Source: Streptomyces sp. SCL15-4
GTDB lineage: Bacteria > Actinomycetota > Actinomycetes > Streptomycetales > Streptomycetaceae
Assembly: GCF_033366695.1 (NCBI RefSeq)
Contig: NZ_JAOBTQ010000001.1
Span: 868,001-932,000, forward strand
DNA length: 64,000 nt
Direction: 5' to 3'
Shown here: in pieces, positions 1 through 64,000 of the stretch
Layout: every line of letters starts with the position of its first letter
Position numbering within the stretch: position 1 is the first letter of the stretch
Notes under the pieces: model-generated
Seen by the model: only the letters and a program-made list of their open reading frames with translations
Database searches by the model: none
What the model was told of the DNA's origin: nothing
Position numbers and translations under genes: made by a program

Positions 1-114
1 GTCACCGACTGGAGACCGGACTCCGACTTGCGCCGGCACGATCGCAGCGTCGAGTGGACGGATTACGGCGGCATGGCGGAGGTCCCTCCGCGACCGGCCA
101 CGAAGGAAGCCTAG
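1..114 (+). CDS. C-terminal end of an unidentified protein
   Basis: Frame 1 is open from the first base to a TAG at 112-114 and encodes 37 residues including WTDYGGMAEVPP. The composition (several Trp and Asp, acidic and proline-rich tail) looks more like a real protein end than a shadow frame. It runs convergently into the XRE gene on the other strand, and the two stop codons overlap at 111-114. I do not recognise the family, and the start lies outside the window. A non-coding open frame of this length is possible at this GC content. Confidence 0.4.
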   Translation, partial: VTDWRPDSDLRRHDRSVEWTDYGGMAEVPPRPATKEA

Positions 115-1022
115 GCGTAGTGCTCGCGCGCCTTCTTCAGCAGTTCCAGCGTTTTCTCCCGGCTCAGCGCGGAGTCGTTGCTCAGGCGCAGGAGCAGCGT
201 CGCGAACCGTTCCACGTCCCGTGTCTGCATGTGGTAGTCCGCGCTGTCGTTGCCCTCCACATAGACGATCGGAGGCAGATCGCCCATCTCGAAGGTCAGG
301 TGCGTCATCGAGGCGTGGTTGGAGACCACCGTGCCGGCGAGCGGGACGATGCGAATGGAGACCCGGGGATCGTGCGTGAGGTCGATGAGCTTCTGGACCT
401 GGCCGCGCATGACGGCCCTGTCGCCGACAACGCGGTAAAGGACGCTCTCGTCGAGCAGGAAGGCGGCATAGGGCGAGGAGGCCCCTTGGCCGAAGAACCG
501 CTCTTGCCGCTCGCGTCGCAGCTCGGTCCGCAAACCGATCACCTCGCGCGTCGGCCGTGCCTCACCCAAGCCGTTCCGGATGATCCGCTCCGCGTATTCC
601 GGAGTCTGGATCAACCCCGGGACGATGAAAGCCTCGAACGTCTGAAGCACCGAACACTGTGATTCGAGTCCGATGAGACGCTTCATCCAGTGGGCCGCGC
701 AGTCGGAGAACTTCCGCTCGAACCACTCCGGTTCGGTGGCTCGCTGGGCGAAGGCCAGCAGCAGCAGCCGGTCTTCCTCCGCCAGGCCGAAGAAACGGGC
801 GAGTTCGCCGATGTCCCTGAGGTCCGGCGGGCTCTCGGCCCGCTCCAGGCGGCTGATCTTGGAGACGGACGCGTTGATCGCCTTCGCCACGGTGCTGAGT
901 GTGCGCTTGCCCCGCAGTTCGCGGAGCCGGTGCCCGAGCAATAACCCGGCGACGGTCGGGACGACCTCAGCGACCGGGCGCCCTTGGAAAAGCGGGACGA
1001 CGCCCTCGGACTCAAGGGACAC
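111..1022 (-). CDS. XRE-family helix-turn-helix regulator with DUF5753 domain
   Basis: The protein of about 303 aa has an N-terminal XRE DNA-binding domain (region LGHRLRELRGKRTLS to KISRLERAE) followed by a DUF5753 ligand/partner domain that begins around ECSVLQTFEAFIVPGLIQTPEYAERI. This architecture is that of WhiJ/Scr1-type Streptomyces regulators. I chose the GTG at 1022 because a GGAGG lies four bases upstream; the ATG at 1055 has no ribosome site. The next gene downstream of its promoter side is a DUF397 protein on the same strand, the usual partner of this family, and such pairs control development and antibiotic production. The two genes are separated by 78 bases, so they may have their own promoters. 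Confidence 0.9.
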   Translation of the reverse strand: MSLESEGVVPLFQGRPVAEVVPTVAGLLLGHRLRELRGKRTLSTVAKAINASVSKISRLERAESPPDLRDIGELARFFGLAEEDRLLLLAFAQRATEPEWFERKFSDCAAHWMKRLIGLESQCSVLQTFEAFIVPGLIQTPEYAERIIRNGLGEARPTREVIGLRTELRRERQERFFGQGASSPYAAFLLDESVLYRVVGDRAVMRGQVQKLIDLTHDPRVSIRIVPLAGTVVSNHASMTHLTFEMGDLPPIVYVEGNDSADYHMQTRDVERFATLLLRLSNDSALSREKTLELLKKAREHYA

Positions 1023-1100
1023 GCGGCCTCCAATCAAGGAAAAGCATGCCTCCATGATGGCATGCCAGAAGACCGCGTGTCCCCTCGAATGAACTTCCGA

Positions 1101-1337
1101 CTAACCGTCGATCAGATGGTCGAACTCCTGATTCTTGGCGCCGTGCACGAACGCCTCGAACTCCGCGTTCTTGAAGATCAGGGCCGGCCCGGTCGGGTCC
1201 GTGGAGTTCCGGACCGCCACCCTACCGTCCGGGAGCCTGGTCAGTTCCACGCACTGGCCGTTCGCGCTGCTCTTCCTGCTCTTCACCCACGCCGCCTCGA
1301 TCGAAGCGGCGGAGACTCCGTTCGAATAGTTCTGCAT
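1101..1337 (-). CDS. DUF397 small partner protein
   Basis: The 78-aa protein carries the DUF397 signature: W-V/K-S-R-K-S-S near residue 17, CVELTRLPDGRVAVRNSTDP in the middle, and a C-terminal F-EAFVHGAK segment. The ATG at 1337 is preceded by AGGAGGTG (1342-1349), a strong ribosome site. In Streptomyces, DUF397 proteins pair with XRE/DUF5753 regulators such as WhiJ and behave in some cases like an antitoxin or anti-regulator. Its neighbour at 111-1022 fits that role. The exact target is unknown. Confidence 0.9.
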   Translation of the reverse strand: MQNYSNGVSAASIEAAWVKSRKSSANGQCVELTRLPDGRVAVRNSTDPTGPALIFKNAEFEAFVHGAKNQEFDHLIDG

Positions 1338-1907
1338 GCGCACACCTCCTGAAGTCGCGATGCGATTATCCGATTTTCTCGCCACCATGCCGTCAACTCT
1401 TTGAACAGGCAGGCGGAGACGCCATGCAATCCCGTGATGCAATTGCACGACCCTCACCGTATCGGAATTAGCGGCCGCCCCGTTCGAACACGGCGACCCA
1501 CTTTCGGGTGATCCGCACCGGACCGGCCAGTGCCGTGTGACGTGGAGCGGGGAGAGGGCGGGCCGGTGCGCCCGGTGCTGTTCGCCGGTGTGGACGGGCA
1601 GTTGAATCCGTATGCCGCGAAGCCGTGTCGGCGGCCCGGGAGTTGTTGGACACCCCCGCTCTGATGCCTCCCCACCGAGGCGGCCGAGCGACGCCGGCCG
1701 CCTCGGTGGGGAGGCCGGACGAACCGGTGCGGCAACCGGGCGCGGAGGTGCTCGAAGGACCTGGATGAGCCCCGTGGGCCCGGCGGCTGCTGCCGGCAGA
1801 GTAGGTCCTCGTGCCGTGGTGTCGTCGCCCACGGACGAAACCGTTCTCCTCCCGGAGCGCGTTCTGCCGTACGTGGTGCGAGGCGTGTGCGACGGCGGTC
1901 CCGGCCG
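1338..1907. other. Gene-poor spacer with one long inverted repeat
   Basis: I find no convincing gene here. Long open frames on both strands are low-complexity Pro/Arg/Ala shadows. The only clear structure is the inverted repeat at 1666-1715. The part next to 1338 should hold the DUF397 promoter. Confidence 0.6.
1666..1715 (-). terminator. Perfect 20-bp inverted repeat, probable terminator
   Basis: The arms GCCTCCCCACCGAGGCGGCC (1666-1685) and its exact complement (1696-1715) enclose a 10-base loop. There is no T-run. It lies 190 bp downstream of the metallo-hydrolase stop codon, so it may end that transcript, but its distance also allows another role. Confidence 0.55.
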
Positions 1908-2777
1908 TTACCAGCGGATCGCCTTGAAGTCGATCGGCCGGGGGTGGAGCAGGCGGGTGCGTTCGGCCAGGGCGTGCAGGCGGCGGGACATCTCGTCGGC
2001 CGGCAGACGGCGCCGGTCGCCGTGCCCGGGCAGGACCCATTCGAACCGCAGCCGGTCCGCCGTCCTGGCCAGGGACGCGGCCAGTTCCTCGATGGAGTAC
2101 CAGGTCACGGTCTCGGCGACCTCCAGGTCCCCGGTCGTCCGCGACCAGTAGAAGCTGTCGCCGGTGAAGCAGTACCGGTCGTCGGCCACATACAGGACGC
2201 TGCCCCGGGTGTGTCCGGGCAGGGGGTGGACGGTGACCCCTTCGGCGATCTCCAGCGGCTCCAGTCCGCGGATCACCCGGTCCGCGTCCGGTGCGGCGTC
2301 CAGGTCGCCTTCGTGGATCCACAGCCGGGCGCCGAAGTGGTCGGCGTAGCGGCGGCCGTGTGCGGCGTGGTCGCGGTGGGTGAGCAGCACATCGGTGACG
2401 GGCCCGGAGGCCGTGTAGCGCTCGGCGAGTTCCGTGCTCCAGCGCGGCGTGTCGATCATCATCCGGGTGCCGGACGGCCGGAGCAGCAGATAGGAGTTGG
2501 CGCCGGCGGTGTGCGGCGAGTTGTGCCCGCAGATCAGCACCCCGTCGTCCAGGGCCAGTGGGAACGGGTCCAGCGAGCGGTCCGCGCGGCCGGTCACCGG
2601 GCGGATGGAGCGGGTGTGGCAGGCGAAGACCGCGGCGTGCAGGCGCCGGTTCTCCGCCTCGTCGGCCGGCGGGCGCACGATGCGCGACGTTCCGCCGGCC
2701 TCCTCGATCAGTTCGGGCGCGAACTGCCGGGCCACGTCGCAGTTCGTGCAGCGGTCGTCCACATACCATTCGTCCAC
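1908..2777 (-). CDS. MBL-fold metallo-hydrolase with N-terminal ferredoxin-like segment
   Basis: This 289-aa protein has a C-terminal metallo-beta-lactamase fold with the metal motif THRDHAAH, a second histidine in LPGHTRGS, an aspartate in FTGDSFYW, and a final histidine in VLPGHGDRR. The N-terminus, CTNCDVAR followed later by ACHTRSI, resembles the ferredoxin-type segment found in a family of actinobacterial and plant MBL proteins. Those normally have CxxCxxC; here the third cysteine of the first cluster is alanine, so a normal 4Fe-4S cluster is doubtful. The GTG start at 2777 has AAGGAGG six bases upstream, which excludes the much longer open frame. Substrate unknown; thioester or glyoxalase-type hydrolysis is a family-level guess. 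Confidence 0.88.
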   Translation of the reverse strand: MDEWYVDDRCTNCDVARQFAPELIEEAGGTSRIVRPPADEAENRRLHAAVFACHTRSIRPVTGRADRSLDPFPLALDDGVLICGHNSPHTAGANSYLLLRPSGTRMMIDTPRWSTELAERYTASGPVTDVLLTHRDHAAHGRRYADHFGARLWIHEGDLDAAPDADRVIRGLEPLEIAEGVTVHPLPGHTRGSVLYVADDRYCFTGDSFYWSRTTGDLEVAETVTWYSIEELAASLARTADRLRFEWVLPGHGDRRRLPADEMSRRLHALAERTRLLHPRPIDFKAIRW

Positions 2778-2944
2778 GGCCGGCCTCCTTGCCTCGCGGG
2801 CGGTCCCGGCCCGGGCCGCCGTCCCTTCCAGAGGTATCGCTTCGACCGCCGAAGCGGAAGGCCGTCCTGATCTTGTATTTCGCGTGCCCGGGCGCTCTGG
2901 GCGCCGGGCGGGGAACGGGTCGCGTCGGATGATCTTGGGGTTGC

Positions 2945-3442
2945 TCAGGGGTGTACCTCGAAGCCGCCCAGGCCGTCGAACCGCACCTCGCGCACCGCGT
3001 CGAATCCGTCCGCCACCGAGGGTCTGCGCAGCCGCTTCAGGGTCGCCAGGACGCCGACGTCGGGGACCCGGTCGCGGCCCTCGCGGGCGTCGTTGCGGCG
3101 CAGGGAGCCCGCCGCGTCGGGCGGGAACCAGTAGGCCGTCACGGTGGCCCCGTGGGCCCGGGCCGCCGCCACCAGCGGGTCCCACTCCCGCGGCGACGGG
3201 TTGGTGTTGTCCACGGCCACGGACCGGCCCGCCGCCAGATGCTCCGAGACCAGCCGCATCTGCCGGGCCTGCTTGTTCTTCGCGCCGCGCGGGAACAGGT
3301 CCTTGCTGACCAGCGCGTACCGTTCGGACAGGCACCGGGTGTAGAAGGTGGACTTCCCGGAGGCCTGCAGCCCGACCAGCACCGCCAGATCCGCCGGCTC
3401 CGACAGATCCGCCGGGTCCGCCGGGTCCGGCTTCGTCGTCAT
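2945..3442 (-). CDS. Small AAA/P-loop kinase-like ATPase
   Basis: The 165-aa protein opens with an acidic leader and then a Walker A loop GLQASGKS (about residues 24-31), followed by VSKDLFPRG and AVDNTNPSPREW, the pattern of polynucleotide-kinase/zeta-toxin-like P-loop kinases. Such proteins phosphorylate small molecules or nucleic-acid ends. The ATG at 3442 starts the protein. No antitoxin-like partner is adjacent, so I do not call it a toxin. Its neighbours are unrelated enzymes. Confidence 0.85.
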   Translation of the reverse strand: MTTKPDPADPADLSEPADLAVLVGLQASGKSTFYTRCLSERYALVSKDLFPRGAKNKQARQMRLVSEHLAAGRSVAVDNTNPSPREWDPLVAAARAHGATVTAYWFPPDAAGSLRRNDAREGRDRVPDVGVLATLKRLRRPSVADGFDAVREVRFDGLGGFEVHP

Positions 3443-3540
3443 ACCCGCCACTGTGGCACGTCGTCGGTTCCGTCCGGGCGTCCTCGCGGGGCGCGACGTC
3501 CGGGAGGAGACGGCGGCCGAGCGGTCGCGGCGCCCTCGCC

Positions 3541-4266
3541 TCAGTCCCGGCCGACGCTCTCCAGCAGGCCGGTGACCTGCGGGCGTACGACCTCCCACGC
3601 GTCGTCCGGCAGATCGCCGAGGGCCGTGTCGCGCAGCGCCGCGAGGCTGTCCTCGGTGCCGGTGCCGGTGCCGCACGGAGCGGTGCCGCTGAGCACGGCG
3701 TAGCCGTCCCGTACGGCTATGCGCAGGCGCCGGCCGTCGGCCTCGGTGTGCAGGGCCGAGGCCACCGCGAGGGGCGGCTCCCCGCCGGGGCCGCCGGGCA
3801 GTTTGCGGTACGCCGAGGCCAGGGGCGTGCGCCAGCGCAGGCTGAGCAGCACGGGGCGCTTGGCGATCAGCTCGGCGAGGTCGGTCTCGCGGACGCCGTC
3901 GGATTCGAGGACCGTCGCCCGGGCGTCGAGGGCGAGAGCGGCGGGCAGCAGGCAGCGCAGTGTGCTGCCGACGAGGTTGCCGCCGACCGTCGCCGACCGC
4001 CGTACGGCGCCGGTGCCTATGGTGGCGGCGGCCAGCCGCAGGACGTTCGGCACCGCCGTGTCGATCCGGTGCAACAGCACGGCACCGCCGAGTGCCTCCC
4101 GGCCGATGACGTTCGCCTCCGGCACCTCGCGGAGCGACATCGCGAGGTCCGGGAACCCGTCGCGCTGCCAGGTCGCCCAGACGAGCGTCGCCCCGCCTAT
4201 CGGCACGGCCCCGTCGGCGAGACACTGCCGGGCTTCCGGCACGGACGTGGGCAGACACAACAGCAC
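3541..4266 (-). CDS. FAD-binding subunit of a molybdenum hydroxylase family
   Basis: About 241 aa. The N-terminal FAD domain has PIGGATLVWATW and the diagnostic IGTGAVRRSATVGGNLVGS motif of xanthine dehydrogenase / CO dehydrogenase medium subunits, which carry electrons between the iron-sulfur and FAD centres. The C-terminal domain (LSLRWRTPL onward) is short compared with the usual 280-300 aa. The GTG at 4266 follows an AGGCAGG-like site. No molybdopterin (large) or 2Fe-2S (small) subunit lies nearby, so it is an orphan in this window. It may have acquired another role, or its partners may be elsewhere. Confidence 0.85.
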   Translation of the reverse strand: MLLCLPTSVPEARQCLADGAVPIGGATLVWATWQRDGFPDLAMSLREVPEANVIGREALGGAVLLHRIDTAVPNVLRLAAATIGTGAVRRSATVGGNLVGSTLRCLLPAALALDARATVLESDGVRETDLAELIAKRPVLLSLRWRTPLASAYRKLPGGPGGEPPLAVASALHTEADGRRLRIAVRDGYAVLSGTAPCGTGTGTEDSLAALRDTALGDLPDDAWEVVRPQVTGLLESVGRD

Positions 4267-4558
4267 AGCGGCCGACCTGCCTTTCTGGGCTGGGGAGTCG
4301 GGTCGGACGGCGGACGGCCACCTGCCCGCCGACAGCGCAGTCTTCTCGGGTCCCGGGGGGCGCGTACAGGGCTCACACGAGCATGCGGCGTGCGCTCGCG
4401 GATCACCGGCCGGCCGGCCCGATGCGGGTCCTCGGGGAAAGGGAATGGCCGGTGGGAGGCGGGGTGTTGGGGTGGTGGGAGGCGGCTGCCGCCCTCGCAC
4501 CACATGCGGCGTGCCCCGTCTGCCGGGGCGGCCGTGTCTACGGAAGGAAGCACCGTCC

Positions 4559-4978
4559 ATGGCCCGCGACGCGCGCACGATCACCAACCCGGCCACCCTG
4601 CACGACCCGGCCCCCTTCGGCTACAGCCACGCCGTCTCGGCGCCGGGCACACTCGTCTTCATCGCGGGTCAGTACGCCTCCGATGCCTCCGGCGCTCCGG
4701 TGCCCGGTGACTTCGCCGCCCAGGTGGAGCTGGCCTTCGACCGGTTGCGGCTGGCTCTTCAGGCGGAGGGGCTCGGGTACGAACACGTCGTGCGGCTCGG
4801 CACGTTCGTCGTCGACCACGACGCCGCCAGGCTGGAGGTCCTCGGCAAGGCCCTGCACGCGTGTTTCGGGGACCGGCTGCCGGCCCAGACACTGAGCGGC
4901 GTGGCATCGCTCGCGCTGCCCGGCATGCTGTTCGAGGTCGACGCGGTCGCCGTTCGGCCGGCCGCGTCGCAGCGGTGA
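4559..4978 (+). CDS. RidA/YjgF-family protein lacking the catalytic arginine
   Basis: The 139-aa sequence has the RidA fold signatures FIAGQYA, AFDRLRLALQAEGLGYEHVVRLGTF-like helix-strand and LFEVDAVAV at the C-terminus. RidA proteins hydrolyse reactive enamine/imine intermediates made by PLP enzymes, using an arginine in a PARS/T motif. Here that motif reads LPAQT, so the arginine is glutamine, which places it among Rid subfamilies without the standard deaminase activity. The ATG at 4559 follows GGAAGGAAG. It is transcribed away from the FAD-subunit gene. Confidence 0.9.
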   Translation: MARDARTITNPATLHDPAPFGYSHAVSAPGTLVFIAGQYASDASGAPVPGDFAAQVELAFDRLRLALQAEGLGYEHVVRLGTFVVDHDAARLEVLGKALHACFGDRLPAQTLSGVASLALPGMLFEVDAVAVRPAASQR

Positions 4979-5369
4979 CGGGCGCCCGCCCCGGTCGCTC
5001 CGCGCCGCTCGCCACCCTGCGTTCCTGAGCGCCGCCGCACCCCGCCCGCGAGGTGGTACGCGGAACCAACGGTGCGCCGGGACGGTGGAGTTGCGCGGAT
5101 GCCGGGCCGCGCGGCGGGGCCGGCCCGAGGAGGCCGGGGAAGGTGCGCGGGCTCGGCGATGGTGTCCGGCGGCCGGCCGGGGTGAGGGCGGCCGGGTCGG
5201 TGTCTCGGGCGAGCGGTGTCGCGCCGGTGCGGCCGGACACCACGACCGCGACACGGCGGCGCGGCCCGAAAGGCCCGAGGCGGCGGCCCGGCCGTGAGAT
5301 GCCGGCGTGTCCTCACCGCATCGTCGAGGTGCCGCGCGGTGAGAGGCTCGCGGTCCGCGACGACCGGGT
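4979..5369. other. Spacer without a recognisable gene
   Basis: High-GC sequence with only low-complexity open frames. It leads into the decayed epimerase gene that follows and may contain its unrecognisable upstream part. Confidence 0.5.
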
Positions 5370-5664
5370 CCGGTCCACGTGGCCGCGCCCTTTGCCGGCG
5401 CTGCACGGCGTCGCGTAGGAGGACGTCGCGGAGACGATCGGCCGTCGTGCCCGTGTGCCCAGCGGGTCCGTGGCGCCCGAGGAGGCGGTCGGGCACTTCA
5501 CCTGGCTGGGCCGCTTCCTCGGCCTGGACCCGGCCGCGTCGAGCACGCTCACCCGCGAACCGGTGGGCTGGCAGCCCGTACGCCCGGGGCTCCTCGCGGA
5601 CCTCGGCGAGGGACACGGTTCCGAGGTGCCGGCCGGCGCCGTCCGACCGGCCCGGCAGCGGTGA
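5370..5664 (+). pseudogene. Remnant of an NAD(P)-dependent epimerase/SDR gene, C-terminal part
   Basis: The stretch from about 5412 reads EDVAETIGRRARV, then SVAPEEAVGHFTWLGRFLGLD, PAASSTLTREPVGWQPV and PGLLADLGEGHG. This is the familiar C-terminal segment of extended SDR proteins (RDIAEVIGRR, then ASSALTRELLGWQPT, then PGLLEDLEGHYF). An in-frame TAG interrupts it just after LHGVA (about 5417-5419). Upstream, VHVAAPFAGA-like residues that match the VHVDDAARLF segment are in another frame. The catalytic N-terminal half is missing. It is therefore a decayed fragment, though the last 69 codons could still be translated from 5455. Confidence 0.6.
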
Positions 5665-5679
5665 CCGGTTCCCGGGTGG

Positions 5680-5716
5680 AAAAAAGTCCTGCCGGGCCGC
5701 GTGGCCCGGCAGGACT
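5680..5716 (-). terminator. Intrinsic terminator of the MMPL transporter gene
   Basis: A perfect 14-bp stem AGTCCTGCCGGGCC (5685-5698) pairs with 5703-5716 around a GCGT loop. On the minus strand it is followed by a run of six T (5680-5685). It starts 22 bases after the stop codon of the MMPL gene. This is one of few T-tailed terminators in the window. Confidence 0.9.
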
Positions 5717-5737
5717 CGTCCGTGGATCCGGCTGCCG

Positions 5738-7912
5738 CTAGCCGCGGCGCCCGGCCGGATCGTGAGCGGTGGTGTCCCGGTCCTCGTCGCGCCGGAGGGT
5801 GCCGGCGCCGGTGCCCGGCGTCCTGGCCCGGTCACCGTGGCCCGGCCACCAGGCGGCATGGCCGATCAGGGCCGTGAGGCTCGGGGTGAAGAACATCGCC
5901 ATGACGAACGCGGCCACCACGATGCCGAAGGAGACCGCGAAGCCCATCTCCGACAGCAGCGAGTTGCCCGCCAGCATCATCGTGGCGAAGGTCGCCGCAA
6001 GGATGAAGCCCGCCGCGGCCACGGTCGGGCCCGCGTGCCGGAGGGCCATGCCGGCCGCCTCGCGCGGCTCGCGGCCCTCGCGGGCCTCCTCACGCAGCCG
6101 GGCGATCATGAGGATGTTGTAGTCGGTGCCGATCGCGACCACGAAGAGATACATGATCACCGGCAGCATGAACATCAGACCCGAGTGGCCCTGCCAGTTC
6201 TGGAAGATCCACACGGTGGCGCCGAGGGTGGCACCGAAGCCGAGGCCCACGGAGGCGATCAGGTACCACGGGGCGACCACACTGCGCAGCAGCAGCCCCA
6301 GGATGATCATGATGAGGAGGGCGGCGACCGGGAAGACCGTGCGGTAGTCGTGGTTGACCGCCGCGTCGATGTCCTTGTAGATCGAGGACATGCCGCCGAC
6401 GTACGCCTCGGTGCCGCCGGGCGCCGCCGAGTGCGCGACGTCGCGGACCCGGCCCACGGCGTCGATCGCCTTGTCCGTCGACGCCTCGTACTTCAGCGTG
6501 ACGGTGAAGTCGGCGGTGGTGCCCTCCCTGTTGAGCTGGGTCATACGCGCACTGGCGACGCCGTCCACCTCGCCCAGCTTCCGGGCGTACTCCTTGAAGC
6601 GGGACCCGTCCAGCTGCTTGCCGTCGGTGCTGGACAGGTAGACGTCGGTGGGTGCCGCCGCGCCCGCCGAGTACGCCTTCTGCATCTGGTCCTGGACGAC
6701 CATGGACTCCTTGGTCTTGGGCATGGAGCCCGACGCCAGGTCGAAGGTGGCCTTGAAGCCGAAGGTGCCGGCCGACAGGACGAGCAGGACGAGCCCGGAG
6801 ACGACGGCGGTCAGCGCCGGACGGCGCTGGACGCCCCGGCCGAGGGCGGCGAAGCGGGCGTTCTGGGGCTCCTTCTGCCAGGACTTCGACGGCCAGAAGA
6901 CCTTCGGTCCGATCAGCGAGACCACGGCCGGGATCAGGGTCAGGCCCGCGATCAGGGTGGCGCCGACCGCGATGGCGAGCGCCGGGCCCATCTGCTTGAG
7001 GAAGCCCAGCGTGGACAGCACCAGGGCGAGGAAGGCGATGATGACCGCTCCGGCCGCCGAGGCGATGGCCTCGCCGACCCGGTCCACCGCGTTGATCATG
7101 GCCTGCTTGGGTTCGTCGCCGGCGCGCAGACTCTCGCGGTAACGGAATATCAGGAACAGGAAGTAGTCGGTGCCGACGCCGAAGAGCACGACGATGAGGA
7201 TCGATGAAATCGAGCTGTTGGCCTGGAGACCGAACAGCTTGGTGGCGTAGGCGATCAGGCCGTTGGCGACGGCGGACACCAGGCCGATCAGCACCAGGGG
7301 CAGTACGGCGAGGATCGGCGCCCGGAAGATGATCAGCAGTGTCACCAGGATGATGACGAAGGTGCCGATACCGATCAGCGCCTCGCCGCGCTTGGACGAG
7401 TCCTGCTGGTCGAGCGCCTGCGCCGCGGAGCCACCGAGCTTCACGTCGAGCTGCGTGCCCTTGGCCAGTTTCTTGGCCTCGTCACGCAACTCCTTCGCCG
7501 CGTCCGCCTGTTTGGGCTGGCCGGCGTTCTTGCTGTCCATCTGCACCAGGGTCAGGGTGTACTTGCCGTCCTTCGACGGCTGGCCGGGGACGACCTTCTG
7601 GACCTGGTCGATGTGCTTCTTGCCCAGCTCGGTGGTGATCCGGGCGACATCCTTCTGGTCGGCGGCGGTGAGCTTGCCGCCGTCGGTGCGCTGGTAGAGC
7701 GCGATCGCGGACGGCGTGAAGGCGCTGGGGAACGCCTTCTGCTGAAGGTCCGCCGCTTTGATGGACTCGTAACTACTGGGTAGGAAACTGCTCTCGTCAC
7801 TGTTCGAGGGCAGGCTCGGGGCGGTGGCGACTATCGCCACCGCGGCGATCAGCCACGCCACGATCGTCCAAATGGGATGACGGACGACGGCGTTGCCTAT
7901 TCGTCGGAACAT
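5738..7912 (-). CDS. MMPL/RND-family membrane transporter
   Basis: A 724-aa integral membrane protein with the MMPL arrangement: one N-terminal helix (IWTIVAWLIAAVAIVATAP), a large extracytoplasmic loop, a bundle of five helices including VVLFGVGTDYFLFLIFRYRE, a second loop, and a matching second bundle with VVAIGTDYNILMIARLREE. The paired GTDY motifs in the two halves are the proton-relay tyrosine/aspartate positions of MmpL proteins. These export lipids, antibiotics or drugs in actinomycetes. The ATG at 7912 has AGGAGG eight bases upstream, in preference to the ATG at 7969. No regulator gene sits next to it. Confidence 0.95.
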   Translation of the reverse strand: MFRRIGNAVVRHPIWTIVAWLIAAVAIVATAPSLPSNSDESSFLPSSYESIKAADLQQKAFPSAFTPSAIALYQRTDGGKLTAADQKDVARITTELGKKHIDQVQKVVPGQPSKDGKYTLTLVQMDSKNAGQPKQADAAKELRDEAKKLAKGTQLDVKLGGSAAQALDQQDSSKRGEALIGIGTFVIILVTLLIIFRAPILAVLPLVLIGLVSAVANGLIAYATKLFGLQANSSISSILIVVLFGVGTDYFLFLIFRYRESLRAGDEPKQAMINAVDRVGEAIASAAGAVIIAFLALVLSTLGFLKQMGPALAIAVGATLIAGLTLIPAVVSLIGPKVFWPSKSWQKEPQNARFAALGRGVQRRPALTAVVSGLVLLVLSAGTFGFKATFDLASGSMPKTKESMVVQDQMQKAYSAGAAAPTDVYLSSTDGKQLDGSRFKEYARKLGEVDGVASARMTQLNREGTTADFTVTLKYEASTDKAIDAVGRVRDVAHSAAPGGTEAYVGGMSSIYKDIDAAVNHDYRTVFPVAALLIMIILGLLLRSVVAPWYLIASVGLGFGATLGATVWIFQNWQGHSGLMFMLPVIMYLFVVAIGTDYNILMIARLREEAREGREPREAAGMALRHAGPTVAAAGFILAATFATMMLAGNSLLSEMGFAVSFGIVVAAFVMAMFFTPSLTALIGHAAWWPGHGDRARTPGTGAGTLRRDEDRDTTAHDPAGRRG

Positions 7913-8205
7913 GCGGAGGGTCCTCCTGGGCAGGAAGATCACCGCAGCCCGGGGAGCGGTCCCTGGCATCGGCGACCCCGACCGGCACGCGTGGAACGGG
8001 CCGGTCGCATGGTTGTCTTGACGTCACATCCTAGTGACCGCGCCCACGCGCTCCCTCATCGGACGCTCCGGCCCCGGCGAAGCGGTGGAATCCACCGGTA
8101 TATGTCTTTGGCATGTCGATGCCGGCGGCCGGGATGAACGGGCGGGGCGCGGTCGTTGAAGCGGACGCGGGACTCGACCGGAGGCACCGACACGAGGGAG
8201 TGCGC

Positions 8206-8280
8206 ATGACCGTCCAGGACATCGACCGGTCGGCCTTCGTCAAGGAGTGGGAGGAGTGGCACCGGGCCAAGGAGGAGGCG
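8206..8280 (+). pseudogene. N-terminal fragment of a DUF1684 protein
   Basis: The ATG at 8206, with GAGGGAG five bases upstream, begins MTVQDIDRSAF, then KEWEEWHRAKEEALAGP, the start of DUF1684 proteins (typically EWxxWHxxREAALxxPHGFL). The similarity ends after about 28 codons, where the sequence passes in another frame into a hydrolase C-terminus. The original gene should have been about 250 codons. The intact start signals suggest it was lost by a deletion that joined its beginning to another gene. Confidence 0.6.
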
Positions 8281-8281
8281 C

Positions 8282-8623
8282 TGGCGGGACCGCGAGGGCT
8301 GGGCGGCCGGCCTGGAGCGGCACGAGGACGGCTGGCGCCCCCGCTTCGACCGTGACGCGATGATCGCCGCGCTGGCGGAGACCGTCCGGTGTTCCTCCCT
8401 GCCCGCGTGGCGGCGGGTCGGCTGCCCCACCCTGGCCGTCTTCGCCCGGTCCGGCCTGGTTCCGGCACCGGCCGTCGACGCGATGCTCGCACAGCGCCCG
8501 GCGACCCTGGCCGTCAGCGTCCCCGGCACCGGCCACGACGCCCACATGGAACGTCCGGAGGTCCTGCACGACCTGCTGGAGGAGTTCCTCGCCGGTCTCG
8601 GTGGCCTGTCCCCGCAGAGGTGA
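8282..8623 (+). pseudogene. C-terminal half of an alpha/beta hydrolase
   Basis: From about 8282, frame 2 reads WRDREGWAAGLERHEDGWRP, then RFDRDAMIAALAETV, RVGCPTLAVFARSG and PGTGHDAHMERPEVLHDLLEEFL. This is the C-terminal half of an alpha/beta hydrolase, with the last catalytic histidine in GTGHD. The nucleophile half is absent. The piece begins exactly where the DUF1684 similarity stops. The shorter open frame from the ATG at 8360 could still be read, but it would have no catalytic serine. Confidence 0.65.
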
Positions 8624-8678
8624 GCCGCCGGCGCCGCCGGGCCCGTACGGCCGTCCTTCCTCCGGGGCCGCGAGCGGC

Positions 8679-9581
8679 TCAACGCGCGTCGGCGAGGATC
8701 GCTCGCAGCCGTGCCCGGCATTCGGCCACGAAGGCGGGGAAGGTGTCCCAGTAGAAGGAGATCCCGCTGAGGCCCACCGCGATCGCCCAGGCGCGGGCGC
8801 GCGTCCAGGTCACCTCGTCCAGGTCCAAGGTGTCCCGGTAGGCCTGCCGTGCTCGTGGCGGCAGGTCCCAGAGCGTGGCGTGCTCGGCGTCGGGGAAGCC
8901 GACCGAGAGCGTGCCGAAGTCGATCACCGCGTGGAGCCTGCCGTCCCGGACCAGGACGTTGGTCGGCTTGAGGTCGCCGTGCAGCCACACGTGCGGTCCG
9001 GAGGGCTCGGGCAGTGCGAGCGCGGCACGCCACAGCTCTTCCAGGGCGTCGATGTCCAGCTCGGAGCCCACGGTGGTCCGGCAGTCGTCGAGACATCTGC
9101 CGACCCACTCGTCGCACGGCCTCAGGCTGCCTCCGCGATACCAGCCGAGGTCGCCCGTGCGCGTCGCGCCCCTGAGGTCGATGCGGTGCAGCTCCCTCAC
9201 GACCGCCGCGAGGTCGGCGCCGAAGGCGGCCCAGTCCCGGACGGTGTCCGGTCCGGCCTCGTCGCCGTCGATCCAGCGGTGGACCGACCAGACCAGCGGG
9301 AAGGCGTCGGCGGGCGTCCCGGCGTGAACGACCTCGGGAATGGGGCAGGGAAGGAGGGGCGCCAGGCGGGGAAGCCATTTCTGTTCCTTCCGCACGGACC
9401 GCGCGTGGTCGGCGGTGCGCGGCAGGCGCACGAGCAGGTCGTCGCCCAGCCGGTACATGGTGTTGTCCGTGCCCGCGCCCGCGGGCGACAAGGGCAGGGC
9501 GGCCCACCGCGGGCGCTGCTCCCTCAGCAGTGACCGCACCAGCGTCTCGTCGACCGGGATCTCGTTCTCGTGAAGCGTCAC
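8679..9581 (-). CDS. Aminoglycoside phosphotransferase-family kinase
   Basis: A 300-aa APH-fold kinase. The N-lobe has PAGAGTDNTMYRLGDDLLVR. The catalytic loop is HGDLKPTNVLV and the metal-binding motif is IDFGTLSVGFP. These are the Brenner and DFG-like motifs of APH/choline kinases. The start is taken as GTG at 9581, giving the usual short leader before the fold (VTLHENEIPVDE); the ribosome site is weak. The family includes antibiotic kinases, but most Streptomyces members have unknown small-molecule substrates. It is divergent from the MFS gene. Confidence 0.9.
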   Translation of the reverse strand: MTLHENEIPVDETLVRSLLREQRPRWAALPLSPAGAGTDNTMYRLGDDLLVRLPRTADHARSVRKEQKWLPRLAPLLPCPIPEVVHAGTPADAFPLVWSVHRWIDGDEAGPDTVRDWAAFGADLAAVVRELHRIDLRGATRTGDLGWYRGGSLRPCDEWVGRCLDDCRTTVGSELDIDALEELWRAALALPEPSGPHVWLHGDLKPTNVLVRDGRLHAVIDFGTLSVGFPDAEHATLWDLPPRARQAYRDTLDLDEVTWTRARAWAIAVGLSGISFYWDTFPAFVAECRARLRAILADAR

Positions 9582-9711
9582 GGCGGGAGTCTCATCGTCG
9601 GACGGCACGGGAGGCCAGTGATTATCCGGCGGCCTCGCATGGTGCCGGGGCCGGTCCGGCGGCGGGTGAATTCGGTTGCGGCGGGACCGGTGGGCCGGGT
9701 GGGGTACTGCC

Positions 9712-10959
9712 ATGGACGGTGCCACGCGGCCGGCGCGACGGGCCGGAGCGGAAGCGGCGCGCCAGGTCACGGCCCGGCCGGCGCTCTGGCGCGCTACGGC
9801 CGTACTCGCGGCCCTGATGCTGGCCGCCTTCACCCTCAACACCGTGGAGAGCCTGCCGGTCGGTCTGCTGGAGCCGGTCGCCCGGAGCCTGCGGGTGTCC
9901 CTGCCGGCGGCCGGCCTGCTGGTCACCGGGTACGGCCTGACGGTCGCCGTGGCCTCCGTGCCGCTCGCCCACGTCCTGCGGGCGGTGCCCCGGCGCCATG
10001 TGCTCGCCGGGCTGCTGGCCGCGCTGGTCGTGTCCGGCGTCGTCTCGGCGCTGGCCCCCTCCTACGGCGTCCTCCTCGCGGCGCGGCTGCCGGCCGCCCT
10101 CGCGCAGGCGCTGTTCTGGGCCGTGATGGGCCCGGTCGCGGTGGGCCTGTTCGCGCCCGGGGTGCGCGGGCGGGTGGTCGGGGCGCTGTCCGTGGCCGGT
10201 TCGCTCGCCCTGGTGCTCGGCGTTCCGGCCGCGACCTGGCTGGGCCGGCACAGCGGCTGGCGGCTGCCGTTCGCGCTCCCGGCCGCGCTGGGCCTGGTCT
10301 GTCTCGTGACGATCGCCGTCCTGCTGCCGACCTCGCGCCCGGAGGAGGAGCCCGCCGCCTACGCGGCCGGTCCCGACGGCCGCCGGTTCGCCACCGTGCT
10401 GGCGGCGGGGTTCCTCTCCGCCACGGGCGCGTTCGCGGGATACACCTACATCGTGGCGTTCCTGGAGCGCGTGAGCGGGTTCGCCCCGGGCACGGTCAGC
10501 GCGCTGCTCTCGGTCTTCGGCGTCGCGTGCCTGGCCGGCGTGAGCGTCACCGCCGTCCTGCTGGACCGCTTTCCGTACGCGGCGCTGACCGCCGCCGTGG
10601 CCGTACAGGCCGTGGGCATGCTCGGCCTGTACGCGGCCGGCGGCCGGCCCGGGGCGGCGGTGGTGTTCCTGGTGCTGACGGGCGGGGCGCTCGGGCCGGT
10701 GTTCATGGCCGCGCAGAACGCGATGCTGCACTGTGCCCCGGGCCGTACGGATCTCGCGCTCGCGGCGAACTCCGGCTGCTACAACGCCGGTATCGCGGCG
10801 GGCGCCACGCTCGGGTCGCTGCTCCTGCCGCACGCCGGCCCGCGGGGCGTCTTCCTCGCCGGCGGGCTGCTGACCGCGGGGGCCTGCGCGGTGCTGCTCG
10901 GCGGTCACCTGCCGCGTCGGCGACGGCGGCCCGCCGGCCGTCACCTGCCGCGTCGGTGA
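9712..10959 (+). CDS. MFS transporter (DHA1/arabinose-efflux type)
   Basis: A 415-aa protein with about 12 hydrophobic segments. TVESLPVGLLEPVARSLRVS in the first loop and the TGYGLTVAVASVPLAHVLR region resemble the DHA1 drug/sugar efflux group. The ATG at 9712 is preferred because it gives a normal short cytoplasmic N-terminus; the in-frame start at 9676 adds only 12 residues. The gene is divergent from the phosphotransferase gene, with a 130-bp gap. The last 18 codons are a duplicated segment, with the stop codon lying in the second copy. Confidence 0.92.
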   Translation: MDGATRPARRAGAEAARQVTARPALWRATAVLAALMLAAFTLNTVESLPVGLLEPVARSLRVSLPAAGLLVTGYGLTVAVASVPLAHVLRAVPRRHVLAGLLAALVVSGVVSALAPSYGVLLAARLPAALAQALFWAVMGPVAVGLFAPGVRGRVVGALSVAGSLALVLGVPAATWLGRHSGWRLPFALPAALGLVCLVTIAVLLPTSRPEEEPAAYAAGPDGRRFATVLAAGFLSATGAFAGYTYIVAFLERVSGFAPGTVSALLSVFGVACLAGVSVTAVLLDRFPYAALTAAVAVQAVGMLGLYAAGGRPGAAVVFLVLTGGALGPVFMAAQNAMLHCAPGRTDLALAANSGCYNAGIAAGATLGSLLLPHAGPRGVFLAGGLLTAGACAVLLGGHLPRRRRRPAGRHLPRR

Positions 10960-10975
10960 CAGCGGCCCGCCGGCC
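10904..10975 (+). repeat. 36-bp tandem duplication across the end of the MFS gene
   Basis: Bases 10904-10939 and 10940-10975 are the same 36-base unit, differing at two positions. One of the differences (GGCGAC to GGTGAC) creates the TGA stop of the MFS gene within the second copy. The duplicated peptide reads GHLPRRRRRPA and then GRHLPRR. Confidence 0.85.
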
Positions 10976-11050
10976 CTGCCCGCGCCGCACCGTGCCGAGC
11001 GGCTTGCCGTGGGCAGGTGTCGGCCCGGGGTGCGGGGGCATCGGCGGTGT

Positions 11051-11899
11051 ATGGACGTACTACGCTCTTCGGCCCGGGCAGCGGACAGCAGACCCATGGC
11101 CATGGCGGCCCGGGCCGGTTTCGCGGCGCGTGGCCTGATCTACGTACTGGTGGCCGTGCTCGCGCTGCGGATCGCCTTCGGCGGTGGCGGCGGCCAGCGC
11201 CAGGCCGACCGGGGCGGCGCGCTCGGCGAGCTGGCCGAGCGGCCGTTCGGTTCGGCACTGCTGTGGATCGTGGGCATCGCGCTCGCCGGGATGGCCCTGT
11301 GGCGGCTGTCGGAGGCGGTGTTCGGCGCGTCGGGCCCCGACGGGTCCAAGCTCTCCCGGCGGGCGGCGGCCCTGGCCCGTTTCATCTTCTACTGTTTCGT
11401 CTCCTACTCGGTGCTCGCCTACGCGGCCGGGAGCCGGGGCAGCGGCAGCGGCTCGTCCGACCGGCACACCGACGACGTCACCGCCCGTGTGCTGGAGTGG
11501 CCCGCCGGTCAGTGGCTGCTCGGCCTCGCCGGAGCGGGTGTGGTGGTGGCCGGTCTGTGGATCTCGGTGCGGGCCGTGCAGCGCAAGTTCCTGAAGCACC
11601 TGCGGACCGAGGCCCTGTCCGGCCGGACCCGGTCGGTGGTGGAGGCCCTCGGGGTGACGGGTGGTACGGCCCGTGGCGTCGTCTTCGCGGCGGCCGGTGT
11701 GTTCGCCGTCGTCGCGGCCGTACGGCATCAGCCGGGCCGCGCGAAGGGCATGGACGACACCCTGCGCGCGTTCCGCGACCTGCCGGCCGGACCGTGGCTG
11801 CTCGCCCTGGTCGCAGTCGGTCTGGCCGCGTTCGGCCTCTTCTCCTGGTGCAACGCCCGCTGGCGCAAGGTCCGGCCCGGCGGCGGGCCGGTGGGCTGA
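11051..11899 (+). CDS. DUF1206 membrane protein
   Basis: A 282-aa protein with the DUF1206 pattern of three repeated two-helix units: ARAGFAARGLIYVLVAVLA, then LARFIFYCFVSYSVLAYAAG, then GGTARGVVFAAAGVFAVVAA. Each unit is followed by a helix with a G-x-W-L-L/GI-L element. The function of the family is unknown, although it is widespread in actinomycetes. I start at the ATG at 11051; the first hydrophobic segment begins about 25 residues later. It follows the MFS gene by 91 bases on the same strand. Confidence 0.88.
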   Translation: MDVLRSSARAADSRPMAMAARAGFAARGLIYVLVAVLALRIAFGGGGGQRQADRGGALGELAERPFGSALLWIVGIALAGMALWRLSEAVFGASGPDGSKLSRRAAALARFIFYCFVSYSVLAYAAGSRGSGSGSSDRHTDDVTARVLEWPAGQWLLGLAGAGVVVAGLWISVRAVQRKFLKHLRTEALSGRTRSVVEALGVTGGTARGVVFAAAGVFAVVAAVRHQPGRAKGMDDTLRAFRDLPAGPWLLALVAVGLAAFGLFSWCNARWRKVRPGGGPVG

Positions 11900-12780
11900 G
11901 CGGGCCGGTCGGCGGATTCCGGCTTGCCGCGGGCTGCGGCGCAGGCCTGGACCGGGGCCATGCCGACGCCGCCTACCGATGACCGTCTCGCGTCGCCACC
12001 GGCGCGCACCCCGGGTACGCGAGCGGCCAGCGCCGAGTGCGCGGTCCGTCGCGCTGGTCCGCCCGTCGGAGCGCAAGACCATGACCATGATGTCCGGCGA
12101 GACGCTGACAGGGTTGCCGTCGAGGTACCGGCAGCGTGCACACCAGCCGATGCCGACGGTGCGAGAGCGAGCGTGGACAGGGTGAGGACGGCGGCACGGA
12201 GCAGCCGCCTGCCGGGTCCGGCCGTACGGGTCCGGCGGAGGCCGGTCTCGGACGGGCGGGCGGCGGCCCGGGATGTGGGCGGACCCGGCGGACGGGTGCG
12301 ACGCGGACGGGTGCGGGCCGGCTGCTCGTTGGGCCCGTCCGGTCTGATTGGGCCGGGGCATCCGGGTATCCCGCCGCGGGCGGTCCGGTCGGCGGGGCCG
12401 GTGGACGCACGCGACGCGGACGCGGACGGGCGGGCGCGGCGCGGACGCGGACGGGCGGGCGCGGCGCGGACGCGGACGGGCGGGCGGCGGCCCGGGATGT
12501 GGGCGGACGCGGCGGGCGGGCGGCGGCCCGGGACGTAGGCGGACCCGGCACACGGGCGCGGCGCGGACGCGGACGGGTGCGGGCCGGCTGCTCGACGGGT
12601 CCGGCGGGTCCGACTCGGCCGGAGCATCCGGGGGCCCCGGGCCGCAGGTGGTCCCGTCAGCGTGGCCGTCCCGTGGGTCGCTCCTCTTCCACTCCCCTGA
12701 GCCTTCGGGGCCGCGCCCCCTGGTGCGTGGTCGCGTCGGCCAACCGATCCACGGCCTCCCGGCGCCGGCGGTCCGGCGGA
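11900..12780. other. Long spacer, repeat-rich, with a possible secreted-protein relic
   Basis: No intact gene is evident in 880 bp. On the minus strand around 12145-12215 a frame reads RRLLRAAVLTLSTLALAPSA, which looks exactly like a signal peptide, but no start codon precedes it and the reading frame after it has no recognisable domain. It may be the leftover of a secreted protein. The rest is GC-rich repeat DNA, listed separately. Confidence 0.5.
12251..12594. repeat. GC-rich minisatellite and dispersed direct repeats
   Basis: A 25-base unit beginning GCGGACGCGGACGGGCGGGC occurs in two exact consecutive copies (12416-12440, 12441-12465), and a third copy from 12466 breaks down. A second unit, GACGGGCGGGCGGCGGCCCG plus about 17 bases, occurs at 12251, 12475 and, with small changes, 12512. 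A third, 26 bases long and beginning GCGGACGGGTGCGGGCCGGC, is repeated exactly at 12303 and 12569. The copies suggest slipped replication and local duplication. Confidence 0.85.
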
Positions 12781-13803
12781 CTAGGCGGTGGCCGCCGGGG
12801 TGTCGGGCCGGTGTGGACGTGTCTCGTCCTGGGCGGTGAGCCGGGGGAAGGCGCGGGCGGCGGCCAGGAAGCCGAGCGTCGTCAGCACGAACGGCCAGGT
12901 GAAGGCCCGGCCGCCGGACGGGGCGAGCAGATGGGCGACGGCCGGGGTCGCGGCGGTCGCCGTCGCGGCGCCGAGCAGCGCGTACAGCAGGGTGGCCGGG
13001 GTCACGGCGAGGAACACACCGCACAGGGCTACGGCGACGAGCACCGCGTTGCAGCCCATGGTGCCGTCGGCGACGGCGGCCTCCGGTGCGCCGAGCGCCC
13101 AGGCCGTCAAAACGCCCGTGGCGCTGCCGGCGCAGGCCAGCAGCGCCACGGCCCGGCCGGCCAGGAACAGCCCCGCGAGGAGCAGTGCCCCGGCGTACCA
13201 CTCGTCCAGGAAGAAGACCTGCGAGATGTTGCGGAAGAACGCCCGCCACAGGTCGTCCGGGTGCGGCGCGGTCGGTCCGGTGGCCGGGCGGGGCAGCGCG
13301 GCGAGGCCGGCATCGTGCGGCCGGATCCGCCGGTAGGCGGGCGCGGCGACCGTGATCGCGCTCGCCAGCAGGCAGTACGGCAGGGTCAGCGGCGGCAGCC
13401 GCCACACCCGCAGCAGCCCGGTCACGGCGGCGGTGGCGACCGCGGTCACCGCGCAGCCCGCGGCGGCGAGCAGCGCCGTGGACAGCCGGCCGGCGCCGAG
13501 GAACACCGCGCACCACAGCGCGACGAGGCAGGAGTTGAAGCCCTCCAGCCCCTGCTCCACGCGGTCGCGGGCGACGCGCAGCAGCCGTGCCGTGCCGGTG
13601 CCGAGGGCGGCGCCGCCGAGTGCGTAGGCGCCGTAGCGCCAGTCGGCCGTGGCGAGGGCGAGGCAGAAGACGGCTCCGGTCCGCGCGTCGGCCTGGAACA
13701 TCACCTGGGCCGGTCCGCGCAGCAGCCACCGCCCGCAGCCCCTGGCCCGCCCCCGACGCCACCACCGGACACCGTCCGACCGCCGCACGTTCCGCCCCCT
13801 CAC
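12781..13803 (-). CDS. Urea transporter (UT family)
   Basis: A 340-aa membrane protein with the two-fold UT arrangement. Typical segments are FFRNISQVFFLDEWYAGALL (first half) and GLEGFNSCLVALWCAVFLGA with TMGCNAVLVAVALCGVFL, in which the conserved N-x-x-L-V elements line the urea pore. It should be a passive urea channel in the cytoplasmic membrane. The GTG start at 13803 is fixed by GGGGAG six bases upstream; two ATG codons further out lack a ribosome site. No urease genes are in the window. Confidence 0.88.
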   Translation of the reverse strand: MRGRNVRRSDGVRWWRRGRARGCGRWLLRGPAQVMFQADARTGAVFCLALATADWRYGAYALGGAALGTGTARLLRVARDRVEQGLEGFNSCLVALWCAVFLGAGRLSTALLAAAGCAVTAVATAAVTGLLRVWRLPPLTLPYCLLASAITVAAPAYRRIRPHDAGLAALPRPATGPTAPHPDDLWRAFFRNISQVFFLDEWYAGALLLAGLFLAGRAVALLACAGSATGVLTAWALGAPEAAVADGTMGCNAVLVAVALCGVFLAVTPATLLYALLGAATATAATPAVAHLLAPSGGRAFTWPFVLTTLGFLAAARAFPRLTAQDETRPHRPDTPAATA

Positions 13804-14057
13804 CGACGTCCTCCCCATGTTCCGCATTGCGGTATGCATCTTCCGACATACGGTACGGAGCTGTCGAGCGGCGTACGGCCATCACCAATACGGTGCCGAC
13901 GGAGGTGTGGGTGACACGGGAGGGGCGCAAGCGGCTGTTGCGAAGTGCGCCGGGGCGTGCGACAAACGGCAGGCATCTTCCGCGCGATCCGGGGCAGCCG
14001 CCTGGTGAAGAATGCGCTGACCAAAAGATCAGCACGAGCGGAGACGAGGAACACGCG

Positions 14058-14426
14058 GTGGACACGGCGGCGATGAACGAACAGGCGGGGCCGGAGCGGC
14101 TGTCCGTCATCCGGTCCACCATCGACGGGGTCACCGTCGTCACGGTGATCGGTGAGATCGACCACCACACCTCGGGCGTACTGCGGGACGCCCTCACCCC
14201 CATGGACTCCGTGCCCGGCGAGCGCACGGTCGCCGATCTGAGCGGGGTGCCGTTCATGGACTCCAGCGGCATCAACGTCCTCATCGCCGGCCACCAGGCC
14301 CATCAACCGCCGGGCTGGCTACGGCTGGCGGGCGTCCGCAATCCCGTCCTGCGCACCCTGGAGATCGTCGGCCTCACCCCGCTGATCGCCTGCTACCCGA
14401 GCATCCGGGAAGCCTTGGAGGCCTGA
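14058..14426 (+). CDS. STAS-domain anti-sigma-factor antagonist
   Basis: A 122-aa STAS protein of the SpoIIAA/BldG/RsbV type: VTVVTVIGEIDHHTSGVLRDAL strand-helix start, VADLSGVPFMDSSGINVLI containing the DSSG phosphorylation site, and a C-terminal helix SIREALEA. Such proteins bind anti-sigma kinases when their serine is unphosphorylated. The GTG at 14058 has GACGAGGA seven bases upstream; an ATG five codons later is an alternative. No partner kinase is adjacent, so it probably acts in trans. Confidence 0.92.
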   Translation: MDTAAMNEQAGPERLSVIRSTIDGVTVVTVIGEIDHHTSGVLRDALTPMDSVPGERTVADLSGVPFMDSSGINVLIAGHQAHQPPGWLRLAGVRNPVLRTLEIVGLTPLIACYPSIREALEA

Positions 14427-14427
14427 G

Positions 14428-14455
14428 GGTCCGCCGCCGCGGACGCCGGCGGACC
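14428..14455. terminator. Bidirectional terminator hairpin between STAS and bL37 genes
   Basis: GGTCCGCCG (14428-14436) pairs perfectly with CGGCGGACC (14447-14455) across a 10-base loop, between two convergent genes. There is no T-run, as is common in Streptomyces. Confidence 0.6.
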
Positions 14456-14473
14456 GAGGGACCGCCAGGGGTG

Positions 14474-14551
14474 TCAGGACTGCGGGCGCTTCCCGTGGTT
14501 CGCCGGGTGGTTGCGGCGCGACTTCTTCTTCCGGCGTCGCTTCGAGGACAT
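14474..14551 (-). CDS. 50S ribosomal protein bL37
   Basis: A 25-codon gene, MSSKRRRKKK followed by SRRNHPANHGKRPQS, preceded by a near-perfect AAGGAGGT four bases upstream. Almost half of the residues are Lys or Arg and the tail ends in ANHGKRP. This matches the tiny basic actinobacterial ribosomal protein bL37, seen in mycobacterial 50S structures, and its Streptomyces versions. It is too short for ordinary gene callers. It stands alone between the STAS gene and a decayed greA-like gene, away from other ribosomal genes. Confidence 0.88.
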   Translation of the reverse strand: MSSKRRRKKKSRRNHPANHGKRPQS

Positions 14552-14649
14552 CGGTACCTCCTTGTGTGCCTTCTCGTGGACTGGAAGTAGCCCATATATC
14601 AGGACATAAGCACACTATCCCGGCGCAATCCGTCGTACACCCCAAGCGC

Positions 14650-14886
14650 AGCCGGTCCCGCTCCGGGAGTCCTCCGCCTCGGTCGGCGACCAGGCCGACC
14701 AGTTGCGGCGCGCCGACCAGCTGGGGCGCCGGGACCGGCGGATCGAGGACATCACCGAGCGGCTGCGCGAGGCGGAGCGGCCGCGCCCTGCTCGGCCGCC
14801 GGCCCGGTGACACCGTCCGCTACGACACTCCGGACGGGCCGGCGACGGCGGTCGTGATGTCGATCGGCGAGCCTCCGGCCGCGTGA
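14650..14886 (+). pseudogene. Decayed GreA/GreB-type transcription elongation factor
   Basis: One frame encodes RESSASVGDQADQLRRADQL, then DRRIEDITERLREA (about 14660-14780), the coiled-coil finger of a GreA-family factor. Immediately after, a different frame encodes GRALLGRRPGDTVRYDTPDG, then ATAVVMSIGEPPAA and a TGA at 14884-14886, the FKBP-like C-terminal end. About 50 residues of the C-terminal domain are missing at the junction, and the start region is not recognisable. It is a pseudogene produced by an internal deletion with a frame change. Confidence 0.72.
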
Positions 14887-14917
14887 TCCGCGAGGGGCCG
14901 TCTCCGTGCCTCTCCCG

Positions 14918-17431
14918 TCACGGGGCCGGTGCGGGTGCCGCGTCGGCGTTCCGGCGCACCGAGCAGTGCAGCGAGTCGTCCCGCACGTCGGCGACGATGG
15001 TGTCCCCGGGATCGGCCTCGCCGCCGAGCAGGAGCGTGGCGATGCGGTTGTCGAGTTCGGCCTGGATGGTGCGGCGCAGCGGGCGGGCGCCGAACTCCGG
15101 TTGGTGGCCGTGGGCGATGAGCAGCTTCTTTGCGTTCTCGGTGACCTCCAGGTCCAGGCCCTGGGCACGCACCTTGTGCTTGCTCCGGTCGAGCAGATGG
15201 TCCAGGATCCGGCCCAGGTCGTCCTCGGTCAGGCCGTGGAAGATGATGATGTCGTCGATCCGGTTGAGGAACTCCGGCAGGAACCGGCCGCGCAGATCCT
15301 CCATCAACTCGGCCTTGAGGTCGGACACGTCGCCCTTGTGGTCCAGGATGCGGTGCGCGCCGATGTTGGACGTCATGATGACGACGCAGTGCCGGAAGTC
15401 GACGGTGCGGCCCTGGGCGTCGGTCAGCCGTCCGTCGTCCAGGATCTGCAGCAAGGTGTTGAAGATGTCGGGATGCGCCTTCTCCACCTCGTCGAACAGC
15501 ACCACGCTGTAGGGCTGGCGGCGGACCTTCTCGGTGAGCTGGCCCGCCTCCTCGTAGCCGACGTATCCGGGAGGCGCGCCGACCAGCCGGGCGACGGTGT
15601 GCTTCTCCTGGAACTCGCTCATGTCGAAGCGGATCATGCGGTCGTCGCCGCCGAACAGCAGCGCGGCGAGGGTCTTGGCGAGTTCGGTCTTGCCGACACC
15701 GGTCGGGCCGAGGAAGAGGAACGATCCCACGGGGCGGTTGGGGTCGCCCATTCCGGCGCGGTTGCGGCGCACGGCCTGGGAGACGGCGGTGACCGCCTCG
15801 TCCTGGCCGACGATGCGCGCGTGCATCTCCTCTTCGAGACGCAGCAGTTTCTCCTTCTCGCCGGCGGTGAGCCGGGAGACCGGGATGCCGGTGCGGCGGG
15901 AGATGACGTCGGCGATGTCGGCGGCCGTGACGGAGACGACGCCCTCGCGGCGCTCCTCGATACCGGCGAGTTCGCCCTCCACCTCGGCGATCTGCCGCTT
16001 CAGCTCCGACGCCCTCTCGAAGTCCTCGGCGGACACGGCCTGGTCGAGTTCCCGTCGCAGCTTGGCGATGTGGTCCTCACGGCCGACGATCTCGGTGGAG
16101 CGTCCGCTGCCGCGCAGCCGCACCCGGGCACCGGCCTGGTCCATCACGTCGATGGCCTTGTCGGGCAGGAAGCGGTCGCTGACGTACCGGTCGGACAGTT
16201 CGGCGGCGGCGGCCAACGCGGCGTCGTCGAAACGGACTTGGTGGTGCGCCTCGTAGGAGTCGCGCAACCCCTCCAGGATCTGCACCGTCTCCTCGACGGT
16301 GGGTTCCGGGACCAGCACCGGCTGGAACCGGCGTTCCAGTGCGGCGTCCTTCTCGATGTACCTGCGGTACTCGTCGATGGTCGTGGCGCCCACGACGTGC
16401 AGTTCCCCGCGCGCGAGGGCGGGCTTGAGCATGTTGCCCGCGTCCATGGCGCCCTCGCCGGAGGCACCGGCGCCGACGACCGTGTGGAGTTCGTCGATGA
16501 ACAGGATGATGTCGCCGCCGGCCGCCTGGACGTCCTCGATGACCTTCTTCAGCCGTTCCTCGAACTGGCCCCGGTACTGGGCACCGGCCACCATGCCCGA
16601 CAGGTCCAGTGCGACGACCCGCTTGCCCTTCAGCGTGCCGGGGACCTCGTCGGCCACGATGCGCTGGGCGAGTCCCTCCACGATCGCGGTCTTGCCGACC
16701 CCGGGTTCGCCGATCAGCACCGGGTTGTTCTTGGAGCGCCGCGAGAGGATCTCCACGGTCTGCTCGATCTCGTCGGCCCGTCCGACGACCGGGTCGAGCT
16801 TGCCGGCCTTGGCCTCCTCGGTCAGGTCGCGGCCGAACTCGTCCAGGGTGGTGGCCGGCCGGCCGCGCTCGGCCTGGGCGGCCTCGGGGCGGGCCGCCGT
16901 CTGTTCGGTGAGGCCGGCCAGGCGCTTGGTGTCCAGGCCCTCGGCCCGCAGCATGCGCGCGGCGCCGGTGTCGCTGTCGCCGATCAGGGCGCCGAGGATG
17001 TGCTCGGGCCCGATGTAGGAGACACCGGTGGCCTGCGACCGGGCGAAGGCGGCGCGCAGCGTGCGCTTGGCCGCCGGGGTCAGGCCCGGTTGCGCGGAGG
17101 GCGCGCCGGACTCGCGGGGCAGCACCTTGGCCAGCTCGGCGGCGAGCGTGTCGGGCTCCACGCCCACCTGCGCGAGCAGCCGGCGCGACGGCTCGACCTG
17201 AGTGGCCGCCCACAGCAGGTGTTCGGTGTCCAGGTCGGAGGTGCCGTCGTCGGCGGCCCGCTGCGCGGCCAGGTTGAGCAAGGTCTGCGACGACTCGGTC
17301 AGCAGCCGTCCGATGGGCACACGCTGCACCGCTGGGGGCGAGGACGCCGGCGACATCCCGAAGAATCGATTCAGCAACTCGCTGAAGGGATCCGACGAAC
17401 CGCCGAACGGTGCACCGAACGACATCGACAT
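14918..17431 (-). CDS. ClpC/ClpB-type AAA+ unfoldase
   Basis: An 837-aa Hsp100 protein. It has a Gly/Pro/Ser-rich leader (1-35), a Clp-N double repeat (about 40-170), and a first AAA+ module with Walker A GEPGVGKT and Walker B IILFIDE. A short middle region with a UVR-type motif [13 protein letters not shown] indicates the ClpC rather than the ClpB coiled-coil type. A second AAA+ module has GPTGVGKT and [16 protein letters not shown], and a C-terminal D2-small domain ends at [16 protein letters not shown]. It unfolds proteins, for ClpP if the loop is present or as a disaggregase. The first start (17431) has AGGAG close upstream. It is transcribed alone. Confidence 0.95.
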
Positions 17432-17463
17432 GACAGCTCCTGGCGCGTGTGAGAGGTCGGCCG

Positions 17464-17510
17464 TCCGCGGCGGGACATCCGCGAGCGGCGTCCGCGAAGG
17501 GATATCCGCG
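17464..17510. promoter_or_regulatory. Four TCCGCG repeats spaced 13-14 bp, upstream of the Clp gene
   Basis: The hexamer TCCGCG starts at 17464, 17478, 17491 and 17505, i.e. steps of 14, 13 and 14 bases, all in one orientation. It lies 33-79 bases upstream of the Clp start codon. Regular spacing of identical words beside a stress-gene start suggests a regulator array; I see no HspR (HAIR) palindrome. Confidence 0.5.
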
Positions 17511-17523
17511 CTGTCGGCAACGC

Positions 17524-17546
17524 GAGGGACCCACGAAGGGTCCCTC
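17524..17546. promoter_or_regulatory. Perfect 9-bp hairpin upstream of the Clp gene
   Basis: GAGGGACCC (17524-17532) pairs with GGGTCCCTC (17538-17546) around ACGAA. It lies just upstream of the TCCGCG array. It could be an operator or the end of another transcript. Confidence 0.4.
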
Positions 17547-17979
17547 CATCACTGAAACCCCCGCCGGACGGCACCGCAAGCGGAGGCAGGGGCGTGGCGG
17601 CCCGGGCGTCGCGTGACCGGTCGCGACGGCGGGGGTGTCGTGACGTAGCCGACGTGCCGGGCGGCCGGAGGCACGGTGCGCGCCAGGATGATCCTGGGGA
17701 CCCGGCGGCCATGGCCACCGGCGGTCACGGCGGGCCGGAGCGTCCCGGACGGACGGACCGACATGGTGCTCCGCGCGGCCGGCAACGCGCCGAGGACCAT
17801 CCGACCGTCGTCACAGGCCCGGCCATCCGAAACGGCCGCGACCATCAAGACGGTCCCGACCGCCGGACAACCGCGGCCACCCGCGAACACGGCAGGCACG
17901 GCGCCCTCGACGGACGGACCACCGGGCGTCGGAGGCGGGGGCGGAGGCGGAGGCGGCCGAAGGGCCTGCGGGACGGTGG

Positions 17980-18372
17980 TCAGGAGGGGCGGGGCCGGTG
18001 GTCCAGGTGCGGGATGTGGCCCTTGAGGTAACGGCGCACGGGCGGCGGCAGCAGGGTGTCCGTGGTCTCCGCCATCGCTGCCCAGCGCAGGTGGTCCGGG
18101 GTGAGGCGGCCGCCGTCGGACGGTGACTCGGTCAGCAGCCGGCACAGGACGGCCGTCTCGCCGTCGGCGTCCCGTGGTTCCAGCGGCTCGGTGCCGTCGA
18201 CCAGGTAGCCGGTGATCTCGTAGACGACCCGCGCGGCGGTGGCCTCGGCTGTCTCGGCCGGTTGCGGGGTGCCCGAGGGCAGCCCCCAGCCGGCCGCCTC
18301 CGGAACCAGCAGCAGCCGCCCGTCGTACACGACGACCGCCCGCACCACCACCTCGGCCCGCTCCGCTGTCAT
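17980..18372 (-). CDS. Nudix-like protein with a degenerate Nudix box
   Basis: About 130 aa. The strand EVVVRAVVVYDGRLLLVPEA and the loop WGLPSGTPQPAETAEAT fit a Nudix hydrolase. The Nudix box, however, should end R-E-h-x-E-E-x-G and here reads RVVYEITG, so two of the three metal-binding glutamates are lost. It is probably a non-catalytic Nudix-fold ligand binder or a decaying enzyme. I use the ATG at 18372; GTG codons at 18381 or 18384, closer to GGGGAGG, are alternatives. It ends before the lipid-kinase gene region begins and shares its strand. Confidence 0.75.
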   Translation of the reverse strand: MTAERAEVVVRAVVVYDGRLLLVPEAAGWGLPSGTPQPAETAEATAARVVYEITGYLVDGTEPLEPRDADGETAVLCRLLTESPSDGGRLTPDHLRWAAMAETTDTLLPPPVRRYLKGHIPHLDHRPRPS

Positions 18373-18479
18373 CCGGCCCACCACCCCTCCCCAGGCATCC
18401 TTCGCCTACCCGGGGCCCGGGCCCGTGATGCGCACCAAGTCGAAACCGTGTGCGGCGAGTTGCCGGACCGCAGGCCGGT

Positions 18480-19361
18480 TCAGTAGAGGACCGGCAGGTC
18501 GGCGGGGCGGACGCGCAGGGTGACCGGGAGGGTGGCCGCCACCTCGCCGTCGGCGCCGTAGGGCACGGGCCGGCCGGCCTCGATGCGCAGTTCCCGGCCG
18601 CGCAGCACGCGTACTTCGGGCCGGCGGACGTGGGCGCCGGTCCGCAGCTCGTTCATCAGGGCGAAGAACAGCCGGCGCGGGGCCTCGCGGATCAGCACGA
18701 TGTCGAGCAGCCCGTCGTCCACCCGCGCACCGGGGGCGATGAGCCGGCCGGAACCGTAGTAAGGGGAGTTGGCGGCCACGACGGTGTAGCCGCGGTGGGT
18801 GTGCTCCGTTCCGTCGACGGTGACGCGGTAGTCGGCCGGCCGCCAGGTGGTGACCGCGCGCAGTCCGCCCGCGTAGTAGGAGGCCGCGCCGCGCAGCAGC
18901 CGGGCGTTGTTGGCGTGCCGGTTGGCCTCCGCGTCGACGCCGGCGTACACGCTGCCGAGGACGACCGTGCGCGGGTGGACGGCCGACTCCACCTCGATGG
19001 TGTCGACGGGCCGGGGCTCGGCGCGCAGCAGGATGTCCGCCAGCGCACCGGGGTCGGCGGGCAGGTCCAGCGCGCGGGCGAAGTCGTTGCCGCGTCCGGC
19101 GGGGACGAGGCCCAGGACCGTTCCGGTGCCGCTGAGCGCGCCGCCTATGCCGCCGGCGATGCCGTCGCCGCCCACGGCCAGCACGATCCGGCCGCGCTCG
19201 CCGGCCGCGCGGGCGATGTCCTGGGCGTGGGCGAGGCTGTGGCTGTACTCCGTCTCCAGCCCGGCCCCGGCTTCGCGCAGCAGCCGGGCCAGGTGGAGCA
19301 GGGTCGCCGCCCCGGTGGAGCCGCCCGCGGTGGGGTTGACGACGGCGGTGAACTGGCGCAT
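18480..19361 (-). CDS. Diacylglycerol kinase-family lipid kinase
   Basis: A 293-aa protein with the DAGK catalytic signature: VVNPTAGG at the N-terminus, AVGGDGIAGGIGGAL (nucleotide and catalytic loop, about residues 62-76) and VPAGRGNDFARAL. Members phosphorylate diacylglycerol or related lipids at the membrane. The ATG at 19361 follows GGAGG by seven bases. It lies 38 bases after the stop of the upstream FAD oxidase gene on the same strand, so the two form an operon. Together with the TetR-glpD pair it suggests glycerolipid metabolism. Confidence 0.93.
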   Translation of the reverse strand: MRQFTAVVNPTAGGSTGAATLLHLARLLREAGAGLETEYSHSLAHAQDIARAAGERGRIVLAVGGDGIAGGIGGALSGTGTVLGLVPAGRGNDFARALDLPADPGALADILLRAEPRPVDTIEVESAVHPRTVVLGSVYAGVDAEANRHANNARLLRGAASYYAGGLRAVTTWRPADYRVTVDGTEHTHRGYTVVAANSPYYGSGRLIAPGARVDDGLLDIVLIREAPRRLFFALMNELRTGAHVRRPEVRVLRGRELRIEAGRPVPYGADGEVAATLPVTLRVRPADLPVLY

Positions 19362-19399
19362 CGGTGGGCCTCCGAGGCAGGCGGTCGGAACGGGCGAGG

Positions 19400-20992
19400 T
19401 CAGTCGGTGGGCAGCAGGACGCCGGGGTTGAGCAGGCCGTCCGGGTCCAGGCGGCGCTTGACGGCGCGCAGGGCCGAGACGCCGAGCGGGCCGGCCTCGC
19501 GGACGTACCAGTCGCGGTGGTCGGTGCCGATCCCGTGGTGGTGGGAGATGGTGCCGCCGGCCGCGAGGACGGCTTCGCCCGCCGCGTGCTTGGCGGGCGC
19601 CCAGTGGGCCACCGGGTCCTCGCCCTGGGCGCTGACGACGGTGAAGTACAGCGAGGCGCCGTTCTCGTACACGTGGGAGATGTGGCACATGACCAGGGGC
19701 GGGGTGCCGGCCTGGGTGAGGGTGTCGGTCAGGGCGGCGCGGACGGCCGTGTACAGCTCGGGGACGCGGGACCAGAACGCGGCGGTCTCCAGTGTCTCGG
19801 CGAAGGCGCCGACGTCGAGGAGGGCGTCGCGCAGATAGGGCGCGGAGTAGCGGCCGTGCGCCCAGCGTTCGCCGGGTTCGGCGCCGATCGGGGTGCCGCC
19901 GCAGGCCGTCAGGACCTCCGCCGCCCGCGCCCGGCGGTGCGCGGTGTCCTCGGCCGTGCCCTCGTAGCCGGTGATCGCCAGGCATCCGGCGCCGCCCTGT
20001 TCCGGGCCGGCGCCGATCGCGTCGGGCTGGGCGAGTCCGATGAGCGTCTCGGTCTCGTCGGACAGGCGCAGCACGGTCGGCCGGGGCCCGTCCTGGGCGA
20101 GCCGGCGCAGCGCGGCGGTGCCTTCCTCGAAGGAGCCGAAGCGCCAGCCCTCGTACACCCGGACCTCGGGCAGCGGGCGGATCCGTACGGTGACGGAGGT
20201 GATGACGCCGAAGGCGCCCTCGGAGCCGAGGATCAGCTGACGCAGGTCGGGTCCGGCGGCGGAGCGCGGGGCGCGGCCCGTGTGGAGGGTGCCCTCGGGG
20301 GTGGCGAGGGTGAGGGCGAGCACCATCTCGTCGAAGCGGCCGTAGCCGGCGGACGCCTGTCCGCTGGAGCGGGCGGCGGCGAACCCGCCGATGGTGGCCC
20401 ACTCGAAGGACTGCGGGAAGTGGCCGAGGGTGTAGCCGCGTTCGTTGAGCCGCCGTTCGGCCTCGGGAGCGCGCAGGCCGGGCTGGAGGACGGCGGTGCG
20501 CGAGAGAGGGTCGAGGTCGAGCAGGCCGTCCATGCGGCGCAGGTCGAGGGCGACGAACGCGCTGCGCTGCGGGGCGAGTCCGCCGACTACGGAGGTGCCG
20601 CCGCCGAAGGGCACGACGGCCAGGCCGTGCGCGGCGCAGGCACCGAGCGCGGCGAGGACCTGGTCGTGGCTCGCGGGCAGGACGACGGCCTGGGGCACGT
20701 CGGCGAGGTCGCCGGCGCGGATGCGCAGCAGGTCGGGGGTGGACTTGCCGCGGGTGTGCCGGATGCGGCTCTCGGGGTCCGTGCGGACGTGCTCCTCGCC
20801 GCCGACGGCCTCGGCGAGCGCCTTGAGGGCGGCGGGGCGGGCCGTGACGGCGGGCGGGCGGATGTCCGCGAGGCCGGGTGCGGAGGATGCGCGCGGCGTG
20901 ACGCCGAGCAGGTCGCGCAGCAGCCCGGTCACCGTGTCGGGCAGCGGTGCCGCCTTGGCCGGGTCGCCCCAGCCGTTCCACAGCATGTCCAT
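19400..20992 (-). CDS. FAD-linked oxidase of the alkyldihydroxyacetonephosphate synthase type
   Basis: A 530-aa VAO/PCMH flavoprotein. The FAD domain contains VVPFGGGTSVVGGL, then FPQSFEWATIGGFAAARSSG, and LILGSEGAFGVITSVTVRIR. The C-terminal cap contains CHISHVYENGASLYFTVV and ISHHHGIGTDH. The SHHHG histidines are the active-site signature of AGPS, which swaps an acyl for an alkyl chain on DHAP in ether-lipid synthesis. Bacterial relatives may instead oxidise hydroxyacids. The ATG at 20992 has only a weak GAGG site. It heads the operon with the lipid kinase and is divergent from tetR-glpD. Confidence 0.9.
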   Translation of the reverse strand: MDMLWNGWGDPAKAAPLPDTVTGLLRDLLGVTPRASSAPGLADIRPPAVTARPAALKALAEAVGGEEHVRTDPESRIRHTRGKSTPDLLRIRAGDLADVPQAVVLPASHDQVLAALGACAAHGLAVVPFGGGTSVVGGLAPQRSAFVALDLRRMDGLLDLDPLSRTAVLQPGLRAPEAERRLNERGYTLGHFPQSFEWATIGGFAAARSSGQASAGYGRFDEMVLALTLATPEGTLHTGRAPRSAAGPDLRQLILGSEGAFGVITSVTVRIRPLPEVRVYEGWRFGSFEEGTAALRRLAQDGPRPTVLRLSDETETLIGLAQPDAIGAGPEQGGAGCLAITGYEGTAEDTAHRRARAAEVLTACGGTPIGAEPGERWAHGRYSAPYLRDALLDVGAFAETLETAAFWSRVPELYTAVRAALTDTLTQAGTPPLVMCHISHVYENGASLYFTVVSAQGEDPVAHWAPAKHAAGEAVLAAGGTISHHHGIGTDHRDWYVREAGPLGVSALRAVKRRLDPDGLLNPGVLLPTD

Positions 20993-21198
20993 TGAACGGT
21001 CGTCCTCACAGGGTCGGTGAGCTGGTCTTCGTGTGGCTCGGCGCGGCGGCCGGTGAGCCGGTCCGCGAATCGGAGCGATGGTCGGCGGGCTGTCGTACGG
21101 ATCGGGAGCGGAACGGTGACCGGCCGGCCGGTGGCCGGCCCGCGGGGCTCGGGCGGCGTCCGCGGGGCCGGGCCCCTTCCGTCCCGCCCTCGGGGCGT

Positions 21199-21230
21199 TA
21201 CACTGTGACACATGACGCCTATTCGTCACA
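21199..21230 (+). promoter_or_regulatory. Leaderless promoter and TGTGAC/GTCACA operator at the tetR start
   Basis: TACACT at 21199-21204 is a good -10 box and the ATG follows seven bases later, so the transcript is probably leaderless. TGTGAC (21204-21209) and GTCACA (21225-21230) form an inverted repeat with a 15-base gap that straddles the start codon, a suitable autoregulatory site. Confidence 0.55.
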
Positions 21231-21811
21231 ACGGTGCGGACAGCGATTCGGTCCTCGACGCGGCACGCGACTGTGTGCTGGCCGTCGGCGTGCGGCGCAC
21301 CACGCTCGCCGACGTCGCCCGCCGCGCCGGTGTCTCCCGGATGACGCTCTACCGGCGCTGGCCGGATCTGCGGAGTCTGGTGGGCGATCTGATGACCCGG
21401 GAGTGGATCGACGTGGCCACCCGGGCGATGCCGGCCCCCGCGCCCGCCGTCGGCACCCGCGCCCGGATCGTGGACGGGCTGGTGGCCGGGGTCGAGGCGT
21501 TCCGGGCGCATCCCCTCTTCCGCAAGATCGTCGACGTCGATCCGGAGCTGCTGCTGCCCTATGTGCTCGACCGGCGCGGTGCCAGTCAGGAGGCGCTGCT
21601 GGCACTGCTGGGCGACGCGCTGCGCGAGGGCCACGCGGACGGTTCCGTGCGGCCCGGCCACATCGAACGGCAGGCGCGCACAGTGCTGTTGACCGTGCAG
21701 TCCTTCGCCCTGTCCCTGCGCACGATGACCGACGAGGACGATCCGGAGCTGGACTCCGCCGCATTCCTCGGTGAACTGCGCGCCCTTCTGGAGAGGACCC
21801 TGACGCCATGA
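21212..21811 (+). CDS. TetR-family regulator
   Basis: A 199-aa TetR protein. The helix-turn-helix TLADVARRAGVSRMTLYRRW is at residues 31-50. The C-terminal ligand domain is not closely recognisable. Its last four bases overlap the start of glpD (ATGA), so the two are co-translated. Its position between glpD and the divergent AGPS-type/lipid kinase operon makes it the likely regulator of both. Confidence 0.93.
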   Translation: MTPIRHNGADSDSVLDAARDCVLAVGVRRTTLADVARRAGVSRMTLYRRWPDLRSLVGDLMTREWIDVATRAMPAPAPAVGTRARIVDGLVAGVEAFRAHPLFRKIVDVDPELLLPYVLDRRGASQEALLALLGDALREGHADGSVRPGHIERQARTVLLTVQSFALSLRTMTDEDDPELDSAAFLGELRALLERTLTP

Positions 21812-23388
21812 GCCACACCGAGGCCGCGCCCGGCTCGTCCCTGAGCGCGCACCGGCGGGTCCGGGAACTGGCCGAGGCCGCGGACGGCCGGGTGGCCGAC
21901 GTCCTGGTGGTCGGGCTCGGCGCTACGGGCGCCGGGGCGGCGCTGGACGCGGCGGCCCGCGGGCTGGACGTCGTCGCGGTGGACGCCCACGACCTGGCCT
22001 TCGGCACCTCCCGCTGGAGCTCGAAGCTGATCCACGGCGGGCTGCGCTATCTGGCGTCGGCGCAGTTCGACGTGGCCCACGAGAGCGCGGTGGAGCGGGG
22101 CGTGCTGATGACCCGTACGGCGCCGCACCTGGTGGCCGCCCACCCGTTCGTGCTGCCGCTGACCCCGCTGGTGTCCCGGTCCCAGGCCGCGCTGGCGTGG
22201 GCCGGGTTCCGGGCCGGGGACATGCTGCGGCTGGCCGCCCGTACGCCACGGCAGGTGCTGCCCGCGCCGCGCCGGCTGCCGGCGACCGAGGCACGTCATC
22301 TGGCGCCCTCGGTCCGCGCGGCCGGGCTGCGCGGCGGGCTGCTGTCCTGGGACGGCCGGGTGACCGACGACGCCCGCCTGGTGACCGCGCTCGCCCGGAC
22401 GGCCGCCGCGCACGGCGCCCGGGTGCTGACCCGGGTGCGGGCACTGGAGCTGACCGGGACGGGCGCCCGTATCCGGGACGAACTCACCGGCGAGGAGGGC
22501 GAGATCAGGGCGCGCGCCGTGATCAACGCGGCCGGGGTGTGGGCGGGCGGCCTCGCCGGAGGGATCCGGATCCGTCCGTCGCGCGGCACTCATCTGGTGC
22601 TCCGCTCGGAGCGGCTCGGCGCCCTGCCGGCCGGACTGCACATCCCGATCCCCGGTGAGACCAACCGCTTCGTGCTGGTACTGCCCCAAGGGGACGGCCG
22701 GGTCTACGTCGGCCTGACCGACGAACCGGTGGACGGCGGGATCCCGGACGTGCCCGAGGTGCCCGAGACCGACATCGGCTTCCTGCTGGACGTGCTCGGC
22801 TCCGTCCTGGACGCCCCGGTGGCCCGGGAGGACGTGGTCGGCGCCTTCGCCGGGCTGCGCCCGCTGCTGGACACCTCCGCCGGCGCCGCGGACGGCGACC
22901 CGGCCCGTACCTCCGACATCTCCCGCCGGCACGCGGTGCTCACCTCTCCCGACGGTGTCACCACCGTGGTCGGCGGCAAGCTCACCACCTACCGGCGGAT
23001 GGCGCAGGATGCCGTGGACGCCGCCGCCGGGGCCAGCGGCCTGCGCGCCGCCCCCTCCCCCACCGCCGCCCTGCCCCTGACCGGCGCCGCCGCCCCCGGA
23101 CGGCTGCGGGCGCTCCCCGCACCGCGCCGCCTGGTCCAGCGCTACGGCACCGAGGCCGTGGCCGTGCACGCCCTCGCCGCCGAGGACCCCGCCCTGGCCG
23201 AGCCCGTGCTCCCCGGCCACCCCGTCACCCGCGCCGAACTCCTGTGGGCACTCCGTCACGAAGGCGCGCTGGACGCGTCCGACCTCCTGGACCGCCGCAC
23301 CCGGATCGGCCTGGTCCCCGAAGACCGCGCGGAAGCGCTCGCCGCCGCACGGGAAATGCTGGAGCGGGCACCGGCCGGCCGTCCCTGA
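21808..23388 (+). CDS. glpD: FAD-dependent glycerol-3-phosphate dehydrogenase
   Basis: A 526-aa flavoenzyme with a Rossmann FAD site VLVVGLGATGAGAALDAAARG and the GlpD fingerprint FGTSRWSSKLIHGGLRYL, plus VINAAGVWAGGLAG and VGGKLTTYRRMA in the middle and a C-terminal helical domain. It oxidises sn-glycerol-3-phosphate to DHAP at the membrane, feeding electrons to quinone. It overlaps the tetR stop codon. No glpF or glpK is adjacent, so this is not the standard glycerol operon. Confidence 0.95.
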   Translation: MSHTEAAPGSSLSAHRRVRELAEAADGRVADVLVVGLGATGAGAALDAAARGLDVVAVDAHDLAFGTSRWSSKLIHGGLRYLASAQFDVAHESAVERGVLMTRTAPHLVAAHPFVLPLTPLVSRSQAALAWAGFRAGDMLRLAARTPRQVLPAPRRLPATEARHLAPSVRAAGLRGGLLSWDGRVTDDARLVTALARTAAAHGARVLTRVRALELTGTGARIRDELTGEEGEIRARAVINAAGVWAGGLAGGIRIRPSRGTHLVLRSERLGALPAGLHIPIPGETNRFVLVLPQGDGRVYVGLTDEPVDGGIPDVPEVPETDIGFLLDVLGSVLDAPVAREDVVGAFAGLRPLLDTSAGAADGDPARTSDISRRHAVLTSPDGVTTVVGGKLTTYRRMAQDAVDAAAGASGLRAAPSPTAALPLTGAAAPGRLRALPAPRRLVQRYGTEAVAVHALAAEDPALAEPVLPGHPVTRAELLWALRHEGALDASDLLDRRTRIGLVPEDRAEALAAAREMLERAPAGRP

Positions 23389-24356
23389 CCCGTCTCCGGC
23401 GGCCGGGCGGCCGTCCCCGACCCGCCCTCCGCGGCCGGCCGTCCGCCGGGTACGTCCATGGCCGCCGGGTGGCGGGCCGGAGGCCGAGATCCGCGTCGAC
23501 GGCGGCACGCGTTTCTGAGGAGCCGCGCGGGCCGGGAGCCGGGCCGGGCGAGGGCGACGAGGTCGCGGCGGTCCTCGCTCCAGAGGTCCTCGTCCGCATC
23601 CGCATCCGCATCCGCATCCGCATCCGCATCCGGCAGGAACCGGACCCGGCCGGAGCAGGACCCGGCCGGAGCGCAGCGCGTCGATGATGCCCTCGTCATG
23701 AGCGACCCTCACCGTCACACCGCGACACGAGCCGACCCCGGCCGGCACCTCGGCGCGGGAGGCCGCATCGAGCACGAGTGGCGATCGCGGGTCGACGCTC
23801 CGGAAAAGCGAGAGCGCGCACTTCCGGCGGGGAAGCGGGTCCTCGGCCGGGAGTCGCGGGGCGTGGACACGCGGTCACGGTGACGGGGGCGCCCCGGCCG
23901 GCGTACACCGCTTTCCTCCCGCGGCCGTGCAGCGACGCCGCTCGCGGAGGCGGCCGGCGAAGGGCGGACGGCGGCCCGGCGACCGACGGAGCGGGGAACG
24001 GCCCGAGCGCATGGATTCACCGTTCCCCGCCCCTGCCGGGCGGCCCGCCGTCGCCTGGGCGGCCGAGGCGGCGTGCCGGTCCGTGGGGACGACCGGCGGA
24101 CGTGTCCGCACCACCGGCCCCGCACCGACTCTCCGTCCCCCGCGGCGCTCCCGCCACCTGGCGGAGCCGGCCGGGTGAGGTCCTCGGCCGGCCCGCACCG
24201 ACGCCGTCGGCCGTCGGCCGGAGGGCGGCTGCGCCGGCCGCCCCGTCCGCCCGGCGGCCTGCGGGAACTCCGGTGACGGCCCCGGAAGTTGGTATGGCAG
24301 GCTGGGCCCGGCCGCCGCGGACCCGAGGCCGGGCCGGCCGGCGAGAGGAGCACAGC
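23389..24356. other. Long spacer without a gene
   Basis: About 970 bp with only low-complexity open frames on both strands. It contains the CCGCAT array (23594) and a perfect 11-bp inverted repeat GCGGGGAACGG (23991-24001) / CCGTTCCCCGC (24020-24030) with an 18-base loop, possibly a terminator. The bases before 24357 carry the ribosome site GAGAGGAG of the methyltransferase. Confidence 0.55.
23594..23629. repeat. Hexanucleotide array (CCGCAT)6
   Basis: Six perfect consecutive copies of CCGCAT, followed by a partial seventh. In minus-strand frames it would code for alternating Asp-Ala, Met-Arg or Cys-Gly. No coding context is convincing, so it is read as a microsatellite prone to slippage. 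Confidence 0.9.
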
Positions 24357-25154
24357 GTGACAGAGAACGGCTACGAGACCGTCACCATCGACACCAGCAG
24401 ACCGCACCCCGCGCGGATCTACGACTATCTGCTGGGCGGCAAGGACAACTACGAGGTGGACCAGCAGGCGGGCGACGCGCTCGCCGCCGCGGCCCCCGAG
24501 GCCCGCATCGGCGTCCGGGCGAACCGCGCCTTTCTGCAGCGTGCCGTGCGGTACGTGGTGGGCAGCGGGGTGCGGCAGATCCTGGACATCGGCACCGGGC
24601 TGCCCACCTCGCCGAACGTGCACGAGGTCGCCCAGTCGGTGGCGCCCGAGGTGCGCGTGGCCTACGTCGACAACGACCCGATCGTCGCCGCGCACGGCAA
24701 CGCCCTGCTCAGCCGGTCCGGTACGACCCGGATCGTCCTCGGCGACCTGCGCGATCCGCGCGCCGTCCTGGACCATCCCGACGTCCGCCAGCTCATCGAC
24801 TTCGACCAGCCGGTCGCGCTGCTCCTCGTGGCGATCCTGCACTTCCTCGCCGACACCGACCGGCCCGCCGAGATCGTGGCCACGCTGCGCGACGCGCTGC
24901 CCGCCGGCAGCTTCCTGGTGCTCTCGCACGCCACGGGCGACTTCGCCGACCGCTCCGCCGCCCAGGACGTGTACACCAACGCGACCGCGTCCCTGCACCT
25001 GCGCGGCCGGTCCGAGGTGGAGCGGTTCTTCGACGGTTTCGAGCTGGTCGAACCGGGCCTCGCCCAGGTGCCGTTCTGGCGCCCGGACGCCCCGCCGCCG
25101 CCCCGCTCCGAGGAGATCGGCTTCTACGGCGCGGTGGCCCGCAAGACCGCCTGA
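24357..25154 (+). CDS. DUF574-family SAM-dependent methyltransferase
   Basis: A 265-aa protein. It has the family N-terminus (TSRPHPARIYDYLLGGKDNY), a SAM-binding motif ILDIGTGLPTSPNVHEVAQ, and acidic motif II RVAYVDNDPIV. This family is expanded in Streptomyces and its substrates are unknown. The GTG at 24357 is right after GAGAGGAG, which rejects the longer upstream reading. Confidence 0.93.
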   Translation: MTENGYETVTIDTSRPHPARIYDYLLGGKDNYEVDQQAGDALAAAAPEARIGVRANRAFLQRAVRYVVGSGVRQILDIGTGLPTSPNVHEVAQSVAPEVRVAYVDNDPIVAAHGNALLSRSGTTRIVLGDLRDPRAVLDHPDVRQLIDFDQPVALLLVAILHFLADTDRPAEIVATLRDALPAGSFLVLSHATGDFADRSAAQDVYTNATASLHLRGRSEVERFFDGFELVEPGLAQVPFWRPDAPPPPRSEEIGFYGAVARKTA

Positions 25155-25279
25155 CCGGCCGGTCCGCCGCGTCCCCGGGGGCGGTGCCGCGAAGGCCCGC
25201 CCCCGGCCTGCATGGTGTCCCGGACCCCCCGGTGCGACGCTGGAGGGGAAGGTGTCCGACGAGGGGACCTGGAGGGCCG

Positions 25280-26758
25280 ATGGGACGGGACGTCCCGGCG
25301 CTCGTCTTCACCCGCGAGGACCGCCGCCGGTACCGGATCAAGATGCAGGGGTGCCTGGACGCGCTGGCGCGGATGCTGCGCGAGGCGCGTTTCGAGTCGG
25401 AGCGGCCCCAGGTCGGCCTGGAGGTGGAGCTGAACCTGGTGGACGACGAGGCCGAGCCGGCGATGCGCAACACCGATGTGCTGGCGGCGATCTCCGACCC
25501 CGCCTGGTCCACCGAGCTGGGCCGGTTCAACCTGGAGATCAACGTTCCGCCCCGGCGGCTGACCGCGGGCGGTCCGGACGCCTGGGAGGCGGAGATCCGC
25601 GCCGCGCTGAACCACGCCGACGAGCGGGCCCGGTCGGTCGGCGCCCGGCTGATCACGATCGGGATCCTGCCCACCCTGCGGCAGGCGGAGATCGGCGAGG
25701 CCGCGTTGTCGGAGAACCCGCGCTACCGGCTGCTCAACGACCAGATCTTCGCGGCCCGGGGCGAGGACCTGCGCATCGAGATCGACGGGCCGGACCGGCT
25801 GCGGACCTACGCCGACACCATCACTCCGGAGGCGGCGTGCACCAGTACGCAGTTCCACCTCCAGGTGTCGCCGGAGGAGTTCGCCGGGTACTGGAACGCG
25901 GCCCAGGCGATCGCCGGGGTGCAGGTCGCGCTCGCGGCCAACTCGCCGTTCCTGTTCGGCAAGGAACTGTGGCACGAGACCCGGATCCCGCTGTTCGAGC
26001 AGGCCACCGACACCCGCCCGGAGGAGATCAAGGTGCAGGGCGTGCGGCCCCGGGTGTGGTTCGGGGAGCGGTGGATCAACAGCGTCTTCGACCTGTTCGA
26101 GGAGAACCTGCGCTACTTCCCGGCCCTGCTCCCGCTGTGCGACGAGCAGGACCCGGTGGAGACGCTGGACCGCGGCGACATCCCCGCGCTGCCCGAACTC
26201 ACCCTGCACAACGGCACGATCTACCGCTGGAACCGGCCGGTGTACGCCGTCTCCCGCGACCGGCCGCACATCCGGGTGGAGAACCGGGTGCTGCCCGCCG
26301 GCCCGACCGTCGCCGACACCCTCGCCAACGGCGCGTTCTACTACGGCCTGACCCGGGCGCTGGTGGAGGAGGACCGGCCGGTGTGGTCGCGGATGTCCTT
26401 CGCCGCCGCCGAGGACAATCTGCACACCGCCGCCCGGCTCGGCATCGACGCGCCGCTGTACTGGCCGGGGATGGGCGAGGCACCGGCGCCGGAGCTGGTG
26501 CTGCGGCGGCTGCTGCCGCTCGCGCACCGCGGCCTGGAACTCTCCGGCATGGACGCGGCCTGGCGGGAGCCGCTGCTCGGGGTGATCGAGCAGCGGTGTG
26601 TGACGGCGCGCAACGGTGCGGTGTGGCAGAAGGAGATGTTCCACCACATGACCGCCGCCGCGCACGCCGGCCGGCACGAGGCGCTGCGCCGGATGACCCA
26701 GGTGTACATCGACTACATGCACCTCAACGCCCCGGTGCACACCTGGCCGGTCGACTGA
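25280..26758 (+). CDS. Glutamate-cysteine ligase (GCS2)-family carboxylate-amine ligase
   Basis: A 492-aa member of the GCS2 superfamily with VGLEVELNLVDDEAEP, FNLEINVPPRRL, and ACTSTQFHLQV substrate/metal sites in the N-terminal half, and HIRVENRVLPAGPTVADTLAN later. These enzymes form an amide between a carboxylate and an amine with ATP. Streptomyces use mycothiol rather than glutathione, so a gamma-glutamyl ligase with a different partner is likely. The ATG at 25280 follows GGAGGG. It follows the methyltransferase by 125 bases. Confidence 0.88.
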   Translation: MGRDVPALVFTREDRRRYRIKMQGCLDALARMLREARFESERPQVGLEVELNLVDDEAEPAMRNTDVLAAISDPAWSTELGRFNLEINVPPRRLTAGGPDAWEAEIRAALNHADERARSVGARLITIGILPTLRQAEIGEAALSENPRYRLLNDQIFAARGEDLRIEIDGPDRLRTYADTITPEAACTSTQFHLQVSPEEFAGYWNAAQAIAGVQVALAANSPFLFGKELWHETRIPLFEQATDTRPEEIKVQGVRPRVWFGERWINSVFDLFEENLRYFPALLPLCDEQDPVETLDRGDIPALPELTLHNGTIYRWNRPVYAVSRDRPHIRVENRVLPAGPTVADTLANGAFYYGLTRALVEEDRPVWSRMSFAAAEDNLHTAARLGIDAPLYWPGMGEAPAPELVLRRLLPLAHRGLELSGMDAAWREPLLGVIEQRCVTARNGAVWQKEMFHHMTAAAHAGRHEALRRMTQVYIDYMHLNAPVHTWPVD

Positions 26759-26800
26759 GCGGCCTCCGGTCCCGGGCGCGCGGCACGCCGGCCGGTCGGG

Positions 26801-27172
26801 CTAGGGCCGGTCCAGTGCGGTGCCGGTGCACCCTGAGACGTCCGGCAGGTGGGACTTGGCCCACTGGGCCAGCTCGCGGAGCGCGGGTTCCAGGGCGGCG
26901 CCGGCCCCGGTCAGCCGGTAGGAGACGCGCAACGGGGGGCCTTCGTCGACCTCGCGCAGGACGAGGCCGGCGGCGCCGAGTTCGGCGAGCCGGTCGGAGA
27001 GCATGCGTTCGCTGATGCCGGGGATGGCCCGCCGCAGGTCGGCGAAGTACGCGGGCTGTTCCACCAGGACGGCCACGATCGGCCCGCTCCAGCGCTTGCC
27101 GAGGAGCTGGAAGACACGGGTGATGCCGTCGTCCACCCGCTTGCAGGCCGCGCTGTCGTGGTTCTCGTCCAT
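26801..27172 (-). CDS. HxlR-family redox-type regulator
   Basis: A 123-aa winged-helix protein: VFQLLGKRWSGPIVAVLVE, then FADLRRAIPGISERMLSDRLAEL recognition helix and a wing PPLRVSYRLT. Cys10 (SAACKRV) lies at the position of the sensory cysteine in YodB/CatR/HypR proteins, which sense quinones and diamide. It is divergent from an FMN azoreductase gene, the same pairing as YodB-AzoR1 in Bacillus, which supports control of azoR. Confidence 0.92.
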   Translation of the reverse strand: MDENHDSAACKRVDDGITRVFQLLGKRWSGPIVAVLVEQPAYFADLRRAIPGISERMLSDRLAELGAAGLVLREVDEGPPLRVSYRLTGAGAALEPALRELAQWAKSHLPDVSGCTGTALDRP

Positions 27173-27181
27173 GACCTCAGC

Positions 27182-27238
27182 GTACTACCCCGAAGTAGGG
27201 GACTAAAGAAAAGTAAGTCCATGTGATAAAAGTAGTAC
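27182..27238. promoter_or_regulatory. GTACTAC/GTAGTAC inverted repeat in the hxlR-azoR divergent promoter
   Basis: GTACTAC (27182-27188) and GTAGTAC (27232-27238) are exact inverse copies, 43 bases apart, and flank an AT-rich patch with further AAGTA/AGTA words. It lies between the two divergent starts. HxlR-type dimers bind TAC/GTA-rich inverted repeats, so this is the likely operator. Confidence 0.55.
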
Positions 27239-27301
27239 AGTATGAAACCACAGCCCGCGCTTCCGGCGTCCGGCTGCTTCAGCCCTTTCCTGGAGAGACC
27301 C

Positions 27302-27952
27302 ATGGCCACCCTGCTGCACATCGATTCGTCCGTGTTCCCGGCCGAGGCGTCGGCCTCGCGCGTCGTGACGGAGGCCTTCCGCAAGCACTGGCAGGAGGAG
27401 CACCCGCAGGGCACGGTCGTCTACCGCGACCTGGCGGCGCAGCCGGTCGCGCACATCACCGCCGACACGCACCTCGCCGGCTTCACCGACCCGGCCACCC
27501 ACACCCCCGAGCAGGCCGCCGCGTTCGCCGAGCGCGTCAAGCTGATCGAGGAACTGGAGCAGGCCGACGCGGTGCTGATCGGCGCCCCGATGTACAACTA
27601 CACGATCCCCTCCACCCTGAAGGCCTGGCTGGACAACGTCATCCTGATGGGCCGCACCGCGGGTCCGGTCCAGTCCGCCAAGGGCACCCCGGTGACCGTC
27701 GTCGCCAGCCGGGGCGGCTCCTACGCGCCGGGCACTCCGCGCGAGGGCTTCGAGTACGTGCAGAACTACCTCCGCGCCGCGCTGGGCACGGGTCTCGGCC
27801 TGGACGTGGACTTCATCGTCCCCGAGCTGACCATGGCGTCCGTGAACCCGGAGATGGCCGAACTGGTCCCGCTGTACGAGGCCTCCCGCGACCGCGCCCT
27901 GGAGGACGCCGCCGTCAAGGCGCGGGAAGTGGCCAAGCGCCTCGCCGCCTGA
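27302..27952 (+). CDS. azoR: FMN-dependent NADH-azoreductase
   Basis: A 216-aa flavodoxin-like enzyme with HIDSSVFPAEASASR (FMN phosphate loop), APMYNYTIPSTLKAWLDNV (PMYNF-type isoalloxazine motif) and VASRGGSYAPGTPREGFEYV. It reduces azo compounds and quinones by two electrons. The ATG at 27302 has GGAGAG upstream. The divergent HxlR regulator suggests induction by electrophiles. Confidence 0.95.
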   Translation: MATLLHIDSSVFPAEASASRVVTEAFRKHWQEEHPQGTVVYRDLAAQPVAHITADTHLAGFTDPATHTPEQAAAFAERVKLIEELEQADAVLIGAPMYNYTIPSTLKAWLDNVILMGRTAGPVQSAKGTPVTVVASRGGSYAPGTPREGFEYVQNYLRAALGTGLGLDVDFIVPELTMASVNPEMAELVPLYEASRDRALEDAAVKAREVAKRLAA

Positions 27953-27967
27953 GCGCGCTCCCACTCC

Positions 27968-28010
27968 CACGTGGCCCCGGACCGCCTCACGGGCGGCTCG
28001 GGGCCACGTG
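27968..28010 (+). terminator. Strong hairpin terminator of azoR
   Basis: CACGTGGCCCCG (27968-27979) pairs exactly with CGGGGCCACGTG (27999-28010), and an inner CCGCC/GGCGG stem extends it. It starts 15 bases after the azoR stop. No T-run. Confidence 0.8.
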
Positions 28011-28119
28011 CGCGTCCGGCGGCCCCGGCCGTCGCACGGGGCCGCGCCCCTGTCGGAGCCGTCGGCCGCCGGTCCGCCTAGGATGCCGCGGACCGGCAGC
28101 CGACGGGAAAGGGGCAGGC

Positions 28120-28800
28120 ATGTCGACAGGGTTCACCTCGTGTCAGGCGCGGACACTGCGCGCCGCCTACGAGGCCGCCTCGGCGGTCGTCGCCGGGCTG
28201 GGCGACGCGCAGTCGTGGCAGCCGACCGGGTGCACCGGCTGGGCGGTCCGCGACCTCGTCTTCCACTGCGTGCAGGACGCCCAGCGCGCCCTGGTGGCCC
28301 TGCACACACCCACGGACGAGCCCGCCGACCGGGACTGGACGACGTACTGGCAGGACTGGGCGCCGGACACCGCCGGGGCGGCGAACGGCCGGCGCTGGGC
28401 GCGGGTGAACGGCAGCATGTTCCTGGACTTCGGGCAGTTGAAGGGGCTGTATCTGGAGACGCTGGCGGCGGTCGTGCACGCGGCCGGCGAGGCCGATCCC
28501 GCGCGACGGGTGAGCACGCAGGGGCACGTGCTGACGGCCGGTGACCTGCTCACCACGCTCGCGGTGGAGGCGACCGTCCACCATCTCGACCTGACCGTGG
28601 CGCTCCCGCGCGCCCCGCGGCCCTCGCCCGAGGGCCTGGCCGCCGTGCGCGCCACCCTCGACGGGCTGCTCGGCCGGCCCGCCCCGCAGGAGTGGAGCGA
28701 CGCCCGCTACGCACGCGTGGCCACCGGCCGGGCCGCCCTCACCGACGCCGAGCGCACCGCCCTGGGCCCGGCGGCCGACCGCCTCCCCCTGTTCGGATAG
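28120..28800 (+). CDS. Maleylpyruvate isomerase-type (DinB-like) mycothiol-dependent protein
   Basis: A 226-aa four-helix DinB/MDMPI fold: GWAVRDLVFHCVQDAQRA holds the first metal histidine and LAVEATVHHLDL the E-x-x-x-H pair. In characterised members these bind zinc and activate mycothiol. The substrate is unknown. The ATG at 28120 follows GGAAAGGGG. It is a single gene downstream of azoR. Confidence 0.9.
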   Translation: MSTGFTSCQARTLRAAYEAASAVVAGLGDAQSWQPTGCTGWAVRDLVFHCVQDAQRALVALHTPTDEPADRDWTTYWQDWAPDTAGAANGRRWARVNGSMFLDFGQLKGLYLETLAAVVHAAGEADPARRVSTQGHVLTAGDLLTTLAVEATVHHLDLTVALPRAPRPSPEGLAAVRATLDGLLGRPAPQEWSDARYARVATGRAALTDAERTALGPAADRLPLFG

Positions 28801-29023
28801 CCCGCCCGCGCGAGCGGGACGAACACCCGGACGCCCGGGCCACGGCCGCCGGCACCGCACCGGACACGACGACCGACCGCCGGCAACCCACCGTCCACGA
28901 CCAGACGGCCACCCGAGCGCGCCACCGGCGGGGGCCGCCGCACGGCGTGGGCGGGTCGGCTTCCGTAGGCTGGAGGCGTCCGATTCCTCCCGCCGGGAGG
29001 TCTGCCGGAGGCGGGAGAGGGCC

Positions 29024-29905
29024 GTGATCGAACTCGCCGCGGTGTTCGCCGTCGCGGGAGCGGCGAGCAATGCCGTGGGCACCGCGTGCCAGCGCAAGGC
29101 GGCCTCCGCCAGCAGCCGCGGCGGACTCCGGCTGCTGGCGGAGCTGGTGCGCCGGCCCGTCTGGATGATCGGCATGGCCGGTGTCGCCTGCGCCGCGCTC
29201 TTCCAGAGCCTGGCCCTGGTCAACGGCCCGCTCGCCCTGGTGCAGCCGCTGTTCATCCTGGAACTGCCCTTCGCGCTCCTCGTCGCCGCCCCGCTCATGC
29301 ACCGGCGGCTGCCGCGCTCGGGCTGGTGGGGGGTGGGCGGCTGCGTGGCGGGCCTCGCCGTCCTGCTGCTGGCGGCGGCCCCGCACGGCGCCACCGACCA
29401 GGCGCCGATGGCCCGGTGGCTGCCGGCCCTGCTGTCGTGCGCCGCAGTGATGGCCGCGGCGGTGGGACTGGCCGGCCGGGGCGGCCCGCCGGCCCGGCGC
29501 GCCGCGCTGCTGGCGGCCGCCTCCGCGACGGGCAACGCGCTGACCGCCGCCCTGCTGAAATCGGCGAGCGGCACCTTCGCCGACCACGGCCTCACGGCAT
29601 TCCTGCGGTCCTGGCAGACGTACGGCTTCGCGCTCGCCGGGATCGCCGCCGTGCTGCTGCTGGAGAACGCCTTGCAGGCCGGTCCGCTGGCCGCGGCGCA
29701 ACCCGCGCTGACCATCGGTGACGCGGTGGTGAGCCTGACCCTCGGCATCACCCTCTTCGGCGAGCGGATCCGCACCGGGTGGTGGCTCGTGCCCGAGCTG
29801 TGCGGGGCGGTGCTGATCGTCGTGGGGGTACTGGTGCTCAGCCGGGCCGTGCAGCGCATCGAGGTGGTCCCGGTCCCCGCCGGGGAGCGGAACATGGCCT
29901 CCTGA
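29024..29905 (+). CDS. DMT/EamA-type membrane transporter
   Basis: A 293-aa protein with nine or ten hydrophobic segments. VNGPLALVQPLFILELPFALL and QPALTIGDAVVSLTLGITLFGE are the internally repeated elements of the DMT fold (close to the NIPA/EamA-like group). Substrate unknown. The GTG at 29024 follows GGGAGAGGG. It ends five bases from the convergent MarR gene. Confidence 0.9.
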   Translation: MIELAAVFAVAGAASNAVGTACQRKAASASSRGGLRLLAELVRRPVWMIGMAGVACAALFQSLALVNGPLALVQPLFILELPFALLVAAPLMHRRLPRSGWWGVGGCVAGLAVLLLAAAPHGATDQAPMARWLPALLSCAAVMAAAVGLAGRGGPPARRAALLAAASATGNALTAALLKSASGTFADHGLTAFLRSWQTYGFALAGIAAVLLLENALQAGPLAAAQPALTIGDAVVSLTLGITLFGERIRTGWWLVPELCGAVLIVVGVLVLSRAVQRIEVVPVPAGERNMAS

Positions 29906-29910
29906 GCCGG

Positions 29911-30354
29911 TCAGGGAGCGGCGACGAGCGGGGGCACGCCCCAGTCGGAGCGCAGCGCGCCGTCCAGCGCGCGGGCCGCGTCCGCTCCGATGCGCTCCAG
30001 CAGGACCGACTCGATCACCCCGATCGTGGCCTGCGCGCGCTCGTGCACGCGCCGTCCCTCGGCGGTCATCCGGATCAGCCGCCGCCGGGCGGAGCCGGGG
30101 TCGGGTTCCTGCTCCAGCAGCCCCATGCCGATCAGTCCGTGCACCGCCTGATGGGCGGTCTGCCGGGTGACGCCCATCCGCCGGGCGAGTTCGGAGACGG
30201 TGGTGCCCTCGGTGTCGAGCATCGCGAAGACGGACGCCTGCGCCGTGGTCACCGGCTGTTCGCCCGCCGCCTCCATGCTGGCGAACAAGGCGTCCTCGAA
30301 CCAGCGGCGGGCCTCGGACAGGAGCTGGGGCAGATTGGCGGCGCGGTGACTCAT
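29911..30354 (-). CDS. MarR-family regulator
   Basis: A 147-aa winged-helix protein. Its recognition helix is TTVSELARRMGVTRQTAHQAV and its wing is SARRRLIRMTAEGRRVH, with N- and C-terminal dimer helices. It lies just downstream of an esterase gene on the same strand. A palindrome lies right upstream of its start. Its ligand is not evident. Confidence 0.92.
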   Translation of the reverse strand: MSHRAANLPQLLSEARRWFEDALFASMEAAGEQPVTTAQASVFAMLDTEGTTVSELARRMGVTRQTAHQAVHGLIGMGLLEQEPDPGSARRRLIRMTAEGRRVHERAQATIGVIESVLLERIGADAARALDGALRSDWGVPPLVAAP

Positions 30355-30381
30355 GGCTCCTCGGAGGATCGGATACCCGGT

Positions 30382-30401
30382 GGACTATCCTCCTATTGTC
30401 C
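30382..30401. promoter_or_regulatory. Imperfect 20-bp palindrome upstream of marR
   Basis: GGACTATCC and ATTGTCC ends give GGACWAT-N6-ATWGTCC at 30382-30401. It overlaps the esterase stop codon and lies 28 bases before the MarR start, as for an autoregulatory MarR operator. Only one such site is found here. Confidence 0.5.
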
Positions 30402-31376
30402 GGTCTCTTGTCCTCCGGCTCCCCGGCCGCAGTGCCGGGCGGCGAACTCGGCCGTCCGTACGAAGCACCGCTCGGCCTCCTCCTCCGTGATCCCCACCCA
30501 CAGGTGGTTCGCGCCGGGCACCCGCACGTGTTCGACCGGCACCCCGGCGGCCCGCAGGGCGGTCGCGAGCCGGTCGCTCTGCGCGCACGGCACGAACTCG
30601 TCCTCCGTGCCGTGCAGCAGCAGGAACGGCGGCGCCGCCGGCGTCACCCGCAGCGCGGGGCTGGCGTCCCGGGCCGGGCCCGGGGCGGCGGCCGGGGCGG
30701 CCCCCAGCAGCAGCGCCTCACGAGAGGCCGGGTCCGCCGGGTCGAAGCGGCCCGGCGGGTGGTCCTCGGCGAGGCGGGTGAGGTCGGTGGGCGCGTACCA
30801 GGTGACGCAGCCGCGCACGGTCGCCGCCCGCCCGCCGTGACCGGCCGGCCCGGTGGTGAGCGCGGTCAGCGCGGCCAGGTGACCGCCGGCGGACTCGCCC
30901 CACAGGACCACCCGGTCCGGGTCGAGGCCCAGCTCGCCGGCCCGGTCGCGCAGCCAGACCAGCAGCGCGCGCAGGTCGTCGAGCTGGGCCGGGAACCGGG
31001 CCTCGCCGCTGAGCCGGTAGTCGGGGCAGACCACGGCCGTCCCGGAACCGGCCAGCCGGGCGAAGGGGCCCGGCCTCGCGTGCCGGAACCGCGGCCCCAC
31101 GTCGTCGCGCAGTCCGCTGCGCCAGCCGCCGCCGTGCACGAAGACGACCACCGGCAGCGGGCCGTCCGCCGGCTCGGGCAGCCACAGATCGGTTTCCAGC
31201 GGCCGACCGCCGTCGGGCACGGCGTAGACGGCGCCGCGCAGCAGCCGGACACCGGGCGCCGGGCGGGCGGGCGGCGGCAGGGGCAGCCGGGCGGGGTCCG
31301 GCGGCGCCAACAGTTCCAGGGGGAAGAGCGGAACGTCGTCGGGCAGGGCGTCCTGGTGTGCGGCTTCTTCCGGCAT
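30393..31376 (-). CDS. Alpha/beta hydrolase of the HSL (family IV) esterase group
   Basis: A 327-aa esterase. The oxyanion motif is FVHGGGW, the nucleophile motif is GESAGG, and the acid (GTEDEF) and histidine (GANHLW) complete the triad. No signal peptide is visible, so it acts in the cytoplasm on short-chain or aromatic esters. The ATG at 31376 has GAGGAG upstream. It precedes the MarR gene by 38 bases, on the same strand. Confidence 0.93.
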   Translation of the reverse strand: MPEEAAHQDALPDDVPLFPLELLAPPDPARLPLPPPARPAPGVRLLRGAVYAVPDGGRPLETDLWLPEPADGPLPVVVFVHGGGWRSGLRDDVGPRFRHARPGPFARLAGSGTAVVCPDYRLSGEARFPAQLDDLRALLVWLRDRAGELGLDPDRVVLWGESAGGHLAALTALTTGPAGHGGRAATVRGCVTWYAPTDLTRLAEDHPPGRFDPADPASREALLLGAAPAAAPGPARDASPALRVTPAAPPFLLLHGTEDEFVPCAQSDRLATALRAAGVPVEHVRVPGANHLWVGITEEEAERCFVRTAEFAARHCGRGAGGQETGQ

Positions 31377-31547
31377 GGGGTCGCTCCTCGGGTGGCGTCT
31401 GGTTCCCTCGGCGGGCGAGGCGGCAGGGGCACAGGGTGGTGCGGGCGCTGGCGGTGGCGGTGGTGAGCGAGCGCCGGTCGGTGCCCGGTACCGGGGCGGC
31501 CGCGGTCTCGACGGACGCGGCGTGCGCCTCGGCACGGGACGCGGTCG

Positions 31548-32108
31548 TCAGCTTCCGGTGCGCCACTGGTGGTCGGGGCGGAACCGGACGTCGTACCGCT
31601 GGGGCACGGTCGCGAACTTCTCCCGCTCCGGCACGAACGGCCGGGCCGGCAGGCCCAGTTCCTCGGCCGGGGTGCCGAGGGACTCGAAGAACCGCTCGAA
31701 GGTGCCGCCGGGTCCGGCGGCCACGCCCACGACCTGCGAGTGGTGGCGCTCCATGCGGTAGGCGTGGACGCAGTTCTTCGGCACGAAGCCGAAGTCCCCG
31801 GGCGTGAGCAGCTTCTCGTACTGCTCGCCCTCGAGGTCCTCCACGAAGAGCCGTACGGCGCCGTGGGTGATGTAGAAGACCTCGTAGGTGTCCGCGTGCG
31901 AGTGGGCCGGGATCAGCTCGCCCTTCGGGCCCTCGCAGGTGAAGAAGTTGAAGGTGTTCTCGGTCTGCTCGCCGCCCGCGTAGACCGTGATCAGGTCGCC
32001 GAACAGGTGGGCCCGGTCCCCCAGGCCCTTCTCGATGAAGTAGGGCTTGCCCGGCTCCGGCGGGATGAAGGAGCGGGCCCGGTAGCTGGTGGCGTATTCG
32101 ATGGTCAT
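31548..32108 (-). CDS. Quercetinase-type (2,3-dioxygenase) monocupin
   Basis: A 186-aa cupin. The length and sequence match the small nickel quercetinase of Streptomyces sp. FLA (QueD). The metal site is H69, H71, E76 (PAHSHADTYEV) and H115 (NCVHAYRM), the same spacing as the three-His/one-Glu set. It would open the flavonol C-ring with release of CO. It has a private palindromic operator upstream (32135-32155), which implies control by a flavonoid-responsive repressor not located next to it. MarR at 29911 is a candidate, but its own palindrome differs. Confidence 0.88.
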   Translation of the reverse strand: MTIEYATSYRARSFIPPEPGKPYFIEKGLGDRAHLFGDLITVYAGGEQTENTFNFFTCEGPKGELIPAHSHADTYEVFYITHGAVRLFVEDLEGEQYEKLLTPGDFGFVPKNCVHAYRMERHHSQVVGVAAGPGGTFERFFESLGTPAEELGLPARPFVPEREKFATVPQRYDVRFRPDHQWRTGS

Positions 32109-32134
32109 GCGGAGCCTCCTGTTCCGTGGGTTTC

Positions 32135-32155
32135 TATGTCAGGCTACCTGACATA
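32135..32155. promoter_or_regulatory. Perfect 9-bp-arm palindrome, operator of the quercetinase gene
   Basis: TATGTCAGG (32135-32143) and CCTGACATA (32147-32155) are exact inverse copies around CTA. It lies 27-47 bases upstream of the cupin start codon, so it covers the expected promoter region. The symmetry and size suit a MarR or TetR dimer. Confidence 0.75.
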
Positions 32156-32453
32156 AAGCCTGTGTCCAACGGCCCGGGGCCCGGTTTCATCACGCAGCCT
32201 TTTTCGGACTTTCGCCGATCATCGACGCTCCGGTTCGCTCACCGCGCCGACGCCCGGAGACCATGCGGACGCCGCCGCTCCCGCCACTGGTGGTCAGACG
32301 TACACATGCCCGGATGCCGGACAACGGGTCCCCAGGAGCGGACACGTCCCACCGCGCGGCCGGACGGCCCGGCGGCCGGAGATTGGCCGGAACCATGGCG
32401 ACGTCCGGCCGTGCCGCCCGGATAAGCCGGGGCCACTTGTCCCGAACTGGACT

Positions 32454-32483
32454 TTGCACAGCCCGTATTGGCCTTCCTAGCCT
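32454..32483 (+). promoter_or_regulatory. Leaderless promoter of the universal stress protein
   Basis: TTGCAC (32454-32459), an 18-base spacer and TAGCCT (32478-32483) form a vegetative-type promoter. The ATG begins seven bases after the -10 box, so transcription would start at about the first codon. Confidence 0.6.
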
Positions 32484-32489
32484 GGTGGT

Positions 32490-33038
32490 ATGGCACCACT
32501 GGGAAGCGCGTACGGCGAGCGGGCGGGGAACGTCGTCGTCGGGGTGAGCGACTCGCTCGCCGGACTGGCCGCGCTGCGGCGCGGTGTCCGGGAGGCCCGG
32601 GCGACCGGGCGGACGCTGGTGGCCGTGCGGGCCTGGGAGCCGCCGGAGGGCGAGGCGCTCTACGCGCGCCGGCCGCAGACCTCGTGGGCCCGGCTGTGGG
32701 CCGACGAGGCGCGGCGCTGCCTGGAGCGGGCCTTCGACCTGGCGTTGGGCGGGCCCCCGGCGGACCTGCGGATCGTACGGCGGGTGATCAGGGGTCGCGC
32801 CGGGCCGGTGCTCTGCTCGGTGGCCGCGTCCGCCGACGACCTGCTGGTCATCGGCATGGCCCGGCGGCGGGGCCCGCTCGCCCGGCTGCGTCCCCGGCCG
32901 GTGCACCGGTTCGTGCCGGCCCGGGCCGCGTGCGAGGTGCTGATCGTGGCCGGCCCCCGCCTCCTGCCCCAGGAGGCACGGATGCTGCGGCGCGGCGCCG
33001 GGGCGGCCGTGCCGGGCCGGGCGGCGGCGCACCGCTGA
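32490..33038 (+). CDS. Universal stress protein (single USP domain)
   Basis: A 182-aa protein with one USP fold: NVVVGVSDSLAGLAALRRGV at the start, and VIGMARRRGPL at the expected nucleotide loop (normally GxRGxxG, here degenerate), and a final strand CEVLIVAGP. It may have lost ATP binding. The transcript is probably leaderless (see promoter). A role in stress signalling is a family-level statement only. Confidence 0.88.
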   Translation: MAPLGSAYGERAGNVVVGVSDSLAGLAALRRGVREARATGRTLVAVRAWEPPEGEALYARRPQTSWARLWADEARRCLERAFDLALGGPPADLRIVRRVIRGRAGPVLCSVAASADDLLVIGMARRRGPLARLRPRPVHRFVPARAACEVLIVAGPRLLPQEARMLRRGAGAAVPGRAAAHR

Positions 33039-33083
33039 CCGGCCGGCCCGTCATCCCGTGGTACGGCGGGCCGGCCGTCTGGG

Positions 33084-33476
33084 TCAGCTCCCGGCCGGGC
33101 GGCGGGCGTCCACCTCGATCTCTATCTTCATGCGGGGGTCGGCGAGGCCGCACTCCAGCATGGTGGCGGCCGGCCGGACGTCGCCGAAGCAGCGGCGCAG
33201 CACCGGCCAGCAGGGCTCGAAGTCGGCGCGGTCCGGCAGCAGATAGCGCACCCGGACCACGTCCGCGAAGCCGCACCCCGCCTCGGCCAGCGCGGCGCCG
33301 ATGTTGCGCAGGCACTGCTCGGCCTGCTCCACGACGTCGTCGGAGATCGTCATGGTGGTGTAGTCGAATCCGGTGGTCCCGGAGACATGGACCCGGTCCC
33401 CGTCGACCACGGCGCGGGCGTAACCGATCCGCTCCTCGAAGGTGGATCCGCTGAGAATCGCACGTCGTCGCGTCAT
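33084..33476 (-). CDS. RidA/YjgF-family protein without the catalytic arginine
   Basis: A 130-aa RidA-fold protein: ARAVVDGDRVHVSGTTGFDY, then CLRNIGAALAEAGCGFADVVR, and KIEIEVDA. The position of the imine-hydrolysing arginine (PAR-S/T) reads VRPAAT, so it is alanine. It should belong to a Rid group with a different or no enzymatic role. It is the second such protein in the window and stands alone. Confidence 0.88.
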   Translation of the reverse strand: MTRRRAILSGSTFEERIGYARAVVDGDRVHVSGTTGFDYTTMTISDDVVEQAEQCLRNIGAALAEAGCGFADVVRVRYLLPDRADFEPCWPVLRRCFGDVRPAATMLECGLADPRMKIEIEVDARRPAGS

Positions 33477-33521
33477 GCGCCGAATGCTAGGCGATCGACC
33501 CGGCCGGGCCCCACCGCCGTT

Positions 33522-35102
33522 TCAGGAGGTGGGCAGGGGGCAGCCGACGTCCGTCGCCGGCAGGCGGCCGGTCGCGAGGTAGGCGTTGACCGTGGCGTCG
33601 ACGCACCGGCTGCCGTAGACGCCGTACACCGCGTGCTGGTCGGCGTCGCGCAGGGTGACCAGGCGGGAGCCGGGCCAGTCGCGGCGCACCGCACGGGCGC
33701 CGGGGTAGGTGGTGCGGGGGTCTCCGGTGGCGTTGACGAGCAGGGCCGGCAGGTCGGCGCGGATGGCGGTGGGGCGTTCGCGCGGCGGGCCCCAGAACGC
33801 GCAGGGGTTGATGTTGTCGGTGACCGGAGCGAACAGCCGGTCCTTCTTCCCCGCGTGGCGCAGGTCGCGCCAGTACGTCTCCGGGTCGCGGGGCGCGGGC
33901 ACGTCTCCGCACAGGATGGACGTCTGCGCGCTGCCGTAGCCGGACTCGTGCCCGGTCAGCGTGAACTCCAGCGCCGAGGCCAGCCACGGGGACGGGGTGA
34001 CGGCCCGGCCCTCGGCGGCGCGCCGCAGGTCCCGCACGCCCTCGGCGAAGTCGCCGTAGGCCGTGGGGTTGTCCTGCGAGAGGCCGTTGAAGACGATGAC
34101 GGGCAGGACGTGGTCGTCCAGCCGGTAGTCACCGACGCGCAGGGGCGTGCGCGCGGCGGCCGACCGTACCGCTTCCACGGTCGCCAGCACGGTGGCGCGG
34201 GTGCGACCGAGACCGTAGGCCGTGTGGTGGGCCGCGGTCCAGTCGGCCCAGCCGCGCAGGGCGTGCCGGTTGGCGTTCTCGGTACCGCGCAGCAGCCGGG
34301 GGCCGTAGCGGGCGGGGTCGATCACGCCGTCCAGGACGACCCGGTCGATACGCCCCGGGAACATCGTCGCGTAGACCTGGCCGAGGTAACTGCCGTAGGA
34401 GTAGCCCAGGTAGGAGATCCGGCGCTCGCCCAGCGCGGCCCGGATCACGTCCATGTCGCGCGCGGTGTTCCGGGTGCTGGAGTACGGCAGCAGGTCTCCG
34501 GCGTGGGTGCGGCAGCGGCGGGCCAGGTCGGCGGCGAAGCCGGCTTCGCGCTCGAAGCCGGCGCGGTCGGTGCCGGCGCCGCGGATCATGCTGCCGGTGG
34601 GCCAGTGGCAGTCCAGCGGGGTGCTGCGGCCGACGAAGCGGGGGTCGACGCCCACCACGTCGTAGCGCGCGGCCACCTGACGCATCGCGCGGCGTACGAA
34701 GGGCGGGTCGCCGAGGGTCTGGCCGCCGGGGCCGCCGCTGTTGAGCAGCAGGGCGCCGACGCGGTGCGCGGTGTCGGTGCCACGGATGCGGGAGATGGCG
34801 ACGGTGAGGGTGCGGCCGTCGGGGCGGGCGTAGTCCAACGGGACGGTGACGTCGGCGCATTGGGCGCCGGCCTGTTCGAGTTCCTTGCCGATGGTGTCGT
34901 CCGGGCCGAGCAGGCAGCTCTTCCAGTGCAGCTGCTGGTGGTGGTAGCGGGCGAGGGGGTCGGCGGCGGGACGGGCGGGGGCGGCCGGGGCCGGGGCCGC
35001 GCCCAGGGACAGCGCGCCCGCCAGGGCCAGGGCGACGGCGGACGCGGCCCGGGCGGCGCGGTGGCGCGGGCGGTGACGGCCCGGGGAGGTGGTGCCGGTC
35101 AT
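33522..35102 (-). CDS. Secreted S33-family alpha/beta hydrolase (tripeptidyl aminopeptidase type)
   Basis: A 526-aa exported protein. Residues 1-45 are a basic and hydrophobic signal peptide ending in ALSLGAAPAPA. The hydrolase fold follows with NSGGPGG (oxyanion), GYSYGSYLGQVYA (nucleophile), then NATGDPRT and RDADQHAVYG (acid and histidine). This is the SlpD/SlpE tripeptidyl-aminopeptidase or proteinase group of Streptomyces. It overlaps the stop of the upstream serine hydrolase by four bases, so the two are translated together. Confidence 0.93.
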   Translation of the reverse strand: MTGTTSPGRHRPRHRAARAASAVALALAGALSLGAAPAPAAPARPAADPLARYHHQQLHWKSCLLGPDDTIGKELEQAGAQCADVTVPLDYARPDGRTLTVAISRIRGTDTAHRVGALLLNSGGPGGQTLGDPPFVRRAMRQVAARYDVVGVDPRFVGRSTPLDCHWPTGSMIRGAGTDRAGFEREAGFAADLARRCRTHAGDLLPYSSTRNTARDMDVIRAALGERRISYLGYSYGSYLGQVYATMFPGRIDRVVLDGVIDPARYGPRLLRGTENANRHALRGWADWTAAHHTAYGLGRTRATVLATVEAVRSAAARTPLRVGDYRLDDHVLPVIVFNGLSQDNPTAYGDFAEGVRDLRRAAEGRAVTPSPWLASALEFTLTGHESGYGSAQTSILCGDVPAPRDPETYWRDLRHAGKKDRLFAPVTDNINPCAFWGPPRERPTAIRADLPALLVNATGDPRTTYPGARAVRRDWPGSRLVTLRDADQHAVYGVYGSRCVDATVNAYLATGRLPATDVGCPLPTS

Positions 35103-36304
35103 GCCGGGGTCCTTTCGGTGGGCGTGCCCTCGCAGAGGGCCTTGTCGACGATGTCGAGGAAGTCCAGTTCGGCCTGGAGCGTGGCGGGTACCTCGTTCAG
35201 GGCGACGGCGACGGTGCGGCCGCCGGGGCCGGTGGCGACCAGGGCCCGGTGGCCGCCGGGCACGGTGCCGGCGTGGCCCCACCAGGTGGAGCCGCAGGAC
35301 AGCGGGGAGGAGATCAGGCCGAGCCCGTAGCGGGCGCCGGGCCACAGCCGGTCCGGATCGGCGTCCACGGTCCGCCGCATCTCGGCGAGTTGGGGCGCGG
35401 GCAGCAGTCGGCCGGTGAAGAGCGCGCTGGCGAACCGGGTCAGGTCGGCCGGGGTGGACACCAGGGCGCCACCGATACCGCCGAAGGTCGTGTTCCAGGC
35501 GGTGCCGTCCACGCGGCGGCCGTCGGCCGCGGTGAAGTAGCTGTGCGAGTGGGGGCCTTGGATGCGGGTGTCGTCGCCGGGCCAGTACGTGTCGCGCAGG
35601 CCCAGCGGCGCGATGATCCGGCGGGTGATCTCCGCCTCCGGGCTGTGCCCGGTGACCTCGCGGATGATCAGCCCGGCGACGAGGTAGTTGGTGGTCGCGT
35701 AGTGCCAGGTCCGGTCCGGGGGTGGCAGCCGCAGGGCGCGGGCGATCAGTTCGCGCGGCTCGAAGTGGCGGTAGCGCACCCGCTCGGGGTGCTGCCACTC
35801 GGGCGCGTCGAGGTAGTCGGGCAGCCCGCTGGTGTGCCGCAGCAGCTGCCGTACGGTGATCCGGCGGCCGTCGTAGCCGCCGTCGCGGATCAGGCCGGGC
35901 AGATAGCGCTCGACGGGCGAGTCCAGGGAAAGCCGTCCCTCGGCGGCGAGTCGCAGCACGACGGTCGCGGTGAAGGTCTTGGTGACGCTGCCGGCGCGGA
36001 GCCGGTCGGTGGTGTTCATGGGGCGGCCGGTGCGCAGGTCCGCCGTGCCGTCGGTCACCGTCCAGCGGGCGCAGGGCGCGGCCGGGCCGGGGTCGCCGAC
36101 CAGGACGGCGGCGCCGGCGATCCGGTCGTGCGTCACCAGGTGGCGCACGGCCCGGCTCAGCTCCGGGTGCGGGCCGCAGGCGCGGGGCGCGTCGCGGGCC
36201 GGGTGCGCGACGGCGGCGGGAGCGGCGGCCAGCAGACAGGTCACGGCCAGGGCCACCAGGCCGGCGCGCCGGCGAACCACCCGGCGCGGTAAGGAAATCG
36301 TCAT
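35099..36304 (-). CDS. Secreted serine hydrolase, beta-lactamase / DD-carboxypeptidase fold
   Basis: A 401-aa exported protein with a signal peptide ending in AAAPAAVAHPA. The active-site motif is SVTK (in RAGSVTKTFTA) and the third motif is GHAGTVPG. The YxN motif of class C and DD-peptidases (usually YSN) reads YAT in WHYATTNY, so the third residue is not Asn. Activity is uncertain. It is the first gene of a two-gene operon with the S33 hydrolase. The ATG at 36304 has no clear ribosome site; a TAGCGT box about 15 bases upstream makes a very short leader possible. Confidence 0.9.
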   Translation of the reverse strand: MTISLPRRVVRRRAGLVALAVTCLLAAAPAAVAHPARDAPRACGPHPELSRAVRHLVTHDRIAGAAVLVGDPGPAAPCARWTVTDGTADLRTGRPMNTTDRLRAGSVTKTFTATVVLRLAAEGRLSLDSPVERYLPGLIRDGGYDGRRITVRQLLRHTSGLPDYLDAPEWQHPERVRYRHFEPRELIARALRLPPPDRTWHYATTNYLVAGLIIREVTGHSPEAEITRRIIAPLGLRDTYWPGDDTRIQGPHSHSYFTAADGRRVDGTAWNTTFGGIGGALVSTPADLTRFASALFTGRLLPAPQLAEMRRTVDADPDRLWPGARYGLGLISSPLSCGSTWWGHAGTVPGGHRALVATGPGGRTVAVALNEVPATLQAELDFLDIVDKALCEGTPTERTPA

Positions 36305-36475
36305 GTGACAGCACGCTAGGCAACGCCCGACGCGTGCTCATTCCGGCAGGCAGGCGGATCCGCCGGGGGGCCGCCCCCAGCACGGCACCGGAGGACAACC
36401 CCCGGGTCCTACCCGGGTCTGCCGTTCGGACCGGCGTGCGTGCCGGGGCTCACACAGCTGTGCCAAGGGTGAACC

Positions 36476-37372
36476 GTGACCGTTGTCCCGCCTTCCGAGG
36501 CGGGCGGCTGGCAGTCTGCGGGGGACGATCCGGCCCGCGGTCCGACGGGCCGGGCAGCGGCGCGGGCCCGCCCGGCGCCGCCGGGGGCAGGAGTGACGGT
36601 GGAGGAAGTCGCGGGCGGTGCCGCCTCCGGCCCGGTTCCGGAGCGGGCGCGCCGGGGAGTGCCTCGGCACGTGGCCTGCGTGATGGACGGCAACGGGCGC
36701 TGGGCCGCCCGGCGTTCGCTGCCGCGTACCTCCGGGCACCGCGCGGCCGAGACGACGGTGATCGACGTCATCGAGGCGGCCCGCTCGGCCGGGGTGGAGT
36801 GGCTGAGCCTGTACGCGTTCTCCACGGAGAACTGGCAACGGCCCGGCACCGAGGTCGACTTCCTGATGCGGCTGGTCCGCCGGGTGGTGCGCAAGCACGC
36901 CCCGCTGCTGCACGCGCGCGGGATCCGCTGCCGGTTCCTCGGTGTGTCGGATCCGCGCATCCCCGCGCCGCTGGCCCGGGACTTCGCCGATCTGACGACC
37001 CTGACCGACGGGAACCGGGGCATGACGCTGACCGTGGCGTTCGATCACGGCGGGCGGCGGGACATCGTGGCGGCGGCACGGTCGCTGATCCGCAGCGGAG
37101 TGCCGGCCGAGGCCGTGGACGAGCGGTGCTTCGCCGCCCACCTGCCCTTCCCGGACACGCCCGATGTGGACCTCGTCATCCGGACCTCCGGCGAGCAGCG
37201 CATCTCCAACTTCATGCTCTGGCAGGTCGCCTACGCGGAATGGATCTTCCCGCCGGTCCTGTGGCCCGACTTCCGCGCACCGCACTTCCTGGAGTGTCTG
37301 CACACCTATCAGCAGCGCGATCGCCGCTTCGGCGGCGTACGGCCGAACGCGAACGGAGAACGACGACCGTGA
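36476..37372 (+). CDS. Cis-prenyltransferase (UppS/isoprenyl transferase family)
   Basis: A 298-aa protein with the complete UPP-synthase signatures: VMDGNGRWA with catalytic D71, SLYAFSTENWQRP, and RTSGEQRISNFMLWQVAYAEW. It extends an allylic diphosphate with isopentenyl units in the Z configuration. The N-terminus is uncertain: GTG at 36476 gives a 60-residue Pro/Ala-rich leader, whereas GTG at 36593 gives a normal leader. Its last four bases overlap the next gene (GTGA), so the two proteins are coupled. It is a second-type enzyme dedicated to this operon rather than the housekeeping UppS, by context. Confidence 0.9.
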   Translation: MTVVPPSEAGGWQSAGDDPARGPTGRAAARARPAPPGAGVTVEEVAGGAASGPVPERARRGVPRHVACVMDGNGRWAARRSLPRTSGHRAAETTVIDVIEAARSAGVEWLSLYAFSTENWQRPGTEVDFLMRLVRRVVRKHAPLLHARGIRCRFLGVSDPRIPAPLARDFADLTTLTDGNRGMTLTVAFDHGGRRDIVAAARSLIRSGVPAEAVDERCFAAHLPFPDTPDVDLVIRTSGEQRISNFMLWQVAYAEWIFPPVLWPDFRAPHFLECLHTYQQRDRRFGGVRPNANGERRP

Positions 37373-38829
37373 CCGAGACGGGCGCCGACGAGCCCCAGCC
37401 CACCACCGGCGCCGACCGGCCCTTCGGCCTGGGCAGCCGGTTCCGCGGCTTCTTCAACGATCCGCGCTGGGCGCTGGCCATCATCCGGGCGACCGTGCTG
37501 GAGGCCGCGCACCCGCAGATCGGCGCCGCCCTGGCCGACAACTCGACATTCGTGACCCACCCGTGGCGGCGGCTGCGCAACACGGTCACGAGCCTGCGGC
37601 GCATGTCCGGCGACGACGAGGAGGTACGGCGCAAGGAGGCGGCGCGGCTCAACCGGATGCACGCCCGGCTGAGCGGCACCGACGCGCACGGCCGGCCCTA
37701 CGACGCGATGGACCCGGCGGTGCGCGCCTGGGTGGTGGCGACCCTCTTCGAGAGCAGCGTCACCATGTGCCGGTTCAGCGGGCAGCCGCTGGAGCAGGAG
37801 GCCATCGAGGAGCTGTACGGCGAGTTCCGGGGCTATCTGGCCACCCTGGACGGCGATGCCCGGCATCTTCCGCCCACGGTCCACGAGTTCTGGCCGTACT
37901 ACGAACGGGTGGTGGAGGAGGAGGTGGAGCACACGGAGGCGATGCGCATCATCCTCTACCGGCTCTTCGACCATCTGCCCGCGCCGCCGCTGCTGCACGG
38001 TCTGCCCACGGTGTGGGCGGCCGGCCGGGCGCTCGTCGGGCCGCTCATCGGCGTGGTCACGGTGGCGTCCCTGCCGGAGCCGTTCCGCCGGCGGGCGGGC
38101 CTGCCCGAGCTGCCCGGCGCCCAGACGCTGATGCAGAGCGCCTATCTGGGCGCCGGCCTCGCCCGGTTCCTCCCGGAGGGACTGCTGCGCACCGAGTCGG
38201 TGCTGGACCTGCTCGCCCTCTCCCCCGACAGCGACGACCCCCGGGCCCGGACGCTGCGGGCGCTGCGGGACCGGATGCGGCGGGCCGGGGCCCTGGTCCG
38301 GCTGATCACACCGCTGCCGCCGGAGCCTGAGCCGGGCGCGGACACCGGTCTCCGGCGCGGCGCGGAGGAGTTCTTCGCCACGGTGCTGGACCAGACCGGG
38401 GACGGCTATGTGGACTGGCCCGACCTCGCGGCGATGGCCCGGGAGATCGCCGGCCGTCTCGACCTGGACGAACCGGCGGAGACCCGGCTCTACGACGCGT
38501 TCGCCGACTGGTGGCGGGAGCTGCAGACGGCTCTCGACACCGACGGCGACGGCCGGGTCAGCCGCCGGGAGTACGCCGAGGCCGTGCCGTCGCTCGCCGG
38601 TCCCGCCCTGATCAGGGTCGCCGAGGTCCTCTTCGACGTCACCGACGCCGACGGCGACCAGCGCATCGACGCGCAGGAGTACCGGGCGCTGTTCCGCCGG
38701 GGCTTCCACCGCGATCCGGCCGACACCGGCGGCAGCTATGCGCGCGGGGCGTTCGTCCGGGACTTCCTGTCCTTCATGTCGGGCCGTGCCCGCTCGACGC
38801 CGTACGACCCGCTGCTCGCCGAGGCCTGA
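37369..38829 (+). CDS. MpaB/DUF2236-like protein fused to EF-hand calcium sites
   Basis: A 486-aa fusion. Residues 30-330 follow the DUF2236 (MpaB/rubber-oxygenase) layout: HPQIGAALADNS, then RLRNTVTSLRRMSG, RMHARLSG, and ATLFESSV. In the typical family the W-V-H-A-T-L histidine is a likely haem ligand; here the segment is WVVATL (121-126), so that His is missing. The C-terminus has three EF-hand loops: 341-352 (degenerate), 390-401 (canonical DTDGDGRVSRRE) and 426-437 (DADGDQRIDAQE). It starts inside the stop codon of the cis-prenyltransferase, so a linear polyprenyl compound is the probable substrate. Chain cleavage or cyclisation are both possible. Confidence 0.85.
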   Translation: MTETGADEPQPTTGADRPFGLGSRFRGFFNDPRWALAIIRATVLEAAHPQIGAALADNSTFVTHPWRRLRNTVTSLRRMSGDDEEVRRKEAARLNRMHARLSGTDAHGRPYDAMDPAVRAWVVATLFESSVTMCRFSGQPLEQEAIEELYGEFRGYLATLDGDARHLPPTVHEFWPYYERVVEEEVEHTEAMRIILYRLFDHLPAPPLLHGLPTVWAAGRALVGPLIGVVTVASLPEPFRRRAGLPELPGAQTLMQSAYLGAGLARFLPEGLLRTESVLDLLALSPDSDDPRARTLRALRDRMRRAGALVRLITPLPPEPEPGADTGLRRGAEEFFATVLDQTGDGYVDWPDLAAMAREIAGRLDLDEPAETRLYDAFADWWRELQTALDTDGDGRVSRREYAEAVPSLAGPALIRVAEVLFDVTDADGDQRIDAQEYRALFRRGFHRDPADTGGSYARGAFVRDFLSFMSGRARSTPYDPLLAEA

Positions 38830-38905
38830 CCCGCGGCCCCGGCCGCCGGGGACGCTCGGCGGGCCGGGACGGCCGTGGACGGCGGCGGAACGTGGCGGTG
38901 CCCGG

Positions 38906-39778
38906 TCAGCCGAGGCCGAGGACGCTCAGGGTGCGGTCGGCCATGCGCCGCTCGCCGAGGGCGTTGGGGTGGACCGGGACGATGTTCTGCCCGAACAACA
39001 GCGGCTCGATCCAGCGGGTCCCGGCCGGCTGGCAGGCGTCGTGCCCGGCGGAGGCCTCGGCGAAGTCCACGTAGGTGGCTCCGGACTCCTCGGCGGCGCG
39101 CTGGACCACGGTGTTGAGGTGGGCCTGGAGGGAGTGCAGGTAGGGCACGTCGCCGGCGGCGATGGGCAGCTTGACGAAGCAGGACGGGTCGGCGGTCGCG
39201 GGCGTGATCCACGTGTAGCCGAGCACGGCCACGCGGGCGTTGGGGGCCTTGGCGCGGACGGCGCCGAGCGCGGCCTTCAGCGCCGGGTAGGTCTTGGCGT
39301 CGATCTCGTCGTCGAAGGACGTGCCGTACTTGTCCTTGCACGGGCTGCCCTTGCCGCCGCTGAAGACGCCCGCGGCGCCGCAGGAGGTCACGGCGTTGAT
39401 GAAGGTGCCGTTGTCGTTGCCGCCGATGGTCAGCGTCACCAGGTCGGTGTCCGCGGTGACGGCGTCGGCCTGCGGGGCGACGCCGGGGTACTGGGACTCG
39501 GTGAAGTGCTTGGTCTGGGCGGCGCCGCAGGTGACGTCCGTCAGCCGGGCGCCGGTCCGGGCGGCGACGGCGTGGGGGTAGTTCGCGGTGGACCGGAGAC
39601 AGAGCGGGCTGCCGAGGTCGACGGGCAGCACACCGGACGCGGCGCTGTAGCTGTCCCCGAGGGCGGCGTAGTCCAGGGACGTGCCGGCCTGGGCGGGGAC
39701 CGCGGCGAGTCCCAGGGCCAGGGCACCGAGGGCCGCGGACGTCGCGGTGAGGACACGGCGCATGGATGGCATGAGCAT
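38906..39778 (-). CDS. Secreted SGNH/GDSL hydrolase (lipase/esterase)
   Basis: A 290-aa exported protein, signal peptide 1-32 ending PAQAG. The GDSY motif (ALGDSYSAASG) holds Ser43. GGNDNGTF supplies the Gly/Asn oxyanion residues and HPNALGERRMA the catalytic histidine. Paired cysteines recall the Streptomyces rimosus/coelicolor secreted lipases. The ATG at 39778 has GGGAG six bases upstream. It is convergent with the MpaB-like gene. Confidence 0.95.
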   Translation of the reverse strand: MLMPSMRRVLTATSAALGALALGLAAVPAQAGTSLDYAALGDSYSAASGVLPVDLGSPLCLRSTANYPHAVAARTGARLTDVTCGAAQTKHFTESQYPGVAPQADAVTADTDLVTLTIGGNDNGTFINAVTSCGAAGVFSGGKGSPCKDKYGTSFDDEIDAKTYPALKAALGAVRAKAPNARVAVLGYTWITPATADPSCFVKLPIAAGDVPYLHSLQAHLNTVVQRAAEESGATYVDFAEASAGHDACQPAGTRWIEPLLFGQNIVPVHPNALGERRMADRTLSVLGLG

Positions 39779-40131
39779 GACATTCTCCCTTCCGGGGAGG
39801 GACACGGCACACACTGGGCGGCCGGTGCCGCGGGCGTGCCGGAACGCGGGAACGGGATGGCGCTGTTCCGGCGGAGGGCGTGCGAGGGCGGCGCACGAGG
39901 GCATAGGGATTACCGAAGAGTTCTACCGATAGGTAATGTGAGGCCGCCGCAACCAGAAAGCAACATTGCGGACCGAACTTTTGAAACACGGACCGTCCCG
40001 GTCCGTCGCGCCGCCGCAGCATTCGGTGCCAATCATCCCGTTATGCGAAGATTTTTGGCCGTCGCGTGCGATAACGGCCGGATCGTGGGCACTCGGTGCA
40101 CAGGAGCACCACTACCCGCTGGAGGCACGCC

Positions 40132-40287
40132 ATGATCGCCCTCGGCATCATCCTGCTCATCATCGGCTTCGTCACAGGGATCTCGATCCTGTGGACTATC
40201 GGCATCATCCTGCTGGTGGTGGGAGCCATCCTGTGGATTCTGGGGTCCATGGGCCACGCGGTCGGCGGCCGCCGGCACTACTGGTAG
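40132..40287 (+). CDS. Small two-helix membrane protein (DUF6131-like)
   Basis: A 51-aa protein that is almost wholly hydrophobic: ALGIILLIIGFVTGI, then IGIILLVVGAILWILGSM, followed by a basic tail GGRRHYW. Highly similar short proteins are common in Streptomyces and annotated DUF6131. Its function is unknown. GGAGG upstream of the ATG at 40132 supports translation. A hairpin follows the gene. Confidence 0.88.
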   Translation: MIALGIILLIIGFVTGISILWTIGIILLVVGAILWILGSMGHAVGGRRHYW

Positions 40288-40723
40288 CCGCGGCCGGCAC
40301 CACCGGTACCGCGGCCGGTCCGACACCCACGCGGACCCTTCTTCCGGCGCATCCCTTTCCAGGGGTGCGCCGGAAGCCGTCCGGAAGCCGTTTTCCGGCG
40401 CGGGTGCCGCCGGGCCGGCCACGGGCGGAGCCGTCGCGGGTGCCGCCGATAGGGCACCCCTGAGCGCCGCCGCACCCGTCGAGCCGTTCGGCCGGGCTCC
40501 CGGTCCTGCCGCCGGCCGCCCGGCGCGCGTTCCGGAACGACGCACCGCCCCTCGTCCCACATGAGTACGCCCGCTCACCAACCGTCGCGGCGGGCCACTG
40601 TCGCCAAAGCGCCTCGGAATTGTCCGCGATCCGTAACAGACGGATCCCGTGATCGTTTCCCGCCGTCCTGCCAGGTGCACGGAAACCGATCGGCACAACG
40701 GACACACCAGGGGCGGGGCGGAC
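40288..40723. other. Spacer with a terminator and the deacetylase promoter
   Basis: Apart from the hairpin at 40341-40376, I find no gene on either strand. The short open frames are low complexity. Confidence 0.5.
40341..40376 (+). terminator. Long hairpin terminator after the small membrane gene
   Basis: CTTCCGGCGCA (40341-40351) pairs perfectly with TGCGCCGGAAG (40366-40376), and CCCT/AGGG closes the inner loop TTCC. It is 53 bases after the stop codon. Confidence 0.75.
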
Positions 40724-41500
40724 ATGGCACGGCATGGCGGACGGGGTTGGTACGGCCGGGTGATCGCGGCGGCGGTCGGAGTGACGGCGGTGGCCGCCGT
40801 CACCTCGGTGTGGACGGCGCAGGCCGGGCAGAGCGGCGGCGGGCCGGCCGCAGCGGACGCCTCCGCCCGGCCCGCCGCGCCGAAGGCGGCGGCGCCCGTG
40901 TCCCCGTCCATAGTCCACGCGTCGGACGGCGGCGCGCACGCGGTCAACATCACCATCGACGACGGCCCGGACCCGGTCTGGACCCCGCAGGTGCTCGGGC
41001 TGCTGCGGGACAACGGCGTGAAGGCGACCTTCTGCATGGTCGGCCCCCAGGCGGAGGCCCACCCCGACCTGGTGCGCCAGGTGGTGGCCGCCGGTCACCG
41101 GCTGTGCGACCACACGGTGACGCACGACACGGCCATGGACCACAAGTCCGAGTCCTACCAGGCGCGGCAGATCCTCGACGCGGAGCGGCAGATCACCAAG
41201 GCGTCGGGCGGGGTGCGGCCGCTGTACTACCGGGCGCCGGGCGGGGCCTTCACGCCGTACAGCCGGAAGCTGGCGGCCTCGCACGGGATGCGGCCCCTGG
41301 GCTGGAACGTCGACTCCAAGGACTTCGAGCGGCCGGGCAGCGAGGCGATCATCGCGACCGTCAAGGGCCAGCTGGCCAACGGCCCCACGATCCTCTTCCA
41401 CGACGCGGGCGGCGACCGCTCGCAGACGGTGGTGGCGCTGCGCACCCTGCTGCCGTGGCTGAAGGAGCAGGGCTACTCCTTCGGCTTCCCGGTGCGCTGA
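40724..41500 (+). CDS. Exported polysaccharide deacetylase (NodB fold)
   Basis: A 258-aa protein. A signal peptide/anchor runs through GVTAVAAVTSVWTAQAG, then a Pro/Ala linker. The NodB domain has TIDDGPDPVWTPQV (catalytic Asp and metal Asp), HTVTHDTAMDH (metal histidines), RAPGGAFTP and a final LFHDAGG. It removes acetyl groups from GlcNAc polymers such as peptidoglycan or chitin. The ATG at 40724 is preferred over the in-frame 40649 since it gives a normal signal peptide. Confidence 0.93.
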   Translation: MARHGGRGWYGRVIAAAVGVTAVAAVTSVWTAQAGQSGGGPAAADASARPAAPKAAAPVSPSIVHASDGGAHAVNITIDDGPDPVWTPQVLGLLRDNGVKATFCMVGPQAEAHPDLVRQVVAAGHRLCDHTVTHDTAMDHKSESYQARQILDAERQITKASGGVRPLYYRAPGGAFTPYSRKLAASHGMRPLGWNVDSKDFERPGSEAIIATVKGQLANGPTILFHDAGGDRSQTVVALRTLLPWLKEQGYSFGFPVR

Positions 41501-41575
41501 CGCACCTTCCGGGCGCTTTGTCCGCTTGGGCGTTGCACGGGGTGCGCCGGGTGGTCACAGAGTGGTGGAGACCTC

Positions 41576-41649
41576 TTGTGGGCGTGTGAACGCAGCCTTT
41601 AGCCTCCGAGGCGTTGTGCACAGCGAAACCATCATTGCGCATGTTGCAA
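41576..41649 (+). promoter_or_regulatory. Promoter and possible LacI-type operators of the sugar ABC operon
   Basis: TTGTGG (41576-41581) and TAGCCT (41600-41605), 18 bases apart, give a promoter starting near 41612. An 8-bp palindrome TGTGCACA sits at 41615-41622, right at that start. TTGC-N7-GCAA occupies 41635-41649. Either could bind the sugar repressor, which is not encoded beside the operon. Confidence 0.5.
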
Positions 41650-41671
41650 CGCCTCATCGGAGGAGCAGTAC

Positions 41672-42970
41672 ATGAAGCTGTCCGTCCGTCTCGCCGGGTT
41701 CACCGCGCTCGCCGCCGCCCTGGCCACCGCCTGCGCTCCCCAGACCTCCGGCACCTCCTCCTCCGGCAAGGACGAGAAGACCGGCACCCTGCGGGTCTGG
41801 CTCTTCCAGGAGGTCGACAACCAGCCCAAGCAACGCGTCGTCGACGCGGTCCTCGCCGATTTCGAGAAGGCGCACCAAGGCGCCGACGTCACCGTCGAGT
41901 ACATCCCGGTCGAGACCCGCGCCCAGCGGGTCAAGGCCGCCTTCAACGACCCGAAGTCCGCGCCGGACGTCATCGAGTACGGCAACACCGACACCGCCGG
42001 ATATGTGAAGGACGGCGGACTCGCCGACGTCACGCGGGAGTTCGCCGCCTGGAACGAGTCCCGGGACACCGACCCCACGGCCCGGCGGTCGGTCACCGTG
42101 GACGGCAAGGTGTACGGGGCGCCGTACTTCGTCGGCATCCGGGCGCTGTACTACCGCACCGACGTGTTCCGCGAACTCGGGCTGCGCGTACCGCGAACAC
42201 AGGCCGAGCTGCTCTCCACCGCGAAGCGGGTCCGCGCCGAGCGCCCCGATCTGTACGGCCTCGCCGTCGGAGGCGCCTACACCTACGGCGCGCTGCCGTT
42301 CCTGTGGGCCAACGGCGGTGACCTGGCCACCGAGAAGAGCGGTGCGTACGCCTCCGCGCTCGCCGGCCCGGCCGCCCGCAAGGGCATCGAGGCGTACACC
42401 TCCCTCTTCGGCGACGACAACTGTCCCGCCGCCAAGTGCGCGAGCATGACCGGCAACGACACGGTGACCGCGTTCGCCGCGGGCAAGGCCGCCATGGCGA
42501 TCGGCGGGGACTTCAGCCACGCCGCCGTGGACGCCGGGAAGGCGAAGGGGAAGTACGCGGTGGTGCCGCTGCCCGGAGTCAGGGCCGGCTCGATCGCGCC
42601 GGCGTTCGCGGGCGGCAACAACATCGGTGTGCTGAAGAGCACGTCGCACCGCACGCTCGCCGTGGACCTGATGAAGCGGCTCGCCTCGAAGAAGACACAA
42701 GGGCGGCTCTTCGACGCGATGGGCTTCCTGCCGACCTTCACGGACGTACGCGAACAGGCCGCCGCCAAGGAGCCGTTCGTGAAGCCGTTCGTGGACACGC
42801 TCGCCGCCGGCACCAAGTTCGTACCGGTCACGCCCGCCTGGGCGCAGATCGACTCCTCGCTGGTGCTGCCGACCATGTTCCAGGAGATCGTCAGCGGCCG
42901 GAAGGACGTGGCGGACGCCTCGGCGGACGCGGCGAAGAAGATGGACGACGCGTTCGGGTCCGCGGGATGA
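41672..42970 (+). CDS. Sugar ABC transporter solute-binding lipoprotein
   Basis: A 432-aa binding protein (family 1 of bacterial extracellular sugar-binding proteins). The lipobox LATAC places the acylated cysteine at residue 21. GTLRVWLFQE, DVIEYGNTDTAGY and KVYGAPYFVGIRALYYRTDVF are typical of this fold. It binds a mono- or oligosaccharide outside the membrane. GGAGGAG precedes the ATG at 41672. It heads a three-gene operon with two permeases. Confidence 0.95.
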   Translation: MKLSVRLAGFTALAAALATACAPQTSGTSSSGKDEKTGTLRVWLFQEVDNQPKQRVVDAVLADFEKAHQGADVTVEYIPVETRAQRVKAAFNDPKSAPDVIEYGNTDTAGYVKDGGLADVTREFAAWNESRDTDPTARRSVTVDGKVYGAPYFVGIRALYYRTDVFRELGLRVPRTQAELLSTAKRVRAERPDLYGLAVGGAYTYGALPFLWANGGDLATEKSGAYASALAGPAARKGIEAYTSLFGDDNCPAAKCASMTGNDTVTAFAAGKAAMAIGGDFSHAAVDAGKAKGKYAVVPLPGVRAGSIAPAFAGGNNIGVLKSTSHRTLAVDLMKRLASKKTQGRLFDAMGFLPTFTDVREQAAAKEPFVKPFVDTLAAGTKFVPVTPAWAQIDSSLVLPTMFQEIVSGRKDVADASADAAKKMDDAFGSAG

Positions 42971-43989
42971 GGCGGACGACGGACGCGGCACCCGCGCCGG
43001 AAGGGGCCGCGGCGGTGGCCGCCGCAGCGCGCGACCGTACGCGGAGCGCGAGGCGGGCCCGGACCGGCGCGCGGACAACCCTCCCGTCCTCCGGACACCG
43101 CCGCGGGCCCGGCCCGCGCGGCGGCTGGACCCCCTGGCTCTATCTCGCGCCCGCCCTCGTCGTCCTCGGCGGACTACTGGTCTACCCCGTCTACCAGCTC
43201 GGGCTGATCTCGTTCCTGGAGTACACCCAGGCCCAGGTCAGCGGCGGCGAACCGAGCCGCTTCCGGGGCCTGGCCAACTACACCGACCTGTTCGCCGACG
43301 ACCAGTTCGGGCAGGTGCTGCTGGCGACGGTCGGCTTCGCGGCGGCCTGTGTGGCAGGCACCCTGGCGGTGGGCTGCGCGCTCGCCGTCCTGCTCACCCG
43401 TGTCCGCGCGCTCCCCCGGCTCGCCCTGCTGCTGGCCGCGCTCGGGGCGTGGGCGACGCCGACGATCACCGGCTCCACGGTCTGGCTGTTCCTCTTCGAC
43501 CCCGACTTCGGACCGGTCAACCGCCTCCTCGGGCTCGGCGACTTCTCCTGGACGTACGGCCGCTACAGCGCGTTCCTGCTGGTGCTGCTCGAAGTCGTGT
43601 GGTGTTCCTTCCCGTTCGTGATGATCACCGTCTACGCCGGCATCCGCGCCGTACCCGGCGAGGTGCTGGAGGCCGCCGCACTGGACGGCGCCTCGCAGTG
43701 GCGGATCTGGCGCTCGGTGCTGGCGCCGATGCTCCGGCCGATCCTCGGCATCGTCACCGTCCAGTCGGTGATCTGGGACTTCAAGGTGTTCACCCAGATC
43801 TACGTTATGACGGGCGGCGGAGGCATCGCCGGCCAGAACCTGGTCCTGAACGTCTACGCCTACCAGAAGGCGTTCGCGTCCTCGCAGTACAGCCTCGGTT
43901 CGGCCATCGGCGTCGTGATGCTGCTGCTCCTGCTGGCCGTCACGCTCGGGTATCTGCGGCTGCTCAGGCGCCAAGGGGAGGAACTGTGA
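42967..43989 (+). CDS. Sugar ABC transporter permease (MalF type)
   Basis: A 340-aa permease with about six helices after a long Arg/Ala-rich cytoplasmic N-terminus of about 60 residues. The EAA loop is EAAALDGASQWRIWRSVLAPMLRP, which docks on the ATPase. It overlaps the binding-protein stop (ATGA at 42967). Confidence 0.95.
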   Translation: MRRTTDAAPAPEGAAAVAAAARDRTRSARRARTGARTTLPSSGHRRGPGPRGGWTPWLYLAPALVVLGGLLVYPVYQLGLISFLEYTQAQVSGGEPSRFRGLANYTDLFADDQFGQVLLATVGFAAACVAGTLAVGCALAVLLTRVRALPRLALLLAALGAWATPTITGSTVWLFLFDPDFGPVNRLLGLGDFSWTYGRYSAFLLVLLEVVWCSFPFVMITVYAGIRAVPGEVLEAAALDGASQWRIWRSVLAPMLRPILGIVTVQSVIWDFKVFTQIYVMTGGGGIAGQNLVLNVYAYQKAFASSQYSLGSAIGVVMLLLLLAVTLGYLRLLRRQGEEL

Positions 43990-44831
43990 CCCTTCTACGC
44001 CTTCGGGTACGGCGTCCCTGGCGGCTGGCCGCCGAGGCGAGCGCGCTCCTCGTCGCCGCGGTCGTCGCCTTCCCCCTGTACTGGATGGTGCTCGGCGCCC
44101 TCAGACCGGCCGGCGAGATCGAGTCCACCGAGCCGCGGCCCTGGACGTCCTCCCCCACCCTGGACTCCTTCCGGCGCGTGTTCCAGCAGCACGACTTCGG
44201 CCGGTACTTCGTCAACAGCCTCCTCGTCGCGGGCAGTGTCGTCCTCGCGTCCGCGCTGATCGCGTTCCTCGCCGCGACCGCCGTGACGCGTTTCCGGTTC
44301 CGCTTCCGGACCACCCTGCTGATCATGTTCCTGGTGGCCCAGATGGTGCCGGTGGAGGCACTGGCCATCCCGTTGTTCTTCCTGATGCGGGACTTCGGCC
44401 TGCTGAACACGCTGGGTTCGCTGATCCTGCCGCACATCGCCTTCTCGCTGCCGTTCGCGGTGTGGATGCTGCGGGGGTTCGTACGGGCCGTCCCGGAGTC
44501 ACTGGAGGAGGCCGCGTATCTCGACGGCGCGAGCCGCGCCCGGTTCCTGTGGCGGATCCTGCTCCCGCTCGTCCTGCCGGGCCTGGTGGCCACGAGCGTG
44601 TTCTCCTTCATCTCCGCCTGGAACGACTTCCTGTTCGCCAAGTCCTTCATCATCAGCGACACGTCGCAGTCGACCCTGCCGATGGCGCTCCTGGTCTTCT
44701 ACAAACCCGACGATCCGGACTGGGGCGGCGTCATGGCGGCGTCCACGGTGATGACGATCCCGGTCCTGGTCTTCTTCGTGCTGGTCCAGCGGCGGCTGGT
44801 GTCGGGCCTGGGCGGGGCGGTGAAGGACTGA
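43986..44831 (+). CDS. Sugar ABC transporter permease (MalG type)
   Basis: A 281-aa six-helix permease with the EAA loop EEAAYLDGASRARFLWRILL and the FSFISAWNDFLFAKSF segment of carbohydrate CUT1 systems. It overlaps the preceding permease by GTGA (43986). No ATPase gene follows; CUT1 systems in Streptomyces usually share MsiK, so that is likely here. Confidence 0.95.
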   Translation: MTLLRLRVRRPWRLAAEASALLVAAVVAFPLYWMVLGALRPAGEIESTEPRPWTSSPTLDSFRRVFQQHDFGRYFVNSLLVAGSVVLASALIAFLAATAVTRFRFRFRTTLLIMFLVAQMVPVEALAIPLFFLMRDFGLLNTLGSLILPHIAFSLPFAVWMLRGFVRAVPESLEEAAYLDGASRARFLWRILLPLVLPGLVATSVFSFISAWNDFLFAKSFIISDTSQSTLPMALLVFYKPDDPDWGGVMAASTVMTIPVLVFFVLVQRRLVSGLGGAVKD

Positions 44832-44897
44832 CCCGCGCCCGCCGGCCGCCGGGAAAATCGCTGGCCACGCCGTCATCCGCGCTGGTGGGATGGGGTG

Positions 44898-45905
44898 ATG
44901 CGAGACGATGTTATGGCGGTCGTGGACCGTGGTGCCTATCCGGACGCGGTGACTCCGTGGGAGCGGGAGCCGTGGCGGGCGGCGGTGCGGGACTGGGTGG
45001 ACGGGCACCTCGCCGAGCGCGGGCTCGGCGTGGACGGCCCGCTCCGCGTGCGGCTGCGGCCGTGGTCGGTGCTCGTCCGGGTGCCGGTCACCGGACAGCG
45101 GGCCGTCTGGTTCAAGGCGAATCCGCAAAGTGCCGCGTTCGAGGGCCCGCTGACCGCCGCCCTGGCCCGCTGGGTGCCGGACCAGGTGCTCGAGCCCCTG
45201 GCCGTCGACGCCGGGCGCGGCTGGTCGCTGCTGCCGGACGGCGGGCAGCTGTTCCGGACCGTGCTCGAGCGCGAGCCGGTCGACCCGCGCGAGTGGGAGT
45301 CACTGCTGGGCCAGTACGCCGGCATGCAGCACGAACTGGTGGCGCACGCCGCCGAGATCGTGCACCTGGGAGTGCCCTCCGCGCGGACCGCGGACCTGCC
45401 CGAGGTGTTCGACCGGCTGCTCACCGCGAACCCCGCGCTGGGCCCGGACGACCGCGCCCGGCTGACGGCCCTGCGGCCCCGGCTCGCCGACTGGTGCGCC
45501 GAACTGGCCGCCGTCGGCATCCCGGACACCCTCGACCACGCCGATCTGCACGACGGTCAGCTGCTCCGCCCGGCACCGGGCCGGTTCACCTTCTTCGACT
45601 GGGGCGACGCCGCCGTCACCCACCCGTTCTGCAGCCTGCGCGTGCCCGCCGAACGGGCCCGCGACCACTACGGCCCCGAGGTGCTGCCCCGGCTGCTCGA
45701 CGCCTATCTGGAGCCGTGGACGGGCAACGGCCGCACGACGGCCCGGCTGCGGCGCGCGGCGCACCTGGCCTGGCGGCTGAGCGCACTGGGCCGGGCCGCC
45801 TCCTGGGGCCGCATGTTCCCCGCCGCTCCCGGTACCGCGCCGGGAACGGCGGAGGGCGCCGCGTGGCTGCGGGAACTGCTGAACGAACCGCCTTTCGCGG
45901 GCTGA
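44898..45905 (+). CDS. Aminoglycoside phosphotransferase-family protein
   Basis: A 335-aa APH-fold protein. The catalytic loop LDHADLHDGQLL replaces the usual HGDLHxxN, and the metal motif is FFDWGDAAVTHPF. An N-lobe strand VWFKANPQSAAFEGPL holds the probable ATP-binding lysine. The substrate is unknown and antibiotic resistance cannot be assumed. It starts at the ATG at 44898 after the GGTGGGATGGGG region (a GTG three bases earlier is also possible). Confidence 0.88.
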   Translation: MRDDVMAVVDRGAYPDAVTPWEREPWRAAVRDWVDGHLAERGLGVDGPLRVRLRPWSVLVRVPVTGQRAVWFKANPQSAAFEGPLTAALARWVPDQVLEPLAVDAGRGWSLLPDGGQLFRTVLEREPVDPREWESLLGQYAGMQHELVAHAAEIVHLGVPSARTADLPEVFDRLLTANPALGPDDRARLTALRPRLADWCAELAAVGIPDTLDHADLHDGQLLRPAPGRFTFFDWGDAAVTHPFCSLRVPAERARDHYGPEVLPRLLDAYLEPWTGNGRTTARLRRAAHLAWRLSALGRAASWGRMFPAAPGTAPGTAEGAAWLRELLNEPPFAG

Positions 45906-45915
45906 CCACTCCCGG

Positions 45916-46806
45916 TCAGGGCAGCGGGGTGCCGCCGGTCGCGTTGAGGACCTCGCCGGTGATGTAGCTCGCCTGCGGCGAGGCGAGGTAGACGTAGGCG
46001 GGGGCCAGCTCGGCGGGCTGGGCCGGGCGGCCGAGCGGGCTCTGCTTGCCGAACTCGGCGGTGTCGGGCATGGTCGCGGGGATCAGCGGCGTCCACACCG
46101 GGCCCGGCGCGACCGCGTTGACCCGGATGCCGCGCTCGGCGACCATCTGGGCCAGCCCATGGGTGAACGTGACGATGGCACCCTTGGTCATCGCGTAGTC
46201 CAGCAGGGGCGGGCTCGGCTGGTACGCCTGTACGGACGTGGTGTTGATGACGGAGCCGCCGGCCGGGATGTGCGGCAGGGCGAACTTGGTCAGCCAGAAC
46301 ATGCCGTACAGGTTCGTCCGCATCACCCGGTCGAACTGCTCGGTGCTGATCGCCTCGATGCCGTCCGGCTGGGCCATCTGGTAGGCGGCGTTGTTGACCA
46401 GGACGTCGATGCGGCCGAACTCGTCGACCGCCCGCGCGATCAGGGCGCGGCAGTTGTCCTCGTCCCTGATGTCGCAGGACACGGCGACCGCCTTGCGTCC
46501 CGCGTCCTCGACCAGCCGGGCGGTCTCGCGCGCCTCGTCCGCCTCCTCGTCGAGATGCGTGAAGAGCACGTCGGCGCCCTCGCGGGCGAAGGCGAGCGCC
46601 ACCGCCCGCCCGATCCCGGAGTCCCCTCCCGTGATCACGGCCGCACGGCCGTCGAGCCGGCCGGAGCCCCGATAGGACTCCTCGCCGTGATCGGGCGGAG
46701 GGTCCATGGGGCCGGTCCAGCCCGGGTGGGGCTGCTCCTGGGAGGGGAAGTCGGGGCGGGCGTGCTGGGTGACCGGATCGGGCCGGTCACCGTGCTGGTC
46801 CGTCAC
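45916..46806 (-). CDS. SDR oxidoreductase (YghA/YhdF-like)
   Basis: A 296-aa short-chain dehydrogenase with a 50-residue Pro/Asp-rich N-terminal extension typical of YghA-like proteins, then the NAD(P) site ITGGDSGIGRAVALAFAREG, NNAAYQ, and the catalytic S and Y-x-x-x-K (YAMTK). The family acts on aldehydes/ketones and is often linked to general stress. The GTG at 46806 follows AGGAGG. It lies 10 bases from the convergent kinase gene. Confidence 0.95.
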   Translation of the reverse strand: MTDQHGDRPDPVTQHARPDFPSQEQPHPGWTGPMDPPPDHGEESYRGSGRLDGRAAVITGGDSGIGRAVALAFAREGADVLFTHLDEEADEARETARLVEDAGRKAVAVSCDIRDEDNCRALIARAVDEFGRIDVLVNNAAYQMAQPDGIEAISTEQFDRVMRTNLYGMFWLTKFALPHIPAGGSVINTTSVQAYQPSPPLLDYAMTKGAIVTFTHGLAQMVAERGIRVNAVAPGPVWTPLIPATMPDTAEFGKQSPLGRPAQPAELAPAYVYLASPQASYITGEVLNATGGTPLP

Positions 46807-46886
46807 AGTGGCCTCCTGTGTCTTTCGAGGACGGGACAGGCGACCGGGTTCCCGCCTCGCGGCGGGTTAAAAGGCTTTTCCGCCGG

Positions 46887-47105
<219 letters not shown>

Positions 47106-47132
47106 CTAGTTGACTGACTGGTACACCCGGAA

Positions 47133-47441
47133 CTAGGTGATCATGTTACTGCCGGTACTGGGAAACTCGTACAGCCGCGCCCGTGCCGGTCGGTCCTGGC
47201 GGCCGTAGCCGTAGAGCACGCCGATGTCGCTCCTGCCGTCGCCGCCGAAGTCGCCGGCGACCATCGGACCGTCGCAGCTGTTGTTCTGGTTCAGCCCGTT
47301 GTCGTAACCACCGCCCGCACGGGGGCCGTTGCCGTTCTGTCCCTTGGCGAGGGCCGCCATGTCCGTGTGCTCGCTCGCCCGGGCGGGGACGGTGGCGAGG
47401 CCCGACAGCGCGGCGGCGCGGCGGAGGGTGCTGCGCGACAT
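47133..47441 (-). CDS. Truncated FG-GAP/VCBS-type secreted protein
   Basis: A 102-aa product. The N-terminus (MSRSTLRRAAALSGLATVPA) resembles a weak signal peptide. MVAGDFGGDGRSDIGVLYGY is the calcium-binding D-x-D-x-D-like FG-GAP/VCBS signature. Full-length proteins carry several such repeats, but this one stops right after one (FPSTGSNMIT), so it is probably truncated. GAGGGA precedes the ATG at 47441. Confidence 0.65.
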   Translation of the reverse strand: MSRSTLRRAAALSGLATVPARASEHTDMAALAKGQNGNGPRAGGGYDNGLNQNNSCDGPMVAGDFGGDGRSDIGVLYGYGRQDRPARARLYEFPSTGSNMIT

Positions 47442-48096
47442 GGGGTTCCCTCGGGTCTCGGGCGGGTCTGGCGGTCGGGCGGAGGGCGGGCGGGTCCCGT
47501 GTGCGTCCGGGTCTGGGGCCCGCCGTCGTCCTGGTGAACACCACCTTGCCGCCCGGCCGGTGCCGCCGGAAGGGCTTCGCGCCGGCAGCGAGCTGTCCGG
47601 CGGCTTCAGGCCGGGCCGCCCACCGGGAGAGACCGGCTGCTCCGGCCGACGGCGTACAGGCGTTGGGTGGGCCGGCCGGGAAGGCGGGAAGCGCGGGTGC
47701 GGGAGGTTGCTCGGCCGGCGCGTGGACAAGGGGCCGCGGCCGCACACGGCGCTCCATGGCGCAGCGGCGCCGTCGGCGGTGGCGCGGCCGTCACCGGCAG
47801 GCACGGCATCCACAGCGCGAGCCGCCGGTGCGCCCCGGCCCGCGCCTGGCCCGGACGAGTCCCGGTGCCGCCGCCCCGGATGCTCGTCTCCGACCGGCGG
47901 ACCGCCCACGGTGCCGACGCCGGCGACCGGCGGTTCCCGCAGCTACCGGTCTCCGGGCTGACGGTCGAGGGCGCCGGCCGGTGCCTCGGCGTCTCCGTGC
48001 GCACCGTCCGGTGCCGGAGGAACGGCCCGACACCATCAGCCGGCCAGGAGAGGAAGGCCCCGGGCCGTCGGCCGAGCGCGTCCCGCCGGTCTGCCG
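47442..48096. other. Spacer with a decayed regulator fragment
   Basis: Aside from the LuxR-like fragment at about 47930-48011, I see no intact gene on either strand. Confidence 0.5.
47930..48011 (+). pseudogene. Fragment of a LuxR-type helix-turn-helix
   Basis: The plus strand encodes LPVSGLTVEGAGRCLGVSVR then TVRC, which matches the LuxR/HTH pattern LxxGLTxEAAARRLGVSVRTVRR. Neither flank continues as a protein domain. It is probably the relic of a regulator or an AfsR-like protein. Confidence 0.45.
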
Positions 48097-48705
48097 CTAC
48101 CGGCTCTCCCGCAGGGCCCGCGCGTGGTTCAGGAACGCCGTCAGTCCCACCTCGAAAGCGCGGTCGGCGCGGCCGTCGCCCGCCGCCGCGAGGGCCTCGG
48201 CGAGGCGCGGGGTGGGAGTGCCGTCGGCCAGTTCCCACATGGCCTCGGGGGCGGCCAGGTCGAGGGCCGAGCCCAGCACCAGGTTCTCCAGGGCGACGAT
48301 CAGCGGCATGATCCCGGCCGGGTCGAAGCCGGCCGCGAGCAGGAGGCCCACCGCGCGTTCGTACTGGGCGAGGACGCGGGGCGCGCGGACGGGCGAGGTC
48401 ATGAGCAGCGGGATCACCCGCGGGTGGGCGGCGAACGCGGCCCGGTAGGAACGCGCCCACGCCTCCATGGCCGCGTCCCACGGGGTCAGGTCCAGGGTGG
48501 CCGGGTCGATGGCTGCGCAGACGTGCTCGCGCAGCAGCTCCACTATGCCGTCGCGGCCGTCCACGTGGTGGTACACCGAGCCGGTCTGTACGCCGAGCCC
48601 GCGGGCGATCCGCGGCACGGTGAAGTCGCCGGTCTCGTCGATGAGCCGGAGCGCGGTGGTGGTGATGCGCTCGCGGTCGAGGAGCGGTGTGCGCGGCCGT
48701 CCCAT
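48097..48705 (-). CDS. TetR-family regulator of the permease/amidohydrolase operon
   Basis: A 202-aa TetR protein. Its helix-turn-helix is FTVPRIARGLGVQTGSVYHHV (about residues 28-48), followed by a TetR_C-type ligand domain (PWDAAMEAWARSYRAAFAAHP). It is divergent from the permease gene with a palindromic operator in the gap. The ATG at 48705 is the start; the long upstream reading is a shadow. Confidence 0.95.
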   Translation of the reverse strand: MGRPRTPLLDRERITTTALRLIDETGDFTVPRIARGLGVQTGSVYHHVDGRDGIVELLREHVCAAIDPATLDLTPWDAAMEAWARSYRAAFAAHPRVIPLLMTSPVRAPRVLAQYERAVGLLLAAGFDPAGIMPLIVALENLVLGSALDLAAPEAMWELADGTPTPRLAEALAAAGDGRADRAFEVGLTAFLNHARALRESR

Positions 48706-48760
48706 GGTCAGCGTTCCCCCTGAGGTCTTCCCGGATGCCCAACGGCAGGTTACATTGCGG

Positions 48761-48781
48761 AAACCGAAAGGCTTTAGGTTT
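48761..48781. promoter_or_regulatory. Near-perfect 21-bp TetR operator between divergent genes
   Basis: AAACC-G-AAAG-G-CTTT-A-GGTTT: both halves pair except one G/A position. It lies 56 bases from the TetR start and 144 from the permease start. It is the only AT-containing palindrome in the gap. Confidence 0.75.
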
Positions 48782-48924
48782 ACGGCTCCGGGCGCCGCCA
48801 TCCCCTCGTGCTCCCGTGAGACGCCGGCGCGGACGGCCCACTCGGCCGTGCCCGCCGGCGCCCGCGAACCCGGCTGCCCCACCACCGGGACCCCCTCCCC
48901 TCCGCTGTCAGAAGGGCCTCCCGC

Positions 48925-50385
48925 ATGTCCGTGAGCACCACCGAACTCCCGGAGGAGGACGCGCCGTCCGACGCGCCCGGCCTCCGGTCCGGCACCCTCG
49001 GCACGGCCGACATCGCCTTCTTCGTCGTCTCCGCCGCCGCGCCGCTGACCGTGATGGCCGGAGTCGCGCCGCTCGCCATCCTGCTGGGCGGCGTGGGCGC
49101 GCCGGTCGGCTATCTGCTGGCCGGGCTGACCCTCGCCGTCTTCGCCGTCGGCTTCACCACCATGAGCCGCCATGTCACCAGCGGCGGCGCGTTCTACGCG
49201 TACATCACCCGGGGTCTCGGCCGCCCGGCCGGGGTCGGCGCCGCCCTGCTCGCCCTGGTCGGCTACAACGGCATGGAGATCGGTGTCTACGGTCTCCTCG
49301 CCACCACCACCCGTGACACCCTGCACACCCTGTCCGGCACCGACGTGCCCTGGCTGCCGGTGTCCCTGGCCGGCCTCGTCCTGATCGGCTACGGCGGTTA
49401 CCGCTCGATCGACTTCGGCGCCAAGGTCCTCGGGGTGCTGCTGGTGGCCGAGACCGGGATACTCGTGCTGCTCGCGGGCGGGGTGCTGGTGCGGGGCGGC
49501 GCGCACGGACTCTCCCTGGCCTCGTTCGCCCCGGCCCATGTGTTCGTGCCGGGCACGGCGGCCGTGCTCGCCTTCGCGTTCGCCGCGTTCACCGGCTTCG
49601 AGTCGACGGTCATCTACCGCCGCGAGGCCCGTGACCCCGCGCGCACGGTCCCGCGCGCCACCTACGCGGCCGTCGGCTTCCTCGGCCTGTTCTACGCGTT
49701 CGTCGTGTGGATCGCCGTCCAGGCGTTCGGCGACGACCGGGTCGTCCGGGCCGCGGGGCAGGACCCGGCCGGGCTCTTCTTCACCGCGATCACCACCTAT
49801 GTGGGCGGCTGGGCGGCCGGGCTGATGCACGTCTTCATCGTCACCAGCGTCATCGCCTCGCTGCTCGCCTTCCACAACGCCATCAACCGCTACGTGCTCG
49901 CCCTGGCCGAGGAGGGCGTACTGCCCCGCCGGCTCGGCCGCGTCCACCCCCGGCACCGCTCCCCGTACCTCGCGGGCCTGGCGCAGACCGTCCTCGGCGC
50001 CGTGGTCGTCCTCGCTTTCCGGGCCGCCGGCGCCGACCCGTACCAGCAGCTCCTGCTGTGGGTGAACACCCCGGGAATGATCGGTCTGCTGCTGCTCCAA
50101 CTGCTGGCCGCGGTCGCCGTGTTCCGCTACTTCCGGCGGACGGGGCATGCCGAGGGCCGGGTGCGCACGGTGGTGGCGCCACTTCTCGCCGCCGCCTTGC
50201 TGACGACCGCGATCGTGCTGGTGGTCACCCACATCGACCTGTTCACCTCCGCGCCCCTGGCCGTGAACGTCGTGCTCGTCGCCGCGGCGCCCGTCGTCTT
50301 CGCGCTCGGCCTGCCGCTGGCGTGGTGGCTGCGCCGCAACCGGCCGCGCGTGTACGCCACGTTCGGCACCGAACCCACCGAATGA
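48925..50385 (+). CDS. APC-superfamily amino acid/amine permease
   Basis: A 486-aa protein with 12 to 14 hydrophobic segments. It has GTLGTADIAFFVVSAAAPLTV at the first helix, FAFAAFTGFESTVIYRREARDP in the mid region (the FxGFE-type motif), and IASLLAFHNAINRYVLALAEEGVLP. It imports an amino acid or amine. It is co-transcribed with an amidohydrolase through ATGA overlap, so the substrate is probably an amide or amine that this enzyme hydrolyses. Confidence 0.93.
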   Translation: MSVSTTELPEEDAPSDAPGLRSGTLGTADIAFFVVSAAAPLTVMAGVAPLAILLGGVGAPVGYLLAGLTLAVFAVGFTTMSRHVTSGGAFYAYITRGLGRPAGVGAALLALVGYNGMEIGVYGLLATTTRDTLHTLSGTDVPWLPVSLAGLVLIGYGGYRSIDFGAKVLGVLLVAETGILVLLAGGVLVRGGAHGLSLASFAPAHVFVPGTAAVLAFAFAAFTGFESTVIYRREARDPARTVPRATYAAVGFLGLFYAFVVWIAVQAFGDDRVVRAAGQDPAGLFFTAITTYVGGWAAGLMHVFIVTSVIASLLAFHNAINRYVLALAEEGVLPRRLGRVHPRHRSPYLAGLAQTVLGAVVVLAFRAAGADPYQQLLLWVNTPGMIGLLLLQLLAAVAVFRYFRRTGHAEGRVRTVVAPLLAAALLTTAIVLVVTHIDLFTSAPLAVNVVLVAAAPVVFALGLPLAWWLRRNRPRVYATFGTEPTE

Positions 50386-51998
50386 CCCTCTTCAGCATGG
50401 GAGTTCCCGGCATGCCCGCTGCCGATCTCGTCCTCACCGGCGCCCGGATCCGCACCCTCGACCCGGCCCGTCCCACCGCCACGGCCGTCGCCCTGCGCGA
50501 CGGGCTGATCGCCGCCGCGGGGACGGCGGACGACGTCCGGGACTGGCGCGGCCCCGGCACCGAGGTCGTCGATCTGCACGGCGCGCACGTGGTGCCGGGC
50601 CTGACCGACGCGCACAGCCATCCGGTGTGGGGCCTGGACATGGCGACCGGCACCGATCTGTCCGGCGTCACGGACCTGGCCGGACTGCGCGCGGCGCTCG
50701 CCCGGGCCGAGCGGATCGAGGGCTGGGTGGTCGGCTACGGACTGGACCACAACGCGTTCCAGGGCCGCCCGGTCCACCACGAGCTGGTGGCGGACGTGCT
50801 GGGTGGCACGCCGGCCTTCCTGCGCCTGTACGACGGCCACTCCGCCCTCGCCAACGGCCCCGCGCTGGCCGCCGCCGGGGTGAGCGGGCCGCGCGCCTTC
50901 GACCAGCGCGCCCAGGTGGTGTGCGACGCCTCGGGCCGGCCCACCGGGCATCTGGTCGAGCACGCGGCGATGGACCTGGTCGCCGCCGTCCTGCCCCGGC
51001 CCTCGTTCGGCGAACGGCGGGCCCGGCTGCTGGAGTTGCTGTCCGCCATGGCCGCGACCGGGCTGACCGGCGCCCATGTGATGGACGGCGGGGACCTGGA
51101 CCTGGTGGACGCGGTGGCCCGGGAGTCGGTGCTGCCGGTGCGGCTGCGGTTCGCGCCGTGGTGCATGCCGGGCGCGGACGCGGACGCCCTGCGGGAGCTG
51201 ATCGAGGCGCAGGGCCGGGGCGGCCGGCACTGGGTGGTCGGCGGGGTCAAGTTCTTCATGGACGGCACCGTGGAGGGCGGCACGGCCTGGCTGGAGCACC
51301 CCGACTGCCACGGCCAGGGCACCGAGGCGTTCTGGCCGGACCCGCACGCGTACGCCGAGGCGGTCCGCGTTCTGCACGCGGCCGGGGTGCGCACCGCCAC
51401 GCACGCCATCGGGGACGCGGCCGTCCGGCACGTCCTGGACACGGTGGCCTCGCTGGGGCCGGGCGGGCACGGCGCGCACCGGATCGAGCACATCGAGACC
51501 GCGCCCGACGAACTCCTGCCGCGCTTCGTCGAGTTGGGCGTCGCGGCCTCTCTGCAGCCGCCGCACACCGGTTACACGCGTGACGACGGCACCGACGAGT
51601 GGTCGCGCCGGCTGGGCGGCGACCGGGCCGCGCGCGCCTGGCGGCTGCGGGACCTGCGGGAGGCCGGGGCCACGGTCGCCCTCGGCTCGGACTGGCCGAT
51701 CGCGCACTACGACGTGCGGGCGGTGCTGGCGACGGCCCGCCGGCCCAGGGGCGCCGCCGCGCACCGGCCGGGGCTCACCGCGGCGCAGGCGCTGGAGGGC
51801 TGCACCAGCCATGCGGCGGCGGCCGCCGGGGAGTCCGCCGTCGCCGGGCGGATCGCGCCCGGCTTCCGCGCCGACCTGACCGCGCTGGCCGTCGACCCCG
51901 TGCACGCGCCCGGCGACGAACTCACCGACGCTCCGGTGGTGTTGACGGTGACCGGCGGACAGGTGACGCACCAGGGGCCGGCCGGAGGAGGCCGGTAG
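50382..51998 (+). CDS. Amidohydrolase (YtcJ-like, amidohydrolase_3)
   Basis: A 538-aa metal-dependent hydrolase. The metal motifs are DAHSHP, the HAIGD and HRIEHIET histidines, and LGSDWPI for the last aspartate. A predicted LTGARIRTLDP strand starts the beta-sandwich. Family members cleave N-acyl or imide bonds. It overlaps the permease stop at 50382-50385, suggesting a transport/hydrolysis pair controlled by the TetR protein. Confidence 0.95.
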   Translation: MTLFSMGVPGMPAADLVLTGARIRTLDPARPTATAVALRDGLIAAAGTADDVRDWRGPGTEVVDLHGAHVVPGLTDAHSHPVWGLDMATGTDLSGVTDLAGLRAALARAERIEGWVVGYGLDHNAFQGRPVHHELVADVLGGTPAFLRLYDGHSALANGPALAAAGVSGPRAFDQRAQVVCDASGRPTGHLVEHAAMDLVAAVLPRPSFGERRARLLELLSAMAATGLTGAHVMDGGDLDLVDAVARESVLPVRLRFAPWCMPGADADALRELIEAQGRGGRHWVVGGVKFFMDGTVEGGTAWLEHPDCHGQGTEAFWPDPHAYAEAVRVLHAAGVRTATHAIGDAAVRHVLDTVASLGPGGHGAHRIEHIETAPDELLPRFVELGVAASLQPPHTGYTRDDGTDEWSRRLGGDRAARAWRLRDLREAGATVALGSDWPIAHYDVRAVLATARRPRGAAAHRPGLTAAQALEGCTSHAAAAAGESAVAGRIAPGFRADLTALAVDPVHAPGDELTDAPVVLTVTGGQVTHQGPAGGGR

Positions 51999-52115
51999 GA
52001 ACGGCCGGCCGGGTCCTTGCGGTACCGGCCGGACCGCCGTCGCGGCCGTCGGTCCGGCCCGGCCGCTCGCCGGGCCGCGGCCCTGCTCCCGGCCCGTCTG
52101 CGGCACACTGGACGA

Positions 52116-52844
52116 GTGAACGACTTCCCCCTGGTCGACCAGCCTCCCGCCCCCGAGTGGTACGGACGCCTGCGGGTGCGGGCGGACGACCTCTCCGCCG
52201 CCGACTGGCTCACGGAAGACGGCCCCGGCCAGGGCGCCTTCGGCACGGTGGCGGGCATCGCCGCGCCGGGCTTCGCGGCGTACGCCCGCATCCTGCACCC
52301 GGCCCGGCTGGACGAGCGGCCGGTGCGCTGGGCGGCGGTGGCGGCCGCGCACGGGACCCGGGTGACGCCGGACGTCCGCTGGCACGAGGTCATCGGAGCG
52401 GACCCGGACTACGTCAACCGATCCGGCATGGGGTTGCCCGGCGTGTGGGACGAGCATCCCGCCGAGGGCCCGACCCCGCCCGAGGTCGCCGAGGCGCTGC
52501 TGCCCGTGCTGGCCCGGCACACCGGCACCCCCGAGCGGTGCTGGTTCGGCCTCTGGCACGGATACGGCCACTGGGACTGGGGCCGGTTCCCGACGTTCGG
52601 GACGCCGGGCCGGGAGGAGGTCCTGCTGGCCGGCCGGCTGGCCGACGCCGTCTCCCCGGTGACACCGGACGAGTTCGCCGAGCTTCCCGACCTGTGGTGG
52701 CCGCAGGACCGGGCATGGGTGCTGGGCGGGGACGTGGATCTGGTCAGCACCTACGTCGGCGGCTCGCCGGAGCTGATCGCCGACCTGCTGGCATCGGCGG
52801 ACCTGGAGGCGCACCCGGTCCGTCCGGGCGACCGGGTCGGCTGA
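52116..52844 (+). CDS. Conserved protein of unknown function
   Basis: A 242-aa protein, rich in Trp, Asp and Pro: DQPPAPEWYGRLRVRADDLS, then CWFGLWHGYGHWDWGRFP, and VSTYVGGSPELIADLL. I do not recognise the family, but the pattern of W/G/D-rich motifs is seen in short Streptomyces proteins. The GTG at 52116 has a CACACT -10-like box ten bases before it, so it may be leaderless. It stands between the amidohydrolase and the xylanase. Confidence 0.8.
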   Translation: MNDFPLVDQPPAPEWYGRLRVRADDLSAADWLTEDGPGQGAFGTVAGIAAPGFAAYARILHPARLDERPVRWAAVAAAHGTRVTPDVRWHEVIGADPDYVNRSGMGLPGVWDEHPAEGPTPPEVAEALLPVLARHTGTPERCWFGLWHGYGHWDWGRFPTFGTPGREEVLLAGRLADAVSPVTPDEFAELPDLWWPQDRAWVLGGDVDLVSTYVGGSPELIADLLASADLEAHPVRPGDRVG

Positions 52845-52851
52845 CCACCTC

Positions 52852-52863
52852 CGAAACGTTTCG
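52852..52863. promoter_or_regulatory. CGAAACGTTTCG palindrome upstream of the xylanase
   Basis: A perfect 12-bp palindrome, just after the upstream gene stop and 29 bases before the -35 box. GAAA/TTTC palindromes of this type occur upstream of Streptomyces xylanase genes and LacI-family sites. A related CTTCGAA lies at 52871. Confidence 0.6.
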
Positions 52864-52891
52864 TTGCCAACTTCGAATGATGCGAGGGGTA

Positions 52892-52919
52892 TTGACGGCC
52901 CACCACCCCCTCTTATCAT
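52892..52919 (+). promoter_or_regulatory. Promoter of the xylanase gene
   Basis: TTGACG (52892-52897) and TATCAT (52914-52919) with a 16-base spacer form a good vegetative-type promoter. The leader would be about 105 bases. Confidence 0.6.
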
Positions 52920-52967
52920 CCAGAGCATCCGGGAAGCCGACCAATGTTCGTGATACCGAACAGATAG

Positions 52968-55031
<2,064 letters not shown>

Positions 55032-55041
55032 ACGGCCGGAA

Positions 55042-55070
55042 GCGGGACGCCGCCGTGTGCGGCGTCCCGC
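55042..55070. terminator. Perfect 12-bp hairpin between convergent xylanase and lyase genes
   Basis: GCGGGACGCCGC (55042-55053) pairs with GCGGCGTCCCGC (55059-55070) with a 5-base loop. It lies 11 bases after the xylanase stop and serves both strands. Confidence 0.85.
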
Positions 55071-55095
55071 GTTCGTGCCGTCCGCCGTACCCTGC

Positions 55096-56664
55096 CTACG
55101 GGTTGACCACACTGCCGCCGAACGTCACCGCGAGGCGGCCGTCGGAGGCGAAGGACCAGCCGAGGGCGCCCGCGTAGGAGGAGCAGCGCGAGCCGTTGGA
55201 GCCGGTCCAGAACTGGTCGGAGCCGTCGGTGCTCCCGACCGTCTTGTCGTTGGAGCCGCTGACGGCGAAGCGGCAGGAGGTGTCGTTGCGGAACACCGAC
55301 GTGCCCTTGTCGAACGAGAAGTTGCGCTCGGCGTTGTCGATGCCGACGTTGTTGGAGATCGTCATGGTGCCCGGGTTGCTGTTGTAGGTGAACCCGTGGT
55401 GGCCGTTCTTGTAGGCGATGCTGTGCTGGACGACGTGGTTGACCGCGATGTCGTCGCCGCCGAGCTTGTAGCCGTTGCGGTCGCCGTTGGAGTTGACCGT
55501 GCCGTCGCTCAGCGTGCCGTTGCCGTAGGCGAGGGAGTACTCGATGGTCACCGGGCCGATGGGACCGGTCTCCGTCTTGGTGTACAGGTCCCAGCCGTCG
55601 TCGATGTTGTGGTGTGAGACGTCGTAGCGGAAGACGTTCCCGGTGCCGGTGGTCAGCTTCGCGGCGAAGCCGTCGGCGTCCTCGCCGTCGGAGTCGGCGT
55701 TGTCGTGCGACTCGGAGCTGACGATCAGGTTGTTCGACGGCCACTGGGAGCTGGGAGTGGTGGAGGCGATGCGGCCGAGCTGGAGCCCGGTGTCCCGGTT
55801 GTAGGCGGTCACGACGCGCTCGACGACGTTGTTGCTGCCGCCGACGTAGATGCCGTTGTCACCGGCGTGCTGGACGGTGAGGCCGTACAGCCGCCAGTAG
55901 TTGCCGAACAGCTGGATGCCCCGGTTGGACGGACTCTCCGTCTGCGCCGAGAAGTCGAGGACCGGCTTCTCGCCAGGGTAGGCGGAGAGGGTGGTGCGGG
56001 CGGCGGCGGTGCCGTCGCTGCCGGCCGGGATGGTGACGGTGGAGGACTGCTTGTACGTCCCGCCGCGCAGGTAGATCGTGCCGCCGGGAGTGATCCGGCC
56101 GAGGGCCGAGGTGAGCGTGGTCGGGGCCGACTCCGTGCCGGCCGCGCCGTCGGTGCCGGCCGGCGAGACGTAGAGCACGCCGCCGGTCGCCGCCGTGGCC
56201 ACGTCGGCGTCGAGGTAGTCGAGGTTGGGCAGGCCGTCGGCGGTGGTCGGGGTGAGGCGGACGGTGTTGGAGCCCGCCTTGACCGGCACGGTGAGCGTCT
56301 TGGTCACCCAGGTGGTCCAGGCGCCGGTGGCCTCGAAGGAGGCGGTGGCGGCCGTCGTGCCGTTGACCGCGACGGCGGCCGGCCGGGCGGTGGCCGAGCC
56401 GTTGGCGTAGCGGATGTTCAGGGTCGCGGTGCCCGCGCTCGCCGCGTTCACGGTGAACTGGACGTAGCCGCTCGTGGAGTTGGTGGCGTTGCAGAATCCG
56501 CTGCCGGAGTAGCCGGTCCAGTCGGAGTCGACGGTCCCGGTGCAGACCGCGGGCGCGCTCTCGGCCTCGTACCGGGTGGTCACGGCCTGGGCCGTGGTGC
56601 CGGACAGCGCGACGAGCGCACCGGTCAGCAGTCCGGCGCACGCGATGGCTGATCTCAGTTGCAT
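55096..56664 (-). CDS. Secreted pectate lyase (PL9-like) with N-terminal carbohydrate-binding domain
   Basis: A 522-aa exported protein. The signal peptide ends at TTAQAV. Residues about 30-155 form a CBM6/35-type beta-sandwich (RYEAESAPAV, SGYVQFTV, GSNTVRLTP). From 165 a right-handed beta-helix follows, with SDGEDADGFAAKLTTGTGNV and HHNIDDGWDLYTK, the calcium-binding aspartates of PL9, and RNGYKLGGDD with the candidate catalytic lysine. It should cleave pectate by beta-elimination outside the cell. The ATG at 56664 has GGGAGA upstream. Confidence 0.9.
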   Translation of the reverse strand: MQLRSAIACAGLLTGALVALSGTTAQAVTTRYEAESAPAVCTGTVDSDWTGYSGSGFCNATNSTSGYVQFTVNAASAGTATLNIRYANGSATARPAAVAVNGTTAATASFEATGAWTTWVTKTLTVPVKAGSNTVRLTPTTADGLPNLDYLDADVATAATGGVLYVSPAGTDGAAGTESAPTTLTSALGRITPGGTIYLRGGTYKQSSTVTIPAGSDGTAAARTTLSAYPGEKPVLDFSAQTESPSNRGIQLFGNYWRLYGLTVQHAGDNGIYVGGSNNVVERVVTAYNRDTGLQLGRIASTTPSSQWPSNNLIVSSESHDNADSDGEDADGFAAKLTTGTGNVFRYDVSHHNIDDGWDLYTKTETGPIGPVTIEYSLAYGNGTLSDGTVNSNGDRNGYKLGGDDIAVNHVVQHSIAYKNGHHGFTYNSNPGTMTISNNVGIDNAERNFSFDKGTSVFRNDTSCRFAVSGSNDKTVGSTDGSDQFWTGSNGSRCSSYAGALGWSFASDGRLAVTFGGSVVNP

Positions 56665-56708
56665 CGGCTTGTCTCCCTGCGGGTTGACTCGGCTGTGCGG
56701 ATGCGAGC

Positions 56709-56816
56709 GGTCCAGAGGGGTGAACACGGCGGCCGGTCATGGCATGGTAGGCATGACCGGAAAGCGCTTTCCCTCTGGACCTTCCCGACGGTAGGGAGCA
56801 GTCATGCACACGTCAA
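56709..56816 (-). promoter_or_regulatory. Promoter, operator and 5' leader stem of the pectate lyase gene
   Basis: On the minus strand TTGACG (56816-56811), a 17-base spacer and TACCGT (56793-56788) give a start near 56781. Within the leader GGAAAGCGCTTTCC (56759-56772) is a perfect 14-bp palindrome at about +10 to +23. GGTCCAGAGGG at 56709-56719 and CCCTCTGGACC at 56771-56781 are exact inverse copies 51 bases apart, so the leader can form a large stem-loop beginning at base +1. Confidence 0.65.
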
Positions 56817-56861
56817 TGACCGTGTACATGTTTTGTATTCACATAACTGAATCGGGGTGAG

Positions 56862-57830
56862 TCACTCGCCGGGGGCGAGGACGCGGGCGACCACGGCCGC
56901 CGCGTCGGCGATCAGCGCCTGGTCCACGGGAGCGTTCGGGGCGCTCTTGTCGGACAGCACGGCCAGCACCACCGGTGTCCCCCGGGTCGTCCAGGCCACG
57001 CCGATGTCGTTGGCGGTCGCGTAGTCCCCGGTCCCGGTCTTGTCCGCCACGACCCAGGCGGCCGGCAGCCCCTTGCGGAACCGGTCGGTGCTGGTGGTGT
57101 TGCCCTTCAGCCAGCCCACGAGCCGTTCGCGGTCGGCGGCGGCCAGCGCCCGGCCCAGGGTGAGGCGCGCGAGGCTCCCGGTGATCGCCTCCGGCGTCGT
57201 GGTGTCCCGGAGGTCTCCGGGCAGCGCGGTGTTCAGCTCCGGCTCCCACCGGTCGAGCCGGCTCACCTGGTCGCCGAGCGACCGGAAGAAGCGGGTGAGC
57301 CCGGCCGGGCCGCCGAGTTCCCGGAGCAGCAGGTTGCCGGCCGCGTTGTCGCTGTACTGGATCGCCGCCGCGCACACGGCGGCCACCGTCATGCCGGTCG
57401 CCAGATTCTCCTCGGTGCGCGGCGAGTTGGGCAGGATGTCACGGGGCGGGTAGTGCACCACCCGGTCCAGCGGAGCGCGGTCGCCGTGGTCGCGCAGCAC
57501 CGCCGCCGCGGCGAACGCCTTGAACGCCGAGCACATCGCGAACCGCTCCCGCGCCCGGTGGGACACGGTCCGTCCGGTGCGGACGTTGCGCGCGTGGACG
57601 CCGAGCCGGGCGCCGTAGCGGCGCTCCAGTTCGGCCAGTTCGGCCTGTGCGGCGCGCGTGGCGCTGTCCGGGGCGGCGGACGCGGTGGTCGCGGACACCG
57701 CCGGCGCGGCCACGGCGGCGCCGGTGAGGGCGAGGCCGGCCCGCAGCAGACGGCGGCGCGGCAGCGGGGCGGGGCCGTCGGCGGCGGTCGCGCCGGGCGT
57801 GGTCGTCCTGGTCAAGGGCGTACTGGTCAT
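56862..57830 (-). CDS. blaL: Class A beta-lactamase, Tat-type export signal
   Basis: A 322-aa serine beta-lactamase. A twin-arginine signal (PRRRLLRAGLALTGAA, residues 24-39) precedes the mature domain. The full set of class A motifs is present: S101-x-x-K104 (SAFK), S160-D-N162, E196 in EPELN, and K264-T-G266. It hydrolyses beta-lactams outside the cell. It is divergent from a LysR gene followed by a penicillin-recognising protein without a signal, the arrangement of blaL/blaA-blaB in Streptomyces cacaoi, where BlaA activates blaL. Confidence 0.95.
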   Translation of the reverse strand: MTSTPLTRTTTPGATAADGPAPLPRRRLLRAGLALTGAAVAAPAVSATTASAAPDSATRAAQAELAELERRYGARLGVHARNVRTGRTVSHRARERFAMCSAFKAFAAAAVLRDHGDRAPLDRVVHYPPRDILPNSPRTEENLATGMTVAAVCAAAIQYSDNAAGNLLLRELGGPAGLTRFFRSLGDQVSRLDRWEPELNTALPGDLRDTTTPEAITGSLARLTLGRALAAADRERLVGWLKGNTTSTDRFRKGLPAAWVVADKTGTGDYATANDIGVAWTTRGTPVVLAVLSDKSAPNAPVDQALIADAAAVVARVLAPGE

Positions 57831-57957
57831 GGGCGTAGTCCTCCCGGGAGGTACGTCGTCGGTGCCGGTCTTCGGCGGGGACAGCGAAACAGCAGAACGG
57901 CGCTCATGTCCAAGAGGAAACTTTGAAGCCTGCATGCCTTTTTGATATGAGTGCGGA

Positions 57958-58923
57958 GTGGATCTTCTGGCACACCTGGAGGCGTATGTGGCGACGGCCG
58001 AGGAGGCGAGCTTCTCCCGGGCGGCCGACCGGCTCGGCATCGCCCAGCCGTTGCTCAGCCGTCGCGTCAAGACGCTGGAGGAGCACTTCGGCGGCCCGCT
58101 GTTCGACCGGTCCCGGCGGCAGACCGGAACCACCGAACTGGGAGTGCTGCTGCTCCCCTACGCCCGGGACGTGCTGGACCGGGCCCAGCGGCTGCGGCAG
58201 GTCGCCCGCGCGGCCCGGCACTCGCGGGTATGCGCCGTCGGCGTCCCCGCGGACTGCGCCCCGGCCGCACTGGCCCGCGCCCTCCGCGCCGGAAGCGAGC
58301 AGGGGATCACCCTCGGCATGCGCGAACTCCCGCCGCCGGAACGGGCGTCGGGCCTGACCGACGGATCGCTCGGGTACGCGCTGGTGCGCACCGCTCCGGA
58401 ACAGGCCGCGTTCCGCGTGCCGCTGGGCCTGGCGTCCGCGCCGGTGCCGGACGGCGCGGTGGCGCGGCGCACGCTCCACCTGGAGGAGCTGCGGCCCCGC
58501 CGCGGCCGTGCTGCCGGGCCTGCCGCCGTCCCGCCGCTGTTGCTGCTGACGGAGGATCAAGTGCCTTACTTTCAAGACCGGTTGACGCGCGCCGCCGCGC
58601 GCGCCGGGCTGCCCGAGGCACGGCTCCGGCCGGCCGGAGCCGCGGCCACCGCGCTCGCCGAGACCCTGGCCGGGCACGCGCTGCTGCTGTGTACCGAACC
58701 GTTCGCCCGGCAGCACGGCGCCCACTGGACACCGCTCGCCGACCGCGCGCTGCACCGGGGCTACGACGTGTGCGCCGCCCCGGGCCGCGACGGCTCCGCG
58801 GACGTACCGCACTGGCTGGCCGCGCTGCTCGGCTCGGCGGTGGGCGCCGTACCCGACCGGGGCGGACCGGAGCCGGGGACCGGACACCTGGACGGTCCCG
58901 CGCGGCTGGCGGCCCGCGGATGA
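57958..58923 (+). CDS. blaA: LysR-family activator of the beta-lactamase (BlaA-like)
   Basis: A 321-aa LysR protein. The N-terminal helix-turn-helix SFSRAADRLGIAQPLLSRRVKTLE is standard and the C-terminal effector domain is divergent. The GTG at 57958 is the likely start. It is divergent from the class A beta-lactamase, with 127 bases between, and overlaps the next gene by ATGA. By homology of arrangement to S. cacaoi it should activate blaL. Confidence 0.88.
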   Translation: MDLLAHLEAYVATAEEASFSRAADRLGIAQPLLSRRVKTLEEHFGGPLFDRSRRQTGTTELGVLLLPYARDVLDRAQRLRQVARAARHSRVCAVGVPADCAPAALARALRAGSEQGITLGMRELPPPERASGLTDGSLGYALVRTAPEQAAFRVPLGLASAPVPDGAVARRTLHLEELRPRRGRAAGPAAVPPLLLLTEDQVPYFQDRLTRAAARAGLPEARLRPAGAAATALAETLAGHALLLCTEPFARQHGAHWTPLADRALHRGYDVCAAPGRDGSADVPHWLAALLGSAVGAVPDRGGPEPGTGHLDGPARLAARG

Positions 58924-59852
58924 GCGCGGCGGCCCACCACCCGGTGTACACCGGCGGCGACGGCGCCCTGCTGGACGTCGCCGAGGCGATCGCGGCGGAC
59001 TGGGCGGCCCTGGGCGTGCGCGGCTCCTTCCTCGCCCGCGACCTCGACACCGGCGAGCAGCTCGGCTTCGACACGGACGAACCGGTGCCGCTCGCGTCGG
59101 TGGCGAAGGTCCCGCTCGCCCTGGTCGTACTGGACCGGATCGCCGTCGGGGAGCTGGACCCGGCGCGCCCGGTGACGGTGGACCCCGGCACCAGCAGTGT
59201 CGGCCCCACCGGGCTCGCCGCCTTCCGGCATCCGGCCACCGTGGCCGTCGGCGACCTCCTCCTGCTGATGCTCTCGGTGAGCGACAACGCCGCCGCGGAC
59301 GCGCTGTTCAACCTGGTGCCGGCGGCGGAGGCGGACGCGCGGCTGCGTGCCTGGGGATGCGACGGAATCCGGCTGCGGCACCGGATGAACCATCTGTACG
59401 AGTGCGCGGCCGGTGCCGCCGGCAACGACTTCTCCCTCGCGCTGGAGCTGGCCGTCCGGGACGAGGGGACGGGCCGGCACACCATTGAGACCCTGGACCC
59501 GGCGCACGCCAACGCGGGCACGGCCGCGGCCCTGGTCGGCCTGCTCCAGCGGGTGTGGCGCGACGAGATCGCCTCTCCCCGGGCGACGGCCGAGCTGCGC
59601 CGGCTGATGGGTCACCAGGTCTTCACCCACCGGCTGGCGAGCGACCTGCGCGCGGACACGCTGCGGTGGAGCGGCAAGACCGGTACGTTCCTGCATCTGC
59701 GGCACGAGATAGGGGTCGTCGAGGCGGACTCCGGGGAGCGGGTGGCGATGGCGGCGCTCACCCGCGGCAACCGCCGCGCGGGGCTGGCGCCGGACATCGA
59801 CCTGGCCATCGGTGCGGCGGCGCGGGAGGCGTTCGAGGCGCTGCGGGGCTAG
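58920..59852 (+). CDS. blaB: Cytoplasmic penicillin-recognising protein (BlaB-like)
   Basis: A 310-aa serine beta-lactamase-fold protein without a signal peptide, so it stays in the cytoplasm. All three motifs are intact: S60-V-A-K63, S121-D-N123 and K253-T-G255. In S. cacaoi BlaB is needed for induction but is reported not to act as a beta-lactamase. Its overlap with blaA (58920-58923) keeps the two proteins in step. It may sense a cell-wall fragment or a beta-lactam. Confidence 0.88.
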   Translation: MSAAAHHPVYTGGDGALLDVAEAIAADWAALGVRGSFLARDLDTGEQLGFDTDEPVPLASVAKVPLALVVLDRIAVGELDPARPVTVDPGTSSVGPTGLAAFRHPATVAVGDLLLLMLSVSDNAAADALFNLVPAAEADARLRAWGCDGIRLRHRMNHLYECAAGAAGNDFSLALELAVRDEGTGRHTIETLDPAHANAGTAAALVGLLQRVWRDEIASPRATAELRRLMGHQVFTHRLASDLRADTLRWSGKTGTFLHLRHEIGVVEADSGERVAMAALTRGNRRAGLAPDIDLAIGAAAREAFEALRG

Positions 59853-59876
59853 TTGGTGCCAGCGCCGTCCGGTGGC

Positions 59877-60530
59877 TCAGGGCAGCAGGCGCTGTTCCTT
59901 CGCCACCGCCACCGCGCCCGCCCGGGTGTCCACGCCGAGTTTGTCGTAGATGCGGCGCAGATGCGTCTTGACGGTGGCCTCGCTGATGTAGAGGGCGCGG
60001 GCGATGGCGTGGTTGGACAGGCCGCGGGAGAGGTGGGCGAGGATGTCGCGTTCCCGGGGGGTGAGGGTGGGGCGCGGGTTGCGCAGCCGGGACATCACGC
60101 GGTCGGCGACCGGGGGCGAGAGCGCCGGGCGGCCCTGGGCGGCGGCGTGGATCGCCGTGAACAGGTCCTCGGCGCGCTCGGCCTTCAGCAGATAGCCGGT
60201 GGCACCCGCCTCGACGGCGCGCGTGACGTCGGCGTCGGTGTCGTAGGTGGTGAGGACCAGGACGTGCGGGGCGGGCGGCTCGGCGCGCAGCCGGCGGGTG
60301 GTCTCGACGCCGTCGATGCCCTCGCCCAGTTGCAGGTCCATCAGCACGACGTCCGGGGCGGTCCTGCGGGCGAGCGCGAGCGCCTCCTCGCCGCTGCCCG
60401 CCTCGCCGACGACCTCGATGTCCGGAGCGCTGTGCAGCAGTGCCAGCAGTCCGGCGCGTACGACGGCGTGGTCGTCGCAGACGAGGATGCGCACCGGTGT
60501 CCGGGTGGCCTGCGCGGGGGTGTGGGTCAT
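59877..60530 (-). CDS. senR: LuxR-type response regulator (SenR-like)
   Basis: A 217-aa response regulator. The receiver domain starts VRILVCDDHAVVRAGLL, with phospho-acceptor Asp in DVVLMDLQLG and Lys in GYLLKAE. The C-terminal NarL/LuxR helix-turn-helix is LTPRERDILAHLSRGLSNHA to EATVKTHLRRI. It overlaps the kinase by ATGA. Its position next to hbpS and katG matches SenR of Streptomyces reticuli, which with SenS controls redox genes. Confidence 0.93.
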   Translation of the reverse strand: MTHTPAQATRTPVRILVCDDHAVVRAGLLALLHSAPDIEVVGEAGSGEEALALARRTAPDVVLMDLQLGEGIDGVETTRRLRAEPPAPHVLVLTTYDTDADVTRAVEAGATGYLLKAERAEDLFTAIHAAAQGRPALSPPVADRVMSRLRNPRPTLTPRERDILAHLSRGLSNHAIARALYISEATVKTHLRRIYDKLGVDTRAGAVAVAKEQRLLP

Positions 60531-61717
60531 CTCGGCTCCAAGGGGATCGCCGCCGACAGCGCGGTGCCCTCGCCCGGTGCCGACTCGATGGTGAGGGTGC
60601 CGCCGAGCTGGCGCAGGCGGGCGCGGATGGCGGGCAGGCCGTGCCCGCGCCCCTCCGCGGCCGGCCCGGAGCCGAAGGCGGCGGGAGTGCGCGGGTCGAA
60701 GCCGCGGCCGTCGTCGGTGACGTCCAGCATGATCTGGTCGTCCAGGCAGGTCAGGGTGAGGGTGGCGGTGCGGGCCGCCGCGTGTTCGCGGACGTTGGCG
60801 AGGGCGCCCTGCGCGATGCGCAGCAGGGCGGACTCCACCGGCGCGGGCAGCGGCTCGGGCGGGCTGCCCTCGGTGTGGACGCGGACGGTGAGTTCCGGTG
60901 TCGTCTCGCGCTCGGCCACGGCGCGCAGGGCGCGGAGCAGGCCGCCGCCCTCGGCCAGGTCGGCCGGGGCCAGGTCGTGGACGAAGCGGCGGGCCTCGGC
61001 GAGGCTGCGCTCGGCGATGTCCGCCGCCGTGCGGACGTGGTCGCGGGCCGTGCCGGGGGCGGTGTCCCACAGCCGGTCGGCCGCCTGGAGCAGCATGCGC
61101 TGGCTGGACAGGCCCTGCGCGAGGGTGTCGTGGATCTCCCGGGCGAGCCGTTCGCGCTCGGCGAGGGTGCCCTCGCGGCGCTCGGTGGCGGCCAGCTCGC
61201 GCCGGGTGCGGACCAGGTCGTCGATCAGGACGTCCTGGCGGGCCGCCTGGCGCTGCATGACGACGAACACGGTGGTGGCGACGGCGGCCACCGCGGGCGG
61301 GGCCAGCAGCACGTTCGGGTCCGGCCAGCCCGCCAGGCCGAGCTGGGCGGCCACCGCGAGCGCGGTCAGCAGCGCCACCAACAAGATCGCGGCGCGCGGC
61401 GGGAGCGTGCGCAGCCCGGTGTAGAAGAGCGGGACCGCGCACCAGGCGAAGCTCGGGGCCAGCACGACGAGCAGCGCCCAGGCCGCCACGACCAGGCCGA
61501 GCCAGGTCAGCCGGCGGGGCGTGGGACGGGTGCCGAGGGCCGGGCCGAGGACGTAGAGCACGGCGAGCAGCGCGGACAGGACGATCACCCAGGGGGTATG
61601 CGGTCCCTCGGCGTGCCGGACCAGGTAGCGGACGACGGACGCGGACAGCAGCACGAAGAACGCCGTGTGCATGACGACGGTGAGGGCCCGGGTGTCGTCG
61701 CGCTCGGGTACGCCCAC
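60527..61717 (-). CDS. senS: Five-helix sensor histidine kinase (SenS-like)
   Basis: A 396-aa kinase. Five hydrophobic segments span the first 150 residues. The HisKA_3 H-box is LAREIHDTLAQGLSSQ and the ATPase has TDDGRGFDP and GHGLPAIRARL. I start at GTG 61717 because GGGAGGT lies seven bases upstream; the GTG at 61759 sits almost on its own ribosome site. Five membrane segments match SenS, which works with secreted HbpS to sense iron/haem and peroxide stress. It is divergent from hbpS. Confidence 0.92.
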   Translation of the reverse strand: MGVPERDDTRALTVVMHTAFFVLLSASVVRYLVRHAEGPHTPWVIVLSALLAVLYVLGPALGTRPTPRRLTWLGLVVAAWALLVVLAPSFAWCAVPLFYTGLRTLPPRAAILLVALLTALAVAAQLGLAGWPDPNVLLAPPAVAAVATTVFVVMQRQAARQDVLIDDLVRTRRELAATERREGTLAERERLAREIHDTLAQGLSSQRMLLQAADRLWDTAPGTARDHVRTAADIAERSLAEARRFVHDLAPADLAEGGGLLRALRAVAERETTPELTVRVHTEGSPPEPLPAPVESALLRIAQGALANVREHAAARTATLTLTCLDDQIMLDVTDDGRGFDPRTPAAFGSGPAAEGRGHGLPAIRARLRQLGGTLTIESAPGEGTALSAAIPLEPR

Positions 61718-61784
61718 TCCCGGCACCTCCCTCGGATCCGCGCTGAACTGGGCAAACACCCTCCATTGTGCCCAGGTGCGGAGG

Positions 61785-61816
61785 CCGCGGGGTCATCCGA
61801 TCGGATGACCCCGCGG
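61785..61816. promoter_or_regulatory. Perfect 32-bp palindrome in the senS-hbpS divergent promoter
   Basis: CCGCGGGGTCATCCGA (61785-61800) is followed immediately by its exact complement (61801-61816). It is 67 bases from the kinase start and about 100 from hbpS, so both promoters are within reach. It is the strongest operator candidate in the window, probably for SenR or a Fur-like protein. A terminator is less likely, because the genes on either side start here. Confidence 0.8.
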
Positions 61817-61918
61817 GCAACCGGTCCACCGACGCGGCGCGGCCCCGTCCGGCACCAGGATCGGTTCCGGAAGGCGATCCCGCCGTCCACCCGAGGCCCG
61901 ACCGGAAGGTTCCCCAGC

Positions 61919-62485
61919 ATGCCCAGTCGCAAGAAGCCGTCCTCCCGTACCCGCGTCCTGGTGGGCGGCGCCGCCCTGGCCGTCGTCGGGGCCGGTGCCG
62001 TCGGCACGGTGGCCGCCAACGCGGCCGGCTCCGCCGACGCCACGCCCGCAGCCGCGCCCGTGGCGGCCCGGGGCGGCGAGCTGACCCAGAGCAGGCACCT
62101 GAGTGTGGACGCGGCGGCCAAGGCGGCGCGTGCCGCGCTGGAGGCGGCCGAGAAGGACGGCCGGCAGGTGTCCGTGGCCGTCGTCGACCGCAACGGCAAC
62201 ACCGTGGTCACCCTGCGCGGGGACGGCGCCGGCCCGCAGTCGTACGAGTCCGCGCAGCGCAAGGCGTACACCGCGGTCTCCTGGAACGCGCCGACCTCGA
62301 AGCTGGCCGAGCGGCTGGCGCAGGCGCCGAACCTGAAGGACATCCCGGGCACGCTGTTCCTCGCGGGCGGCACCCCGGTCACCGCCCAGGGCGCGCCGGT
62401 GGCGGGCATCGGCGTGGCGGGCGCGCCGTCGGGCGACCTGGACGAGCGGTACGCGCAGGCGGGCGCGGCGGCCCTCGGCCGCTGA
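61919..62485 (+). CDS. hbpS: Secreted haem-binding protein of the SenSR system (HbpS-like, GlcG family)
   Basis: A 188-aa exported protein. The signal sequence runs through VLVGGAALAVVGAGAVGTVAANAAG. The rest is a GlcG/HbpS domain: DAAAKAARAALEAAEKDG, VSVAVVDRNGNTVVTLRGDG, SYESAQRKAYTAVSW, FLAGGTPV, GVAGAPSG. In S. reticuli HbpS binds haem outside the cell and interacts with SenS. The ATG at 61919 follows GGAAGG. It is directly divergent from senS-senR and convergent with katG. Confidence 0.92.
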   Translation: MPSRKKPSSRTRVLVGGAALAVVGAGAVGTVAANAAGSADATPAAAPVAARGGELTQSRHLSVDAAAKAARAALEAAEKDGRQVSVAVVDRNGNTVVTLRGDGAGPQSYESAQRKAYTAVSWNAPTSKLAERLAQAPNLKDIPGTLFLAGGTPVTAQGAPVAGIGVAGAPSGDLDERYAQAGAAALGR

Positions 62486-62512
62486 CACCGGACACCGAGC
62501 GGCGAAACGAGA

Positions 62513-62546
62513 CGTCCGGGCCCGCCCCGAAGGGCGGACCCGGACG
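62513..62546. terminator. Bidirectional terminator with a UUCG-type loop on the minus strand
   Basis: A 15-bp stem from 62513-62527 to 62532-62546, with a single C/A mismatch, closed by CGAA on the plus strand, which reads TTCG on the minus strand, the most stable tetraloop class. It sits between the convergent hbpS and katG stop codons. Confidence 0.8.
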
Positions 62547-62578
62547 CGCTGTTCAGCCGGCCGGAGCGGGCGGATCGG

Positions 62579-64000
<1,422 letters not shown>

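Follow-up and report, generated by a model that had tools for sequence, protein, structure and literature searches.

The gene pair studied here lies in a 64,000-nucleotide stretch of the genome of Streptomyces sp. SCL15-4 (this whole stretch is called the window, and positions are counted within it unless another locus is named). Both ORFs, and the four bases common to them, were found where a first-pass annotation, made from the sequence alone, had placed them:

36476..37372, + strand, cis-prenyltransferase gene, 298 aa as called (Pfam PF01255)
37369..37372, + strand, GTGA, start/stop overlap of the prenyltransferase and DUF2236-EF genes (ORF positions)
37369..38829, + strand, gene for a DUF2236 (MpaB/Lcp-type) protein with C-terminal EF-hands, here the DUF2236-EF protein, 486 aa (Pfam)

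The first protein matches PF01255 (Prenyltransf) with an E value of 6.5e-72 and 242.1 bits against a curated cut-off of 27, and the second matches PF09995 (MPAB_Lcp_cat) with an E value of 2.7e-47 and 162.2 bits against a cut-off of 23, in addition to its EF-hands. The 4-base overlap would hold production of the two proteins in step.

The nearest solved relatives of the prenyltransferase are bacterial polyprenyl diphosphate synthases, chain 7cpn being the closest (E value of 1.9e-69), followed by 2vg2 (4.1e-61) and Escherichia coli UppS, 1jp3 (1.2e-55). The motifs MDGNGRW, GH, STENW, and RTSGEQR and the Glu in AYAE, which we take to be the catalytic motifs of cis-prenyltransferases, are retained in at least 98% of 106 pair-linked sequences. 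Three cis-prenyltransferases are encoded in this genome, and that of the pair is 46% identical to the one at L104 and 35% to the one at L105 (L and G numbers are our handles for loci and genomes), from both of which it is set apart by the clade-specific residues C68, W109, C152, H191, and C274; the N-terminal stretch of the enzyme as called (36476 to 36650) is poorly conserved. Residue 114, presumably a position tied to chain-length control, is Ala in the pair's enzyme and in L104 and Leu in L105, and, from what is known of chain-length control, this Ala suggests a medium- or long-chain product. The start at 36476 is doubtful, since inside the ORF as called there is an in-frame GTG at 36599 that an AGGAG precedes at a distance of 5 nt, and this GTG is the probable, later start. 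Such a ribosome-site motif precedes the start, at varying places, in 64 of the 98 relatives analyzed.

A search of genome contigs recovered 203 relatives of the DUF2236-EF protein. Among the best 80 of these, which were retrieved and are all listed as Streptomyces or Actinacidiphila, a prenyltransferase gene lies directly upstream in every case (80/80). The exact 4-base overlap (NTGA) is present in 100 of 106 loci, a count in which the window is included and no fewer than three species appear twice; the remaining six have spacings of -38 to +20 bases; an overlap kept to this extent is beyond chance. Among 41 relatives (own genome included), 11 encode a full-length DUF2236-EF protein, with a prenyltransferase neighbor in 11/11, and among 394 genomes of the class there are 16 carriers, the prenyltransferase adjoining in 16/16. 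These 16 are divided between the same genus (11/40, own genome included) and all others (5/354), the five outside the genus belonging to one other family.

When the prenyltransferase was used as the query in its own right, members of the pair clade (at least 68% identity) turned up in exactly those 11 (of 41) and 16 (of 394) genomes that carry the DUF2236-EF protein. Among the matches listed, the prenyltransferases that follow are 48% identical in the 41 genomes and 52% in the 394, so that the pair's enzyme stands as a separate clade, with at most 52% identity to non-pair prenyltransferases among the matches listed for the 394 genomes. No genome of either set has one gene without the other at the cut-offs used, which were chosen after the gap was seen and leave outside them partial or distant matches in G038, G181, and G409. 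The association has Fisher p values of 3e-10 (41 genomes) and 8e-29 (394 genomes), which ignore shared ancestry and come from samples overlapping by a few genomes. A correlation between the distances of the two proteins (Spearman 0.63) has no species-tree baseline and was given no weight. G409 is an exception: its prenyltransferase belongs to another clade (51%), and its DUF2236-EF match is partial and lies on a different contig (L174/L175); there the prenyltransferase gene adjoins an acyl-CoA ligase-like gene. The pair is a conserved unit, patchily distributed, whose genes are kept together. The first-pass annotation had proposed a joint pathway and a search for the same pair in other actinomycetes; the pair is conserved there and its genes co-occur, and a joint pathway is therefore likely.

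The same annotation had seen in the second protein the loss of the probable haem ligand, the His usual in the segment WVHATL being missing from its WVVATL (residues 121 to 126). The following features of the DUF2236 domain bear on this point:

37453..38133, + strand, MPAB_Lcp_cat domain (residues 29 to 255)
37570..37584, + strand, R68 and T72, equivalents of LcpK30 R164 and T168 (106/106 each)
37660..37662, + strand, H98, predicted proximal haem ligand, corresponding to LcpK30 H198 (106/106 in the pair family, 32/32 in other DUF2236 proteins)
37735..37737, + strand, V123, the residue supposed to replace the haem ligand (alignment)

The change of His to an aliphatic residue is indeed conserved, site 123 of the DUF2236 alignment being V in 100, I in 4, and L in 2 of the 106 pair-family members; the choice of ligand did not hold. 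In LcpK30 the proximal haem ligand is reported to be His198 (PMC5522427, PMC6311187), and R164, T168, and H198 are given there as near-invariant in DUF2236 (98.8, 99.6, and 100% of 495 Lcp homologues; PMC6311187, PMC5522427). These three residues align with R68, T72, and H98, each found in all 106 members. The 32 DUF2236 proteins aligned from outside the pair family likewise all have R68 and H98, with Thr (23) or Ser (9) at position 72. The spacing from the Arg to H98 is 29 to 30 in 39/39 aligned rows, with site 123 at 50 to 56, and compares with 34 from R164 to H198 in LcpK30 and with 36 in Nro1 by its published numbering (PMC12724181). From the family alignment, this spacing, and the fold, H98 is predicted to be the equivalent of H198. 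Site 123 is His in 21, Ala in 10, and Leu in 1 of the 32 other proteins, and with Ala or Leu in 11/32, other members of the family are therefore also without that His. Loss of the haem ligand is thus rejected on the alignment. Position 57 is acidic in 100 of the 106 members, and from the spacing and the published alignment of Nro1 (PMC12724181) we infer that it corresponds to the base Glu148 of LcpK30.

At the sequence level, no match of the DUF2236-EF protein to Lcp or to the t-anethole oxygenase 8s1j was found in the PDB. The 486-aa protein was modeled with a pLDDT of 79.0, and in structure comparison the models match t-anethole oxygenase and Lcp first and globins next, the DUF2236 domain being predicted to have the globin-type fold of these oxygenases. 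With Foldseek, the domain alone reached 8s1j at only an E value of 2.6e-3, and EF-hand proteins ranked first for the full-length model. We consider a haem-oxygenase function, of whatever type, quite probable for this protein.

Another role raised by the first-pass annotation was that of a protein that has lost haem and become a non-oxidative, cyclase-like enzyme, with DDEE (82 to 85) and EEEVE (183 to 187) as acidic motifs. Both lie where they had been placed, and the consistent absence of the WVxATL His (V/I/L in 106/106) would agree with such a change. However, only D83 of DDEE is conserved (D82 in 12, D83 in 104, E84 in 29, and E85 in 22 of 106), and in EEEVE the first two Glu are variable (67 for E183 and 73 for E184, against 90 for E185 and 99 for E187). 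No conserved aspartate-rich class I terpene cyclase motif was found across the 106 pair-family members, and with such poor conservation the two acidic stretches are rejected as cyclase motifs. Given also that H98 is invariant in both sets and that 10 of the 32 other proteins have Ala in place of the WVxATL His, a conversion of this kind is very improbable.

The C-terminal part of the protein contains the three calcium loops that had been noted there, now located as follows:

38353..38826, + strand, calerythrin-like EF-hand domain (about residues 329 to 486)
38389..38424, + strand, EF loop 1, residues 341 to 352, the last being Asp (first and last residues 106/106)
38536..38571, + strand, EF loop 2, residues 390 to 401 (first and last residues 106/106)
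38644..38679, + strand, EF loop 3, residues 426 to 437 (first and last residues 106/106)

The domain has the four-hand fold with calcium loops of calerythrin-like proteins, hand 4 being without a calcium loop as judged from its residues. It would bind calcium, about three ions at most, and would most likely gate or position the oxygenase: in LcpK30, opening of the haem channel goes along with a rearrangement of C-terminal helices, and the EF-hand domain is attached at the same end. The odds that calcium regulates the protein seem to us about even. The DUF2236-EF protein could instead be mainly a calcium-responsive subunit that binds the prenyltransferase and sets the activity, chain length, or membrane place of that enzyme, with oxygenase activity minor. 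Eukaryotic cis-prenyltransferases have accessory subunits, and the 4-base overlap, the strict co-occurrence, and the good conservation of the EF part would fit a complex. Nevertheless, R68, T72, and H98 are invariant, which would be needless in a pure scaffold, and the prenyltransferase retains the motifs of a self-sufficient bacterial-type enzyme; we regard a mainly regulatory role as distinctly unlikely.

Since a chain builder overlaps and co-occurs with a protein that keeps the residues important for haem-based C=C cleavage in Lcp, we favor, with a probability of about 0.5, a self-contained cassette that makes and cuts isoprenoids, in which cis-polyprenyl synthesis is followed by haem-dependent C=C cleavage. 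The prenyltransferase would start from an allylic diphosphate and add isoprene units in cis, yielding a Z-polyprenyl diphosphate of medium or long chain length. The DUF2236-EF protein, a putative globin-fold MpaB/Lcp oxygenase with b-type haem, would then use O2 to cleave a C=C bond of its partner's chain, or of a lipid derived from that chain, yielding carbonyl-ended isoprenoids. As to the substrate, we lean slightly toward the partner's product; a point against synthesis and cleavage within the pair is that no feature of the sequence connects the oxygenase to that product. Other points against this reading are the Asn in place of the distal Lys of LcpK30, the lack of a sequence-level match to Lcp or 8s1j in the PDB, and a second DUF2236+EF subfamily that occurs without the prenyltransferase.

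The protein might also be a haem oxygenase acting on some other polyprenylated aromatic or lipid, a role for which there is a precedent in MpaB, reported to cleave the farnesyl chain on an intermediate of the mycophenolic acid pathway (PMC12724181). Genes for prenyl transfer to other molecules may sit unlinked to the pair; even so, no third linked gene was found, which speaks against this alternative. ORFs of at least 100 codons with GC3 over 0.8, taken from the window and seven other loci, were tested against 85 loci, and outside the span of the pair the best of them was common to 15/85. We therefore see another substrate as possible but rather unlikely. With no tested ORF beyond 15/85 loci, a larger gene cluster around the pair is rejected for the ORFs and loci covered. 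The genes on either side of it in the window are the following:

35099..36304, - strand, beta-lactamase-fold gene (flank; 15/85 loci)
38906..39904, - strand, GDSL lipase gene (flank; 15/85 loci)

Because each is common to only 15/85 loci, these two genes look like local synteny, outside the unit. Ten flanking genes at five other loci had nothing in common by Pfam (P450, HMGL-like/DmpG, glycosyl hydrolase 25, histidine kinase, EF-hand protein, peroxidase, sigma factor, GlxA/Kelch, and GntR, and one without a match). At a distant locus, a cytochrome P450 gene (L168:5451-6713, + strand) lies just upstream of the pair, and ORFs similar to it are present in 4/85 loci.

The combination of DUF2236 and EF-hands also occurs in a second subfamily (L152/L167 and L012/L166), with 32 to 34% identity and four hands by eye, two genes of which are:

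L167:6266-7408, - strand, second-subfamily DUF2236+EF gene (no pair-clade prenyltransferase nearby)
L166:239-1657, + strand, second-subfamily DUF2236+EF gene (contig end upstream of L012/L166)

Around the L167 gene, a pair-clade prenyltransferase is absent within some 5.5 kb or more on both sides, and the DUF2236+EF architecture can therefore work alone. None of the other DUF2236 loci retrieved has such a prenyltransferase neighbor in its flank of ca. 1.5 kb. As far as sampled, the link to a prenyltransferase is special to the pair subfamily. Some genomes, namely G024 (L017) and G111 (L153), contain DUF2236 genes of ca. 34% identity as tandem copies.

What has so far been known of rubber oxygenases and MpaB enzymes is attack on outside polymers or the trimming of a metabolite in fungi. 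In the present case, a protein of the MpaB/Lcp family is tied to a dedicated chain builder, with which its gene overlaps and co-occurs, in a genus that is large and produces antibiotics. In the open full-text literature (most subscription papers being outside this scope), we found no published account of the pair or of the EF-hand fusion. Tentatively, and with the balance somewhat against it, we suggest that Streptomyces and some other actinomycetes make undescribed apo-polyprenoids, that is, carbonyl-ended cis-polyprenyl fragments, by way of a calcium-gated cassette of two genes. This would be a counterpart of apocarotenoid formation, with a globin-fold haem cutter fused to its own calcium sensor, and the fragment could serve as a signal or volatile. 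If this is borne out, isoprenoid metabolites would gain a further class, and the MpaB/Lcp haem family a member regulated by calcium. As the linked genes number only two, a direct search for the product in a laboratory host is feasible.

Among known systems, LcpK30 (PDB 5o1l, 5o1m) has neither the fused EF-hand domain nor the adjoining prenyltransferase gene. Its distal Lys167, reported as conserved in 59% of Lcps (PMC5522427), is Asn71 here in 7/7, so that the DUF2236-EF protein (N71) is without the distal Lys of latex-clearing proteins. The t-anethole oxygenase of Stenotrophomonas maltophilia (8s1j) is 11 to 12% identical over the aligned part; its chain of ca. 300 residues is without an EF-hand part, and its substrate is, judging by the name, a small aryl alkene. 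Nro1, the nitrile rubber oxygenase of Gordonia sp. J1A, likewise belongs to the MpaB family, and a haem ligand His104 and a b-type haem spectrum are described for it (PMC12724181); with 323 residues it is too short for an extra EF-hand domain, and its substrate is an outside polymer (PMC12724181). Fungal MpaB, the namesake of the Pfam family, which we liken to our protein by description, also cleaves a prenyl-chain C=C, but on a meroterpenoid. As for the C-terminal part, calerythrin (1nya) and the calcium-binding protein of Streptomyces coelicolor (3akb) are its counterparts, whereas here the EF-hand domain is fused to an oxygenase-type domain. Taken singly, all these parts have known counterparts; it is their combination and the EF-hand fusion that the papers searched did not contain.
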